Shown here: positions 1 to 64,000 of the stretch, one piece after another
Layout: every line of letters starts with the position of its first letter
Numbering within the stretch: position 1 is the stretch's first letter
Source of the DNA: Knoellia flava TL1
GTDB taxonomy: Bacteria > Actinomycetota > Actinomycetes > Actinomycetales > Dermatophilaceae
Direction: 5' to 3'
NCBI RefSeq assembly: GCF_000768675.1
Contig: NZ_AVPI01000056.1
Location: 62,001-126,000, forward strand
DNA: 64,000 bases
The notes under the pieces: generated by a model
The model's database searches: none
What the model was told of the DNA's origin: nothing
The model's input: only the letters and a program-made list of their open reading frames with translations
Position numbers and translations under genes: made by a program

Positions 1-2951
<2,951 letters not shown>

Positions 2952-2960
2952 CCGGGCGGA

Positions 2961-2980
2961 CGGCATACCCCCGTATGCCG
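2961..2980 (+). terminator. Small hairpin just after uvrA, made of two facing heptamers
   Basis: CGGCATAC, four C residues, then GTATGCCG form an 8-bp stem 10 nt after the uvrA stop. The arms are the window-wide heptamer GGCATAC/GTATGCC. It probably assists termination, but there is no T-tract. Confidence 0.5.
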
Positions 2981-2996
2981 GCACCCGTCCCGAAAA

Positions 2997-3063
2997 GCAG
3001 TCGAGAGTAGAAGAAGTCCCGCCCCACACGACGTGGGGCGGGACTTCTTCTACTCTCGACTGC
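2997..3063. terminator. Perfect 31-bp hairpin between convergent uvrA and livF
   Basis: Arms 2997-3027 and 3033-3063 are exact reverse complements, separated by the 5-nt loop ACGAC. Its position between two convergent genes fits a bidirectional terminator. A perfect stem of this length is far longer than a normal intrinsic terminator. Confidence 0.85.
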
Positions 3064-3084
3064 CCGTGACGGGCGAGCCTGACC

Positions 3085-3798
3085 TCAGTCCTCGCCGAGG
3101 TAGGCCTTGCGGACCTCGTCGCTCTCGAGGAGCTCGGAGCCGGTGCCCGAGAGGACGATCTTGCCGACCTCGAGGACGTAGCCCTTCGTCGCCCGCTTGA
3201 GCGCGGCCTGGGCGTTCTGCTCGACGAGCAGGATCGTCGTGCCCTGCTCCTGGAGCGTCGTCACCGTTGACATGACCGTCTTCATCATGAGCGGGGACAG
3301 ACCCATCGACGGCTCGTCGAGCATGAGCAGCTTGGGGCGGCTCATCATCGCGCGACCCATGGCGAGCATCTGCTGCTCACCACCGGAGAACGTGCCCGCC
3401 GCCTGCGACTTGCGCTCCCCGAGGATGGGGAAGAGGTCGTAGGCCGCCTGCAGGTCCTTGCGGATGTCACCGTCGCGCCGGGCGAACGCCCCGAGCAGGA
3501 GGTTCTGCTCGACCGTGAGCCGCGGGAAGATCCGGCGGCCCTCGGGGGAGTGGGCGAGGCCGAGCGCGACGATGTCGTGCGCCGGGGTCTCGTCGATCCG
3601 CTTGCCCTGGAAGCGGATCGAGCCGCCGGCCGGGCGGAGCAGGCCGGAGATGGTCCGCAGCGTCGTCGTCTTGCCCGCACCGTTGGTGCCGATGAGGGTG
3701 ACGACCTCGCCCTCGTCGACGCTGAAGCTGATGCCCTTGACGGCCTTGATCTTGCCGTAGGCGACGACGAGGTCCTTGACCTCGAGCATGGGGCTCAC
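3085..3798 (-). CDS. livF: Branched-chain amino-acid ABC transporter, ATP-binding protein LivF
   Basis: One of two cytoplasmic ATPases that power a branched-chain amino-acid (HAAT-type) importer. The 237 residues are typical for LivF. Walker A GTNGAGKTTT is near residue 37, the signature is FSGGEQQMLAMGRA, and Walker B is LLMLDEPSMGLSP. The start is GTG, overlapping the livG stop in a GTGA tetranucleotide, so translation is probably coupled. It is the last gene of the operon livK-livH-livM-livG-livF. Which amino acids are carried cannot be told from sequence. Confidence 0.95.
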   Translation of the reverse strand: MSPMLEVKDLVVAYGKIKAVKGISFSVDEGEVVTLIGTNGAGKTTTLRTISGLLRPAGGSIRFQGKRIDETPAHDIVALGLAHSPEGRRIFPRLTVEQNLLLGAFARRDGDIRKDLQAAYDLFPILGERKSQAAGTFSGGEQQMLAMGRAMMSRPKLLMLDEPSMGLSPLMMKTVMSTVTTLQEQGTTILLVEQNAQAALKRATKGYVLEVGKIVLSGTGSELLESDEVRKAYLGED

Positions 3799-4664
3799 TG
3801 CTGCTCCTCCTTGGTCGGGGCGGCCTCGGAGGCGGGTGCCGGCTCGTCGTCCTCGTCGACGTCCGAGCCACCGATGTAGGCCTCGATGACCCGCGGGTCG
3901 GACTGCACCTCACCGGGCGTGCCCTCGACGAGGACCTCACCCCGGACGAGGCAGAGAACCCGGTCGCAGAGGTTGAAGATGAACCGCATGTCGTGCTCGA
4001 TGACGACGACCGCCAGTCCGCTGTCGCGGATCCGGAAGATGAGGTCGCTCGCCTGCTTGGTCTCCTGCGGGTTCATGCCGGCCGTGGGCTCGTCGAGGAG
4101 GATGAGCTTGGGGTCGGTGGCCAGCGCGCGGGCGATCTCGAGCCGCCGCTGGTCGCCGTAGGGCATGTTGCGTGCGAGGTTCTCGGCCGAGTCGCCGAGA
4201 CCGACGAACTCGAGGAGCTCCTGGGCGCGGGCCCGGGTGGCCTCCTCCTCGCGACGGAACTTCGGTCCGCGCAGGATCGAGGTGAGCGCCATCGAGCTGG
4301 TGCGGCAGTAGCGGCCGACCATGACGTTCTCGAGGGCCGTCATGTTGGCGAAGAGCCGGATGTTCTGGAACGTCCGAGCCATGCCGGCCATGACGACCGC
4401 ACGCGGCTTCGGGGGGATGACCTCGCCGAGGAGCCGCACCTCGCCCTCGGTGGGCTTGTAGAGACCCGTGAGGCAGTTGAAGAACGTCGTCTTGCCGGCG
4501 CCGTTGGGTCCGATGAGTCCGACGATCTCGCCGGGGTGGACGACCATGTCGACGTCCTTGACCGCGGTGAGACCACCGAAGCGCATCGTCACGCCGCGGG
4601 CCTCGAGGATCGTGCCGGACGCCGGGTCGGTCGTGACGACGGGCGTCGTGTCCGTGACGGTCAT
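3795..4664 (-). CDS. livG: Branched-chain amino-acid ABC transporter, ATP-binding protein LivG
   Basis: Second ATPase of the importer, pairing with LivF under the LivH/LivM membrane pore. Walker A GPNGAGKTTFFN lies near residue 50. The signature region reads NMPYGDQRRLEIARAL, which is the usual LivG variant, and Walker B is LILLDEPTAGMNP. It overlaps livM and livF by 4 bp each. The 289 residues are slightly longer than usual because of an acidic Ala/Glu/Asp-rich tail of about 20 residues after the last conserved segment. Confidence 0.95.
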   Translation of the reverse strand: MTVTDTTPVVTTDPASGTILEARGVTMRFGGLTAVKDVDMVVHPGEIVGLIGPNGAGKTTFFNCLTGLYKPTEGEVRLLGEVIPPKPRAVVMAGMARTFQNIRLFANMTALENVMVGRYCRTSSMALTSILRGPKFRREEEATRARAQELLEFVGLGDSAENLARNMPYGDQRRLEIARALATDPKLILLDEPTAGMNPQETKQASDLIFRIRDSGLAVVVIEHDMRFIFNLCDRVLCLVRGEVLVEGTPGEVQSDPRVIEAYIGGSDVDEDDEPAPASEAAPTKEEQQ

Positions 4665-6439
4665 GCCTTGGCCTCCGCTTCCTCGAGGTGGACTTCTTCG
4701 ATGCGTTGCGCGAGCTCCTCGTCGTCCTCGTGGAACTCGAGCTTGCGGCGCTGGCTGGCCACGAGGCCCTCCGGGCGGAACCGCATCATGAGGACGAGGA
4801 CGAGACCGAAGATGAGCAGACGGTAGTCGGCCACGAAGCGCAGCTTCTCGGGGAGGAGCTTGAGGATCGTCGCACCGACGAGGACGCCGGCCACGGTGCC
4901 CATGCCGCCCAGGACGACGGCGGCGAGGAGGAACGCGGACTCGAGGAAGATGTACTGGTCAGGTGTCACCGAGACGTCGTGGTGGGCCTTGACCGTGCCG
5001 GCCATGCCGGCGAGGAAGGCACCACCGGCGAATGCGAACAGCTTGAGGCCGAAGACGTTGACGCCCATGGCCTCCGCCGCCTTCTCGTCCTCGCGGATCG
5101 CCACCCAGCCACGGCCGATGCGGCTGTTGTTGAGCCGGGTGAAGACGAGGATGATGATCGCCGCGATGACGAGCAGCAGGAAGTAGTAGTTCGCGAACCG
5201 GCCGAGCGTGATGCCCGCGATCGTGTGCGGCTGCCCGAAGTCGAACCCGAAGAAGTTGAGGTCGGGGATCGCCGGGATGCCGTTGGGACCGTTGGTGAGG
5301 ACCGGGCCGTTGTTGCCGTCGAGGTTGCCCATCGTGAGGCGGAAGATCTCACCGAAGGCGAGCGTGACGATGGCGAGGTAGTCGCCGGACACGCGCAGCG
5401 TCGGTGAGCCGATGATGAGACCGAGGATCGCCGAGATGCAGGCGCCCAGGATGACGACGACGAGGAACGGCGGCTTCCAGTCGATGGTCGCGAACGCCGA
5501 CGCCGAGAGGACCGCGCCGACGTAGGCGCCGGCGCCGAGGAAGGCGATGTAGCCGAGGTCGAGCAGGCCGGCGAGGCCGACGACGATGTTGAGGCCCAGC
5601 GCCGTGGCGGCGAAGATGAGGACCTGCGTCGCGATCGACATGTTCTCGTCGGAGCCGCCCTGCGTGAACGGGAAGAGGAACGCCACCGCGAACGCGCCGA
5701 GCATGAGCACCTGGCGGTTCTTCTGCGCGATGAGCCCGATCCACGTGAAGACGCCCGCCTTCGCGAGGGCGAACGCGATGAACCCGACGAAGACGAGGAA
5801 GAGCACGAAGCTCGCGCCGTCCTCGACGTCGAGCGCGTAGGCCGCCCCGAAGAGGACGAGGGCCATCAGCGCGATGATCGTGCAGATCTCGAGCCAGGAC
5901 GACGTCTTGGCGAAGAGGGGGTCCTTGGACTGGCGCGAGACGAGCATGAGCCCGGACGCGGCGAGCAGGAGCGCGCCGACGAGCGAGATCCAGCCGCCGG
6001 GGTTGACGTTGATGAGGCCGCCGGACTGGTAGGCGATGGTGCCGAGGCACCCCACCATGTAGACGACGGCGCCGATGCCCAGGGCGCGGACGGATGCCGC
6101 GGTGTCGAGCCACTCGCCGAGCCACGACAACGGGCCGCGGTGGGCGAGGAGGAGGACGATCGCGACGAGGCCGAGGACGATCATGCAGATCTGCACGCCA
6201 CCGGGCCAGAAGTTCACCGACAGGTCACCGAGGACGTCATCGGTGTAGCTCCACGAGAGGAAGGTGCCGGCGACGAGGACGAGGGCCCCGGCGAGGCCGA
6301 GTGGCCAGGCAGCCGAGCTGCCTCGTCCCGGGACGCGCTCGAGCCACGAGACCTTGACGATCTCGTCGTCGTGGTCGGAGTGCGCGGGTGCGACGGAGGT
6401 GGCCGGCGTGGGCGGGTTCGAGGGGGTCGAGGTGCTCAT
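4661..6439 (-). CDS. livM: Branched-chain amino-acid ABC transporter permease LivM with a large N-terminal membrane extension
   Basis: Inner-membrane pore subunit. The start is the ATG at 6439 (MSTSTPSNPP), which overlaps livH as ATGA. The 592 residues are far longer than an ordinary LivM of about 300-420. The conserved permease core begins near residue 243 and includes GLNIVVGLAGLLDLGY and the EAA-like segment AIREDEKAAEAMGVN. The preceding 240 residues hold a Pro/Ala/Ser-rich cytoplasmic start and about six hydrophobic segments that do not belong to the core. The C-terminus is charged (Glu/Arg-rich). The reading frame is open further upstream, but that stretch lies antisense-like over livH and is not part of the protein. 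Confidence 0.92.
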   Translation of the reverse strand: MSTSTPSNPPTPATSVAPAHSDHDDEIVKVSWLERVPGRGSSAAWPLGLAGALVLVAGTFLSWSYTDDVLGDLSVNFWPGGVQICMIVLGLVAIVLLLAHRGPLSWLGEWLDTAASVRALGIGAVVYMVGCLGTIAYQSGGLINVNPGGWISLVGALLLAASGLMLVSRQSKDPLFAKTSSWLEICTIIALMALVLFGAAYALDVEDGASFVLFLVFVGFIAFALAKAGVFTWIGLIAQKNRQVLMLGAFAVAFLFPFTQGGSDENMSIATQVLIFAATALGLNIVVGLAGLLDLGYIAFLGAGAYVGAVLSASAFATIDWKPPFLVVVILGACISAILGLIIGSPTLRVSGDYLAIVTLAFGEIFRLTMGNLDGNNGPVLTNGPNGIPAIPDLNFFGFDFGQPHTIAGITLGRFANYYFLLLVIAAIIILVFTRLNNSRIGRGWVAIREDEKAAEAMGVNVFGLKLFAFAGGAFLAGMAGTVKAHHDVSVTPDQYIFLESAFLLAAVVLGGMGTVAGVLVGATILKLLPEKLRFVADYRLLIFGLVLVLMMRFRPEGLVASQRRKLEFHEDDEELAQRIEEVHLEEAEAKA

Positions 6440-7359
6440 GCGCGGTCCACCACCCGAGCGCCGAGGAGGCCCTGGGGCCGGAAGACGAGCACGAGAATGA
6501 GGAGCACGAAGGCCCACACGTCCTTCCAGGCGGATCCACCGAACTGGCCGGGGATGAACTGGGTCGCCATCGACTCGGCGATCCCCAGGGTGAGGCCACC
6601 GACGATGGCGCCCTGGATGTTGCCGATGCCTCCGAGGACGGCGGCCGTGAAGGCCTTGAGTCCGGCGAGGAAGCCCATGCGGAAGTCGATGTTGGAGTTG
6701 AGCAGGCCCTGCGCGACGCCACCGATGGCGGCGAGTGCCGCACCGAGGGCGAAGGCGATGACGATGATCCGGTTGACGTTGATGCCCATGAGCTGGGCGG
6801 TGTCGGGATCCTGCGAGACGGCCTGCATGCCCTGCCCGAGCCGGGTGCGGTTGACGAAGAACCACAGCAGGGCTGCCGAGAGCACGAGCGCGCCGACGGT
6901 GAAGACCGCGGCCCGCTGGATGTTGAGGCCACCGAACGAGAGACCCGGCCCGGTGACGACCTGGATCTCGGGGAAGCTGAGCTTGCTCTTGGCGCCCGGG
7001 TAGAAGAGGCGCACGGCCTCCTGGAGGAACACCGAGATGCCGATGGCGGTGATGAGTGGGGCAAGGCGTGGCGCGCCACGCAGGGGCCGGTAGGCGATCC
7101 GCTCCATGACCACGGCGGTGAGCACGGACACGGCCACGGCGCCGAGCACCATGACCGGCAGGACCCAGAGGCCGGTCTGGCCCTTGAAGAGCACCGTCCA
7201 CGTCGCCAGGGCGCCGAACGCCCCGATCATGAAGACCTCGCCGTGGGCGAAGTTGATGAGCTGCACGATGCCGTAGACGACGGTGTAGCCGACGGCGATC
7301 AGGGCGTACAGGGACCCGAGGGTCAACCCGTTCACGATTTGTTGAAGGAAGTCGGTCAT
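6436..7359 (-). CDS. livH: Branched-chain amino-acid ABC transporter permease LivH
   Basis: Second pore subunit, 307 residues with about eight hydrophobic segments. It begins with the family-typical MTDFLQQIVNGLTLGSLYAL and carries GYTVVYGIVQLINFAHGE. I chose the ATG at 7359 because it starts exactly at the conserved N-terminus and has a GAGGTGA ribosome site about 10 nt upstream. An upstream in-frame start at 7401 would add 14 residues with no family support. A long hairpin separates it from livK. Confidence 0.93.
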   Translation of the reverse strand: MTDFLQQIVNGLTLGSLYALIAVGYTVVYGIVQLINFAHGEVFMIGAFGALATWTVLFKGQTGLWVLPVMVLGAVAVSVLTAVVMERIAYRPLRGAPRLAPLITAIGISVFLQEAVRLFYPGAKSKLSFPEIQVVTGPGLSFGGLNIQRAAVFTVGALVLSAALLWFFVNRTRLGQGMQAVSQDPDTAQLMGINVNRIIVIAFALGAALAAIGGVAQGLLNSNIDFRMGFLAGLKAFTAAVLGGIGNIQGAIVGGLTLGIAESMATQFIPGQFGGSAWKDVWAFVLLILVLVFRPQGLLGARVVDRA

Positions 7360-7399
7360 CGTCGACCCGTCACCTCTCCTGGTTTGAGGGGGCTGGCAC

Positions 7400-7439
7400 A
7401 TTCAAGCAGGGGCGGACCTACGTCCGCCCCTGCTCGAAT
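7400..7439 (-). terminator. Hairpin between livK and livH
   Basis: Arms 7400-7417 and 7422-7439 pair over 18 positions with one mismatch around a 4-nt loop. Lying inside the operon just after livK, it probably ends most livK transcripts. That would give more binding protein than permease, a common design in importer operons. Confidence 0.75.
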
Positions 7440-7469
7440 GAACTACGTCAGCTTTCGACCGTTGCCGGG

Positions 7470-8687
7470 TCAGCTCACGTTCTCGGACTTGACGGAGACG
7501 AACTTGCCGCCCTCGACCTTGTAGCCCGTGATGACCTTGACGAGGGTGTCACCGAACTCGTCGAACGACACCTTGCCGGTGACGCCGTCGAACGAGACCT
7601 TGCCGACCGCGTCGACCGTGGCCTGGCGGGCGCTCTTGACGTCCTTGGCGTCCTTCAGCGAGGTCTTGAGGGCCTCGATGATGGCGTTGGCGGCGTCGTA
7701 GGAGTAGCCACCGTAGGCAGCGGCCGGCTCGGCGTACTTCGCGGCCTCGTAGTCGGCGAGGAACTTCTTGCCGGCCTCGCTGTTCTCGGTCGGCTCACCG
7801 ACGGAGGTGGCGAGGTCGCCGTTGGAGGTCGAGCCCGCGAGCTCGATGTACTTCGGGTCGAAGATGCCGTCGCCACCCATGAGCGGGACGTTGAGGCCAC
7901 CGGCCTTCATCTGCTTGGACAGCGGACCGGCCTGCGGGTACTCACCGCCGTAGTAGACGGCGCCCGGCTTGGACGGGGCGACCTTCGAGACGACCGGCGC
8001 GTAGTTGGACTCGTCCGGGTTGATGGTCTCCGCCGCGACGACGGTGCCGCCGGCCTTCTTGTAGGCCTCGGTGAAGTACTGGACGAGACCCTGGCCGTAG
8101 GTCTTCTTGTCGTGGATCGTCGCGACCGTCTTGATGCCCTGGTCGATGAGGAACTTGGCCGCGAAGCCGCCCTGCGCGATGTCGGTGGTGCAGGTGCGGA
8201 AGAACGTCTTGTAGGGACGCGAGTTGCCGTCGGCGCCGCGGGTGAGGGCGGGGCCGGTGTTGGCGGGGGAGATCTGGGTGATGTTGGCGGCGGCGAAGAC
8301 CGGCTGGGTCTGCTGGCTCACGCTCGAGTTGAGGTTGCCGACGACACCGATGACCTCGTCGTCCGAGGCGAGCTTGGTCGCGCCGTTCTTGCCGACGTCA
8401 GCCTTGCCCTCGTCGTCCACGGCCTCGACCTCGAGGGTCCAGCCGGGGATGGCCTTGCTGTCGTTGGCCTGCTTGACGGCCAGCTCGACCGAGTGCTGGA
8501 TGCCCTTGCCGAGTGCCGACAGGTCGCCCGAGAGAGGCGCGATGACGCCGATCTTGGCGACCTTGGCGCTGCCGCCGGTGTCGCCGCCGGTGTCGTTGCT
8601 GTCCTCGCCGCGGGTGCCACACCCTGCGAGGGCGAGTGAAGCCACCAGCATCGAGGCGCCGACGGTCATGACGGAACGCTGAGCCAC
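7470..8687 (-). CDS. livK: Branched-chain amino-acid ABC transporter substrate-binding lipoprotein
   Basis: Extracellular binding protein (periplasmic-binding-protein fold type I, ANF/LivJ-like) that delivers substrate to LivHM. The start is GTG at 8687, with AGGAGG four nt upstream; the ATG at 8669 lies 22 nt from that site and is less likely. The product is 405 residues with a lipoprotein signal: hydrophobic stretch, then LAGC at residues 20-23. Family segments include KIGVIAPLSGDLSALGKG and GVVGNLNSSVSQQTQPVF. It is the first gene of the operon, divergent from the Rieske gene. Confidence 0.94.
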   Translation of the reverse strand: MAQRSVMTVGASMLVASLALAGCGTRGEDSNDTGGDTGGSAKVAKIGVIAPLSGDLSALGKGIQHSVELAVKQANDSKAIPGWTLEVEAVDDEGKADVGKNGATKLASDDEVIGVVGNLNSSVSQQTQPVFAAANITQISPANTGPALTRGADGNSRPYKTFFRTCTTDIAQGGFAAKFLIDQGIKTVATIHDKKTYGQGLVQYFTEAYKKAGGTVVAAETINPDESNYAPVVSKVAPSKPGAVYYGGEYPQAGPLSKQMKAGGLNVPLMGGDGIFDPKYIELAGSTSNGDLATSVGEPTENSEAGKKFLADYEAAKYAEPAAAYGGYSYDAANAIIEALKTSLKDAKDVKSARQATVDAVGKVSFDGVTGKVSFDEFGDTLVKVITGYKVEGGKFVSVKSENVS

Positions 8688-8830
8688 GTTTCCTCCTGGA
8701 AATTCTTCTCCCGCGGCCGATGGCCGAGGAGCTCGCGACGGGTGTGCGAGCACGGCGAACAATAACCACGGGACCCACCGATTCCACCGCACTTGGGCGA
8801 GATTGTGCCGAGTCGTTACCAACCTCGAAA

Positions 8831-8846
8831 GCACACAAATGTGTGC
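8831..8846. promoter_or_regulatory. Palindrome in the livK/Rieske divergent promoter region
   Basis: GCACAC-AAAT-GTGTGC is a perfect inverted repeat, 6-bp arms with a 4-bp spacer. It sits in the 203-bp gap between two divergent starts, in a locally AT-richer stretch. This fits an operator for a dimeric repressor or activator; the regulator is unknown. Confidence 0.45.
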
Positions 8847-8878
8847 GATCTTCACAGGCGCACAACAGAATCCGTCGG

Positions 8879-8884
8879 CATACT
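8879..8884 (+). promoter_or_regulatory. Candidate -10 box for the Rieske gene
   Basis: CATACT, 6 nt before the ATG at 8891, overlapping a GGCATAC heptamer. The spacing fits a leaderless transcript. Confidence 0.4.
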
Positions 8885-8890
8885 GGCGCG

Positions 8891-9373
8891 ATGGAGACGA
8901 ATCTCGAAGGCCAGGACACCGCCCCCCGGACCACGACGACCCTGGGCTGCTGCGGTCGTCGCGACGCGATGAGGGCGGCCGGCATCGTGGCCGTCGCCGG
9001 CGTCGGTCTCACCGCCTGCGGCAGCGATGCCGACCAGGCCGTCGGTGACGCCGTGAGCGACGCCGCCTCGAGCGCCGCCGGCGCCGTGAAGGACCTCGCG
9101 AAGAAGGCCGACATCCCCGTCGGCGGCGGCAAGGTCTTCGACTCCGCCAAGGTCGTCATCACCCAGCCCACCGAGGGTGACTACAAGGCGTTCTCCGCCG
9201 TGTGCACGCACCAGGGCTGCACGGTGAGCGGCGTCGAGGGCGGCACCATCAACTGCGCCTGCCACGGCAGCACGTTCGACATCGCCACCGGCGAGGTCAA
9301 GGGCGGCCCCGCGACCAAGGCCCTTCCCGAGAAGAAGGTCACCGTCGGAGCCGACGGCATCAGCGTCACCTGA
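8891..9373 (+). CDS. Rieske (2Fe-2S) lipoprotein with Tat-like signal
   Basis: Small membrane-anchored Rieske electron carrier of 160 residues. The N-terminus has a twin-arginine pair (residues 23-24), a hydrophobic stretch, then a lipobox-like LTAC ending at Cys43, so export by Tat followed by lipidation is likely. The cluster motifs are C105-T-H107 and C122-x-x-H125, with C110 and C124 placed for the usual disulfide. A low-complexity Ala/Asp segment links anchor and domain. I chose the ATG at 8891 because it begins the signal. The redox partner is not evident from the neighbours; it is not a full QcrA cytochrome bc1 subunit. Confidence 0.88.
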   Translation: METNLEGQDTAPRTTTTLGCCGRRDAMRAAGIVAVAGVGLTACGSDADQAVGDAVSDAASSAAGAVKDLAKKADIPVGGGKVFDSAKVVITQPTEGDYKAFSAVCTHQGCTVSGVEGGTINCACHGSTFDIATGEVKGGPATKALPEKKVTVGADGISVT

Positions 9374-9377
9374 GCGG

Positions 9378-9405
9378 ACGGCATACGGCCGGGCCCGTAT
9401 GCCGT
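9378..9405 (+). terminator. Terminator hairpin after the Rieske gene, built on heptamers
   Basis: An 11-bp perfect stem (9378-9388 with 9395-9405) and 6-nt loop start 5 nt after the stop. The arms contain GGCATAC and GTATGCC. There is no T-tract, as is common in high-GC actinobacteria. Confidence 0.7.
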
Positions 9406-9428
9406 GCGCTCCCGTCGGTGGGGCGACT

Positions 9429-9434
9429 TAGGGT
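9429..9434 (+). promoter_or_regulatory. Candidate -10 box of uvrC (leaderless)
   Basis: TAGGGT ends 6 nt before the GTG start at 9441, and no ribosome site is present, so the mRNA probably begins at or next to the start codon. Confidence 0.5.
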
Positions 9435-9440
9435 TGGGGC

Positions 9441-11411
9441 GTGGCCCATCCGTCGACCTACCGTCCCCGGCCGGGGGAGATTCCGACCGACCCGGGGGTC
9501 TACCGCTTCCGCGACAAGGACGGCCGCGTCATCTACGTCGGCAAGGCCAAGTCGCTGCGGTCCCGGCTCTCCTCCTACTTCCAGGACATCGGCCAGCTCC
9601 ACCCGCGCACCGCGTCGATGGTGCTCGCGGGCGCGAGCGTCGAGTGGACCGTCGTCACGACCGAGGTCGAGGCCCTCCAGCTCGAGTACTCGTGGATCAA
9701 GGAGTTCGACCCGCGGTTCAACGTCAAGTACCGCGACGACAAGTCCTACCCCTACCTCGCGGTGACGATGGGTGAGGAGTTCCCCCGGGCGCAGGTCATG
9801 CGCGGCGCCAAGCGCAAGGGCACCCGCTACTTCGGCCCCTACGCGCACGCCTGGGCGATCCGCGAGACCCTCGACCAGGCGCTGCGCGTCTTCCCGATGC
9901 GCACGTGCTCCGCGGGCGTCTTCAAGCGCGCGAGCCAGGTCGGGCGCCCCTGCCTCCTCGGCTACATCGACAAGTGCTCCGCTCCGTGCGTCGGGCGCGT
10001 CGACGCCGAGCACCACCGCCGGATCGCGGAGGACTTCTGCGACTTCATGGCCGGCGAGAGCACGAAGTTCGTCAAGCGCCTCGAGCGCCAGATGAAGGCC
10101 GCCTCCGACGAGCTCGAGTTCGAGCAGGCCGCGCGGCTGCGCGACGACATCGGCGCCCTGCAGCGGGTGCTCGAGAAGTCGGCGGTCGTCTTCGGCGACG
10201 GCACCGACGCCGACGTCTTCGCCCTCGCCGACGACGAGCTCGAGGTCGCGGTCCAGGTCTTCCACGTCCGCGGCGGGCGCGTGCGCGGCCAGCGCGGCTG
10301 GGTCGCCGAGAAGGAGTTCGAGACCGTCCCCGAGGTCGTCGGTCACCTCCTCCAGCAGCTCTACGGCGGCGAGGAGGGCGAGGCCGTGCCGCGCGAGGTG
10401 CTCGTGCCGGTCCTGCCCGAGGACGACGAGAGCCTGGGGGAGTGGCTCTCGGGCCTGCGGGGCAGCCGGGTCGACCTGCGCGTCCCGCGCCGCGGGGACA
10501 AGCGCACGCTCATGGAGACGGTCGAGCGCAACGCCAGCCAGAGCCTCGCGCGCCACAAGGTCGCCCGCGCCGGCGACCTCACCGCGCGGTCGCAGGCCCT
10601 CCAGCAGCTCCAGGAGCTGCTCGAGCTGGACGAGTCGCCGCTGCGCATCGAGTGCTTCGACATCAGCCACGTCCAGGGCACCCAGGTCGTCGGGTCGATG
10701 GTCGTCTTCGAGGACGGGCTCCCGCGCAAGGGGGAGTACCGCCGGTTCATCGTCCGTGGGCAGGGCGACGGCGAGGACGGGGCGCCGGTGACCATCGACG
10801 ACACCGCTGCCATGCACGAGGTGCTCACCCGTCGCTTCCGTCGCTACCTCAAGGACCGCAACGAGCCCCAGGGTCGTGACGAGGAGACCGGCCGCCCGAC
10901 GCGGTTCGCCTACCCGCCGCAGCTCGTCGTCGTCGACGGGGGCCTGCCGCAGGTCAACGCGGCAGCGCGGGCCATCGAGGACCTCGGGATCGTCGACGTC
11001 TCGGTAGTCGGCCTCGCCAAGCGCCTCGAGGAGGTCTGGGTCCCGGGTCAGGACTTCCCCGTCGTCCTGCCGCGCACGAGCGAGGGCCTCTACCTCCTGC
11101 AGCGGCTGCGCGACGAGGCGCACCGGTTCGCCATCACCTTCCACCGCCAGCGACGCAGCAAGGCGATGACCAACTCCGCGCTCGATGGCATACCCGGCCT
11201 CGGCGAGGTCAAGCGCAAGGCGCTGCTCAAGCAGTTCGGCTCGGTGAAGCGGATCCGCGCAGCGAGCGCCGAGGACCTCTTGGAGGTTCCGGGAATCGGC
11301 CGTTCGCTGGCGGAGGTCATCCAACGCGAGTTGACTGGGGCACCCGCGGAACCGACCGTGAACCTCATGACCGGCGAGATCGTCGACGAGCACAGGGAGC
11401 GCAATGACTGA
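9441..11411 (+). CDS. uvrC: UvrABC excinuclease subunit C
   Basis: Dual-incision nuclease of nucleotide excision repair, 656 residues. In order: a GIY-YIG nuclease domain ([20 protein letters not shown] near residues 18-40), a four-Cys iron-sulfur-type region ([17 protein letters not shown]), a UVR domain binding UvrB (residues about 205-245), the RNase H-like second nuclease ([31 protein letters not shown]) and C-terminal helix-hairpin-helix repeats ([16 protein letters not shown]). The start is GTG. The stop overlaps rapZ by 8 bp, heading the conserved uvrC-rapZ-yvcK-whiA cluster. Confidence 0.97.
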
Positions 11412-12294
11412 GGACGCCGCACAGGCCTCCGGAGCAGACTTCGTCATCGTCACGGGCATGAGCGGCGCGGGCCGCACGACGACGGCGAACGTCATGGAGG
11501 ACCAGGGCTGGTACGTCGTCGACAACCTCCCCCCACAGCTCCTCGTCTCGATGGCCGAGCTCGGCAATGCGACGCGGGCGTCCGGTCATGAGATCAAGAT
11601 CGCCGCCGTCGTTGACGTGCGCAGCAAGCAGTTCTTCACCGAGTTCGACACCGCCGTGCAGCGGCTGCGCGACATGGGATGGACGCCACAGCTCGTCTTC
11701 CTCGACGCGACCGACGAGGCCCTCGTGCGGCGGTTCGAGTCGGTGCGCCGCCCGCACCCGCTCCAGGGCGAGGGGCGGCTGCTCGACGGCATCCAGCAGG
11801 AGCGCGAGGTCCTGCGCGACCTGCGCTCGCGCGCCCAGATCGTCATCGACACGTCCGGTCTCAACGTCCACCAGCTCGCCCGCAAGGTCTCACCGCTCTT
11901 CGGGCAGAACCGTGGGCCGTCGCTGCGGCTCGCCCTGCTGTCCTTCGGGTTCAAGTACGGCGTCCCGCTCGACGCGGACTTCGTCTTCGACATGCGGTTC
12001 CTGCCCAACCCGTTCTGGGTTCCCGAGCTGCGCAACCTCGACGGGCGCGACCGTGCGGTGTCCGACCACGTCCTCGGGCAGACCGGTGCCCAGGAGTTCC
12101 TCGACCGTGTCGTCGCCCTCATGGAGCCGGTGACCCGCGGCTACCTCTCCGAGGGCCGGCGCTACGCCACCCTCGCGATCGGCTGCACCGGCGGCAAGCA
12201 CCGTTCGGTCGCGATGACCGAGGCCCTCGCCGAGCGGCTGCGCACCGAGCGCATCGACACCTTCCTCGTCCACCGAGACCTGGGGCGCGAGTGA
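11404..12294 (+). CDS. rapZ: RapZ-family nucleotide-binding protein
   Basis: P-loop protein of the RapZ/YvcJ family, 296 residues, which in other bacteria acts as an RNA-binding adaptor or nucleotidase tied to amino-sugar metabolism. The P-loop reads GMSGAGRTT, with Arg where most NTPases have Lys; this variant is usual in actinobacterial members. Family segments include [38 protein letters not shown] and [16 protein letters not shown] ribosome site precedes the ATG. It overlaps uvrC and yvcK. Confidence 0.94.
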
Positions 12295-13247
12295 GCGGGC
12301 CCGTCGTCGCCGCGCTCGGTGGTGGACACGGGCTCGCGGCCTCGCTGGCCGCGCTGCGCTTCGTCACCGACGAGATCACCGCGATCGTCACGGTCGCCGA
12401 CAACGGCGGATCCTCCGGCCGGTTGCGCGGGGAGTTCGGCGTCCTGCCCCCGGGCGACCTCCGCATGGCCCTCTCCGCACTCTGCGAGGAGACCGAGTGG
12501 GGCCACACGTGGCGCGACGTGCTCCAGCACCGCTTCGAGGGGACCGGACCGCTCGGCGGCCATGCCCTCGGCAACCTCCTCATCGTCGCCCTCTGGGAGC
12601 TGCACGACGACCCCGTCGCCGGGCTCGAGCTCGTCGGCCGCCTCCTCAACGCCCGCGGTCGAGTGCTGCCCATGGCCGCCGTGCCGCTCGACATCGAGGC
12701 CGACGTCCTCGGGGCCCGCAAGGAGTCGCCGGACGAGATGTCGGTCGTGCGCGGCCAGGCCCAGGTGGCCAAGACCCGTGGCGAGGTCCGCGCCGTGCGG
12801 CTGCTGCCCCCGGACCCGCCGGCCTACCCCGAGTCGGTGGCGGCGATCCGCTCGGCCGACTGGGTCATCCTCGGGCCGGGCTCGTGGTTCACGTCGGTGA
12901 TGCCACACCTCCTCGTCCCGGACCTCGCCGAGGCGCTCGCCGTGACCCGGGCCAAGCGGCTGCTCGTCCTCAACCTCGAGATGGTGACGACCGAGACCGC
13001 GGGGTTCAGCGCGATCCACCACCTGCAGTCGTTCGCGGCCTACGCGCCGGACATCCAGCTCGACGCCGTCCTCGCCGACCCCTCGGTCGTCGACGACGAA
13101 TCCGCTCTCGCGCAGGCGTGTCGTGAGCTCGGGGCCGAGCTGCACATCCACCGGGTGGGCATGTCGGAGTCACCGACCCAGCACGACCGTCTGCGGTTGG
13201 CGGCCGCCCTGCAGGACGTCCTTGGCTCTGGAAGCCGCCCCCGATGA
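12291..13247 (+). CDS. yvcK: Gluconeogenesis factor YvcK (CofD/YvcK family)
   Basis: UDP-sugar-binding protein of the YvcK family, 318 residues, linked elsewhere to carbon partitioning and cell-wall synthesis. It starts at GTG 12291, overlapping the rapZ stop as GTGA, and opens with the nucleotide-binding segment [17 protein letters not shown]. Other family motifs are [21 protein letters not shown] and [14 protein letters not shown]. The frame is open upstream through rapZ, but that part is a shadow. Position between rapZ and whiA is the conserved Gram-positive order. Confidence 0.94.
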
Positions 13248-13267
13248 CGCGTGGCAGGATGAACGCC

Positions 13268-15470
<2,203 letters not shown>

Positions 15471-15491
15471 GCGTCTCCGGGGCCTGACAGC

Positions 15492-16694
15492 ATGAAGTCG
15501 ATCGCCGAGCTGGGCGACCTGCGGGGCAAGCGCGTCCTCGTCCGGTCCGACCTCAACGTCCCTCTCGAGGGCACCTCGATCACCGACGACGGTCGCATCC
15601 GTGCCTCCGTCCCGACGATCACGGCCCTCTCCGAGGCGGGCGCACGCGTCGTCGTGTGCGCCCACCTCGGGCGGCCCAAGGGCACCCCAGAGGAGAAGTA
15701 CTCGCTCGCCCCCGTCGCCGCCCGCCTCGGCGAGCTGCTCGGGCGGGACGTGACCTTCGCGACCGACACCGTCGGCGAGAGCGCCCGTGCGGCGGTCGAG
15801 GCTGCCGGTGACGGTGACGTCGTGCTCCTCGAGAACCTCCGCTTCAACGCGGGGGAGACGGCCAAGAGCGCCGACGAACGCGCCGAGTTCGCGAGTCAGC
15901 TCGCCGGTCTCGCCGACGCGTTCGTCTCCGACGGGTTCGGCGTCGTCCATCGCGAGCAGGCGTCGGTCTTCGACGTCGCGCGCCTCCTGCCCTCGGCCGT
16001 GGGCGGTCTCGTCGAGACGGAGGTCGGCGTCCTCCGTCGCCTCACGACCGACCCCGAACGCCCGTATGCCGTCGTGCTGGGTGGCGCGAAGGTGTCCGAC
16101 AAGCTCGCGGTCATCGACAACCTCATCCAGACGGCCGACCGGCTCCTCGTCGGGGGCGGCATGGTCTTCACCTTCCTCAAGGCCCAGGGGCACGAGGTCG
16201 GCACAAGCCTGCTCGAGGCCGACCAGGTCGACACGGTCAAGGGCTACCTCGACCAGGCGAAGCAGCGCGGCGTCGAGATCGTCCTGCCGGTCGACGTCGT
16301 CGCCGCCACCGAGTTCTCGGCCGACGCCGAGCACGAGGTCGTTGCCGTCGACGCCATCCCGGCCGACCGGATGGGCCTCGACATCGGCCCCGAGTCCTCG
16401 CGGCTCTTCGCCGAGAAGCTCGCCGACTGCCGCACCGTCTTCTGGAACGGCCCCATGGGTGCGTTCGAGATGGAGCCCTACGCCGCCGGCACGAAGGCGC
16501 TCGCCCAGGCCCTCGCCGACATCACCGCCGACGGCGCCCTCACCGTCGTCGGTGGCGGCGACTCGGCCGCGGCCGTGCGGCAGCTCGGGTTCTCCGACGA
16601 CCAGTTCGGCCACATCTCCACCGGCGGGGGTGCCAGCCTCGAGTACCTCGAGGGCAAGGACCTCCCCGGCCTCACCGTCCTCGACGAAAGCTAG
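15492..16694 (+). CDS. pgk: Phosphoglycerate kinase
   Basis: Transfers phosphate from 1,3-bisphosphoglycerate to ADP; cytoplasmic monomer of 400 residues, full length. N-domain substrate motif [12 protein letters not shown] lies near residue 17, with HLGRPKG after it. The nucleotide domain has GGAKVSDKL, and the C-terminal [11 protein letters not shown] shows Ser where many homologues have Thr. It lies 21 bp after gap and 11 bp before tpi. The spot PYAV is coded through GTATGCC with the rare Tyr codon TAT. Confidence 0.97.
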
Positions 16695-16705
16695 GTCCCC
16701 GACCC

Positions 16706-17515
16706 ATGGCTCCTGCCCCCACCTCCCAGCGCGTCCCGCTCATGGCGGGCAACTGGAAGATGAACCTCGACCACCTCCAGGCGACGCACCTCGTGCAGAA
16801 GCTCGACTGGACCCTGCGCGACGCGAAGCACGACCACGGCGCGGTCGAGGTGGCGGTCCTCCCGCCGTTCACGGACCTGCGCAGCGTCCAGACGCTCGTC
16901 GACGGCGACCGCCTCGCCATCCGCTACGGAGGGCAGGACCTCTCGCAGCACGCGAGCGGCGCCTACACCGGTGAGGTAAGCGGGGCGTTCCTCGCCAAGC
17001 TCGGCTGCACCTACGTCGTCGTCGGCCACAGCGAGCGTCGCGAGTACCACGGCGAGTCCGACGAGGTCGTGCGCGCCAAGGTGGCGGCCGCCTACGAGCA
17101 CGGGCTCACGCCGATCTTCTGCGTCGGCGAGGGCCTCGAGATCCGCCAGGCCGGCACCCACGTCGAGCACGTCCTCGCCCAGGTCCGCGCCGGCCTCGAG
17201 GGCCTGCCCGCCGACAGGGCGTCGAGCATCGTCATCGCCTACGAGCCCGTGTGGGCCATCGGCACCGGCGAGGTCGCGACGCCCGAGGACGCACAGGAGG
17301 TCTGCAGCGCGATCCGCACCGCGCTGGCCGAGCTCTACTCCGGCGACCTCGCCGACCGGGTCCGCATCCTCTACGGCGGCTCGGTCAAGTCCGGCAACGT
17401 CGCTGCGATCATGGCGCAGGAGGACGTCGACGGCGCGCTCGTCGGCGGGGCGTCGATCGACCCCGCCGAGTTCGCCGCGATCTGCCGCTTCCGCGACCAT
17501 CTCCGGACGAGCTGA
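16706..17515 (+). CDS. tpiA: Triose-phosphate isomerase
   Basis: Interconverts dihydroxyacetone phosphate and glyceraldehyde 3-phosphate; 269-residue TIM barrel. Catalytic residues are all visible: Lys in GNWKMN, His in VVVGHSERR and Glu in [11 protein letters not shown]. The phosphate-binding loop is [11 protein letters not shown]. The gene follows pgk closely and ends 65 bp before secG. Confidence 0.97.
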
Positions 17516-17525
17516 GGATCGTAGG

Positions 17526-17531
17526 TATCCT
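17526..17531 (+). promoter_or_regulatory. Candidate -10 box of secG
   Basis: TATCCT sits 49 nt before the GTG of secG, giving a leader of about 40 nt that carries the AAGGAG ribosome site. It may let secG be expressed apart from tpi. Confidence 0.4.
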
Positions 17532-17579
17532 GTAGCCGCGCCCCACCGGGCGACGTTCTCTCACTACCGAAGGAGCACC

Positions 17580-17825
17580 GTGGACGCGGTACGCATCGGA
17601 CTCCAGGTCCTCCTGGTCCTGGGTGGGCTCTTCCTCACCCTTCTCATCCTGCTGCACAAGGGCAAGGGTGGTGGCCTCTCGGACATGTTCGGTGGCGGTA
17701 TGTCGACCTCGCTCGGCGGCTCCTCCGTCGCGGAGCGCAACCTCGACCGCATCACGATCGCGATCGCGGTCGTCTGGTTCACCTGCGTCGTCGCCCTCGG
17801 CGTCCTCGACCGGTTCACCTCCTGA
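17580..17825 (+). CDS. secG: Protein translocase subunit SecG
   Basis: Small subunit of the SecYEG channel, 81 residues. It has two hydrophobic segments (about residues 5-25 and 58-76) joined by the family loop KGKGGGLSDMFGGG. The start is GTG with AAGGAG 5 nt upstream. The tpi-secG order is typical of Gram-positive bacteria. Confidence 0.95.
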   Translation: MDAVRIGLQVLLVLGGLFLTLLILLHKGKGGGLSDMFGGGMSTSLGGSSVAERNLDRITIAIAVVWFTCVVALGVLDRFTS

Positions 17826-17835
17826 GCTGACCCGG

Positions 17836-17841
17836 TAGGGT
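17836..17841 (+). promoter_or_regulatory. Candidate -10 box of rbpA
   Basis: TAGGGT, 20 nt before the ATG at 17862, implies a short leader of about 14 nt. Confidence 0.4.
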
Positions 17842-17861
17842 CCGACCCGAAAGTAGGCCTG

Positions 17862-18218
17862 ATGTCGATGTCTGGTGGGAACGCGATTCGCGGCAGCCGA
17901 GTCGGCGCCGGCCCCATGGGGGAAGCGGAGCGCGGCGAGGCGGCACCCCGTCTCCACGTGTCGTTCTGGTGCTCCAACGGTCACGAGACCCGGCCGAGCT
18001 TCGCGCAGGAGCCCGACCTCGAGATCCCGGAGACGTGGGACTGCCCGCGCTGCGGCTTCCCCGCCGGGCAGGACAAGGACAACCCGCCGGCCCCGAGCAA
18101 GGTCGAGCCCTACAAGACGCACCTCGCCTACGTGAAGGAGCGCCGCTCCGACCAGGACGGCGAGGCGATCCTCGACGAGGCCCTCGGCGCCCTGCGCGAC
18201 CGCGGCCTCATCCAGTAG
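17862..18218 (+). CDS. rbpA: RNA polymerase-binding protein RbpA
   Basis: Actinobacteria-specific RNA polymerase accessory protein that stabilises the holoenzyme with primary sigma factors. The 118 residues hold a basic N-terminal tail (IRGSRVGAG), a core with zinc-type Cys (FWCSNGHE and WDCPRCGFPAG), a basic linker (PSKVEPYKTHLAYVKERRS) and the acidic sigma-interacting helix (ILDEALGALRDRG). The core keeps two Cys groups, the zinc-binding form found in Streptomyces rather than the Cys-poor mycobacterial form. A second ATG 6 nt downstream is an equal alternative start. Confidence 0.93.
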   Translation: MSMSGGNAIRGSRVGAGPMGEAERGEAAPRLHVSFWCSNGHETRPSFAQEPDLEIPETWDCPRCGFPAGQDKDNPPAPSKVEPYKTHLAYVKERRSDQDGEAILDEALGALRDRGLIQ

Positions 18219-18529
18219 TCCAGTAGCAGCCGGCCGCAGAACCGCTGCACTCGGTGCTGTTCGGCTCACCTCGCCTACACCCCGGCCCTCTGTCGCCGAG
18301 CACCTGACCCCGAGCGAGCCAGAGGTTCGCCAAGGGCTCACCTGTGCGTGGCTCGCTCGCACATCTCTGGCTCGCTCGGGCCTGTCGCCGAGCGGCGCAG
18401 AGCGTGGCGACCGGCGCACGCAGGGCTGCGCCGGTGGTCAGCCCGTGCGCCGGTGACGGCCAGCGCAGGGCGGGCCGACCCGCAGAGGCGCGCCGACGGC
18501 ATACCCGGGGTTGTTCGGTGCCGTGAGGC
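18219..18529. other. 311-bp non-coding gap between convergent rbpA and pgl
   Basis: No gene-like reading frame. It holds the inverted repeat at 18309-18380, several copies of GGCTCGCTCG or its complement, two copies of TGTCGCCGAG and one GGCATAC heptamer at 18498. It is best read as a termination zone. Confidence 0.6.
18309..18380. terminator. 16-bp inverted repeat, probable bidirectional terminator
   Basis: Arms 18309-18324 and 18365-18380 are perfect reverse complements around a 40-nt insert, which itself repeats GGCTCGCTCG. It lies between convergent genes. Confidence 0.55.
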
Positions 18530-19279
18530 TCAGAGCCGCTGGGCGGCGTCCGCATCGACGAGCCAGAGCGTGCGCTCCTCGCCGGTGACCTGGGCTGCCG
18601 AGCTCACGTCCAGCGTGGCGCCGGTCGTGCCGTTGACGACGGCCTCGGCCTTGTCGGCACCGGCGACGACGAACCACACCTGCCGCGAGCGACGCAACGC
18701 CTCGAAGGTGAGGCTGACGCGGTCCGGCGGCGGCTTGGGGGAGTCGTGCACGGCGACGGCGATGGCGTCGGTGGTCTGCTGCGCCGGGTGGCCGGGGAAG
18801 AGCGAGGCGACGTGTCCGTCCGGGCCCACCCCGAGGATCATGATGTCGAAGGCGCCTGCACCGCTTGACCGCACGGTCTCCGCGTATGCCGTCGCGCTCG
18901 CCTCCGCGCTCTCGGAGGCGTCCGGACCGGGCACCCGGTGGACGTGGGCGGGGTCGAGGGCGAGCGAGGCGAGCCCGGCATCGTCGTTCTGGACGTCGTT
19001 GCGGTCCGGGTCGCCGGCCGGGAGGTAGCGCTCGTCGCCCCACCACAGCTCGACCCGGGACCAGTCGACCGCGTGACGGGCAGGAAGGGCGGCCACCGAC
19101 CGCCAGATGTCCGACCCGAGCGACCCACCCGTGAGCGAGAGGTGGGCGACGCCGCGCGCCGCCTGGGCGTCGACGACTGCGGTGACGAGCCGTGCGGCGA
19201 TGGCGTCGCTCAGCTCCTGTTTGCCGGGATGGACGACCACCTCGACGTCGGTCGCGGGGTGCGGGCTCGCTGTCGTCAT
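18530..19279 (-). CDS. pgl: 6-phosphogluconolactonase
   Basis: Hydrolyses 6-phosphogluconolactone, the second oxidative pentose-phosphate step; 249 residues, DevB/NagB-like fold. Motifs are LSLTGGSLGSDIW near residue 48, WWGDERYLP near 78 and LGVGPDGHVASLFPGHP near 150. The start ATG 19279 follows AAGGA, 14 bp after opcA. The reading frame stays open upstream through opcA in another frame, which is not real. It is the last gene of the tkt-tal-pgi-zwf-opcA-pgl operon. Confidence 0.95.
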   Translation of the reverse strand: MTTASPHPATDVEVVVHPGKQELSDAIAARLVTAVVDAQAARGVAHLSLTGGSLGSDIWRSVAALPARHAVDWSRVELWWGDERYLPAGDPDRNDVQNDDAGLASLALDPAHVHRVPGPDASESAEASATAYAETVRSSGAGAFDIMILGVGPDGHVASLFPGHPAQQTTDAIAVAVHDSPKPPPDRVSLTFEALRRSRQVWFVVAGADKAEAVVNGTTGATLDVSSAAQVTGEERTLWLVDADAAQRL

Positions 19280-19293
19280 GCTGGATCCTTCGG

Positions 19294-20439
19294 TCAGGTG
19301 CGCTCGGACCGCTTCTTGCGGACCTTCTCGAGCTTGGTCGCGGCGGCCTTCTCGACCTGCTCGGGGTCGTCGGCCTTCTCGGGCATCGGTGCGGCCTCGA
19401 CCATCGCCGAGCTCGCGCTCGTCGCCGCCTCGCGCTTGAGCCGCGCCGCGTCCTCGCGGGCCTCGGCCACGGAAGGAGTGATCCCCTGGCGCTGGGCCTG
19501 GGTCGAGGTGCGCCGCGAGTGGCTCACCTCGGCCAGCCCGTCCCGGAGCGCGTCGGCGTAGGGCTCGTCGGGGTCGAGTCGGCGGAGCTCGTCGGCGAGG
19601 CACTCGGCGTCGCTGCGCGGCGGGAGCGCGATGCTGCGTTCCGGGGTGCCGGGCTGGGACAGCGTCGCCGAGGTGCCGTTCTGGGGGCGGACGAGGTCGA
19701 GCGGGCCGCTCGAACGGTCGAGGCGGACGCTGATGATCCCGCTGCCCGCCCGGGACGGGACGAGCGTGACCGGACAGCGCAGCCGCTTGGCCAGCCACCC
19801 AGCGAGCAGCTCGGCCGACGGGGAGTCGGACCCGCCCGTGACGGTCACCGAGGTCACCGGCTCGAAGGGCGCCTGGTCGAGGGCCGCGGTGAGCAGCGCC
19901 CGCCAGAGCGTGATGCGCGACCACGACAGGTCGGTGTCGCCGGGGGAGTAGCACCGCGCGAGGCGGGTGAGCGCCGACCTCGGGGATCCCTTGGTCCGCG
20001 ACACGTCGGTGACGCGTCGCTGGGCCATCGCGCCGATGGGGTCGGCGCCCGGGTCCTTGGGCGGGTCGGTCGGCCACCAGGCCACGATCGGTGCGTCGGC
20101 GAGGAGGAGCGGTGTGACGACGGCCCGGCCGTGGGCCGCCAGCGGGCCGAAGAGCCGCAGCACGACGACCTCGCTCGCCCCGGCGTCGCCGCCGATGCGG
20201 ATCTGGGCGTCGAGCCTGGCGGATCCGCGGCGGTTGGCCGTGACGACGACGATGATCCGGCAGGGGTGCTGGCGGCTCGCGTCGTTGGCGGTCTCGATCG
20301 CGTCATCGGCCTCGCTCTCGTCGACGACGACGACGAGGGTGAGGACACGAGTGAGCGCCATCGACCCGGTGTCGGACCGCAGGCGCACGAGCTTCTTCGA
20401 CACGTCCTGCGTCGTGGTGCTCGGGAGGTCGACGATCAC
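19294..20439 (-). CDS. opcA: Glucose-6-phosphate dehydrogenase assembly protein OpcA
   Basis: Partner protein that activates or allosterically controls Zwf in actinobacteria and cyanobacteria. I set the start at GTG 20439 (MIVDLPSTTTQDV), the family-typical N-terminus; a TTG at 20451 is possible. Family segments: VRIGGDAG-like RIGGDAGASEVVVLRL and APIVAWWPTDPP. The last 75 residues are a charged Ala/Glu/Lys-rich, probably coiled tail beyond the conserved part. An unusual hairpin region separates it from zwf. Confidence 0.93.
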   Translation of the reverse strand: MIVDLPSTTTQDVSKKLVRLRSDTGSMALTRVLTLVVVVDESEADDAIETANDASRQHPCRIIVVVTANRRGSARLDAQIRIGGDAGASEVVVLRLFGPLAAHGRAVVTPLLLADAPIVAWWPTDPPKDPGADPIGAMAQRRVTDVSRTKGSPRSALTRLARCYSPGDTDLSWSRITLWRALLTAALDQAPFEPVTSVTVTGGSDSPSAELLAGWLAKRLRCPVTLVPSRAGSGIISVRLDRSSGPLDLVRPQNGTSATLSQPGTPERSIALPPRSDAECLADELRRLDPDEPYADALRDGLAEVSHSRRTSTQAQRQGITPSVAEAREDAARLKREAATSASSAMVEAAPMPEKADDPEQVEKAAATKLEKVRKKRSERT

Positions 20440-20445
20440 CGGGGT

Positions 20446-20532
20446 CCCCAATCAGTATCGGAGAGGGGTCCCACGCTCTGCGTGGGCGGGACGAGTGCGG
20501 GTCCCACGCTCCGCGTGGGCGAACTTATTGGG
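20446..20532 (-). repeat. Structured zwf-opcA spacer with two near-identical hairpins
   Basis: Two units at 33-bp spacing each form CCCACGC-TYY-GCGTGGG (20470-20486 and 20503-20519). CCCCAAT (20446-20452) and ATTGGGG (20526-20532) pair around both. It could be a partial terminator or an mRNA stability element that sets the Zwf:OpcA ratio. Confidence 0.6.
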
Positions 20533-20539
20533 GTGGTGG

Positions 20540-22084
20540 TCACGGGAGCCTCCATTCGCGGCCGTCGCGGCGCATGAGCTCGTCGGCGCTCTGCGGACCC
20601 CACGTGCCCGAGGGGTACTGGTCGATCCGGGTGCTGTGCTTGGCCCAGAACTCCTCGATCGGGTCCAGGATCTCCCAGGAGAGCTCGACCTCCTCGTGGC
20701 GTGGGAAGAGTGGCGGCTCACCGAGGAGCACGTCGAGGATGAGGCGCTCATAGGCCTCCGGCGAGCTCTCGGTGAACGCGCGGCCGTAGCCGAAGTCCAT
20801 CGTCACGTCGCGCACCTCCATCTGCGCGCCCGGGACCTTGGCGCCGAAGCGCATCGTCACGCCCTCGTCGGGCTGGACCCGGATGACGACGGCGTTCTGG
20901 CCGAGCTCCTCGGTCGCGGTGTGCGCGAAGGGAAGGTGCGGCGCACGCTTGAACACGACCGCGATCTCGGTGACGCGCTTGCCGAGGCGCTTGCCGGTCC
21001 GGAGGTAGAAGGGGACACCCGCCCAGCGACGAGTGTCGACCTCGAGCTTCACCGCGGCATACGTCTCGGTCGTGGAGCGCGAGGTGACACCCTCCTCCTC
21101 GAGGTAGCCCCCGACCTCCTCGCCGCCCTGCCAGCCGCGGGCGTACTGGCCGCGGGCGGTGCCCTTGCCGAGGTCCTTCGGCAGACGGACGGCGCTGAGG
21201 ACCTTCTCCTTCTCGCTGCGCAGGTGCTCGGCGTCGAAGGACACCGGCTCCTCCATCGCGGTGAGGGCGAGCAGCTGGAGCAGGTGGTTCTGGATGACGT
21301 CGCGCGCGGCGCCGATGCCGTCGTAGTAGCCCGCCCGGCCGCCGATGCCGATGTCCTCGGCCATGGTGATCTGGACGTGGTCGACGTAGTGGCTGTTCCA
21401 GACCGGCTCGAACATCTGGTTGGCGAAGCGGAGCGCGAGGAGGTTCTGGACGGTCTCCTTGCCGAGGTAGTGGTCGATCCTGAACACCGCGTCGGGTGGG
21501 AAGACGTCCGCGACGATTTCGTTGAGCTCACGCGCACTCTTGAGGTCGTGACCGAAGGGCTTCTCGATGACGACCCGGCGCCACGACCCCTCGGACGGCT
21601 GCGACAGGCCCGAGCGCTTGAGCTGCTCGCAGACCGTGGCGAAGAACCCCGGCGGGATCGAGAGGTAGAACGCGTGGTTGCCGCCGGTGCCGCGCTGCTC
21701 GTCGAGGTCCTTGACGGTCTCGGTGAGCAGGTCGAAGGCCTTCGGGTCGTCGAACGTGCCCGGCACGAAGCGGATGCCCTCGCTGAGGCTGCGCCACACG
21801 TCCTCGCGGAAGGGCGTGCGGGAGCGCTCCTTGACCGACTCGTAGACGATCTTGCCGAAGTCCTGGTCGGCCCAGTCGCGGCGTGCGAAGCCGATGAGCG
21901 AGAAGCCCGGCGGCAGCAGTCCACGGTTGGCGAGGTCGTAGATCGCCGGCATGAGCTTCTTGCGGGCGAGGTCCCCGGTGACGCCGAAGAGCACGAGGCT
22001 GCATGGTCCCGCGATGCGGGGGAGTCGCTTGTCGCGCGGGTCGCGCAGGGGGTTGTGCGTCGCTGTCACGCGAGCCGGGCTCAT
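20540..22084 (-). CDS. zwf: Glucose-6-phosphate 1-dehydrogenase
   Basis: First oxidative step of the pentose-phosphate pathway, producing NADPH; 514 residues. Coenzyme-binding LFGVTGDLARKKL is near residue 32, with EKPFGHDL and the substrate motif RIDHYLGKETVQN further in. Its ATG overlaps the pgi stop by one base (TGATG), so the two are translationally coupled. OpcA, the activating partner, is next in the operon. Confidence 0.97.
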   Translation of the reverse strand: MSPARVTATHNPLRDPRDKRLPRIAGPCSLVLFGVTGDLARKKLMPAIYDLANRGLLPPGFSLIGFARRDWADQDFGKIVYESVKERSRTPFREDVWRSLSEGIRFVPGTFDDPKAFDLLTETVKDLDEQRGTGGNHAFYLSIPPGFFATVCEQLKRSGLSQPSEGSWRRVVIEKPFGHDLKSARELNEIVADVFPPDAVFRIDHYLGKETVQNLLALRFANQMFEPVWNSHYVDHVQITMAEDIGIGGRAGYYDGIGAARDVIQNHLLQLLALTAMEEPVSFDAEHLRSEKEKVLSAVRLPKDLGKGTARGQYARGWQGGEEVGGYLEEEGVTSRSTTETYAAVKLEVDTRRWAGVPFYLRTGKRLGKRVTEIAVVFKRAPHLPFAHTATEELGQNAVVIRVQPDEGVTMRFGAKVPGAQMEVRDVTMDFGYGRAFTESSPEAYERLILDVLLGEPPLFPRHEEVELSWEILDPIEEFWAKHSTRIDQYPSGTWGPQSADELMRRDGREWRLP

Positions 22085-23793
22085 CAGGCTCCTGACGTCG
22101 AGAGGGCGGACCGGACCTGGCTCAGGCCGCGGTGGTGGTTGGTGAGGTGGAGCCGCAGGACGGGGCGCCCGTGCTCGGCGAGCACCTGGGCGTCGCCGCC
22201 GGCCTGCGCGGCGATGAAGTCACCGAACGTGAACTCGCGGCCCGGCACGGCGAGGTCCTCCTCCGGGTCGGCGGTGACCTGGATGAAGACACCGTTGGCG
22301 GGACCGCCCTTGTGGTACTGGCCGGTCGAGTGGAGGAAGCGTGGCCCCCAGCCGAAGGTCACCGGTCGGCCCGTGTGGTCGAAGAGCGTGCGCGCGACCT
22401 GCTCGAGGTCGGCGTCCTCCTCGCGGTCGAGGTAGGCCATGACGGCGACGTAGCCGCTCGTGTCGTCGAGCTGCTCCAGGAGCGCGCTCACCGCGCCGGG
22501 CAGGGTGTGCGCGTCGCCGAGCCAGTCCCCACCGAGTGCGCGGACCTCGACGGAGCCGTCGACGAACGCCGGCTCCTCGGCGCTCGAGCCGGCCTGGTCG
22601 AGGAGACCGCGGGCGGCCTTCTTGGCGCTCTCGACGTCGGGCTGGTCGAACGGGTTGATGCCGAGCAGCCGTCCGGCGACCGCCGTCGCGACCTCCCAGA
22701 GCAGCAGCTGGGCGCCGAGCGTGCCCGCGACCGTGATGAGCGAGCCGCTCTCGGCTGCCTTGTCCTCCCGCGTCTCGTCGGCCGGGCCCGGCTGCTCCGC
22801 CGCGATCGAGTCGGGGTGGCGTGGGGGCTGGTCGGCGAGTGTCTCGACGTCGTCGTCCTCGGTGGATGCGACGAGACGGACGACGTTGGCGTCCTCGTAG
22901 GTGTGGTCCGGGGCCTCGCCGTCGGCGACGACGGGCAGGATGCCGGTGCCGTCCTTGCCGGTCGACTCGGCGATGAGCTGTTCGGCCCATGCGCCGAACC
23001 CGACGTTCTCGGTGCCGGCGTCGACGAGGACGAGCTTGTCGCGCAGCGGCTTGGTGCCGCCCATCGCGGCGCCGAGGCGGAGGGCGGGGTTGCCCTCGTC
23101 GTCGGCGGCGAGCAGGTCCGCGACGGCCTCGGCGTCGTCGAGCAGGGCGCCGATGTCGGCGCCGGCGAGACCGGAGGGCACGAGCCCGAAGGCGGTGAGG
23201 GCGGAGTAGCGACCGCCGACGTCGGGATCGGCGTTGATGACGCGGTAGCCGGCACCACGGGCCTCGGCGTCGAGCGGGCTGCCCGGGTCCGTGACGACGA
23301 CGATCCGCCGCGTGGCGTCGATGCCCGCGTCGGCGAACGCCGCCTCGAAGGCACGGCGCTGGGAGTCGGTCTCGACCGTGGAGCCGGACTTCGACGAGAC
23401 GACGACGGCGGTCCGGTCGAGGTGGGTCGTCACCGCGCGCCGCACGACGTCGGGCGACGACGAGTCGAGGACGACGATGTCGACACCCGCCGTGGCGCAG
23501 ATGACCTCGGGCGCGAGTGACGAGCCGCCCATGCCGCAGAGGACGATGCGCGAGACGCCGTCCTCGCGGAGCTCCTCGCGCAGCGCGGCGATCTCCCCGA
23601 GCAACGGGCGCGAGGACCGGGGGAGCCCGACCCACGAGAGCCGCTTGCCTGCCTCCTCCTCGGCCGCCTTGCCCCAGAGAGTGGCGTCCTGGGCGAAGAT
23701 GCGGCTGGCGACCTCGTCCTGGACGAGGGTGGGGACGTGCGCGGTGATGGCGTCCGCCGCGGCCCCTCGGGCGCTGACCTCGAGGCTGCTCAT
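22084..23793 (-). CDS. pgi: Glucose-6-phosphate isomerase
   Basis: Interconverts glucose 6-phosphate and fructose 6-phosphate; 569 residues. Sugar isomerase (SIS) motifs: [13 protein letters not shown] near residue 92 and [13 protein letters not shown] near 135, with [19 protein letters not shown] after them. This is the actinobacterial form found inside tal-pgi-zwf operons, which differs from the E. coli type. Start ATG 23793 overlaps the tal stop as ATGA. A Glu/Asp/Ala-rich insert lies around residues 310-340. Confidence 0.92.
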
Positions 23794-24914
23794 CGCGCGG
23801 CCTTGTCGAGCTCGGTCTGCACTCCTGCGAGCAGCTCCTCCCAGGACTTCTCGAACTTGTCGACGCCCTCGCGCTCGAGCTGTGCGGTGACGTCGGAGTA
23901 GGAGATCCCGAGCCGCTCGAGCGCGTCGAGCACCTCGCTGGACTCCTCGTAGGTGCCCTCGATCGTGTTGCCCGTGATCTCGCCGTGGTCCTTGACCGCG
24001 TCGAGCGTCTTCTCGGGCATGGTGTTGACCGTGCCGGGGGCGACGAGCTCGGTGACGTACATCGTGTCGGGGTATGCCGGGTCCTTGACTCCCGTGGACG
24101 CCCACAGCGGCCGCTGGGGCTTGGCCCCGTCGTCCTCGAGGCTCTTCCAGCGCGGGGTCGAGAAGACCTCCTCGTAGGCCTGGTAGGCCAGCCGGGCGTT
24201 GGCGATGGCTGCCTTGCCCTTGAGGCCCTTGGCGGCCTCGGCGTGCTCACCCTCGACGGCATCGAGCCGCTTGTCGACCTCGGTGTCGACGCGGGAGACG
24301 AAGAACGAGGCCACCGAGGCGATCGTCGTGATGTCCTTGCCCGCCTCCCGAGCCTGCTCGAGGCCCGTGAGGAAGGCGTTCATCACGGCGCGGTAGCGGT
24401 CCAGGCTGAAGATGAGCGTGACGTTGACCGAGATGCCCTCGCCGATGACACGGGTGATGGCGGGGAGTCCCTCGACGGTGGCCGGGATCTTGACGAGGAC
24501 GTTGGGGCGGTCGACGAGGTCGCGCAGGTGCTTGGCCTGCTCGACGGTGGCCGCGGTGTCGGCGGCCAGCCGCGGGTCGACCTCGATCGAGACACGGCCG
24601 TCGAGCCCGTCGGTCGCCTCGAAGACGGGCAGGAGGACGTCGCAGGCGTCCCGGACGTCCTGGGTCGTCATCGCCGTGACGGCATCGTCGAGCGACGAGC
24701 CGTCGGCGGCGAGCTGGGCGACCTGCTCGCTGTAGCTCTCGCCGTCGGACAGGGCGACCTGGAAGATCGACGGGTTCGTCGTCACCCCGACGACGCCCTT
24801 CGTGTCGATGACCTCCTGGAGGTTGCCCGACGTGAGCCGCTCACGGCTGAGGTCGTCGAGCCAGATGGACACGCCGTTGTCGGCGAGGGCCTTGAGGGGG
24901 GTGCTGTCGGACAT
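23790..24914 (-). CDS. tal: Transaldolase
   Basis: Transfers a dihydroxyacetone unit in the non-oxidative pentose-phosphate pathway; 374 residues, TIM barrel. Motifs: [13 protein letters not shown] near residue 42, the Schiff-base Lys in [16 protein letters not shown] near 140, and [14 protein letters not shown] near 270. It starts at ATG 24914, 5 bp after tkt. An open frame continues upstream through tkt but is a shadow. Confidence 0.96.
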
Positions 24915-24919
24915 ACGAC

Positions 24920-27229
24920 TCACTTCCCAGCCTTGGCCGCGCTCTTGCGGGCAGGCTTCTTCGTGGTGGGGACGTCGGTACCGGTGTCCTTGCTGCGGCG
25001 GGGTGCGGTCTCGAGCGGGTCGGAGACGCCGCCCGAGGCCTTCGCCGCCTTGATCGAGTCCTTGGCCGCCTTGACGACCGCCTCGGGGGTGAAGCCGAAC
25101 TCGGTGAAGAGGGTCTTGGCGTCGGCCGAGGCACCGAAGTGCTCGATGCTGATCGAGCGGCCGGCGTCGCCGACGACCTCGCGCCAGCCCTGGGCCACGC
25201 CGGCCTCGACGCTCACGCGGGCGCGGACGGCCGGGGGGAGCACCTTGTCGCGGTAGCTCTTGGACTGCTCCTCGAACCACTCGCGGCACGGCATGGAGAC
25301 GACGCGCGTGCGCACCCCGGACTTCTCGAGGGCGAGGCGGGCGTCGAGCGCGACCGAGACCTCGGAGCCGGTGGCGACGAGGATGACCTCGGGCGCCTGC
25401 TTGCCGTCGTCTCCGCCGTCGACGAGGACGTAGCCGCCCTTGGCGACGTTGCTCGCCTTGGCGTGCGTCGACCGGTCGATCGTGGGCAGCGGCTGGCGGC
25501 TCAGGGCGAGGGCGGCCGGACGGGCGTTGCGCAGGACGGCTCCCCAGGCGGCCGACGTCTCGTTGGCGTCGGCGGGCCGGACGACGTCGAGACCCGGCAT
25601 GGCGCGCAGTGACGCGAGGTGCTCGATCGGCTGGTGGGTCGGACCGTCCTCGCCGAGGCCGATCGAGTCGTGGGTCCAGACGAAGGTCACGGGCAGCTGC
25701 TGGATCGCGGCGAGGCGCACGGCCGGGCGCATGTAGTCGGAGAAGACGAGGAAGGTGCCGCCGTAGGGTCGGGTGAGACCCTCGAGCGCGATCCCGTTGA
25801 GGATCATGCCCATCCCGTTCTCGCGGATGCCGAAGTGCAGCGTGCGGCCGTAGGGGCCGCCCTTCCACTCGGAGGTCTGCTTGCCCTTGGGGATGAAGGA
25901 CGGCTCGCCCGCCATCGTCGTGTTGTTGGACTCGGCGAGGTCGGCGGAGCCACCCCACAGCTCCGGCATGACCGGGGCGAGTGCGGCGAGGACCTTGCCG
26001 GAGGCGGCGCGGGACGCGATCCCCTTCTCGTCGGCGGGGAAGATCGGCAGGGCGGCGTCGAGGCCCTCGGGCAGGTCGCCCGCGACGAGCCGGTCGAGCA
26101 GCGCGGCGGCGTCCTTGTTGGCACGGCGCCAGGCCGAGTAGCCCTTGTTCCACTCCTTATGGGCGGCTTTGCCGCGCGCCTTGACCTTGCGGGCGTGGGC
26201 CAGGACGTCCTTGTCGACCTCGAAGGTCTTCTTCGGGTCGAAGCCGAGGAGCTCCTTGAGGGCCGCGATCTCCTCGTCACCGAGGGCCGAGCCGTGCGAC
26301 TTGCCGGTGCCCTTCTTCGTGGGGGCGGGCCAGGCGATGACGGTGTGCAGCCGGATGAGCGTCGGGCGCGACGACTTCTTGCTCGCGTTGAGTGCGGTGA
26401 GGAGGGAGTCGACGTCCTCGACGTAGTCGGCGGTGCCGGCCGGGTCGTTGCTGCGGCGCCAGTCGATGTCGACGACCTCCCAGCCGTAGGACTCGTAGCG
26501 CTTCGCGACGTCCTCGGAGAACGAGATGTCGGTGTCGTCCTCGATCGAGATCTGGTTGGCGTCGTAGACGACGGTGAGGTTGCCGAGCTCCTGGTGGCCG
26601 GCGAGCGAGCTCGCCTCCGAGGCCACGCCCTCCATGAGGTCACCGTCGGAGGCCATGACCCACACGTGGTGGTCGAAGGGGCTCTGCCCCGCCTTGGCGT
26701 CGGGGTCGAGCAGGCCACGCTGGCGGCGCTGGGCCATCGCCATGCCGACGGCGGAGGCAAGGCCGGACCCGAGCGGTCCGGTCGTGATCTCGACGCCGGG
26801 CGTGTGGTGCACCTCGGGGTGCCCCGGGGTGAGCGAGCCCCACGTGCGCAGCGACTTGAGGTCCTTGAGCTCGAGGCCGTAGCCGGAGAGGTAGAGCTGG
26901 ATGTACTGGGTGAGGCTCGAGTGCCCGCACGAGAGGACGAACCGGTCGCGGCCGAGCCACGTCGGGTCGGACGGGTCGTGCGTCATGACGTTCTGGAAGA
27001 GCAGGTATGCCGCGGGGGCCAGGCTCATGGCGGTTCCGGGGTGGCCGTTGCCGACCTTCTGGACCGCGTCGGCCGCGAGGACGCGGACCGTGTCGACCGC
27101 ACGGACGTCGAGGTCGTTCCACTTCGCCTTGCGCGCGGTCGGGCGCGCCAGGTCACCCGATCGCTGGGCCTTGGCGGTGGTGGCGCGGCGGGTGCGTGAC
27201 CCGCCTGCCTTCGTCGTGGTGGTGGTCAC
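24920..27229 (-). CDS. tkt: Transketolase with basic terminal extensions
   Basis: Thiamine-diphosphate enzyme of the pentose-phosphate pathway; 769 residues, longer than the usual 660-700. The cofactor motif [16 protein letters not shown], the substrate segment [13 protein letters not shown] and [15 protein letters not shown] are intact. It starts at GTG 27229 with AGAGG 6 nt upstream. The first 35 residues are Thr/Lys/Arg-rich, and the last 30 form a basic tail ending [13 protein letters not shown]. First gene of its operon, divergent from ctaB. Confidence 0.94.
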
Positions 27230-27282
27230 GTGAAGCCTCTCTGACGTCGCGGCACTGTGATGCAGGTCAAACGGTCGATCCC

Positions 27283-27288
27283 ACCCTA
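27283..27288 (-). promoter_or_regulatory. Candidate -10 box of the tkt operon
   Basis: TAGGGT on the minus strand, giving a start about 47 nt before the tkt GTG. Confidence 0.4.
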
Positions 27289-27342
27289 GACCGCGCCCCG
27301 GCGCAACGGACGACCGTGTCTCGCCGCATGACCGGCCACCGT

Positions 27343-27348
27343 TAGACT
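27343..27348 (+). promoter_or_regulatory. Candidate -10 box of ctaB
   Basis: TAGACT; transcription would begin near 27355, just past the GTG at 27353. This favours the downstream GTG at 27389, which has a ribosome site. Confidence 0.45.
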
Positions 27349-27388
27349 CGCTGTGACCAGCCGCTCCAGAGCACACCAGAAGGACGCC

Positions 27389-28333
27389 GTGGGAACCGCC
27401 CCGACCACCACCGCCACGTCGGCCCGTCCGACGTCGGGCTGGAAGCGGACGGTCGGCAGCTACGTGTCCCTGACCAAGCCGCGAATCATCGAGCTGCTGC
27501 TCGTGACGACGGTTCCGGTGATGTTCCTCGCCGAGCGCGGCGTCCCGGACCTCTGGCTCGTCGTGGCCACCCTCGTCGGCGGGACGCTGAGCGCGGGTGC
27601 GGCCAACACGTTCAACTGCGTCTACGACCGCGACATCGACGCGCTCATGGACCGGACCCGCAACCGCCCGATGGTCACCGGCGAGATCTCACCCCGGGCT
27701 GGAGTCGCCTTCGGCCTCGTCCTCACGGTCCTGTCGACCGCGTGGTTCCTCGTGTTCGTCAACGTCGCTTCGGCGCTGCTGTCCCTCGCCGCCATCGTCC
27801 TCTACGCGTGGCTCTACACGATGGTGCTCAAGCGCCGCACGCCGCAGAACATCGTCTGGGGCGGCGTCGCCGGGTGCATGCCGACGCTCATCGGCTGGTC
27901 CGCCGTGACCGGGACCGTCGGCTGGCCGGCGGTCATCCTCTTCCTCGTCATCTTCTTCTGGACCCCGCCGCACTACTGGCCGCTCTCGATGGCGTTCAAG
28001 GACGACTACGCCAACGCGCACGTGCCGATGCTGCCGGTCGAGCGCGGAGCCGTCGCCGTCGCGCGCCAGATCGTCGCCTACAGCTGGGTCATGGTCGCTG
28101 TGTCCCTCGCGCTCGTCCCGGTCGCCGACATGGGATGGATCTACCTCGCCGCGGCGATCGCGAGCGGTGTCGTCTTCGTGGGCGAGGCGCACCGGCTGCT
28201 GCGCCTGGCAAGGCAGGGTGCCGCCACCAAGGTGCTCAAGCCGATGCGCCTCTTCCACTTCTCGATCACCTACGTGACGCTGCTCTTCCTCGCGGTCGCG
28301 GTCGACCCGCTGGTCCACCTCTCCATCGGCTGA
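27389..28333 (+). CDS. ctaB: Protoheme IX farnesyltransferase (heme O synthase)
   Basis: Integral-membrane UbiA-family enzyme that adds a farnesyl group to heme B, the first step toward heme A for cytochrome oxidase. The catalytic loops [19 protein letters not shown] (near residue 77) and [14 protein letters not shown] are present among about nine membrane segments. I chose GTG 27389 because AGAAGGA lies 4 nt upstream; GTG 27353 would add 12 residues but lies too close to the -10 box. The 3' end overlaps the MFS gene tail to tail by 64 bp. Confidence 0.93.
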
Positions 28334-29568
28334 CCGGGCAGCTCCCGGCCGTTGCGGAACGGGCCGACGAAGACCGCCAGCGAGCACACCGCGTGCATGG
28401 CCGCCATGAGCAGGATCGTCTCGCGCACCCCGATCCACGTGCCCAGCCCACCGGCGACGAGCCCCGCGAGCGGCATCGTGCCGAAGTTGAGGACGGCCGA
28501 CGTGGCGGTGGTGCGCCCGAGCAGCTCGGCGGGGACGTAGCGCATCTGGAACGACCGGCGCACGACGTTGGCGCCGACGACGCCCATGCCCACGAGGACC
28601 GACCCCACGCCGACGAGTGCGGCACCGAGCCCGGGACGGGCGAGGCCGATGAGGATGGCCGGAGAGCCGCCGAGGACCTGGAGCCAGCGCAGGGCACCGG
28701 CGTTGCCGAGCCACGCCGTCGTCCGGGTCGCCACCGTCGCGCCGAGGAGGCCGCCGACGGCTCCCACGGCCATGACGAGACCCACCGACCCGGGTTCGAG
28801 CCCGAGGTCCCGGACGAGGAAGAGGACGAGCAGCGCGCCGTAGCCGGTGAGGGCGAAGTTGCTCGCACCGCCGGTGAGCGCGAAGTAGCGCAGGAACCGG
28901 TCACCGGCCACGATCGAGACGCCTTCGCGGACGAGCGCCACCATCGGCCGTCGCGGCGGCTGGTCGGGGGACGGTCCGAGCTCCTCGGGACGCATCCTCG
29001 CCAGGCACAGGAACGAGGCGAGGTAGCCGACGACGTCGAGGACGACGGCATACGCGGCCGAGAGGACCTGGACGAGGAGCCCGCCGACACCGGGACCGCC
29101 GATCTGCATCGCGGACTCGGTCCCGAAGAGGCGCGCGTTCGCGCGCTCGAGGTCGCCGTCCGCGACCACGCGGGGCAGGAATGCGGTGTATGCCGTCCTG
29201 AAGAAGACCGCGGTACACCCGACTCCCAGCGCGGCCAGGACGAGGTGGGGGAGGGTGAGCATGCCGATCGCCCAGGCGAGGGGGACGGTGCCGACGGCTG
29301 CGGCCGCGGCGAGGTCCGCCGCCATCATGACGCGACGCGGGTCGGAGCGGTCGACCCAGGCGCCGGCGAACAGACCGAGGACAAGCCACGGCAGCCAGAT
29401 CGCGCCGGCGAGCAGGCCCATCCAGAAGGGGCCGGCGTCGAACTCGGTGACCGCGATGAGCGGGAAGACGACGGTCGTCGTCATCGACCCGAGGACGCTG
29501 ATGCCCTCGCCGGCCCAGAGGAGACGGAAGTTCCGGTTGTCCCGCAGCGCGGGAGGTGCGGCGATCAC
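28270..29568 (-). CDS. MFS efflux transporter (MefA/EntS-like)
   Basis: Twelve-helix major facilitator of 432 residues, proton-driven exporter of unknown substrate. It has the loop 2-3 motif region [14 protein letters not shown] and a first helix starting [18 protein letters not shown], typical of the MFS_3 group with macrolide and siderophore exporters. The start GTG overlaps the ArsR-type regulator stop as GTGA, so regulator and pump form one operon. Its last 20 codons run antisense to the end of ctaB. Confidence 0.85.
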
Positions 29569-30173
29569 GGCTGCGCCGGGAAGCCGCGAGAGAAGACGAA
29601 GACGGACTCACGTTCGACGCCGTCGTCGGGGACCTCGCGGCGGCTCCACCGCACGAGCACCTCGATGATCTCCTCCGCCATCTCGCGCATCTCGGCAGGG
29701 CTGAGCCGCATCCAGTTCTGCGTCGCGAACGCGGCGTCGTCCCACTCGGGGACGGTGGCGGCGTTGGCGTTCCACTCCTGGACCCGCTCGAACTGGCGCT
29801 GGAGCGCGAGCGCCTCGGCGGCGTAGGCAGCGGTGACGGCCGCGGTGTCCGAGGCGAAGTCGGCACGCGACCAGCGGGTGCCGGGGTCGACGAGGCGCCA
29901 CCAGCGCTCCCGGCGGTCCTTCGCGAGCTCGGGCGCCTCCTCGACGAGACCGGCCTCGGCGAGCACCTTGAGGTGGTGGCTCGCCGAGCCCACGGCCTGC
30001 CCCGTCCGCGCCGCGAGGCCGGAGGCGGTCGAGGGCCCGTCGACCTTGAGCGCGTCCATCATGCGGGAACGGAAGGGGTTGGCCATGGCGGAGAGGGCCT
30101 TGGCGTCGGTGATCGTGCGGACGCCGTGCGGTGGAGAGGGTTCGGGTCTCTGGGGTCGCTCGTCGGGGGTCAT
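29565..30173 (-). CDS. ArsR-family (winged HTH) repressor of the exporter
   Basis: DNA-binding protein of 202 residues. The winged helix-turn-helix is at about residues 20-85 (MANPFRSRMMDAL, then ASGLAARTGQAVGSASHHLKVLAEAGLVEEA). The C-terminal 110 residues may bind an effector. No metal-binding CxC motif is present, so metal sensing is unlikely. The start is ATG 30173, 7 nt after a TATCGT box, hence probably leaderless. A palindromic operator lies just upstream, so self-repression with the downstream MFS pump is the likely logic. Confidence 0.83.
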   Translation of the reverse strand: MTPDERPQRPEPSPPHGVRTITDAKALSAMANPFRSRMMDALKVDGPSTASGLAARTGQAVGSASHHLKVLAEAGLVEEAPELAKDRRERWWRLVDPGTRWSRADFASDTAAVTAAYAAEALALQRQFERVQEWNANAATVPEWDDAAFATQNWMRLSPAEMREMAEEIIEVLVRWSRREVPDDGVERESVFVFSRGFPAQP

Positions 30174-30180
30174 ACCGGCG

Positions 30181-30186
30181 ACGATA
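30181..30186 (-). promoter_or_regulatory. Candidate -10 box of the ArsR-MFS operon
   Basis: TATCGT on the minus strand, 7 nt before the ATG at 30173. Confidence 0.45.
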
Positions 30187-30190
30187 GACC

Positions 30191-30220
30191 CACAAGAATC
30201 GTTGTGCAACTACTCTTGTG
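30191..30220. promoter_or_regulatory. Palindromic operator overlapping the end of ctaA
   Basis: CACAAGA and TCTTGTG at the two ends flank a central GTTG-TG-CAAC, giving a 30-bp site with nested symmetry. It lies directly upstream of the regulator's -10 box, and its distal half is made of the last codons and stop of ctaA. Confidence 0.65.
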
Positions 30221-31097
30221 GAATCTCTCGAAGCGCGACGAGGCCGGCCACGAGGGCGACGACGAGGAGCGAGGCGCCGAGCATGTGGGCGAGGACGAGG
30301 GCCTCGGGAAGGTCGGTGAGGTACTGCACGTAGCCGACGAGGCCCTGCGCCAGCGTGACGAGGAGGACGGTGCGCCAGGTGGCGGCCACCCGGACCGGGG
30401 CGGACGAGAGCCGCGTCGCGAGCCAGACCGCCACGACGAGGCCGACGAAGAGCATGACGGCGTCGGCGTGCAGCCACGAGATGGTCCGCGGGTCGAAGCC
30501 GAAGCGGGCCGGCGCGTCGGCGTCGCCGGAGTGGGGTCCGGACCCGGTGACGACCGTGCCGAGGGTGAGGACGACGGCTGCGACGCCGCACGTCACCAGG
30601 GCGACCGCGCGGACGAGTTCCGGCACGAGGGGCGTGGGCGTCCCATCGGGTTCGTCGCGGCAGAACCAGAGATAGGCCGCCGCCGCGACGAGGCCGGCCG
30701 AGACGAGGAAGTGGGCGGCCACGGTGACGGGGTGGAGCTCGGTGAGGACGGTGACGCCGCCGAGGAGGGCCTGCACCGCCACGCCGACGAGCACGGTGAC
30801 CGCGGCGACCTTGAGCCGGCGCACGGGCGTCCACTTCCACACGGCCCACACGGCGAGGACCGCCACGATGGCGAGGGCGCCGGTGAGGGTGCGGTTGCCG
30901 AACTCGATGACCTTGTGGATGCCCTCCTCCTGCTCGCGCACCGGCACGTAGGAGCCGGGGACGCACTCGGGCCACGTCGGGCACCCGAGCCCGCTGCCGG
31001 TGAGGCGGACGAGGCCTCCGGTCAGGATGATCCCCACCTGGGCCACGAGGTTGGCGAGCAGGATGTGACGGTGGACCCGGGGTACGTGCGTGCTCAC
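30210..31097 (-). CDS. ctaA: Heme A synthase
   Basis: Membrane enzyme oxidising the C8 methyl of heme O to give heme A; 295 residues with about eight helices. The family signature GGLVRLTGSGLGCPTWPEC is near residue 24, with heme-ligand His contexts at EGIHKVIEFGNR, ELHPVTVAAHF, WLHADAVML and VLAHMLGAS. I chose GTG 31097 (MSTHVPRVHRHILL), 6 nt after a TACCCT box; the open frame further upstream lies in the intergenic region and has no family support. Confidence 0.94.
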   Translation of the reverse strand: MSTHVPRVHRHILLANLVAQVGIILTGGLVRLTGSGLGCPTWPECVPGSYVPVREQEEGIHKVIEFGNRTLTGALAIVAVLAVWAVWKWTPVRRLKVAAVTVLVGVAVQALLGGVTVLTELHPVTVAAHFLVSAGLVAAAAYLWFCRDEPDGTPTPLVPELVRAVALVTCGVAAVVLTLGTVVTGSGPHSGDADAPARFGFDPRTISWLHADAVMLFVGLVVAVWLATRLSSAPVRVAATWRTVLLVTLAQGLVGYVQYLTDLPEALVLAHMLGASLLVVALVAGLVALREIPQE

Positions 31098-31103
31098 CCC
31101 CGC

Positions 31104-31109
31104 AGGGTA
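31104..31109 (-). promoter_or_regulatory. Candidate -10 box of ctaA (leaderless)
   Basis: TACCCT on the minus strand, 6 nt before the GTG at 31097. Confidence 0.45.
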
Positions 31110-31177
31110 GGCGAGCCGCCTGCGGACGGCTGCGCCCGGTGGGCCGGATGTGGTTGAGGGATCGGCGGTGTCGCCCG

Positions 31178-31206
31178 TTGACCGAATCTTGACCGGCACT
31201 TGACCG
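31178..31206 (+). promoter_or_regulatory. Three TTGACCG direct repeats at 11-bp spacing
   Basis: TTGACCG begins at 31178, 31189 and 31200, exactly one helical turn apart. This geometry is typical of sites bound side by side by OmpR/PhoB-family regulators or SARPs. Confidence 0.6.
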
Positions 31207-31400
31207 GCGGTGTGCCCCGACCGGACAAAGTCCGGACTTGGCAAAGGATTGGTCAGTTTCGTTGACGGCGAATCGGGTTCGCCGGTTGTGTTCGGACGGC
31301 GCCGAAGCCCGTGGCACACCCGCGGCCGCACCGGAGGGGGACGACGCTTTCACCGTGGCAGCACGGCACCACGTGCTGCCCGAACGAGAAGAGGCACGAC

Positions 31401-33479
31401 GTGATTCGACGTACCACCGGAGCCATGGCGGTTACCGCCGCCCTGGCCCTTCCCCTGGCGCTGCCCGTGGCGGGCGCCCTCGGCCTCACGGCCGGTCCGA
31501 GCGCGGCACCCGCCGCAGCCGCCAAGGCCGACCCGGCGCGCGACCACGCCGCGCTGGGCCTGTCGAAGGACGAGAAGCTCGTCGTCCGCTCGGTCGTCAC
31601 CGACCCCGACGGCACGCAGCACGTCCGCTACGACCGCACCTTCAAGGGCCTGCGCGTCATCGGTGGCGACCTCGTCGTCGAGAACTCGTCACGGGGCGCC
31701 AAGCAGGGTGCGCACTTCAACGCGTCCGGCCGCGCGGCCGTGGCCTCCACGACGCCGCGCAAGAGCGAGGCCGAGGCCCGCAGTGTGGCCTCGCAGAAGG
31801 CCCAGCGCACCGCCAAGAGCACCGTGGAGGACAGCGAGCTCGTCGTCTGGGCCGGCGGCGACACCCCGCGCCTCGCCTGGGAGGTCGTTACCGAGGGCAT
31901 CAAGGCCGACCAGACCCCGAGCCGCCTGCACACCCTCGTCGACGCCGACAACGGCGCGGTCCTCCACTCGTGGGACGAGGTCAAGAAGGGCACCGGCAAC
32001 TCGCAGTACTCCGGACAGGTGACGCTCAACTCGATCCAGTCGGGCAGCACGTGGCAGCTCAGGGACTCGATCGGCAACTACACGACCGACCTCAACGGGG
32101 GGACGTCCGGGACGGGCACGCAGTTCACCGACGCCGACAACATCTGGGGCAGCGGTTCGACGACCTCGCGCCAGACCGCGGGCGTCGACGCCCAGTACGG
32201 CGCGGAGAAGACCTACGCCTACTACAACTCGGTCCTCGGCCGCGCCGGCATCTGGAACAACGGCACCGGCGCCCGCAGCCGCGTCCACTACGGCAACGCC
32301 TACGTCAACGCCTTCTGGGACGGCACCCAGATGACGTACGGCGACGGGGCCGGCAACGCCCGGCCGCTCACGTCCATCGACGTCGCCGCGCACGAGATGA
32401 GCCACGGCGTCACCGAGAACACCGCCAACCTCAACTACAGCGGCGACGCCGGCGGTCTCAACGAGGCGACCTCCGACATCTTCGGCACGGCGGTCGAGTT
32501 CTACGCCAACAACACCACCGACGTCGGCGACTACCTCATCGGCGAAAAGATCAACATCAACGGCAACGGCACCCCGCTGCGCTACATGGACAAGCCGAGC
32601 AAGGACGGCCAGAGCCCCGACTGCTGGTCGACGAACACCAAGAACCTCGACCCGCACTACTCCTCGGGCGCGCTCAACCACTGGTTCTACATGGCGGCCG
32701 AGGGCTCGGGTGCCAAGACGATCAACGGCGTGAGCTACAACAGCGCCACCTGTGGCGGCGCACCGGCCGTGACCGGCGCGGGCCGCACCAACGTCGAGAA
32801 GGTCTGGTACCGCACCCTCTCGACGAAGCTCACCTCGGGCAGCACGTATGCCGTGGCGCGCAACGGCGCCATCGCCTCCGCCAAGGAGCTCTACGGCGCG
32901 ACCAGCCAGACCTGCAGGAGCGTCGAGGCCGCGTTCAACGCCATCTCGGTCCCGGCCGGCACCGAGAGGTGCGACGGTGGCTCGACGCCCACGCCGACCC
33001 CGACGCCGACGACCCCGCCGTCGGGCAACCTGCTCGGCAACCCGGGCTTCGAGTCCGGGGCGACGGTCTGGACCGGCACGGCCGGCCCGATCACGAACAA
33101 CACCGGTCGCCCGGCGCGCACCGGCACGTGGAAGGCCTGGCTCGGTGGCAACGGCTCGACCTCGACCGAGACGATCACACAGAGCGTGGCCATCCCGTCG
33201 ACCGTCACGAGCGCGACGCTCTCGTTCTGGCTGCGCACCGACACCGCCGAGAGCGGCAGCACGGCCTACGACTCGATGCGCGTCCAGGTCGTCGACGGCG
33301 CGACGACGTCGACGCTGGCGACCTACACGAACGTCGGGACGAACGCGACCTACACCCAGAAGTCGTTCAACGTCACGGCATACAAGGGCAAGACGATCTC
33401 GGTGAAGTTCCTCATGAACGAGGACTCCTCGCTGCAGACGTCCTTCGTCGTCGACGACACGGCACTCGCCACCAGCTGA
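31401..33479 (+). CDS. Secreted thermolysin-like (M4) metallopeptidase with C-terminal accessory domain
   Basis: Extracellular zinc protease precursor, 692 residues. In order: a signal peptide (basic IRRTTG, then a long Ala/Leu stretch to about residue 40); an FTP/PepSY-type propeptide to about 200; the M4 catalytic domain with H331-E-x-x-H335 in AAHEMSHGVTE and the third ligand E355 in GGLNEATSD; a Pro/Thr linker; then a C-terminal domain of about 150 residues starting NLLGNPGFESG. GTG 31401 has GAGAAGAGG about 8 nt upstream. The terminal domain is almost the same as that of the next gene. Confidence 0.92.
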   Translation: MIRRTTGAMAVTAALALPLALPVAGALGLTAGPSAAPAAAAKADPARDHAALGLSKDEKLVVRSVVTDPDGTQHVRYDRTFKGLRVIGGDLVVENSSRGAKQGAHFNASGRAAVASTTPRKSEAEARSVASQKAQRTAKSTVEDSELVVWAGGDTPRLAWEVVTEGIKADQTPSRLHTLVDADNGAVLHSWDEVKKGTGNSQYSGQVTLNSIQSGSTWQLRDSIGNYTTDLNGGTSGTGTQFTDADNIWGSGSTTSRQTAGVDAQYGAEKTYAYYNSVLGRAGIWNNGTGARSRVHYGNAYVNAFWDGTQMTYGDGAGNARPLTSIDVAAHEMSHGVTENTANLNYSGDAGGLNEATSDIFGTAVEFYANNTTDVGDYLIGEKININGNGTPLRYMDKPSKDGQSPDCWSTNTKNLDPHYSSGALNHWFYMAAEGSGAKTINGVSYNSATCGGAPAVTGAGRTNVEKVWYRTLSTKLTSGSTYAVARNGAIASAKELYGATSQTCRSVEAAFNAISVPAGTERCDGGSTPTPTPTPTTPPSGNLLGNPGFESGATVWTGTAGPITNNTGRPARTGTWKAWLGGNGSTSTETITQSVAIPSTVTSATLSFWLRTDTAESGSTAYDSMRVQVVDGATTSTLATYTNVGTNATYTQKSFNVTAYKGKTISVKFLMNEDSSLQTSFVVDDTALATS

Positions 33480-33485
33480 CGGCAC

Positions 33486-33519
33486 ACGTGGGCCGGCGTC
33501 CTCGGACGTCGGCCCACGT
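33486..33519 (+). terminator. Hairpin after the M4 peptidase gene
   Basis: 15-nt arms (33486-33500 and 33505-33519) with one G-T pair and a 4-nt loop, starting 7 nt after the stop. It may reduce read-through into the M28 gene. Confidence 0.65.
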
Positions 33520-33546
33520 CGCTGTCCCGACCCCGAAGGACACCTG

Positions 33547-35004
33547 ATGGCGAAGACCACCCTGCTCGGCGTGCACCTGGCGGCGCTCGCGCTCGGCGTC
33601 GCCGTGACCGGAGCCGCGACCGCGGCACCGAGCGCGGCCACGACCACCACGACCAGCACGACCACCACCGCCGCGGCCGCCGGCCCGGACCTCTCGGTGA
33701 CCAACACCCAGGCCCACCTCACCCAGCTCCAGTCGATCGCCAACGCCAACGGCGGCAACCGCGGCACCGGCCGTCCCGGCTACGCCGCGTCGGTCAGCTG
33801 GGTCAAGGGCAAGCTCGACGCGGCGGGCTGGACGACGACGGTCCAGAGCTTCTCGACGTCGTCCGGCACCTCCTCGAACCTCATCGCGGAGTGGCCGGCG
33901 GGTGACCCCAACCATGTCGTCATGCTCGGCGGCCACCTCGACAGCGTCGCCAACGGTGCCGGCATCAACGACAACGGCTCCGGCAGCGCCGGCGTCCTCG
34001 AGGCTGCCCTTGCGTATGCCGCGAGCGGCCAGACCGCGAAGAACCGGGTGCGCGTGGCGTTCTGGGGAGCCGAGGAGCTCGGGCTGCTCGGCTCGAAGCA
34101 CTACATGAGCACGCTGCCCACGGCCGACAAGGACAGGATCGAGGCCTACCTCAACGTCGACATGATCGGCTCGCCCAACCCGGGCTACTTCGTCTACAAC
34201 GACAACCCGGCCGGCAACGGCGCGCGCGACGAGCTCACGAGCTGGTACGCGTCCAAGGGGATCCCGTGGGAGTACATCGACGTGCAGGGTCGCAGCGACC
34301 ACGCCGCCTTCCGCTCCTACGGCATCCCCACGGCCGGCATCTTCAGCGGTGCCGAGTCGCTCAAGACGTCGAGCCAGGCGCAGAAGTGGGGCGGCACCGC
34401 GGGGCGGGCGTTCGACCCGTGCTACCACTCCTCGTGCGACACGACGTCGAACATCAACGTCACCGCGCTCGACCGTGGCGTCGACGTCATCGGCCACATG
34501 CTGTGGCTGTATGCCGCGAAGGACTTCGGCACGGCGCCGCAGCCGGGTGGCAACCTGCTCCAGAACCCGGGCTTCGAGTCAGGTGCGGTGAGCTGGACCG
34601 GCACCGCTGGGCCGATCACGAACAACAGCGGTCGCCCGGCGCGCACCGGCACGTGGAAGGCCTGGCTCGGCGGCAACGGCTCGACGTCGACCGAGACGGT
34701 GCAGCAGTCGGTCGCCATCCCGTCGACGGCGACCTCGGCGACCCTGTCGTTCTGGCTCCGCTCGGACACGGCAGAGACCGGGAGCACGGTCTACGACACG
34801 ATGCGCGTCCAGGTCGTCGACGGCTCGACGACCTCCACGCTGGCGACGTACTCCAACGTCGGGACGAGCACGACCTGGAGCCAGAAGACGTTCGACGTCA
34901 CGGCATACAGGGGCAAGACGGCCACGGTGAGGTTCCTCCTCAGCGAGGACTCCTCGCTGCAGACGTCCTTCGTCGTCGACGACACCTCGCTCGCCACGAG
35001 CTGA
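33547..35004 (+). CDS. Secreted M28-family aminopeptidase with the same C-terminal domain
   Basis: Zinc aminopeptidase of the Streptomyces griseus type, 485 residues. After a signal peptide and a Thr-rich stretch, the catalytic domain shows metal ligands H130 (GGHLDSV), D142 (GINDNGSG), E176/E177 (GAEELGLLGS) and Asp in LNVDMIGS, plus a late His in CYHSSCD. The last 150 residues repeat the NPGFESG-type domain of the M4 neighbour with very few changes. AAGGA lies 7 nt upstream. It probably releases free amino acids from peptides made by the M4 enzyme. Confidence 0.92.
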   Translation: MAKTTLLGVHLAALALGVAVTGAATAAPSAATTTTTSTTTTAAAAGPDLSVTNTQAHLTQLQSIANANGGNRGTGRPGYAASVSWVKGKLDAAGWTTTVQSFSTSSGTSSNLIAEWPAGDPNHVVMLGGHLDSVANGAGINDNGSGSAGVLEAALAYAASGQTAKNRVRVAFWGAEELGLLGSKHYMSTLPTADKDRIEAYLNVDMIGSPNPGYFVYNDNPAGNGARDELTSWYASKGIPWEYIDVQGRSDHAAFRSYGIPTAGIFSGAESLKTSSQAQKWGGTAGRAFDPCYHSSCDTTSNINVTALDRGVDVIGHMLWLYAAKDFGTAPQPGGNLLQNPGFESGAVSWTGTAGPITNNSGRPARTGTWKAWLGGNGSTSTETVQQSVAIPSTATSATLSFWLRSDTAETGSTVYDTMRVQVVDGSTTSTLATYSNVGTSTTWSQKTFDVTAYRGKTATVRFLLSEDSSLQTSFVVDDTSLATS

Positions 35005-35016
35005 GGCCACGAACGG

Positions 35017-35052
35017 CGATGGGCCGGCACACCTCCGGGTGCCGGCCCATCG
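35017..35052. terminator. Bidirectional terminator between the M28 gene and the ABC permease
   Basis: Perfect 14-bp stem (35017-35030 with 35039-35052) and 8-nt loop between convergent genes. Confidence 0.8.
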
Positions 35053-35075
35053 TCCTGCCCGGGGGCGGTGCGGAG

Positions 35076-35855
35076 TCAGTCGGACCAGCGGAACCAGCGC
35101 GCCGCAGCCGCGCCCGAGCCGACCGTCCACGCAGCGAGCACGAGCCACTGGGTCAGCGGCCACCCGCCCTCGACGAGCGAGAGGCGCAGGCCGTCGCCCA
35201 GGGCTCCGGAGGGCAGCAGCCTCGCGAGCGACGTGAGGGCGTCGGGCAGGCGGTCGGTCGGGAGGAGGACACCGAGTCCGAGGAGGAGGACCCACACGAG
35301 GTTCGCGAGCGCGAGCACGCCCTCGGCGCGCACGGTGCCGGCGAGCAGCATGGCAAGGGCAAGGAATGCCGCCGCCCCGAGGACGACCGTGACGACCGCG
35401 GGGACCACGCCGACGAGCTCCGGTCGCCACCCGAGGAAGGCGGCCATCGACCCGAGGGCGACGACCTGGAGCGTGATGACCGCGCCGACGGCTCCGAGCT
35501 TGCCGACGAGGAGCCCCTCGCGTCCGAGCGGGCTCACCCCGAGGAAGCGCAGGACGCCGTGCCGCCGGTCGAAGCCGGTGGCGATGGCCTGTCCGGTGAA
35601 CGCGGTCGAGACGACGGCGAGGGCGAGGACACCCGCGGTCGCGAGGTCGATGCGACGGCCGGGTCCGAGGTCGGGCACGTCGGTGAGCGAGAGCGCGAGC
35701 AGGGCCAGGGCGGGCAGGACGAGGGCCACGAGGAGCTGCTCGCCGTGACGGAGGATCGTCGCGGTCTCGAAGGCGGCCTGCGCGAGCCAGCGCCGCCCGG
35801 CGGAGGCGGGCGCGGCCGGACCGGTGGGACGCGCCGGGCTCGGCCGGGCGGTCAC
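35076..35855 (-). CDS. ABC-2 type transporter permease
   Basis: Membrane half of an ABC-2 exporter, 259 residues with about six hydrophobic segments after a Pro/Ala-rich cytoplasmic start. The conserved region FDRRHGVLRFLGVSPLGREGLLVGKL follows the second helix, as in drug and antibiotic exporters. It overlaps the ATPase gene by 4 bp. The substrate is unknown. Confidence 0.87.
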   Translation of the reverse strand: MTARPSPARPTGPAAPASAGRRWLAQAAFETATILRHGEQLLVALVLPALALLALSLTDVPDLGPGRRIDLATAGVLALAVVSTAFTGQAIATGFDRRHGVLRFLGVSPLGREGLLVGKLGAVGAVITLQVVALGSMAAFLGWRPELVGVVPAVVTVVLGAAAFLALAMLLAGTVRAEGVLALANLVWVLLLGLGVLLPTDRLPDALTSLARLLPSGALGDGLRLSLVEGGWPLTQWLVLAAWTVGSGAAAARWFRWSD

Positions 35856-36556
35856 CGGCGGCCACCCGAGGTGAGGGCGAAGTAGCGCTCCTCGAGCGGA
35901 CGGCCGTCACGCACCTCGTCGAGCGAGCCCTCGGCGACGACCCGACCGCGGCTCATGATGACGACGTGGTCGGCCAGCCGCTCGGCCTCCTCGAACGAGT
36001 GCGTCGTGACGACGACGGCCGCCTCGCCGGCGGTCTCGCGGACGAGGTCCCAGACCTCGAGGCGCGCGTGCGGGTCCAGTCCTGCGGTCGGCTCGTCGAG
36101 GAAGGCGACCTCGGGGCGTCCGACGAGGGCGGCGGCGAGCGCCACCCGCTGGCGCTCGCCCCCCGAGAGCCGGCGGATCGACCGGTCGGCGACGCGACCG
36201 AGGTCGAGGCGCTCGACGAGCCCGGCGACGTCGGCGGGGGAGGCGTGGAGCCGGGCGACGTGGTCGAGCAGCCGCCGGGCGCTCGTCGTCACCGGGAGCC
36301 CGCCGTCCTGGAGCATGACCCCGACGCGCGCCCGGTGCTCGGCGGGTGCGCGCCACGGGTCCGACCCGAGCACCCGGGCCGTGCCGGCAGTCGGTCGCTG
36401 CAGGCCCTCGAGGCACTCCATCGTCGTCGTCTTGCCGGCGCCGTTGGGTCCGAGGACCGCCGTCACCGCGCCCGACCGGGCGCTCCAGCTCGCGTCGTCG
36501 ACGGCGCGCACCGCGCCGATGTCGCGGCGCAGACCGACGACCTCGACTGCAGACAC
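35852..36556 (-). CDS. ABC-2 transporter ATP-binding protein
   Basis: ATPase partner of the downstream permease, 234 residues. Walker A GPNGAGKTTTMECLEGL is near residue 38, signature RLSGGERQRVALAAAL near 135, Walker B VAFLDEPTAGLDP and the His loop TTHSFEEAERL follow. I chose GTG 36556 (MSAVEVVGLRR), 7 nt after a TAGGAT box; ATG 36565 overlaps that box. It is divergent from psd with overlapping -10 elements. Confidence 0.9.
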   Translation of the reverse strand: MSAVEVVGLRRDIGAVRAVDDASWSARSGAVTAVLGPNGAGKTTTMECLEGLQRPTAGTARVLGSDPWRAPAEHRARVGVMLQDGGLPVTTSARRLLDHVARLHASPADVAGLVERLDLGRVADRSIRRLSGGERQRVALAAALVGRPEVAFLDEPTAGLDPHARLEVWDLVRETAGEAAVVVTTHSFEEAERLADHVVIMSRGRVVAEGSLDEVRDGRPLEERYFALTSGGRR

Positions 36557-36563
36557 GGCGCAC

Positions 36564-36573
36564 ATCCTAGGCT
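36564..36573. promoter_or_regulatory. Overlapping divergent -10 boxes (ABC-2 operon and psd)
   Basis: ATCCTAGGCT holds TAGGAT on the minus strand (36564-36569) and TAGGCT on the plus strand (36568-36573), sharing the central TA. Confidence 0.5.
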
Positions 36574-36599
36574 GGGGCTCTCCCGACCCAAGGAGTCCC

Positions 36600-37277
36600 A
36601 TGGTCACCATCGACCGCGAGGCCGCCCCGGCCACCGCCGTCGCTGCCGTTCCCGCCCTCGTCGCCGCGCTTGCGGGACGCCGTGGGACCGCACTCGCCCT
36701 CGCGGCCCTCCCGGCCGCGGTCGCGCTCTTCTTCCGTGACCCCGACCGGACCCCCGACCGCCCCGTGGCGGGCGCCCCCGACGACGTCGACTCGGTCCTC
36801 TCGCCCGCGGACGGCAAGGTCATGTATGCCGGCCCCGGCCAGGAGGGCGTCGCCCCGGAGGGGGAGTGGCAGCAGGTGAGCATCTTCCTGTCCGCGTTCG
36901 ACGTGCACATCAACCGCGCCCCCTACGGCGGCCGGCTCCGTGAGGTGACCTACCGGCCCGGGAAGTGGCTCGCGGCATACAGCCACGAGAGCGCCCACCT
37001 CAACGAGCGCACCGACCTCGTCGTCGACCGTGAGGTCGACGGCGTGACGCGCACCGTCCACTTCCGCCAGATCGTCGGCCTCATGGCCCGGCGGGTCGTC
37101 ACGCGGGTCGCCGCGGGCGACGAGATCGCGACCGGCCAGCGGATCGGACTCATGAAGTTCGGGTCGCGGATGGACGTCTTCGTCCCCACCGACGCCGAGC
37201 TGCTCGTCGAGGCAGGTGCCCGCGTCGTCGCCGGTGAGACGGTCATCGCCCGATGGCCCTCCGGTCCACGGGCATGA
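36600..37277 (+). CDS. psd: Phosphatidylserine decarboxylase
   Basis: Converts phosphatidylserine to phosphatidylethanolamine at the membrane. The 225 residues fit the short actinobacterial/archaeal type. After a hydrophobic N-terminal segment come VLSPADGKVMYAG, FLSAFDVHINRAPYGG and the self-cleavage site GSRMD near residue 197, where Ser would become the pyruvoyl cofactor. AGGAG lies 6 nt before the ATG. It overlaps pssA by 4 bp. Confidence 0.95.
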   Translation: MVTIDREAAPATAVAAVPALVAALAGRRGTALALAALPAAVALFFRDPDRTPDRPVAGAPDDVDSVLSPADGKVMYAGPGQEGVAPEGEWQQVSIFLSAFDVHINRAPYGGRLREVTYRPGKWLAAYSHESAHLNERTDLVVDREVDGVTRTVHFRQIVGLMARRVVTRVAAGDEIATGQRIGLMKFGSRMDVFVPTDAELLVEAGARVVAGETVIARWPSGPRA

Positions 37278-38173
37278 GCGACGACGGCTCAGGGCGCAAG
37301 CGGCGCTTCGACCGCTGGCGCCTCGTCTCGCCGACCGGTGCCGAGGTCGTCTCGCTGCGCCAGCTGAGCAAGCGTGAGCGGCTGCGGGTCACCGCGCCGA
37401 CGATCTTCACGATCATCAACATGATGGCCGGCCTGTCCTCGGTCCTGCTCGCCTTCCGCGGCCAGTTCACCGTGGCGGCGATCCTCATCGCGGTGTCGAT
37501 CATCATGGACATCGCCGACGGTGGCGTCGCTCGACTCGTCGGCGCCACGTCCCCCTTCGGTCTGCAGATGGACTCGCTGGCCGACCTCATCGCGTTCGGC
37601 TTCGCCCCGGCGGTGCTCGTGCACACGTGGGCGCTGCCGGACTACCCCGTCCTCTCCTGGCTCGCCGCCTTCTTCTGGCTGGCGTGTGCGGCGTTCCGGC
37701 TCGCGCGGTTCAACGTCACGGTCGACCCGACGGCCGACAAGCGCTACTTCGTCGGCCTCCCCAGCCCGGCGGCGGCGTCCGTCGTCATGGCGACGATCTT
37801 CGCCCTCAACCAGCCGGACGCCGGGGGCTACGACACCTCGCTCATCGTCCCCGTGCTCGTGAGCTTCGTCCCGGCGGTGCTCATGGTGACGTCGATCCGG
37901 TTCCGGTCCTTCCGCAACCTGCTCGCACCGTCGACCCCCCAGGCCTGGGTCGTCACGGGCGTCGTCGTCGTCGCCGTCGTCGTCGGTCTCGTCCTGAACC
38001 CGGGACTGACGGGGCTCGTCATCGCCTACGGCTACGTCCTCCAGGCTCCGCTGGGGGTGCTCACCGCCCCGATCCGGGAGCGCCTCTTCGGGAGCGACGC
38101 GGTCGCACCGCGGCGCCAGCGGATGCCTTCGGTCTTCCTCCCCGACACCGACACCGGCGACGACCCCGTCTGA
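37274..38173 (+). CDS. pssA: CDP-diacylglycerol-serine O-phosphatidyltransferase
   Basis: Makes phosphatidylserine, the substrate of Psd. Membrane protein of 299 residues carrying the CDP-alcohol phosphotransferase motif DGGVARLVGATSPFGLQMDSLAD (all Asp, Gly, Ala and Arg positions intact) followed by several helices. The ATG overlaps the psd stop as ATGA. An upstream in-frame start within psd would add seven residues without support. Confidence 0.95.
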   Translation: MSDDGSGRKRRFDRWRLVSPTGAEVVSLRQLSKRERLRVTAPTIFTIINMMAGLSSVLLAFRGQFTVAAILIAVSIIMDIADGGVARLVGATSPFGLQMDSLADLIAFGFAPAVLVHTWALPDYPVLSWLAAFFWLACAAFRLARFNVTVDPTADKRYFVGLPSPAAASVVMATIFALNQPDAGGYDTSLIVPVLVSFVPAVLMVTSIRFRSFRNLLAPSTPQAWVVTGVVVVAVVVGLVLNPGLTGLVIAYGYVLQAPLGVLTAPIRERLFGSDAVAPRRQRMPSVFLPDTDTGDDPV

Positions 38174-38340
38174 GCGCTGCGTCGCCGTCGGTCAGTGGTG
38201 GGTCGGCTCCAGAAGGGTCCGCATCACCCCCAACGACCACGGGAGTGGACAGAGCGACTGATCCGAGCTCGGTTCCGGGAGCAGAATCGAGGGGTGGAGA
38301 CCCAGCCCACGCCACTGGGCGACGAGCACATGGTGACCTT
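38174..38340. other. Non-coding spacer before the LuxR remnant
   Basis: No convincing start or domain is found in the 167 bp after pssA. It may be the decayed front part of the regulator gene that follows, but no receiver-domain sequence can be recognised. Confidence 0.4.
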
Positions 38341-38604
38341 CACCCCGTGCTCGTTCGGCCGCATGTTCTCGCCGGACTGCTCGCGGGTGAGACCTACGCC
38401 CAGATCGCCGCACGCCTCTTCATCACCGACAAGACCGTGAGCACCCATGTGTCGCACGTGCTGCGCAAGACCGGCACGTCGAGCCGGGTCGAGCTCGCCG
38501 ACTTCGTGAGGCGCGGGCAGGACGGCAGGTCCGGCGCCGAGGGTGGCGCGGCGACGACCGGGCCGACATCTCAGGGGGTCGGGGAGGCCTTCTCAGGGGA
38601 GTAG
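38341..38604 (+). pseudogene. Remnant of a LuxR-type response regulator (HTH only)
   Basis: In frame here are VLAGLLAGETYAQIAARLF and ITDKTVSTHVSHVLRKTG, then SSRVELADFVRRG. These are the helix-turn-helix of a NarL/LuxR-type regulator. The family start (LTxREREV) is degraded to LHPVLVRPH, no receiver domain precedes it, and no start codon with a ribosome site fits. It is therefore a decayed gene end. A functional stand-alone HTH is possible but less likely. Confidence 0.7.
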
Positions 38605-38673
38605 CCGGATGTGGGTGGGCAGGACCCAACCGCACGGTGGAGGTGCTCGACCACTCACCTCCGGAGGACTCCC

Positions 38674-38922
38674 ATGAATGTCCGCACTTCGGTTGCCGGT
38701 CGTGTGACGACGGTGCTCTGCACCGCGACCACCGCCCTCCTCCCGCTCTGCTCGGCCGCACAGCACAGTGCCGCTCACGACGACGGGTCACCTCGCGCCA
38801 TCGTCCGGTCCGTCGACGCCCTGACGCCGCGATGTCCCCTCGCTCGGGTTGGCGAGACCTACGTCCGGTGTGACGACCTCACCGAGAACGGGGTCCGCGC
38901 CTCCTCGCGTGTGCCGGGGTGA
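38674..38922 (+). CDS. Small secreted protein of unknown function
   Basis: An 82-residue product starting MNVRTSVAGRV, with a signal-peptide-like stretch (VLCTATTALLPLCSAAQ, cleavage likely near residue 30). The mature part is short, polar and has two or three Cys (RCPLA, VRCDD) that could form a disulfide. GGAGGA lies 5 nt before the ATG, which is the best support for translation. I do not recognise a family. Confidence 0.5.
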   Translation: MNVRTSVAGRVTTVLCTATTALLPLCSAAQHSAAHDDGSPRAIVRSVDALTPRCPLARVGETYVRCDDLTENGVRASSRVPG

Positions 38923-38987
38923 TGGGCTCAGGCAGACGTGGCGCACACTAAGGCTCACCTTTGTTTCCCTCTGTCACGGCATTTACG

Positions 38988-38993
38988 TAACAT
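38988..38993 (+). promoter_or_regulatory. Candidate -10 box of the suf operon
   Basis: TAACAT, 7 nt before the GTG of sufR, in a short AT-richer stretch; probably leaderless. Confidence 0.5.
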
Positions 38994-39000
38994 TGTCGTT

Positions 39001-39738
39001 GTGAATATCCCGGTCGGCACCGTGGTGCCCCACACGCTCGAGTCGCGCACGCGCGACCGGGTGCTGCGGGTCATCGGGGAGCGCGGCCCGGTGACGGCCA
39101 CCGCGCTGGCCGACGAGCTGGGGCTCACGGTCCCGGCAGTGCGCCGCCACCTCGACAACCTCGGCGAGTCGCGCCTCATCGAGGAGCGCGAGGCGACGAG
39201 CTCGACGAGCCGCGGTCGCGGTCGTCCCGCGCGGGCCTACGTCCTCAGCGAGGGCGGCCACCAGTCGCTCGACTCCGACTACGACCACCTCGCCACCGAG
39301 GCGCTCCGGTTCCTCTCGACCGAGGCGGGTGATGACGCGGTCCGCCGCTTCGCCGAGTCCCGCGTCGGTTCCCTCGAGGAGCGGTATGCCGTCGAGCTGG
39401 CCGCCGCCGGGCCCGACACCGAGGCGCGGGTCCAGGCCCTCGTCGCCGCGCTGACGCGCGACGGCTTCGCCGCCTCCGCCCGCCCCGTCGGTGACCCCAA
39501 GGCCACCGCAAGAGGCAGCGCGACCGGGCTGTCCGGCATACAGCTGTGCCAGGGGCACTGCCCCGTCCAGCACGTCGCCCGGGAATTTCCCCAGTTCTGT
39601 GACGCTGAAACCGACGCGTTCTCGCGGCTGCTCGGCGTCCACGTCCAACGTCTCGCCACCCTGGCGCAGGGCGATCACGTGTGCACGACGTTCGTCCCCA
39701 CCAAGCCTGAGCCTTCAACAGAAAGGTCTTCGCGATGA
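39001..39738 (+). CDS. sufR: Iron-sulfur cluster-sensing repressor SufR
   Basis: Regulator of the suf operon, 245 residues. The N-terminal winged HTH ([23 protein letters not shown]) binds DNA. The C-terminal Cys pattern C-x3-C-x12-C-x27-C (in [23 protein letters not shown]) matches that of the mycobacterial 4Fe-4S SufR. GTG 39001 starts 7 nt after the -10 box. It overlaps sufB by 4 bp, so it would repress its own operon when clusters are plentiful. Confidence 0.92.
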
Positions 39739-41153
39739 GCACCATCGAGGAGCTGAACCCGGGTCTGAAGGACCTGGGCCGCTACGAGTACGGCTGGGCC
39801 GACAGCGACAGCGCCGGCTCGACCGCCCGCCGTGGGCTCAACGAGGAGGTCGTCCTCGACATCTCGCGGCGCAAGAACGAGCCGCAGTGGATGGAGGACC
39901 TGCGCCTGAAGTCGCTGCGCCTCTTCGGCAAGAAGCCGATGCCGACGTGGGGGAGCGACCTCACCGGCATCGACTTCCAGAACATCAAGTACTTCGTGAA
40001 GTCGACCGAGAAGCAGGCCACCTCCTGGGAGGACCTGCCCGAGGACATCAAGGCGACCTACGACCGGCTGGGCATCCCCGAGGCCGAGAAGCAGCGTCTC
40101 GTCGCCGGTGTCGCCGCGCAGTACGAGTCCGAGGTCGTCTACCACCAGATCCGCGAGGACCTGGAGGAGAAGGGCGTCATCTTCGTCGACACCGACACGG
40201 GCCTGCGCGAGCACGAGGACCTCTTCCGCGAGTACTTCGCGTCGGTCATCCCGGCCGGTGACAACAAGTTCGCCTCGCTCAACACCGCCGTGTGGTCGGG
40301 TGGCTCGTTCATCTACGTCCCGCCGGGCGTCCACGTCGACATCCCGCTCCAGGCCTACTTCCGGATCAACACCGAGAACATGGGCCAGTTCGAGCGGACG
40401 CTCATCATCGCCGACGAGGGCTCCTACGTGCACTACGTCGAGGGCTGCACCGCGCCGATCTACCAGTCTGACTCGCTGCACTCCGCCGTCGTCGAGATCG
40501 TCGTCAAGAAGAACGCCCGCGTGCGCTACACGACGATCCAGAACTGGTCCAACAACGTCTACAACCTCGTCACCAAGCGCGCGACCTGCGCCGAGGGCGC
40601 GACGATGGAGTGGATCGACGGCAACATCGGCTCCAAGGTGACGATGAAGTACCCCGCCGTCTTCCTCATGGGCGAGCACGCCAAGGGCGAGACGCTCTCC
40701 GTCGCCTTCGCCGGCGAGGGCCAGCACCAGGACGCCGGCTCCAAGATGGTCCACGCCGCCCCCAACACGAGCTCGACGATCGTCTCGAAGTCGGTCGCGC
40801 GTGGCGGTGGCCGCACGTCCTACCGCGGCCTCGTCCAAATCATGGAGGGCGCGCACGGCTCGAGGTCGAGCGTCGTCTGCGACGCGCTGCTCGTCGACAC
40901 GATCAGCCGCTCCGACACCTACCCCTACGTCGACATCCGCGAGGACGACGTGACGATGGGCCACGAGGCCACGGTCTCCAAGGTGTCCGAGGACCAGATG
41001 TTCTACCTCATGTCCCGAGGCATGTCCGAGACCGAGGCGATGGCGATGATCGTGCGCGGCTTCGTCGAGCCGATCGCCAAGGAGCTCCCGATGGAGTACG
41101 CCCTCGAGCTCAACCGCCTCATCGAGCTCCAGATGGAAGGAGCAGTTGGCTAA
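39735..41153 (+). CDS. sufB: Fe-S cluster assembly protein SufB
   Basis: Scaffold subunit of the SufBC2D complex, 472 residues, the usual length. Conserved segments are [51 protein letters not shown] and, near the end, [20 protein letters not shown]. The start ATG overlaps the sufR stop. SufD follows directly after the stop, with no gap. Confidence 0.97.
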
Positions 41154-42329
41154 ATGAGCCTTCTGGCCCAGAAGAACCCCGCAGCGGAGGCGCACACCGA
41201 CTCCGCCGCCGCCTTCGTTCCCGACCAGTCCCGCGCCGAGCGGACGACCTCGTATGCCGTGTCGGACTTCCCGGTCCCGTCCGGCCGCGAGGAGGAGTGG
41301 CGCTTCACCCCCGTCGACCGCCTCCAGTCGCTCTTCCGCGACGAGGCGACCGGCGCGTGCCTCGAGTGGACCGAGACGCTGCCCGACGGCGTGACCCTCT
41401 CGACGATGTCCCTGCAGGACTGGCAGGCGAGTGGTGCTCCCGCCCCGGCGGACCGCGCCGCCGTCGTCGCCGCGGCCCACAGCGGGGGCGTCGGCCTCGT
41501 CGACATCCCGGCCGAGGCCGAGCTCGCCGAGCCGGTTCGGATCCGGCTCACCGGTGCCGAGCGCCAAGTCGTCCACGGCCACCTCATGGTGCGCGTCGGC
41601 CGCTTCGCCCGCGCCACCGTGATCCTCGAGCACGCCGGCCTCTCCGACTACAGCGAGATGCTCACCGTGCTCGCCGGTGACGGCTCCGAGGTCACGCTCG
41701 TCACCGTGCAGGAGTGGGACGACGAGAGCCTCCACCTCGGCCAGCACGACGTCGTCGTCGGTCGCGACGCCAAGGTCCGCCACATCGCGGTGACCCTCGG
41801 CGGCGGCATCGTCCGGCTCAACACCAACGCCTCGTATGCCGGTCCCGGCGGCTCCTTCGAGGGTCTCGGCGTCTACTTCGCCGACGCCGGCCAGCACCAG
41901 GAGCACCGCCTCTTCGTCGACCACGAGGCGCCGCACTGCCACTCGAACGTCGAGTACAAGGGCGCTCTCCAGGGCGAGACGGCCCACACGGTCTGGGTCG
42001 GCGACGTCCTCATCCGCGCTGCTGCGGAGGGCACCGACACCTACGAGCTCAACCGCAACCTCATCCTCACCGACGGCGCCCGCGCCGACTCCGTGCCCAA
42101 CCTCGAGATCGAGACCGGCGAGATCGCCGGCGCGGGTCACGCCTCGGCCACGGGTCGCTTCGACGACCAGCAGCTCTTCTACCTGCAGGCGCGTGGCATC
42201 GACGAGGACACCGCCCGTCGCCTCGTCGTGCGCGGCTTCTTCGCCTCGATCGTCGGCCGCATCGGTGTCCCCGAGGTCGAGGAGCACCTCATGGAGGCCA
42301 TCGGCCGCGAGCTGGAGGGCGCCGCGTGA
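41154..42329 (+). CDS. sufD: Fe-S cluster assembly protein SufD
   Basis: Second half of the SufB-SufD heterodimer, 391 residues, paralogous to SufB. The C-terminal part carries YKGALQGETAHTVWVGDVL, RADSVPNLEIETGEI and ARRLVVRGFFASI. The N-terminal EEEWRFTPVDRLQSLF is typical. Its ATG is in contact with the sufB TAA stop. It overlaps the Rieske ferredoxin gene by 4 bp. Confidence 0.96.
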   Translation: MSLLAQKNPAAEAHTDSAAAFVPDQSRAERTTSYAVSDFPVPSGREEEWRFTPVDRLQSLFRDEATGACLEWTETLPDGVTLSTMSLQDWQASGAPAPADRAAVVAAAHSGGVGLVDIPAEAELAEPVRIRLTGAERQVVHGHLMVRVGRFARATVILEHAGLSDYSEMLTVLAGDGSEVTLVTVQEWDDESLHLGQHDVVVGRDAKVRHIAVTLGGGIVRLNTNASYAGPGGSFEGLGVYFADAGQHQEHRLFVDHEAPHCHSNVEYKGALQGETAHTVWVGDVLIRAAAEGTDTYELNRNLILTDGARADSVPNLEIETGEIAGAGHASATGRFDDQQLFYLQARGIDEDTARRLVVRGFFASIVGRIGVPEVEEHLMEAIGRELEGAA

Positions 42330-42673
42330 GCGAGGTTCAGGAGACCGCCGCCGACTTCGTGCGCGTCTGCGCGCTCGACGAGCTCCCGACCGTTGGGGCG
42401 GCGGCAGCCGACATCGGCGGCCGGGTCGTCTCGATCGTGCGGACCGCGGACGGCGACGTCCACGCGGTCGACGACACGTGCACGCACGCCAACGTGTCCC
42501 TGTCCGAGGGCGAGCTCGACGGCTGCACCCTCGAGTGCTGGCTGCACGGGTCGCGGTTCGACCTGCGCACCGGCGACCCGTCCGGCCCGCCGGCCACCAC
42601 CCCCATCGCCGTCCACACCGTCAAGATCGAGGGTGACGACGTCTACGTCGCCCTGAACGACAACAAGAACTGA
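42326..42673 (+). CDS. Rieske-type (2Fe-2S) ferredoxin inside the suf operon
   Basis: Soluble 115-residue non-heme iron ferredoxin of the dioxygenase-ferredoxin type. Cluster motifs are C-T-H in DDTCTHANVSLSEG and C-x-x-H in ECWLHGSRFDLRTG. The GTG start overlaps the sufD stop, so it is co-translated. It may supply electrons for cluster assembly, or may be an early client; neither is shown. Confidence 0.92.
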   Translation: MSEVQETAADFVRVCALDELPTVGAAAADIGGRVVSIVRTADGDVHAVDDTCTHANVSLSEGELDGCTLECWLHGSRFDLRTGDPSGPPATTPIAVHTVKIEGDDVYVALNDNKN

Positions 42674-42682
42674 GAACTCACC

Positions 42683-44768
<2,086 letters not shown>

Positions 44769-44769
<1 letters not shown>

Positions 44770-45242
44770 TGGACCTCTACCAGGAGCTCATCCTCGAGCA
44801 CAGCAAGCGACCCCAGCACGCGGGCCTGCGCGACCCGTTCGAGGCCGAGGTGCACCACGTCAACCCGACGTGCGGCGACGAGGTGACGATGCGGGTCCAC
44901 GTCGAGGACACCCCCGAGGGCCCCGTCGTCCGCGACGTGTCCTACGACGCCCTCGGCTGCTCGATCAGCATGGCGTCGACGTCGATCCTCGCCGAGGAGA
45001 CCATCGGCCACCCGCTCGCCGAGGCGCTGCAGACCTACGAGGCCATGAAGGCCATGCTCACCTCCAAGGGTGAGGACCCCGGCGACGAGGAGGTCATCGG
45101 CGACGGCGTCGCCCTGGCCGGCGTCGCCAGGTACCCCGCACGGGTCAAGTGCGCCCTCCTCGGATGGATGGCGTTCACCGATGCGTTGCACCAGAGTGGT
45201 CGCGAGACGACCGCGCCCGAGACCGAGGAAGGAACGTCATGA
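44769..45242 (+). CDS. sufU: Sulfurtransferase SufU
   Basis: Zinc-dependent sulfur acceptor for SufS, 157 residues. The three conserved Cys are in NPTCGDEVTM, LGCSISMAS and RVKCALLGWMA, with Asp of CGDEV as the fourth ligand candidate. The start ATG lies in the overlap with sufS. It overlaps the next gene as ATGA. Confidence 0.95.
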
Positions 45243-45565
45243 GCGAGACCACCGCACCGGCCAACGTGGCCGACGTCGAGGAGGCCATGCGCGACGTCGT
45301 CGACCCCGAGCTGGGCATCAACGTCGTCGACCTCGGCCTCGTCTACGGCATCACCGTCGACGGCCAGAACCACGCCGTCATCGACATGACCCTGACGTCG
45401 GCGGCCTGCCCGCTCACGGACGTCATCGAGGACCAGACCGCGCAGTCCCTCGAGGGCCTCGTGTCGTCCTACCGCGTCAACTGGGTCTGGATGCCGCCGT
45501 GGGGCCCCGACAAGATCACCGACGACGGTCGCGAGCAGCTGCGCGCCCTCGGCTTCAACATCTGA
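45239..45565 (+). CDS. MIP18/DUF59-family Fe-S assembly protein (SufT-like)
   Basis: A 108-residue protein with the MIP18 core: VVDPELGINVVDLGLVYGI, then DMTLTSAACPLTDVI with the single conserved Cys. Members help mature Fe-S proteins, and the place at the end of suf operons is characteristic. The ATG overlaps sufU. Confidence 0.93.
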   Translation: MSETTAPANVADVEEAMRDVVDPELGINVVDLGLVYGITVDGQNHAVIDMTLTSAACPLTDVIEDQTAQSLEGLVSSYRVNWVWMPPWGPDKITDDGREQLRALGFNI

Positions 45566-45569
45566 CGCC

Positions 45570-46100
45570 TTGACGCGAGTCGTCGAGGTCGCGCCCGAGC
45601 GGTATGCCGCGTGGCGCGAGCGCTTCGACACCGCCAACCCCGACGGCCCCCAGCGGGTCGTCGGGGTCTCGCGTCTGCAGGCCCGTCACCTCGCCGTCGT
45701 GCTCGTCAGGCGCGGTGGGTATGCCGTGGCGCACGTCGACGGGACGGCTCTCGTCGCGCACAAGGTCGGCACCCGCCACGTGCAGTCGCGCACGGCCGCC
45801 GGCGGGTGGTCGCAGCAGCGGTTCGCCCGGCGACGCGGGAACCAGGCCGACGAGCTGGTGCGAGCGGTCGTGGAGCACACCCTGAGAGTCGTGCCGGACG
45901 GCATACCGGAGGCCCTGGTCGTGGGGGGAGACAGGGCGCTCGTGCGCGAGGTCCTGGCCGACCCGCGGCTGGCGTGGCTGCGGACGCTGCCGCGCAGGGA
46001 GTTCCACGACATCGGCGACCCGCGACGCGCGGTGCTCGACGACGTCGTGCGTCGGGCGGTCGCGGTTCAGGTCACCATCGACGACGGCCCGGCGACATGA
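45570..46100 (+). CDS. acVLRF1-family peptidyl-tRNA hydrolase-like protein
   Basis: A 176-residue eRF1-fold protein of the actinobacterial VLRF1 group, related to eukaryotic Vms1/ANKZF1, which free nascent chains on stalled ribosomes. The diagnostic stretch is GGWSQQRFARRRGNQAD near residue 78. The start appears to be TTG 45570, 4 bp after the suf operon, with no ribosome site; no better in-frame start is near the N-terminus. It carries three GTATGCC/GGCATAC heptamers in 300 bp. Confidence 0.75.
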   Translation: MTRVVEVAPERYAAWRERFDTANPDGPQRVVGVSRLQARHLAVVLVRRGGYAVAHVDGTALVAHKVGTRHVQSRTAAGGWSQQRFARRRGNQADELVRAVVEHTLRVVPDGIPEALVVGGDRALVREVLADPRLAWLRTLPRREFHDIGDPRRAVLDDVVRRAVAVQVTIDDGPAT

Positions 46101-46107
46101 TGGGGGC

Positions 46108-46467
46108 ATGGCCTCCTACACCGTGAACCGCAAGGCGGTGCGCCACTGCCGAGACCTCATCGGGGCGGGCAAGGTCGTGCTCGACAGCGACTGGGGAAGG
46201 GTGCAGCCCGACGCGGACACGCAGAACGCCTTCCTCGAGGAGCACGACTGGCCCGACTACGCCGCCTGGCACCTCGGGCTCACCGAGGGGGCCAACGACG
46301 AGACCAAGGCGCGGCACGCGTTCGTCTTCGGCGACTTCGACAAGGTGCACCGCAGCGCGCTCATCGCCTGCGTCTACCGCGCCTCGGAGTGGCGGCACAA
46401 GAAGGTCGAGCTCGCCGCGCACCGGCTCCTCCAGGAGCTCGACAAGAAGTACCCCGTGGGGGAGTAG
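46108..46467 (+). CDS. Conserved actinobacterial protein of unknown function
   Basis: A 119-residue, soluble, charged protein with one Cys in the chelating-poor context CRDLI and another in IACVYRAS. Segments such as VLDSDWGRVQPDAD, WHLGLTEGANDETKAR and EWRHKKVELAAHRLLQ look strongly conserved in style. No catalytic motif can be named. It follows acVLRF1 by 7 bp and is likely co-transcribed. Confidence 0.8.
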   Translation: MASYTVNRKAVRHCRDLIGAGKVVLDSDWGRVQPDADTQNAFLEEHDWPDYAAWHLGLTEGANDETKARHAFVFGDFDKVHRSALIACVYRASEWRHKKVELAAHRLLQELDKKYPVGE

Positions 46468-46475
46468 ACAGGCGC

Positions 46476-46901
46476 TCAGCGGCGTGGCGAGCCGAGCCGC
46501 AGCTCGTTGCGGAAGCGCCAGAGCACACCCAGCTTGGCCAGCGGGCCCGGCCTCCTCGCCATCGTGCGGAAGAGCTCCTCGGTCCGCTCGGCCGGCCTGA
46601 CCGTCCATGAGGCGCGGCACGGGTCGGAGCCGGCGTTCCACATGCGGTGCGCCGTGCGAGGTGGGATGTCGAGCGCGTCACCGGCGGCCAGGACCCGTTG
46701 GTCGCCGTCGAGGACGACCGTGAGCTCGCCCTCGAGCACGTCGAAGTGCTCGTGCTGGGTCGGGTGCCAGTGGGTCGGGGGAGGGGTGCCCGGCTGCCAC
46801 ACGCACTCGAGCTCGAGCGCATCGGGGGTGGAGGAGAGGACGGTGAGGGTCTGCCGCGGGCCGAGGCGGATCGTGCGGTGGGCGTCCGCCGGCTCGGTCA
46901 T
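46476..46901 (-). CDS. Cupin-domain protein
   Basis: A 141-residue single-cupin protein. Motif 1 is HWHPTQHEHFDVLEGE, with three His and a Glu placed for metal binding; motif 2 is around DIPPRTAHRMWN. The C-terminal 45 residues are basic and outside the barrel. It lies 4 bp after the YpfJ-type gene in the same direction. The substrate is not predictable. Confidence 0.83.
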   Translation of the reverse strand: MTEPADAHRTIRLGPRQTLTVLSSTPDALELECVWQPGTPPPTHWHPTQHEHFDVLEGELTVVLDGDQRVLAAGDALDIPPRTAHRMWNAGSDPCRASWTVRPAERTEELFRTMARRPGPLAKLGVLWRFRNELRLGSPRR

Positions 46902-46905
46902 GGCC

Positions 46906-47814
46906 TTAGCTGACGCGGTCGACGTTGAAGGTGTTGCACTGGTTGAGGTCGCCGGTCTTGTAGCCCTGGAGGAACCAGCGCTGGCGGGCCTCAGCGCTGC
47001 CGTGGGTCCACGACTCGGGATTGACCTGTCCCTGGGTCTTCTCCTGGATCCGGTCGTCTCCGACGGCGGCCGCGGCCGACAGCGCGCTCTTGATGTCGGT
47101 CTCGGTGAGCTGCTTGAGGTAGGGCTTGCCGCTGGGGCCGTTGGTCGTCGAGGCGCTCTTGGCCCAGACCCCTGCGAGGCAGTCGGCCATGAGCTCGATC
47201 CGGACGCCGCCGCTGTTGGGGCCCTGCGGGTCCTGCTGCGCGCGCCCGAGGAGACCGAGCTGGTCCTGGAGGGCGTGGCCGTACTCGTGGGCGACGACGT
47301 ACTCCTGAGCGAGGGCGCCCTCGTCGGCGCCGAACTGCTCACTGAGGATCGAGAAGAAGTCGGCGTCGATGTAGACCTTCTGGTCGAGCGGGCAGTAGAA
47401 GGGCCCGACCTGGTTGCTCGCCGTGCCGCACCGCGACTGGGTCGAACCGGTGTAGAGGACGGTCTTCGTCGGCTGCCACTGCTTCTGGTAGCGAGGGAGC
47501 TCCTCGGTCCAGAACGCCTGCACCGAGTTGACCGTGCCGATGACCCGGCACTGGACATCGGCGTTGGCGTCGGCGCCGGTCTTGCACTTCTCGAAGTCCT
47601 CGCCGCTGGCCGAGGTGCCGTCGACCTGCTGGTCGCTGCTGCCGCCGCCTCCACCGGTGGGGAGGTCCGAAGGGTTGATGCCGAAGATCAGGGCGATGAT
47701 GAGCATGATGATCCCGCCGATCCCACCTCCGACGACGACGCCTCCGGGTGCGCCGCCACCGCCTCCCGACTCCACCTGCGAGGTGTCGAGACCGACGTCG
47801 TCGTTGAAGCTCAT
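46906..47814 (-). CDS. Neutral zinc metallopeptidase (YpfJ family), membrane-anchored
   Basis: A 302-residue protein of the YpfJ/KPN_02809 family. A Gly-rich cytoplasmic start leads to one membrane helix (GGIIMLIIALIFGI, residues about 33-48), then an extracellular domain with the zinc site VVAHEYGHALQDQLG near residue 175. Downstream are RIELMADCLAGVWA, with the likely third ligand, and SWTHGSAEARQRWFLQGY. Physiological substrate unknown. Confidence 0.9.
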   Translation of the reverse strand: MSFNDDVGLDTSQVESGGGGGAPGGVVVGGGIGGIIMLIIALIFGINPSDLPTGGGGGSSDQQVDGTSASGEDFEKCKTGADANADVQCRVIGTVNSVQAFWTEELPRYQKQWQPTKTVLYTGSTQSRCGTASNQVGPFYCPLDQKVYIDADFFSILSEQFGADEGALAQEYVVAHEYGHALQDQLGLLGRAQQDPQGPNSGGVRIELMADCLAGVWAKSASTTNGPSGKPYLKQLTETDIKSALSAAAAVGDDRIQEKTQGQVNPESWTHGSAEARQRWFLQGYKTGDLNQCNTFNVDRVS

Positions 47815-47861
47815 CCAGGCCTCCCAGCTGTGGCGTTTTCCGTGCGGAGCACGGCGCCACC

Positions 47862-47867
47862 TAGACT
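47862..47867 (+). promoter_or_regulatory. Candidate -10 box of the ABC-F gene
   Basis: TAGACT, followed by a leader of about 60 nt before the GTG at 47934. Confidence 0.4.
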
Positions 47868-47933
47868 AAACGGCGAAGGGCCCGCGGTGGGTGAGCGGAG
47901 TGCCCTCATCCACCACCCCGACGAAGGACTCCT

Positions 47934-49532
47934 GTGCTCACTGCTGCCTCCATCGAGCTGCGCGCCGGGTCCCGTCTCCTCGTCGACGGCGCGACCTTCC
48001 GCGTCGCCGCGGGTGACCGGATCGGCCTCGTGGGACGCAACGGCGCGGGCAAGACCACCCTCACCAAGGTGCTCGCCGGCGTCGGGCAGCCGGCTGCGGG
48101 GAGCGTGACGAGCACCGGAGAGGTGGGCTACCTCCCGCAGGACCCGCGCACCGGTGACCTCCACGTCACCGCCCGCGACCGCATCCTCTCCGCGCGGGGG
48201 CTCGACCGCATCGTGCGCGAGCTGCGTGCCGCCGAGAAGGCCATGGGCGAGGAGAGCGGCGAGCGGCTCGAGCGTGCGATGCGCCGCTATGCGCGACTCG
48301 ACGCCGAGTTCCAGGCCGCAGGAGGCTATGCCGCGGAGTCCGAGGCCGCGTCGATCGCATCTGCTCTCTCGCTCGAGGAGCGTCATCTCGAGCAGACCCT
48401 CGAGACCCTCTCGGGTGGCCAGCGCCGCCGCATCGAGCTGTCGCGCATCCTCTTCTCGGGGGCCGAGACCCTGCTCCTCGACGAGCCGACCAACCACCTC
48501 GACGCCGACTCGATCGTCTGGCTGCGAGAGCACCTCAGGAGCTACAAGGGCGGGCTCATCGTCATCTCGCACGACGTCGACCTGCTCGACGCCGTCGTCA
48601 ACAAGGTCTTCCACCTCGACGCCAACCGCGCCGAGCTCGACATCTACAACCTCGGCTGGAAGGCCTACCTCCAGCAGCGCGAGACCGACGAGCGCCGGCG
48701 CAAGCGCGAGCGGCTCAACGCCGAGAAGAAGGCCTCGGTCCTCATGGCGCAGGCCGACAAGATGCGCGCCAAGGCGACGAAGACCGTCGCCGCGCAGAAC
48801 ATGGCGAGGCGCGCCGAGCGGCTGCTCTCCGGCCTGGAGGGAGAGCGGGTGCAGGACCGCGTGGCCAAGCTGCGCTTCCCCGACCCGTCGCCGTGCGGGC
48901 GCACGCCGCTGCGAGCCAGCAGTCTCTCGCGGTCCTACGGCTCGCTCGAGATCTTCACCGACGTCGACCTCGCCATCGACCGCGGCTCGCGGGTCGTCGT
49001 CCTCGGACTCAACGGCGCGGGCAAGACCACGCTGCTGCGCATGCTTGCCGGCGTCGACGCCCCGGACACCGGCCAGGTCGAGCCCGGGCACGGCCTCAAG
49101 ATCGGCTACTACGCCCAGGAGCACGAGAACCTCGACGTCGACCGCACCGTCCTCGACAACATGAAGTCGGCCGCGCCAGACCTCGGCGAGACCGAGGTCC
49201 GCAAGGTGCTCGGGTCCTTCCTTTTCAGCGGCGACGACGTCGACAAGCCGGCCGGGGTGCTCTCCGGTGGCGAGAAGACGCGGCTCTCGCTCGCGCTGCT
49301 CGTCGTGTCGTCGGCCAACGTCCTCCTCCTCGACGAGCCGACCAACAACCTCGACCCGGCCTCGCGCGAGGAGATCCTCGGTGCGCTCCGCACCTACAAG
49401 GGCGCCGTCGTCCTCGTGACGCACGACGAGGGGGCCGTCGACGCACTCGAGCCGGAGCGCATCCTGCTCCTGCCAGACGGGGTCGAGGACCTCTGGGGAC
49501 CGGACTACAAGGACCTTGTCACCCTGGCCTGA
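47934..49532 (+). CDS. ABC-F family ATPase (ribosome-associated)
   Basis: Two ABC domains in one 532-residue chain with no membrane helices, as in EttA/Uup and antibiotic-resistance ABC-F proteins acting on the ribosome. Walker A sites are GRNGAGKTTLTK near residue 34 and GLNGAGKTTLLR near 362. Signatures are LSGGQRRRIEL and LSGGEKTRLSLA, with Walker B LLLDEPTNHLD and LLLDEPTNNLD. The linker holds a basic, coiled segment (ERRRKRERLNAEKK). The start is GTG. Whether it protects against antibiotics cannot be told. Confidence 0.93.
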   Translation: MLTAASIELRAGSRLLVDGATFRVAAGDRIGLVGRNGAGKTTLTKVLAGVGQPAAGSVTSTGEVGYLPQDPRTGDLHVTARDRILSARGLDRIVRELRAAEKAMGEESGERLERAMRRYARLDAEFQAAGGYAAESEAASIASALSLEERHLEQTLETLSGGQRRRIELSRILFSGAETLLLDEPTNHLDADSIVWLREHLRSYKGGLIVISHDVDLLDAVVNKVFHLDANRAELDIYNLGWKAYLQQRETDERRRKRERLNAEKKASVLMAQADKMRAKATKTVAAQNMARRAERLLSGLEGERVQDRVAKLRFPDPSPCGRTPLRASSLSRSYGSLEIFTDVDLAIDRGSRVVVLGLNGAGKTTLLRMLAGVDAPDTGQVEPGHGLKIGYYAQEHENLDVDRTVLDNMKSAAPDLGETEVRKVLGSFLFSGDDVDKPAGVLSGGEKTRLSLALLVVSSANVLLLDEPTNNLDPASREEILGALRTYKGAVVLVTHDEGAVDALEPERILLLPDGVEDLWGPDYKDLVTLA

Positions 49533-49648
49533 GAGGCTTGGGCCGAGTGTCGGAGGAATCCGCCGCGAGCCGTCGCGGTTTGACCTCACGTGCACCTGAG
49601 GATCGAGGATCGACACATGGGACGAGCTGACACCTCGGCGGTCGTGGC

Positions 49649-51535
49649 ATGAGCATGGCCGGCTGGCAGGCGATCCACAGCCTGAGCAAGGACGCGAGCG
49701 TGCGCTCCAAGGAGCTCGCGCCGGGCACCGCCCGACGCGTCCTGTCCTACGCACGCCCCTACCGCGGGCTCATCGCCGGCTTCCTCGCCCTGGTCGTCGT
49801 CGACGCGATGCTCGTCGTCGCCACGCCGCTGCTCCTCAAGAGCCTCATCGACGACGGCATCTATCCCAAGGACTCCGGCCTCGTCGTCCGTCTCTCCGTC
49901 CTCGTCGGCGTCATCGCCGTCGTCGGAGCGGGGGTGACGCTCGTGTCGCGCTGGCTGTCGGCGCGGATCGGTGAGGGGCTCATCGTCGACCTGCGCACCC
50001 AGGTCTTCGGGCACGTCATGCGCCAGCCGATCGCGTTCTTCACCCGTGCCCAGACCGGTGCTCTCGTGTCACGCCTCAACAACGACGTCATCGGCGCCCA
50101 GCAGGCGTTCACGTCGGTCCTGTCGAGCGTCGTGAGCAACGCCGTGTCGCTCGCGCTCATCATCGGCGCGATGCTCGTCCTCTCGTGGCAGCTCACCCTC
50201 GCCTCGCTCGTCCTCGTGCCTCTCTTCCTCCTGCCGGCACGGAGGATGGGCCGGCGCCTCGCAGGCCTCGCCCACGAGCAGATGGGCCTCAACGCCGACC
50301 TCGGCACGCGCATGACCGAGCGCTTCAACGTCGCCGGCGCGCTGCTGGTCAAGATCTACGGCAACCCGGACGTCGAGGACAGCCAGTACGCCGACCGTGC
50401 CTCGCGGGTGCGCGACATCGGCGTCCGGATCGCGGTCAACAGGTCGGTGTTCTTCGTCGGGCTCACCCTGGTGGCGGCGCTGGCCACCGCGGTCGTCTAC
50501 GGCTTCGGCGGGCTCATGGCGGTCGACGGCGCTCTCACCGTCGGCACCCTCCTGGCCCTCACCGCGCTGCTCGCCCGTCTCTACGGCCCGTTGACGACGA
50601 TCTCGAACGCCCGGGTCGACGTGATGACAGCCCTCGTGTCATTCGAGCGCGTCTTCGAGGTGCTCGACCTCGAGCCGCTCGTCGCCGAGGCGCCCGGGGC
50701 CACGCCGGTCCCCGCGGGCCCGGTGCGCGTCGACCTCGACCACGTCGGTTTCGCCTACCCCCCGGCCGACGAGATCTCCCTCAGCTCCCTCGAGGCGACC
50801 GCGACCGGTGACCGAGAGGCCGGATCCGTCGTCCTCCACGACATCGACGCCACGATCGAGCCCGGGCAGCTCGTCGCCCTCGTCGGGCCGAGTGGCGCCG
50901 GCAAGTCGACGCTCACCTCGCTCGTCGCACGCCTCTACGACCCCACGAGCGGAGCCGTGCGCATCAACGGCGCCGACCTGCGCAGCGTGACGCTCGAGTC
51001 GCTGCGCGACGCGGTGAGCGTCGTGACCCAGGAGGCGCACCTCTTCCACGACACCATCCGAGCCAACCTCCTGTATGCCGCACCGTCGGCCACCGATGAG
51101 GAGCTCGAGGCGGCCCTGCGGGCCGCCCGCGTGTGGACCCTCGTGGAACGCCTGCCCGCGGGGCTGGACACCGTCGTCGGCGACCGGGGTCACCGCCTCA
51201 GCGGGGGAGAGAAGCAGCGCATCGCCATCGCCCGGCTGCTCCTCAGGGGGCCGCGGCTCGTCGTGCTCGACGAGGCGACCGCCCACCTCGACAGCGAGAG
51301 CGAGGTCGCCGTGCAGCGCGCCCTCGACGCGGCGCTCGAGGGACGGACCGCACTCGTCATCGCCCACCGCCTCTCGACCGTGCGTCACGCCGACGTCATC
51401 CTCGTCCTCGACGCCGGGCGGATCGTCGAACGTGGAACCCATGCGCAGCTGCTCGCCCGGGGTGGCCTCTACAGCGACCTCTACACCACCCAGTTTGCCG
51501 ATGACACCCAGGTCAGCCCGCGGGTGGGCACGTAG
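49649..51535 (+). CDS. ABC transporter, fused membrane and ATPase domains (MsbA/multidrug type)
   Basis: A 628-residue half-transporter: six helices between about residues 40 and 315, then an ATPase domain with Walker A GPSGAGKSTLTSL near 420, signature LSGGEKQRIAIARLLL near 517 and Walker B LVVLDEATAHLD. It probably works as a homodimeric exporter. ATG 49649 and a second ATG 6 nt later are both possible. It lies 116 bp after the ABC-F gene. Confidence 0.92.
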   Translation: MSMAGWQAIHSLSKDASVRSKELAPGTARRVLSYARPYRGLIAGFLALVVVDAMLVVATPLLLKSLIDDGIYPKDSGLVVRLSVLVGVIAVVGAGVTLVSRWLSARIGEGLIVDLRTQVFGHVMRQPIAFFTRAQTGALVSRLNNDVIGAQQAFTSVLSSVVSNAVSLALIIGAMLVLSWQLTLASLVLVPLFLLPARRMGRRLAGLAHEQMGLNADLGTRMTERFNVAGALLVKIYGNPDVEDSQYADRASRVRDIGVRIAVNRSVFFVGLTLVAALATAVVYGFGGLMAVDGALTVGTLLALTALLARLYGPLTTISNARVDVMTALVSFERVFEVLDLEPLVAEAPGATPVPAGPVRVDLDHVGFAYPPADEISLSSLEATATGDREAGSVVLHDIDATIEPGQLVALVGPSGAGKSTLTSLVARLYDPTSGAVRINGADLRSVTLESLRDAVSVVTQEAHLFHDTIRANLLYAAPSATDEELEAALRAARVWTLVERLPAGLDTVVGDRGHRLSGGEKQRIAIARLLLRGPRLVVLDEATAHLDSESEVAVQRALDAALEGRTALVIAHRLSTVRHADVILVLDAGRIVERGTHAQLLARGGLYSDLYTTQFADDTQVSPRVGT

Positions 51536-51673
51536 TCAGCCCGGGGCGCCGGCGGGGATCCTTCCGGGTGAACTTCACGCACATCGCTCTCAACCGGTCG
51601 CGCGGCGGCGAACCATGAGTCCTGGGGGTGGTGCGGCTTGCACGACTCCACAGGACTTCCTTGGAGGACGCAC

Positions 51674-52327
51674 ATGTCACGTCAGAGCTTTCGTCGACTC
51701 GCAGGGGCAGCGTTCGGACTCGCGGTGATCGGCGGGTCGGGAGTGGCGTTCGCGGGGGCGGCCCACGCAGACCCCAACCCGAACGTCACCATCTGCCACG
51801 CGACGGGCAACCCGGACAAGTGGGTCGTGCTCACGATCGACGCCGCAGCGATCACCCAGCAGGGTCACGACACCCACCAGGACGACCGGGACGTCATCCC
51901 GCCCTTCGAGTACGTCGCCGAGAACACCGAGGAGACGGTGAGCTTCCCGGGCCAGAACTGGGACGACAACTGGGAGACGAACGGCGAGGGCGTGGCCGTC
52001 GGAACGGTGACCCAGGCTGACTGCCAGGTGGAGACGTCCACTCCCACGCCGACCCCGACGCCGACGGTCACCGTGACGCCGACGCCGACGGTCACCGTGA
52101 CGCCGACGCCGACGGTCACCGTGACGCCGACGCCGACGCCGAGCGTCACCGTGACGCCCACGCCCAGCGTGCCCGTGACGCCCACCCCGAGCGGCCCGGT
52201 CGTCGAGACCGACCTCGTGGAGCAGGGTGGGTCCGCATCCGCCCTCCTCGGCGGAGGCGCTGCCCTCGTCCTTGCCGGTGCGGGAGCCGCCGCGGCGGTC
52301 CTCCGCCGCAGGGGTAGCCACGCCTGA
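51674..52327 (+). CDS. Repeat-rich surface protein 1, putative sortase substrate
   Basis: A 217-residue wall protein. It has a signal peptide (MSRQSFRRL then a hydrophobic run to AGAAHA near 43). Next is a domain of about 90 residues starting NVTICHATGNPDKWVV and ending FPGQNWDDNW, with two Cys. A TPTPTVTV repeat region follows. It ends with GPVVETDLV, a hydrophobic segment (LLGGGAALVLAGAGAAAAV) and RRRGSHA. This is sorting-signal architecture, but LPXTG is absent. GGAGGA precedes the ATG by 5 nt. Confidence 0.83.
   Translation: MSRQSFRRLAGAAFGLAVIGGSGVAFAGAAHADPNPNVTICHATGNPDKWVVLTIDAAAITQQGHDTHQDDRDVIPPFEYVAENTEETVSFPGQNWDDNWETNGEGVAVGTVTQADCQVETSTPTPTPTPTVTVTPTPTVTVTPTPTVTVTPTPTPSVTVTPTPSVPVTPTPSGPVVETDLVEQGGSASALLGGGAALVLAGAGAAAAVLRRRGSHA
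52063..52134 (+). repeat. 24-bp tandem repeat coding TPTPTVTV
   Basis: GACGGTCACCGT begins at 52063, 52087 and 52111. Three near-exact 24-bp units encode the stalk; each unit is in frame, so copy changes would alter length without a frameshift. Confidence 0.8.
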
Positions 52328-52651
52328 CACCCCGGCGCTCCGCCTGCGAGAGCTGGTGGCCATCACGTCCGGCGCGCTCTCCTCACCCGGTCTCGTCCGG
52401 GGAGGAGGGTGCGCCGGCTTCGGTCCTTTGCGTCGTCGTCGCCGACGCGATCGGCCCTCGGGCTCGGGGCCTCACGCCGACAGCGCCGCGGGCATAGTTC
52501 CTTCAGGCGGTCGGGATGGTCCTCCTGAGATCAATGACTAGTCCCTTGTAGGCAAGCTCGGTCAATCTCCCCCAGTGGTTACTGATGGGTCATCAGCATG
52601 GGTGCGGTGCACCGCCTGCACCTCACCTGACACCCGAGGGGACCACCACAC
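52328..52651. other. 324-bp gap between the two surface-protein genes
   Basis: No gene. It contains a terminator-like hairpin (52379-52407), the inverted repeat CTGATG-GGT-CATCAG (52582-52596) and the 12-bp palindrome GCGGTGCACCGC (52604-52615). The last two probably belong to control of the second gene. Confidence 0.5.
52379..52407 (+). terminator. Imperfect hairpin after surface protein 1
   Basis: CTCCTC and GAGGAG close a stem that continues with two mismatches to the loop. It starts 52 nt after the stop. Confidence 0.45.
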
Positions 52652-53584
52652 ATGACTCACGACGACGCACGGACGATCACCAGCACGGCCCTCGGGCTGG
52701 CTCTGGTCGGGGGTGTCGCCGCCTCCATCGCCCTGGCCTCAGTCGCGCAGGCGGATCCGCAGCCCAAGGTGACGATCTGTCACGCCACGGGAGCCGAGGA
52801 CCACTGGGTCGTCATCACCGTCGACGCCGCGTCGATCCTCGACGGCAACGGGCAGGCGGGAAGCGGGCGCAACGTCATCCCGCCGTTCGTGCACACCGAC
52901 AACAATGGTGGGAACCCGGTGTCGTACCCGGGCCTCAACTGGCAGGACAACTGGGAGGTCGACGCCCATGGGGCGGCCACCGGTTCCGTGAGCTCCGATG
53001 ACTGCGTCGCGGGTGAATTCATGTCCGAGCCCTCCGCCACGCCGTCGCACACGCAGACCCCGACGCCGACGGCCACGCAGACCTCCACTCCCAGCCCGGA
53101 GGTCACCCCGACGGTCGAGCCCGGCCCCACCGAGACGAACGACCCCGACGACTCGGCGACGCCGACGCCGACGCCCACCCCCGACGTCACCGAGACGGCC
53201 ACGGCGCCGGAGGTCACGGTGACGCCGACGCCCACTCCGGACGTCACCGAGACGACCACGGCGCCGGAGGTCACGGTGACGCTGACGCCCACCCCGGACG
53301 TCACCGAGACGACCACGGCTCCGGAGGTCACGGCGACGCCGACGCCCACCCCGGACGTCACCGAGACGACCGCACCGACCCCTGGCGTCACCACGACGCC
53401 CTCCGTGCCGGCACCCACCACCACGGTCGGTGGCGGCACCGCGGTGCAGCCCTCCGGGCCCGTCGTCGAGACCGACGTGGTGTCCGGCCCCGACTCGTCC
53501 CTCCTCGGGGCCGGCTCGGCCCTCCTCGTCCTGGGTGCCGGCGCCGTCCTGGCGGGCACGCGACGAGGTCGGCAGCACCCCTGA
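52652..53584 (+). CDS. Repeat-rich surface protein 2, paralogue of protein 1
   Basis: A 310-residue wall protein with the same plan: signal peptide to about residue 35, the domain KVTICHATGAEDHWVV to YPGLNWQDNW, and a long Thr/Pro/Glu stalk. A Gly/Thr linker follows, then GPVVETDVV, a hydrophobic segment (LLGAGSALLVLGAGAVLAG) and RRGRQHP. The stalk has 19-residue repeats (TPTPTPDVTETTTAPEVTV). GAGGGG lies about 10 nt upstream. It shares one base with the sortase start, tying it to that enzyme. Confidence 0.85.
   Translation: MTHDDARTITSTALGLALVGGVAASIALASVAQADPQPKVTICHATGAEDHWVVITVDAASILDGNGQAGSGRNVIPPFVHTDNNGGNPVSYPGLNWQDNWEVDAHGAATGSVSSDDCVAGEFMSEPSATPSHTQTPTPTATQTSTPSPEVTPTVEPGPTETNDPDDSATPTPTPTPDVTETATAPEVTVTPTPTPDVTETTTAPEVTVTLTPTPDVTETTTAPEVTATPTPTPDVTETTAPTPGVTTTPSVPAPTTTVGGGTAVQPSGPVVETDVVSGPDSSLLGAGSALLVLGAGAVLAGTRRGRQHP
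53164..53371 (+). repeat. 57-bp tandem repeat in surface protein 2
   Basis: Units begin at 53164, 53221, 53278 and 53335 (the last incomplete), each 57 bp or 19 codons and differing by a few bases. They are in frame. Confidence 0.85.
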
Positions 53585-54345
53585 TGTCCGGGCGCCCTCT
53601 GACCATCGGGGGCGTCGCCGCTCTGGTGGTGGGCGGACTCCTCCTCGCCCTCGGGCTCGGCCCGGGGCGAGGAGGAGCGGAACCAGTCGGGGCCTCCTCG
53701 ACGAGCCGCGGGGCATTGGACGTGGCCTGGGGGGTCGCCCCTCCGCAGATCCTGCCGAGCACGCAGGACCCGAGCGCCGACAGCTACTTCGACGGCACGG
53801 CGCAGACAGCGGGTTCGGGCAACACGGGTCGGGCAAAAGCCTCGTCGTCCCGCGGTGGTGCCTCGCCGAGCGGGGCAGCACCCACCCCGCCGGCACGCCA
53901 CGTGTCGGGTGTGCGACTCGAGGTTCCCTCGATCGGTCTGGACCTCGACGTGCACGGTGGGGGAGTGAGTTCCTCGGGCCGGGTGGTGCCGCCCGTGGGG
54001 CGGGCGACCTGGGTACGCGGCTTCGGCCGGGTCGCCCCCGGCGGCGTCGGCACGGCGGTCGTTGCCGGCCACGTCTCTGCCCATGGCAGGCGCGACGTCT
54101 TCGCCGACCTGTCGTCGGTGCGTGTCGGGCACGAGCTCGTCGTGCGCTCCGGCTCCGTGGTGAGGATCTATGCGGTGACGCGGGTGAGTGTCGTCGACAA
54201 GGCGAAGCTCACCAGTGACGCCGAGGTCTGGGGCCCGAACGGCTCGCATCGCCGGCTCGTCCTCATCACCTGCGACGACGACCTCGGCTACCGCGAGGAC
54301 GGTCACAGGGTGGCGAACTACGCCGTCGTGGCCGAGGCGATCTGA
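53584..54345 (+). CDS. Sortase (class E/F-like)
   Basis: Membrane-anchored transpeptidase of 253 residues. After an N-terminal helix (residues about 7-28) and a long Ser/Ala/Gly linker comes the sortase fold: RLEVPSIGLDLDVHGGGV, the catalytic His in VVAGHVSAHG near residue 164, the Cys in LVLITCDDDL near 228 and a likely Arg in GHRVANY. The spacing resembles the short actinobacterial class E/F enzymes. It is directly joined to its two probable substrates. Confidence 0.88.
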   Translation: MSGRPLTIGGVAALVVGGLLLALGLGPGRGGAEPVGASSTSRGALDVAWGVAPPQILPSTQDPSADSYFDGTAQTAGSGNTGRAKASSSRGGASPSGAAPTPPARHVSGVRLEVPSIGLDLDVHGGGVSSSGRVVPPVGRATWVRGFGRVAPGGVGTAVVAGHVSAHGRRDVFADLSSVRVGHELVVRSGSVVRIYAVTRVSVVDKAKLTSDAEVWGPNGSHRRLVLITCDDDLGYREDGHRVANYAVVAEAI

Positions 54346-54381
54346 TCCCCACGCCGCCCCGCCGGCGACGGGGAGGGCTGG

Positions 54382-55167
54382 CTAGTAGTCCTCCTCGTCC
54401 CAGATGCGGACCTTCTTGGGCTTGGCGGGCCGACCGGGGATCTCCTCTCGAAGCTCTCGCCGGATCCCCAGCCAGATGAGCAGCAGCCCGACCGGCATCG
54501 ACAGCCACCACTGGAACGCATAGGCCTGGTGCGGGCCGAGACTCCGGTCCGGGCGCTCGAGCGGCTGCGGCCGGGCCGGTGTCGAACCGTCCGCAGCGCG
54601 CTCGGTGTCGAGGACGAGGTAGCCGTCGAGGACCTCCCGCCCCCACGCCCTCTCGACGTCGGGTCGGCTGATGCTCGCGACCTGCCCCTCGGGAAGGGTC
54701 TTGCGCTGGGTGGTCTCCAACGGACGCACCCACCCCACGACGGAGACCTCACCGGCAGGCGCCTCCGGCACGACCGGCCGGACCGATGCGCCGCGTTCGG
54801 AGTTGGGGACCCACCCGCGGTCGACGACCACGGTGCGTCCGTCGGCGAGCACGAGGGGAGCGAGGACCTCGTAGCCGAAGACATTGTTGTTGGGCCGGTT
54901 GCGGACGAGGACCTGCGCACCGTCGTAACGACCCTCGGCGCTCACGCGGGTCCAGTCGTCCTTCGCCCGGTCGACCGGGTCGTCGTCGAGCACCGTCGTG
55001 GCGGGGACGGGGTCCGCCCGGTAGTGGGCGTCGAGGAGCGCGTTGCGCTCGACCTTGAACTCGTGCCGGCCGTACTGCCAGTGGCCCAGCTGGTAGGCGC
55101 CGAATGCATACAGCGCGGCGAGTGCCAGCGCCCCCAGCCAACGAGGGGTGAGCAGGCGCCGTAACAC
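54382..55167 (-). CDS. SURF1-family cytochrome oxidase assembly protein
   Basis: A 261-residue membrane protein with a helix at each end, TPRWLGALALAALYAFGAYQLGHWQ and YAFQWWLSMPVGLLLIW, and a central outer domain (VLVRNRPNNNVFGYEVLAPL, VDRGWVPN). SURF1 helps insert heme A into cytochrome oxidase, which fits the ctaA and ctaB genes in this window. I chose GTG 55167 (MLRRLLTPRWLG), 7 nt after a TAGCGT box; ATG 55188 would add seven residues. The tail ends in an acidic WDEEDY. Confidence 0.88.
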   Translation of the reverse strand: MLRRLLTPRWLGALALAALYAFGAYQLGHWQYGRHEFKVERNALLDAHYRADPVPATTVLDDDPVDRAKDDWTRVSAEGRYDGAQVLVRNRPNNNVFGYEVLAPLVLADGRTVVVDRGWVPNSERGASVRPVVPEAPAGEVSVVGWVRPLETTQRKTLPEGQVASISRPDVERAWGREVLDGYLVLDTERAADGSTPARPQPLERPDRSLGPHQAYAFQWWLSMPVGLLLIWLGIRRELREEIPGRPAKPKKVRIWDEEDY

Positions 55168-55174
55168 GCGCGTC

Positions 55175-55193
55175 ACGCTACCCGGCATACGCT
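55175..55193. promoter_or_regulatory. Divergent -10 boxes of SURF1 and moaA
   Basis: TAGCGT on the minus strand (55175-55180) and TACGCT on the plus strand (55188-55193) flank a GGCATAC heptamer. Both genes start 6-7 nt downstream and look leaderless. Confidence 0.5.
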
Positions 55194-55199
55194 GAGGGC

Positions 55200-56210
55200 A
55201 TGTCCGCCGCCCCGCACACCGCACGTCTCGCGGACCGCCACGGTCGGGTCGCGCGCGACCTGCGCGTCTCGGTGACCGACCGGTGCAACCTTCGTTGCCG
55301 CTACTGCATGCCCGCCGAGGGACTGCCGTGGCTCGCCAAGCCCGAGATGCTCACCGACGACGAGCTCGTCCGGCTCGTCGGGATCTTCGTCGGACTCGGC
55401 GTCGAGCAGGTGCGACTGACCGGGGGCGAGCCGTTGCTCCGCCGCTCGCTCGTCGACCTCGTCGGGCGGATCGCGGCCCTGGATCCGCGCCCGCGCATCG
55501 CGATGACGACGAACGGCGTGGGCCTCGACCGCCTCGCCGCGCCCCTCGCGGCGGCCGGTCTCGACAGGGTCAACGTCAGCCTCGACACGGTCGACCCCGC
55601 CGAGTTCGCGGCCCTCACCCGCCGCGACCGGCTGGCGGACGTCGAGGCCGGGCTCGAGGCGGCACGCGAGGCCGGTCTCACCCCCGTCAAAGTCAACGCC
55701 GTCGCGATGCGGGGAGTCAACGACACCTCGGTGGCCGACCTGCTCGCCTGGTGCCTCGAGCGCGGCTACGAGCTGCGGTTCATCGAGCAGATGCCGCTCG
55801 ACGCGCAGCACGGGTGGGACGCCTCGACGATGATCTCGTCGGACGAGATCCGCGAGCGGCTCTCGGAGAGGTTCGTCATCACCCCGCTGCCCGCCGCCGA
55901 GCGGGGGAGCGCCCCGGCCGAGCGGTTCCTCGTCGACGGTGGACCCGCGACGGTCGGCATCGTCGCCAGCGTCACGGCGCCCTTCTGCGGTGCCTGCGAC
56001 CGGACCCGGCTCACGGCCGACGGGCAGGTGCGCAACTGCCTCTTCTCGCAGCGCGAGACCGACCTGCGCGGGCCGATGCGCGAGGGCGTGAGCGACGCCG
56101 AGCTCGCCGACCTCATCACCGGTGAGATGTGGCGCAAGGCCAAGGGGCACGGGATCGGTAGCGAGGACTTCGTCCAGCCGCTGCGGCCCATGAGTGCGAT
56201 CGGCGGCTAA
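55200..56210 (+). CDS. moaA: GTP 3',8-cyclase MoaA
   Basis: Radical-SAM enzyme for the first step of molybdenum-cofactor synthesis, 336 residues. The N-terminal SAM cluster motif is CNLRCRYC near residue 28, and the C-terminal substrate cluster uses Cys in FCGACDRTRL and VRNCLF. The chain ends in the Gly-Gly needed for activity. The ATG lies 6 nt after TACGCT. No other moa genes are in the window. Confidence 0.96.
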   Translation: MSAAPHTARLADRHGRVARDLRVSVTDRCNLRCRYCMPAEGLPWLAKPEMLTDDELVRLVGIFVGLGVEQVRLTGGEPLLRRSLVDLVGRIAALDPRPRIAMTTNGVGLDRLAAPLAAAGLDRVNVSLDTVDPAEFAALTRRDRLADVEAGLEAAREAGLTPVKVNAVAMRGVNDTSVADLLAWCLERGYELRFIEQMPLDAQHGWDASTMISSDEIRERLSERFVITPLPAAERGSAPAERFLVDGGPATVGIVASVTAPFCGACDRTRLTADGQVRNCLFSQRETDLRGPMREGVSDAELADLITGEMWRKAKGHGIGSEDFVQPLRPMSAIGG

Positions 56211-56220
56211 CCCGAGGACG

Positions 56221-56421
56221 TCAGCCGGCGTCGGCGGGGATCTCGTCGACCGGCACGTTCTCGCGGAGGAAGCCGCGCAGCGAGAGGAAGTCGCCGAGGG
56301 TGACGCAGTGCTCGTCGCACGCGAGCCACACCTTGCGCCGCTCCGGCGTGTGCAGGCGGGGGTTGTTCCACAGGAGGGCCCATGTCGCCTCGAGACGGCA
56401 CCCCTTGGCGCTGCAGGTCAC
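56221..56421 (-). CDS. Small Cys-containing conserved protein
   Basis: A 66-residue protein starting MTCSAKGCRLEATWALLWNN. Cys pairs in CSAKGC and the CDEHC segment look like a small zinc-binding unit. The GTG start overlaps the stop of the DUF3099 gene as GTGA, so the two are coupled. I recognise the pattern from actinobacterial genomes but cannot give a function. Confidence 0.7.
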   Translation of the reverse strand: MTCSAKGCRLEATWALLWNNPRLHTPERRKVWLACDEHCVTLGDFLSLRGFLRENVPVDEIPADAG

Positions 56422-56714
56422 CGGTCGATCTGGCGTCGGTGCGGGTCCTGCGGGGTGACCCGTGCGAGCCGGCCGGCCGCCCGGGGTGAGCGCGCGTTGG
56501 CGAAGACGACCGCGACGTAGGGCAGGACGACTGCCAGCGCGACCGACGTCCAGCGCACCCATCCGGAGGTGAGGAAGGCGAGCACGAAGCAGCCGGTGCG
56601 GATGGCCATGGTCACGAGGTACTGCCTCATCCGGGCGTTGAGGTCGTCGGCTGCCTTGCGCGGCGCAGTCGTGACGGACTGGACGCTCGGGTCGGATCGG
56701 CGGGCCGTGCTCAC
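56418..56714 (-). CDS. DUF3099-domain membrane protein
   Basis: A 98-residue protein with two hydrophobic segments (MAIRTGCFVLAFLTSG and TSVALAVVLPYVAVVFAN), matching the DUF3099 layout. The N-terminus, STARRSDPSVQSVTTAP, is polar. GTG 56714 lies 6 nt after a TACAGT box. Function unknown. Confidence 0.8.
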   Translation of the reverse strand: MSTARRSDPSVQSVTTAPRKAADDLNARMRQYLVTMAIRTGCFVLAFLTSGWVRWTSVALAVVLPYVAVVFANARSPRAAGRLARVTPQDPHRRQIDR

Positions 56715-56720
56715 GAACTC

Positions 56721-56726
56721 ACTGTA
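56721..56726 (-). promoter_or_regulatory. Candidate -10 box of the DUF3099 gene
   Basis: TACAGT on the minus strand, 6 nt before the GTG at 56714. Confidence 0.45.
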
Positions 56727-56751
56727 CGTCGGCTTCCTGAACGACTCCTGA

Positions 56752-57528
<777 letters not shown>

Positions 57529-57566
57529 CCACCTCCACCCCCACCTCACCCAGGAGAACGACACCG

Positions 57567-58325
57567 ATGCTGCTCGAGGGCAAGAAGCTGCTCATCACGG
57601 GAGTCCTCATGGACTCCTCGATCGCCTTCCACGTCGCCAAGCTGGCGCAGGAGCAGGGAGCCGAGGTCGTGCTCACGTCCTTCGGGCGGACGATGAAGAT
57701 CACGTCGACCATCGCCAAGCGGCTGCCGACGACGCCGCCGGTGGTCGAGCTCGACGTCACCGACACCGAGCACCTCGACACCCTTGCCGAGCGCCTGCGC
57801 GAGCACGTCGACGGGCTCGACGGTGTGCTGCACTCGATCGGCTTCGCGCCGCAGGGCGCCTTCAACTTCCTCGAGGGGACCTTCGAGGACGTGTCGACGG
57901 CGATGCACGCATCGGCCTACTCGCTCAAGTCGCTCGCCGTCGCCGCGCTGCCGCTCATGTCGCCCGGCTCGTCGGTGGTCGGCCTGACGTTCGACGCGAA
58001 GTTCGCCTGGCCCGTCTACGACTGGATGGGTGTGGCCAAGGCCGCCTTCGAATCCACCAACCGCTACCTCGCTCGCGACCTCGGTCCCAAGGGCGTGCGC
58101 TGCAACCTCGTCGCTGCCGGGCCGATCCGGACCACGGCCGCGAAGTCGATCCCGGGGTTCCAGACCTTCGAGGACTCGTGGGACGAGCGGGCACCGCTGG
58201 GCTGGGACGTCAACGACGCCGTGCCGGCGGCGAAGGCGTGCGCCGCCCTGTTGTCCGACTGGTTCCCCGCGACGACGGGCGAGATCGTCCACGTCGACGG
58301 TGGCGTCCACGCGATGGGCATCTGA
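57567..58325 (+). CDS. inhA: Enoyl-ACP reductase InhA/FabI
   Basis: NADH-dependent last step of each fatty-acid elongation cycle, 252 residues. The family opening LLEGKKLLITGVLMDSSIAFHVA, HSIGFAPQGAF and the active-site Tyr and Lys in YDWMGVAKAAFES are present. CAGGAGAACGAC precedes the ATG. It is the likely target of triclosan-type inhibitors by family. Confidence 0.96.
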   Translation: MLLEGKKLLITGVLMDSSIAFHVAKLAQEQGAEVVLTSFGRTMKITSTIAKRLPTTPPVVELDVTDTEHLDTLAERLREHVDGLDGVLHSIGFAPQGAFNFLEGTFEDVSTAMHASAYSLKSLAVAALPLMSPGSSVVGLTFDAKFAWPVYDWMGVAKAAFESTNRYLARDLGPKGVRCNLVAAGPIRTTAAKSIPGFQTFEDSWDERAPLGWDVNDAVPAAKACAALLSDWFPATTGEIVHVDGGVHAMGI

Positions 58326-58340
58326 GTCCGGGAGGACAAC

Positions 58341-58346
58341 TAGGCT
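58341..58346 (+). promoter_or_regulatory. Candidate -10 box of the CphA-like gene
   Basis: TAGGCT, 6 nt before the GTG at 58353, so probably leaderless. A GGAGGA lies further upstream at 58331-58336, too far to serve that start. Confidence 0.45.
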
Positions 58347-58352
58347 CGCCGG

Positions 58353-60557
58353 GTGACCAGCGACCTGCACACCGCACCTGCCGTGACCGCAACCGAGGTC
58401 CGGGTCCTCGAGGGGCCCAACCTCTACTTCCCGAGGCCGGCGGCCAAGGTCACGCTCGACCTCACGCCATACGTCGACGCCGACCGTGAGACGCTCGGCC
58501 GCGTCGCTCGCACGGCAGGACTCGGCGGCGCCCAGGTGGGCGACCCGCACACCGAGCAGCGTCAGCGGGTCGTCGCGCGACTGGCCGAACGCGCTGTGCG
58601 GCAGGTGTCCCGCGCGTCGGGCACAAGCCGGCTCGGCGTCCGGTCGCGGCCCGGCACCGAGCTGTCGGTCGTCGTCGTGTCGTTCGTCTGGCGCCGGCGC
58701 GGCTCGGCGCAGGCCCTCGGCGAGTCCGTGGCACCGGTGCTCGAGGCGTGGCTGCGCGGTGACGACGTCGTCGAGCAGCAGGCCGAGCTCGTCCGGTCCG
58801 CGCCGGACGGCCCGCCGCCGCGGATCGTCACGCCCCGGATCCCCGTGGCGTCGGTGACCGGCACCAACGGCAAGACGTCGACGACCCGCCTGCTCGCCCA
58901 CATCGCCATGACGGCCGGCAAGCACACGGCGTGGAGCTCGACGGACGGCGTCGTCGACCACGGCGAGATGGTCGAGGCGGGCGACTTCTCCGGACCGGCC
59001 GGTGCCCGCGGCGTGCTGGGTGCGCCCGGCGTCGAAATCGGGATCCTCGAGACCGCGCGCGGCGGCATGCTCCTCAAGGGCCTCGGGGTGTCGCACAACG
59101 ACGTCTCCGTGGTCACCAACGTCTCGGCCGACCACCTCGGTCTCCACGGCGTCGACACTGTCGACCAGCTCGCTGAGGTCAAGGCGATCATCACGCGCGC
59201 CACGCGCCCCGAGGGGTGGACCGTCCTCAACGGTGACGACCCCCGCGTCTGGGCGATGCGCACCGGCTCTCCCGCGAAGCCGTGGGTCTTCACGCTCGAC
59301 CCGAACTCGCCGGCGATCCGTGAGTCGCTCGGTGCCGGGGGACGAGCGATCACCGTCCTCGACGACCACGTCACCGTGCTCAGCGAGTCGGGTATGCCGG
59401 ACCGTCTCGTCCCGATCGTCGACATCCCGATGACGATCAGCGGCCTGTCGCGGCACAACGTCGCCAACGTCCTCGCCGCGGCTGCGGCCGCGCTCGGGCT
59501 CGGCATCGACCGCGACGCGGTCGTCGAGGGCCTGCGCTCGTTCCGTCCCGACGCCTCGCTCAACCCGGGCCGCATGAACACCTACACGGCGACGGCTGGG
59601 CTCGGCGGCCAGTGCACCGTCGTCGTCGACCTCGCGCACAACGAGGCCGGGCTCGAAGCGCTCATGGACGTCGCCGAGGGGCTCGTGGCGCCCGGCTCGC
59701 GGATCCACCTGGGCCTCGGCGCCGCCGGCGACCGCACCGACGAGATCCTCGAGAACCTCGGCGAGATCGCGGGGCACCGGGCCGACCACGTCGTCGCCGC
59801 GCACAAGGCGCACTACCTGCGCGGCCGCTCGATGGAGGAGCTCGAGAGCCACCTCCGGATCGGGCTGCAGCGGGCGGGAGTGGCCGACATCGCGTCCTAC
59901 ACGACCGAGCTCGCCGGGCTGCAGGCGCTCGTCGAGGCCGCGCACGACGGTGACGTCGTCGCGATCATGTGCCATGCCGAGCGGCAGGCGATCTACGACT
60001 GGCTCGCCGAGATCGGTGCGGTCGCCGACGACGCGGCGGACATCCGCCGCAAGGTCATCGCCTCCCGCGGTGAGCACGAGGCCGAGGAGGCCATCGCCGA
60101 GCTCTGGGCCGACGAGGACGCGGACCGGCGCATCGAGACCGCTGCGCGCCTGCACGCGGCCTACCCCGGCGACTCCCGGATCACCTACGAGTACGCCGGC
60201 ACCTTCGACTCGGCCGGGCAGGAGCAGCGGGCCGTCGAGCTCTACCGCGAGGCGCTCGACATCGGTCTGCGTGAGCCCTTCCACCACCGGGCCGTCATCC
60301 AGCTCGCGTCCTCGCTGCGCAACGTCGGCGAGCACGAGGAGGCCGTGCGCCTGCTCGACGAGCTCGCCGCCGACCGTCCCGAGTCGGTCGGCGTCGCTGC
60401 CTTCCGCGCCCTCGCCCTGCACTCGGCGGGTCGGTCGGCCGACGCGCTCGGCGGGCTGCTGTCGGTCGTCGCTCAGGCGAGCACCGACGAGGACGTGCTG
60501 CGCTACCGGCGCTCGCTCACGGCATACGCGAAGGAGCTGGAGCAGGGCGTGAGGTGA
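58353..60557 (+). CDS. CphA-like Mur ligase fused to a TPR domain, without ATP-grasp
   Basis: A 734-residue protein in three parts. Residues 14-150 begin EVRVLEGPNLYFPRPAAKV and look like a divergent form of the N-terminal domain of cyanophycin synthetase. Residues about 158-570 form a Mur ligase: P-loop SVTGTNGKTSTTRLLAH, then ETARGGMLLKGLGVSHNDV, VSADHLGLHGVDTV and DLAHNEAG, each with a counterpart in the neighbouring CphA. Residues 575-734 are helical TPR repeats (RAVIQLASSLRNVGEHEEAVRLL), which usually form a separate small protein. The ATP-grasp half of CphA is missing. Substrate unknown. Confidence 0.85.
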   Translation: MTSDLHTAPAVTATEVRVLEGPNLYFPRPAAKVTLDLTPYVDADRETLGRVARTAGLGGAQVGDPHTEQRQRVVARLAERAVRQVSRASGTSRLGVRSRPGTELSVVVVSFVWRRRGSAQALGESVAPVLEAWLRGDDVVEQQAELVRSAPDGPPPRIVTPRIPVASVTGTNGKTSTTRLLAHIAMTAGKHTAWSSTDGVVDHGEMVEAGDFSGPAGARGVLGAPGVEIGILETARGGMLLKGLGVSHNDVSVVTNVSADHLGLHGVDTVDQLAEVKAIITRATRPEGWTVLNGDDPRVWAMRTGSPAKPWVFTLDPNSPAIRESLGAGGRAITVLDDHVTVLSESGMPDRLVPIVDIPMTISGLSRHNVANVLAAAAAALGLGIDRDAVVEGLRSFRPDASLNPGRMNTYTATAGLGGQCTVVVDLAHNEAGLEALMDVAEGLVAPGSRIHLGLGAAGDRTDEILENLGEIAGHRADHVVAAHKAHYLRGRSMEELESHLRIGLQRAGVADIASYTTELAGLQALVEAAHDGDVVAIMCHAERQAIYDWLAEIGAVADDAADIRRKVIASRGEHEAEEAIAELWADEDADRRIETAARLHAAYPGDSRITYEYAGTFDSAGQEQRAVELYREALDIGLREPFHHRAVIQLASSLRNVGEHEEAVRLLDELAADRPESVGVAAFRALALHSAGRSADALGGLLSVVAQASTDEDVLRYRRSLTAYAKELEQGVR

Positions 60558-60597
60558 CGCCCATGTCGTCTCCCGCCGCCGGATGACGGCGAGAGAC

Positions 60598-60621
60598 GCC
60601 CGACCCGCGGACGGGTCGGGC
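60598..60621. terminator. Bidirectional terminator between the CphA-like gene and cphA
   Basis: GCCCGACCCG, 4-nt loop, CGGGTCGGGC: a perfect 10-bp stem between convergent genes. A second weaker stem (CGTCTC with GAGACG) lies just before it. Confidence 0.75.
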
Positions 60622-60632
60622 GGTCTCCCTGG

Positions 60633-63527
60633 TCACTGCGTGGTCGAGCCTGCGTGGGCCGCCGCCTCGGGGTCGACCTCTCCGAGGTCGTGGTCGGCGA
60701 GGTCCTGGTCGGTGGCCTCCTCGCCGCTGACCTGCGCCTCGGCCGAGAGGGTGCTCGGGTCGAGGTCCGGGTCGGCGAGCGAGTCGGCGGTGCGGGTGCC
60801 GGGCTGCGCCTGCTTCGTCATCGTCTCGAGCTCGTTCATGACGACGCCGTGCTGGTCGACGCAGACGACGACGATGTCGCCGGGGTTGGCGCGGGCCATG
60901 ACGTGGCGCACGGCCGAGAGCTCGTCGGTGACGATCTCGACCTGACGGCAGCGCGCGCCCTCGGCCATCGCGGCCTTGGCACCCTCGGCCACGTGGCCGG
61001 CCGTCTCGCCGGGCTTGCGGCCGCGCAGGCGCTCGTCCTCACGCACGACGATGACGTCGAAGTGCTGGGCCGCGAGGGTGCCGAGCTCGCGCATGTCCTC
61101 GTCGCGCCGGTCGCCGGCAGTGGCGATGACGCCGAGCCGCGAGATCTTGCCGAGGTCGCTCGAGCCCGCCTTGGCGTCGGCGTAGCGCTCGACGAACTCG
61201 CCGAGGACCTTCATGCCGGGAGCGTTGTGGCAGTAGTCGACGATGACGTCGATGTTGTTGACGTTGACCTGGTTCATGCGGCCGGGGGAGAGGTAGTAGC
61301 TCGTCGAGAACGTCCGCAGGCCCTGACGGATCTCGTGCAGGCCGGTGCCCACGGCGAAGGCCGCACCGGCGGCCGCCATGGCGTTGGCGACGTTGAACAT
61401 CGCCGTCCCGCCGAAGGTCGCGGGGAGGAGGTGGGTCCACGCCAGCTGCATCGCGCGGCGGCCGTGGCGGATGACGATCATGTCGCCCTTGTCGGAAGGC
61501 TCGAGGACGACGGCGCGACCGCCGCGGCGGCAGTGGTCATCGACGAAGTCGCGCACCGGGGTGCCCGGGGCGGACATCGTGAACCAGACGACCGAGCCGG
61601 AGCACTTGCGGCGCATCTTGCGGACGAGCTTGTCGTCGGCGTTGAGGACGGCGAAGCCGTTGCGCGGCACCGCCTCGACGATGACGGCCTTGACGTCCGC
61701 GAGCTGCTCGACGGTCTCGATGCCGCGCAGCCCGAGGTGGTCGGGTGCGATGTTGGTGACGACGGCGACGTCGTTGCGGTCGTAGCCGAGGCCCTCGCGC
61801 AGGATGCCTCCCCGCGCCACCTCCATGACGGCGAAGTCGACGCGCGGGTTCTGCAGGACCATGCGGGCGGACTTCGGGCCGGACGCGTCGGCCTTGAAGA
61901 CCAGGCGCTCGTCGACGACGATGCCGTCGGTCGACGTCATGCCGACCTTGCGGCCGACGCCCTTCATGATGTGGGCGATCATCCGCGACGTCGTCGTCTT
62001 GCCGTTGGTGCCGGTGACCGCGACGATCGGCACGCGCGAGGGCGCGCCGGGCGGGAAGAGCAGGTCGACCACGGGCCGGGCGATGAACTGCGGCTCGCCG
62101 ATGGTGGGGTGCGTGTGCATCCGGAAACCCGGGGCGGCGTTGACCTCGCAGATGGCGCCGCCGGTCTCGCGCACGGGGGAGGCGATGTCGGGACAGATGA
62201 AGTCGATGCCGGCGACGTCGAGCCCGACCATGCGGGCGGCCTCCTCGGCGATCTCGACGTTGTCGGGGTGGGCGTCGAAGGTGCGGTCGACCGAGATGCC
62301 GCCGGTCGACATGTTGCCGGTGAGGGCGAGCTTGACCATGGTGCCCTGCGGCGGGACGGCGTCCATCTCGAAGCCCTGGTCGCGCACGAGCCCCTCGGCG
62401 GCGCGGTCGACCTTGATGCGGGTGAGGACCTTCTCGTGCCCCACGCCGCGGCGGGGGTCGGAGTTCGTGATGTCGACGAGCTCGGCGACGGTGTGCTCGC
62501 CGTCGCCGACGACGTGGGCCGGCACGCGCTCGGCGATCGCCTGCATCCGGCCGCCGACGATGAGGCAGCGGTAGTCCTTGCCGGTGACGAAGGACTCGAC
62601 GATGACGTAGCCGCGGCGCGACTGCTCGCGGGCGACCTCGAACGCCTCGCGCACCTCGTCGTCACTCTGGAGGTCGAGGCACACGCCACGCCCGTGGTTG
62701 CCGTCGAGCGGCTTGACGACGACGGGGAAGCCGATCCTGCGGGCGGCCGCGACGGCGTCGTTGGGGCCGCGCACCGTCTCCTGCTTGGGCACGGGAAGGC
62801 CGGCGGACCCGAGCAGCTTGGTCGTGAGGTCCTTGTCGGAGGCGATGTCGACGGCGAGAGCCCCGGTCTTCGAGGTCATCGTCGCCCGGATGCGCTGGGC
62901 GTGCACGCCTTGCCCGAGCTGGACGAGGCTGGCGCTGTTGAGCCGGATGTAGGGGATGTCGCGGCTCACCGCCTCCTCGAGGATCGCGGCCGTCGACGGG
63001 CCGAAGGCGGTCCGCTCGGCGCGCTTGAGGAAGCTCTCGAGCGCCTCGTCGAAGTCGAAGCCCTCCTCCTCCTGCACGAGGTGGTTGACGAGGCGCACCG
63101 CGAGCGTCCCCGCGGCGAGGCCCACGCCCTCGTCGGAGTAGCCGTAGATGACGTTGTAGCGGCCCGGCACGCCCTTCACCTGGCGCGTCTTGCCTCGACG
63201 CTGGTCGTGGCCCGCCTCCTGCTGGAGCTGCAGCGCGATGTGCTCGCTCACGTGGCCGAGCCAGGTGCCCTCGCGCATGCGCTCGATGAAGCCGCCCTTG
63301 ACCCCGCGCGAGCACGTGTGGTTCTCGAGACCGGGAAGGAGCTCGACGAGCCGGTCGGTGAACCCGTCGATGAGGTTGGTCGGGTACTGCTCGAGGATGC
63401 CGAGGTCGACGACGAGGTGGATCGCCGGGTCGTACGACCAGACGTTGCCGCCGCGGTAGACACGGGACTCGACGATGGTGAGCTCGGGTGCGGCCGGGCC
63501 GGTGGGGGTCGGGCGGTCCTCGGACAT
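60633..63527 (-). CDS. cphA: Cyanophycin synthetase
   Basis: ATP-driven polymerase building the Asp-Arg storage polymer cyanophycin, 964 residues. In order: N-terminal domain from SRVYRGGNVWSYDPAIHLVVD; ATP-grasp domain (about 220-490: VVVKPLDGNHGRGVCL, ICEVNAAPGFRMH) that adds Asp; Mur-ligase domain with P-loop VTGTNGKTTTSRMIAH near 500 and DYCHNAPGMKVL near 765, which adds Arg. The last 60 residues are an acidic tail absent from most homologues of about 870-900. It lies just after cyanophycinase in the same direction. Confidence 0.95.
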   Translation of the reverse strand: MSEDRPTPTGPAAPELTIVESRVYRGGNVWSYDPAIHLVVDLGILEQYPTNLIDGFTDRLVELLPGLENHTCSRGVKGGFIERMREGTWLGHVSEHIALQLQQEAGHDQRRGKTRQVKGVPGRYNVIYGYSDEGVGLAAGTLAVRLVNHLVQEEEGFDFDEALESFLKRAERTAFGPSTAAILEEAVSRDIPYIRLNSASLVQLGQGVHAQRIRATMTSKTGALAVDIASDKDLTTKLLGSAGLPVPKQETVRGPNDAVAAARRIGFPVVVKPLDGNHGRGVCLDLQSDDEVREAFEVAREQSRRGYVIVESFVTGKDYRCLIVGGRMQAIAERVPAHVVGDGEHTVAELVDITNSDPRRGVGHEKVLTRIKVDRAAEGLVRDQGFEMDAVPPQGTMVKLALTGNMSTGGISVDRTFDAHPDNVEIAEEAARMVGLDVAGIDFICPDIASPVRETGGAICEVNAAPGFRMHTHPTIGEPQFIARPVVDLLFPPGAPSRVPIVAVTGTNGKTTTSRMIAHIMKGVGRKVGMTSTDGIVVDERLVFKADASGPKSARMVLQNPRVDFAVMEVARGGILREGLGYDRNDVAVVTNIAPDHLGLRGIETVEQLADVKAVIVEAVPRNGFAVLNADDKLVRKMRRKCSGSVVWFTMSAPGTPVRDFVDDHCRRGGRAVVLEPSDKGDMIVIRHGRRAMQLAWTHLLPATFGGTAMFNVANAMAAAGAAFAVGTGLHEIRQGLRTFSTSYYLSPGRMNQVNVNNIDVIVDYCHNAPGMKVLGEFVERYADAKAGSSDLGKISRLGVIATAGDRRDEDMRELGTLAAQHFDVIVVREDERLRGRKPGETAGHVAEGAKAAMAEGARCRQVEIVTDELSAVRHVMARANPGDIVVVCVDQHGVVMNELETMTKQAQPGTRTADSLADPDLDPSTLSAEAQVSGEEATDQDLADHDLGEVDPEAAAHAGSTTQ

Positions 63528-63569
63528 CGGACTCCTCAGTGTGGGGTGGGTGGTCCTTGCGGTCGGGCG

Positions 63570-64000
63570 TCAGTCGGTGGAGCTGGCGGCGAGCGATGCG
63601 CCGACGTCGGGGTGCTGCTCGACGAACTCGACGAGCGTGGCCGTCGCCAGGTCGAAGGTGGCCCCGGCGGGAAGGTTGTGGATCACGGCCCCCGAGACGA
63701 GCAGTGGTGCCCCCCGGCGCGCGTCCGGTGCGTCGGTCGTGACGTCGCGGCAGTCGATGACGGTGACACCCCCGCGACCGTGCACGGTGAAGCGCGCCCC
63801 GTCGACGACCTCGATCGCCGTGTCCTCGTCGATGCCGATCCCCAGCAGGCTCGGCGAGGACGCGACGACGGACATGAGCCGACCGTAGCGCGACCTCTGG
63901 GCGAAGTGCTGGTCGACGATGACGCCCTTGAGCAGGCCCAGCCCGGCGCTGATCTGGCTGGCGCGCTGGACGGGTGTGATGCCCTCGTCGCCCATCGAGA
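63570..64000 (-). CDS. cphB: Cyanophycinase, cut by the window edge
   Basis: C-terminal 140 or so residues of the peptidase that degrades cyanophycin to Asp-Arg dipeptides. Recognisable are GLGLLKGVIVDQHFAQRSR and LLGIGIDEDTAIEV. The catalytic Ser region lies beyond the window end. The reading frame is open to base 64000, so the Met at 63995 is internal. It is 42 bp upstream of cphA, forming a turnover pair. Confidence 0.9.
   Translation of the reverse strand, partial: SMGDEGITPVQRASQISAGLGLLKGVIVDQHFAQRSRYGRLMSVVASSPSLLGIGIDEDTAIEVVDGARFTVHGRGGVTVIDCRDVTTDAPDARRGAPLLVSGAVIHNLPAGATFDLATATLVEFVEQHPDVGASLAASSTD

Follow-up and report, generated by a model that had tools for sequence, protein, structure and literature searches.

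A G-less relative of cyanophycin synthetase encoded beside cphA as a candidate second ligase of the cyanophycin system

Cyanophycin is a nitrogen-storage polymer of bacteria. One enzyme, CphA1, has been described as its sole maker (PMC10206079, PMC9427784). The stretch of Knoellia flava TL1 DNA analyzed here (64,000 nucleotides; hereafter, the window) raises the question of what a second CphA-like gene might do directly beside a cphA that is complete. The gene in question, which we call P0001, is an open reading frame of 734 aa with a GTG start (58353-60557, +). It begins 27 bp after a gene for a fabI-like enoyl reductase in the ORF list (57567..58325, +), which is syntenic in most Dermatophilaceae loci, and ends 75 bp from the stop of a convergent cphA (60633..63527, -). 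The latter encodes a full-length CphA1 of 964 aa whose N domain (with Cx19HxxEH present), ATP-grasp domain, and Mur domain are all matched by Pfam, and which scores 1154 bits against TIGR02068 (cut-off 850). Behind it lies a gene for the cyanophycinase CphB (63570..64000, -), which runs past the end of the window and whose in-window part scores 96 bits against TIGR02069. Elsewhere in the window, reading by eye identified a pair of paralogs with Thr/Pro repeats, each ending in a C-terminal membrane anchor, and after them a small sortase-like protein with an LITCDD motif (51638-54345, +).

Domain architecture of P0001

Across the 734 residues, Pfam matched Mur_ligase_M (residues 168-380, E 2.8e-19; 58854..59492, +), Mur_ligase_C (residues 406-539, E 2.6e-10; 59568..59969, +), and TPR_5 (PF12688, residues 609-729, E 4.3e-30, 104.8 bits relative to a gathering cut-off of 24.2), and it matched no ATP-grasp family. 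In an AlphaFold2 model built from a 35-member family alignment (pLDDT 90), the N domain passes directly into Mur. The PDB chains closest to this model are all CphA1, with residues 11-557 aligning to residues 1-872 of SuCphA1 in a single alignment that takes in both N and Mur (Z 41.4, 519 residues), and MurE is the next nearest structural group. By sequence, too, the Mur part finds its best PDB hits in the solved CphA1s (E 1e-65). P0001 is nevertheless outside both of these families, scoring 343 bits against TIGR02068 over profile positions 477-852 only (equivalog cut-off 850), and 95 bits against the MurE profile TIGR01085 (cut-off 257). The initial annotation had recognized a protein without the ATP-grasp half of CphA, and the Pfam search and an N domain that matches only the CphA N domain agree with it; because the ATP-grasp domain is absent, its proposal that P0001 does not elongate the backbone as CphA does is also supported.

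The N domain (residues 11-157; 58383..58823, +) was less easily placed, with no match to PF18921 (the CphA N domain) in the Pfam search and no relative in a sequence-only PDB search with the N-domain profile. Profile-profile comparison with hhalign did relate it to the CphA N domain (E 2.7e-7 local, 4.2e-10 global). Since the N domain might ride on the Mur match, residues 1-160 were folded separately (pLDDT 94.5), and the eleven top PDB chains for this lone domain were all CphA1 or CphA2 (Z 8.8-11.9), followed by an unrelated protein at Z 5.8. Because the lone-domain fold and the profile comparison agree, we conclude that nothing is hidden in P0001 beyond N and Mur, and an ATP-grasp fold concealed in residues 1-157, which the initial annotation had named as grounds against its own reading, is rejected.

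The motifs first picked out by eye fall where expected (GTNGKT at 170-175, ARGG at 235-238, DHLGL at 260-264, and HN at 429-430). The likeness to CphA in order and motifs that was claimed from them holds for the Mur part, which is 34% identical to that of the neighboring CphA, but the N domain shares mainly its fold and a GPN(L/Y) loop. This loop (GPNLY, residues 21-25) is the best conserved stretch of the partner N domain, being retained in 90-100% of the family, and presumably contains the position of Y14 of SuCphA1. In that enzyme, Y14 touches the polymer through its backbone (PMC9262961). The zinc peptidase motif HxxEH is found in 0/106 partner N domains versus 56/66 CphAs, and so the primer-generating Cx19HxxEH motif, present in 83% of CphA1s (PMC9262961), was not encountered in partners. 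Charge was considered as a common N-domain feature and rejected, since type I partners are basic (mean +8) and the type II partners described below are acidic (-13). Other Actinomycetota genomes without a full CphA hold ORFs of ~140-350 aa with weak PF18921 matches (e.g., G185:C7:138412-138756 and G395:C1:74253-74540), which are possible stand-alone N-like domains.

The C-terminal helical TPR region, defined by Pfam, the AlphaFold2 model, and the family alignment (residues 561-731; 60033..60545, +), fits the 160 residues of TPR repeats originally described. The fusion was not, however, a hallmark of the family: the TPR domain is found in 30/35 aligned members and is absent in the partners of Nocardioides, Dermacoccus, the other actinobacterial families examined, and Chloroflexota (L051-L054, L108-L141). 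It is a late addition in one lineage, and the core of the protein is the N-Mur partner. P0001 accordingly has every feature of the class defined in the present analysis as the G-less CphA partner, type I, namely an N domain and Mur without ATP-grasp, a Y insertion in the lid loop, and convergence with an adjoining cphA.

Co-inheritance with CphA

A survey of genomes for co-occurrence with cphA and cphB, proposed at the outset as a check, revealed cphA directly downstream on the opposite strand in 60/61 loci with the partner, with cphB behind cphA in nearly all; the sole exception lies at a contig end in a genome that has CphA elsewhere. Among 396 Actinomycetota genomes, 24 encode a member of the partner family. 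A strong CphA N domain was found in 23, every one of them also with the partner, and the one partner-only genome is 67% complete. Within the family to which Knoellia belongs (188 genomes), 104 genomes have a match and 84 have neither gene; in 102 of the 188, the partner is accompanied by at least one further match, CphA-sized among the matches listed. Two of the 104 matching genomes depart from this pattern. One is a bin, 58% complete, that contains a fragment of the partner; in the other, a contig that may be foreign or reflect a transfer (L210, G1189:C255) bears a cphA pair of type II rather than type I. In 350 Chloroflexota genomes, type I partners were found in 23, all with CphA, and at least six genomes have CphA alone. 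Six large Chloroflexota genomes combine CphA with an unlinked 542-aa Mur-only CphA relative (e.g., L143 5081-6706; L145 5727-7352, -), possibly a third partner type. Of 398 Pseudomonadota genomes, 29 have a match, and in four of these a Mur-only protein of 588-618 aa is in tandem with cphA. This tandem form, the type II partner of alphaproteobacteria, has the same order as Shinella and Ruegeria plasmids annotated cphB-cphA-“Mur ligase family protein.” Other tandem CphA-like pairs in Pseudomonadota (L189 3580-6147 and 6151-8397, -; L197 434-2737 and 2848-5424, +) each contain one copy (749 or 768 aa) without the Mur P-loop, a reduction opposite to that of P0001.

A tree computed from the Mur domains of 74 sequences, with three MurEs as the root (split off with 100/100 support) and complemented by a further comparison of 117 rows, gathers all sampled CphAs into one clade (UFBoot 100, SH-aLRT 97); the type I and type II partners and the 542-aa protein branch elsewhere. 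On this topology, the partner appears to be an ancient sister of CphA. The initial description of P0001 as a CphA relative that lost its ATP-grasp domain is thus not borne out as a recent loss from the neighboring CphA, which the tree rejects, with the proviso that the partner branches are long and the MurE root is distant, which allows for some attraction to the base. A faint possible remnant of ATP-grasp was seen in type II only. The segment is colinear, with an hhalign E of 0.029 in the first set and 5e-4 with one more sequence, and its best single hmmsearch E is 0.0065, relative to 0.041 reached by a shuffled sequence; we take it as a hint. Proteins without ATP-grasp in Deinococcus deserti (724 aa, L155 4011-6185) and Legionella adelaidensis (622 aa, L157 4311-6179) branch inside the CphA clade and, judging from this placement, represent separate, later losses. 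The Legionella gene accompanies cphB and an isoaspartyl peptidase gene.

Partner and CphA branch nearly identically, and the distances of the two halves across 30 pairs correlate with a Mantel r of 0.942 (0/5000 permutations), a value that, like the co-occurrence, is inflated by shared ancestry. Because Chloroflexota pairs nest among Actinomycetota pairs in both trees, the topology suggests that the two genes were transferred together. Partners evolve faster than their CphAs, 1.75-fold in type I. The functional link to CphA suggested from the single locus is therefore supported by linkage, co-occurrence, and mirrored trees, and we are highly confident that the P0001 family is a dedicated partner of CphA. 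Because both genes stayed together across Actinomycetota and Chloroflexota, the cyanophycin pathway in these phyla probably has an unrecognized second ligase.

The CphAs themselves may carry a mark of this partnership. Those paired with type I have an extra acidic C-terminal tail with a DP(D/G)(L/F/Y/I/E/M/V) motif, usually DPDLDP in relatives of the CphA in the window, where this candidate docking motif lies at 60756..60773 (-). The motif is present in 67/85 type I-partnered CphAs versus 1.6 expected from shuffled tails, and in 0/13 unpartnered CphAs. CphAs partnered with type II (L179, L180, L182, and L156) have a different conserved tail, in which acidic residues come after DERG(V/I). Tails are 66 residues long where the partner has a TPR domain and 42 where it does not, a difference that relatedness alone may explain. 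We hypothesize from these patterns that the acidic tail is a docking site for the partner.

The Mur active site and the candidate reaction

Pfam and alignment locate in the Mur core of P0001 the P-loop GTNGKT, ETARGG, DHLG, and K277, and in its lid PGRMN, DLAHN, and GDR, so that the CphA Mur features (P-loop, E558, DH585/586, K602, and lid, SuCphA1 numbering) are all present. Seventeen positions concerned with ATP, Mg, catalysis, and substrate were scored on an alignment with the SuCphA1 Mur sequence. K499, T500, T522, and E558 were taken from PMC9427784, D585 and H586 from PMC9262961, and the remainder were chosen by conservation. All 17 are kept in 45/46 partner sequences (27/28, 11/11, and 7/7 in three groups), and at 90/108 positions conserved at ≥85% in CphA the partner has the same majority residue. 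Judged on these residues, the partner is likely an active ligase.

The differences cluster in the lid, at R778, D781, F793, D801, and the position equivalent to D891 of the neighboring CphA, which in P0001 falls within a CHAER motif (residues 540-544; 59970..59984, +). The lid loop HKAHYLRGR (residues 484-492; 59802..59828, +) has one residue inserted before L-R-G-R (Y488), as in nearly all partner sequences, and is without the acidic residue D801, which is present in 59/67 CphAs and replaced by K, L, A, T, M, I, or N in partners. At 781, however, an acidic residue persists in type II partners, as does D at 801 in the 542-aa protein. This loop aligns with the MurE loop bearing the DNPR motif, and in MurE that motif serves the incoming diamino acid. 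Because partner types carry other residues where CphA conserves an acidic one in its lid loop, we infer that the partner has changed either its amine substrate or its mode of binding the amine, arginine included.

Taken together, the reading we favor makes P0001 a second ligase dedicated to the cyanophycin system, whose donor is not arginine, or which binds arginine differently, and we give this whole reading about even odds. Its more specific element, that plain arginine is not the donor, is a reasoned proposal that could equally go either way. Of the CphA domains, the partner would have kept N, which contacts the polymer, and Mur, or would never have possessed any others. The N domain would bind a chain of cyanophycin, or an oligomer ending in Asp, and present it to the Mur core, which would phosphorylate the free Asp carboxylate with ATP, and the lid would deliver an amino acid other than arginine, or arginine bound otherwise. 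Backbone growth would remain the task of CphA, the acidic tail of partnered CphAs may tether the two enzymes, and TPR would provide an accessory contact confined to one lineage. Such a reaction would yield cyanophycin that carries, is capped with, or is primed by another residue. Against this reading, the lid differences could reflect another arginine-binding mode, acidic residues persist at 781 in type II and at 801 in the 542-aa protein, and the neighboring CphAs are complete, with no step obviously missing.

The strongest alternative is an extra arginine ligase that carries out the same reaction as the CphA Mur domain, filling bare Asp side chains or speeding a rate-limiting step. In its favor, the partner retains every catalytic and acceptor-side residue of CphA, among them the equivalents of R561, D585/H586, and K602. 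However, the lid loops of types I and II are without the conserved acidic residue, nearly all partner types have the additional residue, and the adjoining CphA has a complete Mur domain, a redundancy that would hardly be kept so strictly; we regard this alternative as doubtful. Alternatively, the partner could make primers or dipeptides by joining free Asp to an amino acid, generating chains then extended by CphA. CphA1 requires (beta-Asp-Arg)-Asp or longer for an efficient start (PMC9262961), and the partner retains the Asp side-chain acceptor site. A separate primer source seems unneeded, however, where the neighboring CphA has the full Cx19HxxEH motif tied to self-priming (PMC9262961), and the partner retains an N domain, which in CphA binds long chains, making such a role unlikely.

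Mirrored trees, extra acidic tails on CphA, and the faster evolution of the partner would also suit a noncatalytic regulatory or structural subunit of CphA, but the 17 catalytic positions are kept in two phyla and the alphaproteobacterial type, unlike in a dead subunit, and we think this quite improbable. A cell-wall or cofactor Mur ligase merely adjoining cphA, which the Mur fold and the structural rank of MurE would allow, is very improbable and is rejected, since P0001 falls beside CphA and well away from MurE, carries the N domain of CphA in place of a UDP-binding domain, and tracks the presence and absence of CphA, with no sign of the wall-precursor role unlinked to cphA that the initial annotation had set against its own view.

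A bolder form of the second-ligase reading is that Actinomycetota, Chloroflexota, and some alphaproteobacteria operate a two-enzyme system, in which CphA and an N-Mur ligase, obligate and tethered by the tail, together produce a storage polymer made chemically distinct by the different amino acid that this ligase adds. We put this forward as a tentative possibility on the less likely side; were it true, a distinct polymer would have escaped notice on the assumption that CphA suffices by itself.

Significance and comparison with known systems

Because a second ligase tracks CphA over two phyla with its active-site residues intact and its amine-side loop rebuilt, the single-enzyme cyanophycin pathway outside Cyanobacteria is probably incomplete as drawn. 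Polymer composition in wastewater and soil Actinomycetota is worth re-measuring, and the partner could serve as a tool for altered cyanophycin. We found no paper describing the partner family in the literature searched, and older CphA surveys outside that scope may mention it. The nearest report concerns the wastewater Tetrasphaera MAGs TET1 and TET2, which have two cphA copies “in series,” the shorter of which is less expressed (PMC10687191). That copy belongs to the same bacterial family, adjoins cphA and cphB, and is shorter, as P0001 is; it was counted there as a second cphA, and its domains, family, and spread were left unanalyzed (PMC10687191). Matched by description rather than by sequence, it is probably the partner gene, in which case the partner gene is transcribed.

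Among characterized enzymes, CphA1 (PDB 7LG5, 7TXV, 7WAE) is the closest, with the same N fold packed on the Mur core, a complete Mur active site, and a cphB neighborhood; the partner differs in having neither ATP-grasp nor HxxEH, in its rebuilt lid loop, and in branching outside the CphA clade. MurE shares the Mur core and lid fold, the P-loop, and the carbamylated-lysine position, whereas the partner is without the UDP-binding N-terminal domain and has a CphA-like acceptor arginine context and lid loop. The type II proteins of Shinella and Ruegeria resemble type I in combining an N-terminal domain with a GPN-like loop and Mur without ATP-grasp, in their Y-L-R-G-R lid loop, and in co-inheritance with CphA, but they form a separate clade, have an acidic rather than basic N-terminal domain and a possible remnant of the start of ATP-grasp, and are in tandem rather than convergent. 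Finally, CphA2, the cyanobacterial beta-Asp-Arg polymerase (PDB 7TA5, 8FXI), is also a reduced CphA relative with an N domain lacking the zinc motif (PMC9262961), but the reduction is the opposite one: In CphA2, ATP-grasp works and the Mur P-loop and lid are lost (PMC9427784), whereas the partner keeps Mur and is without ATP-grasp.
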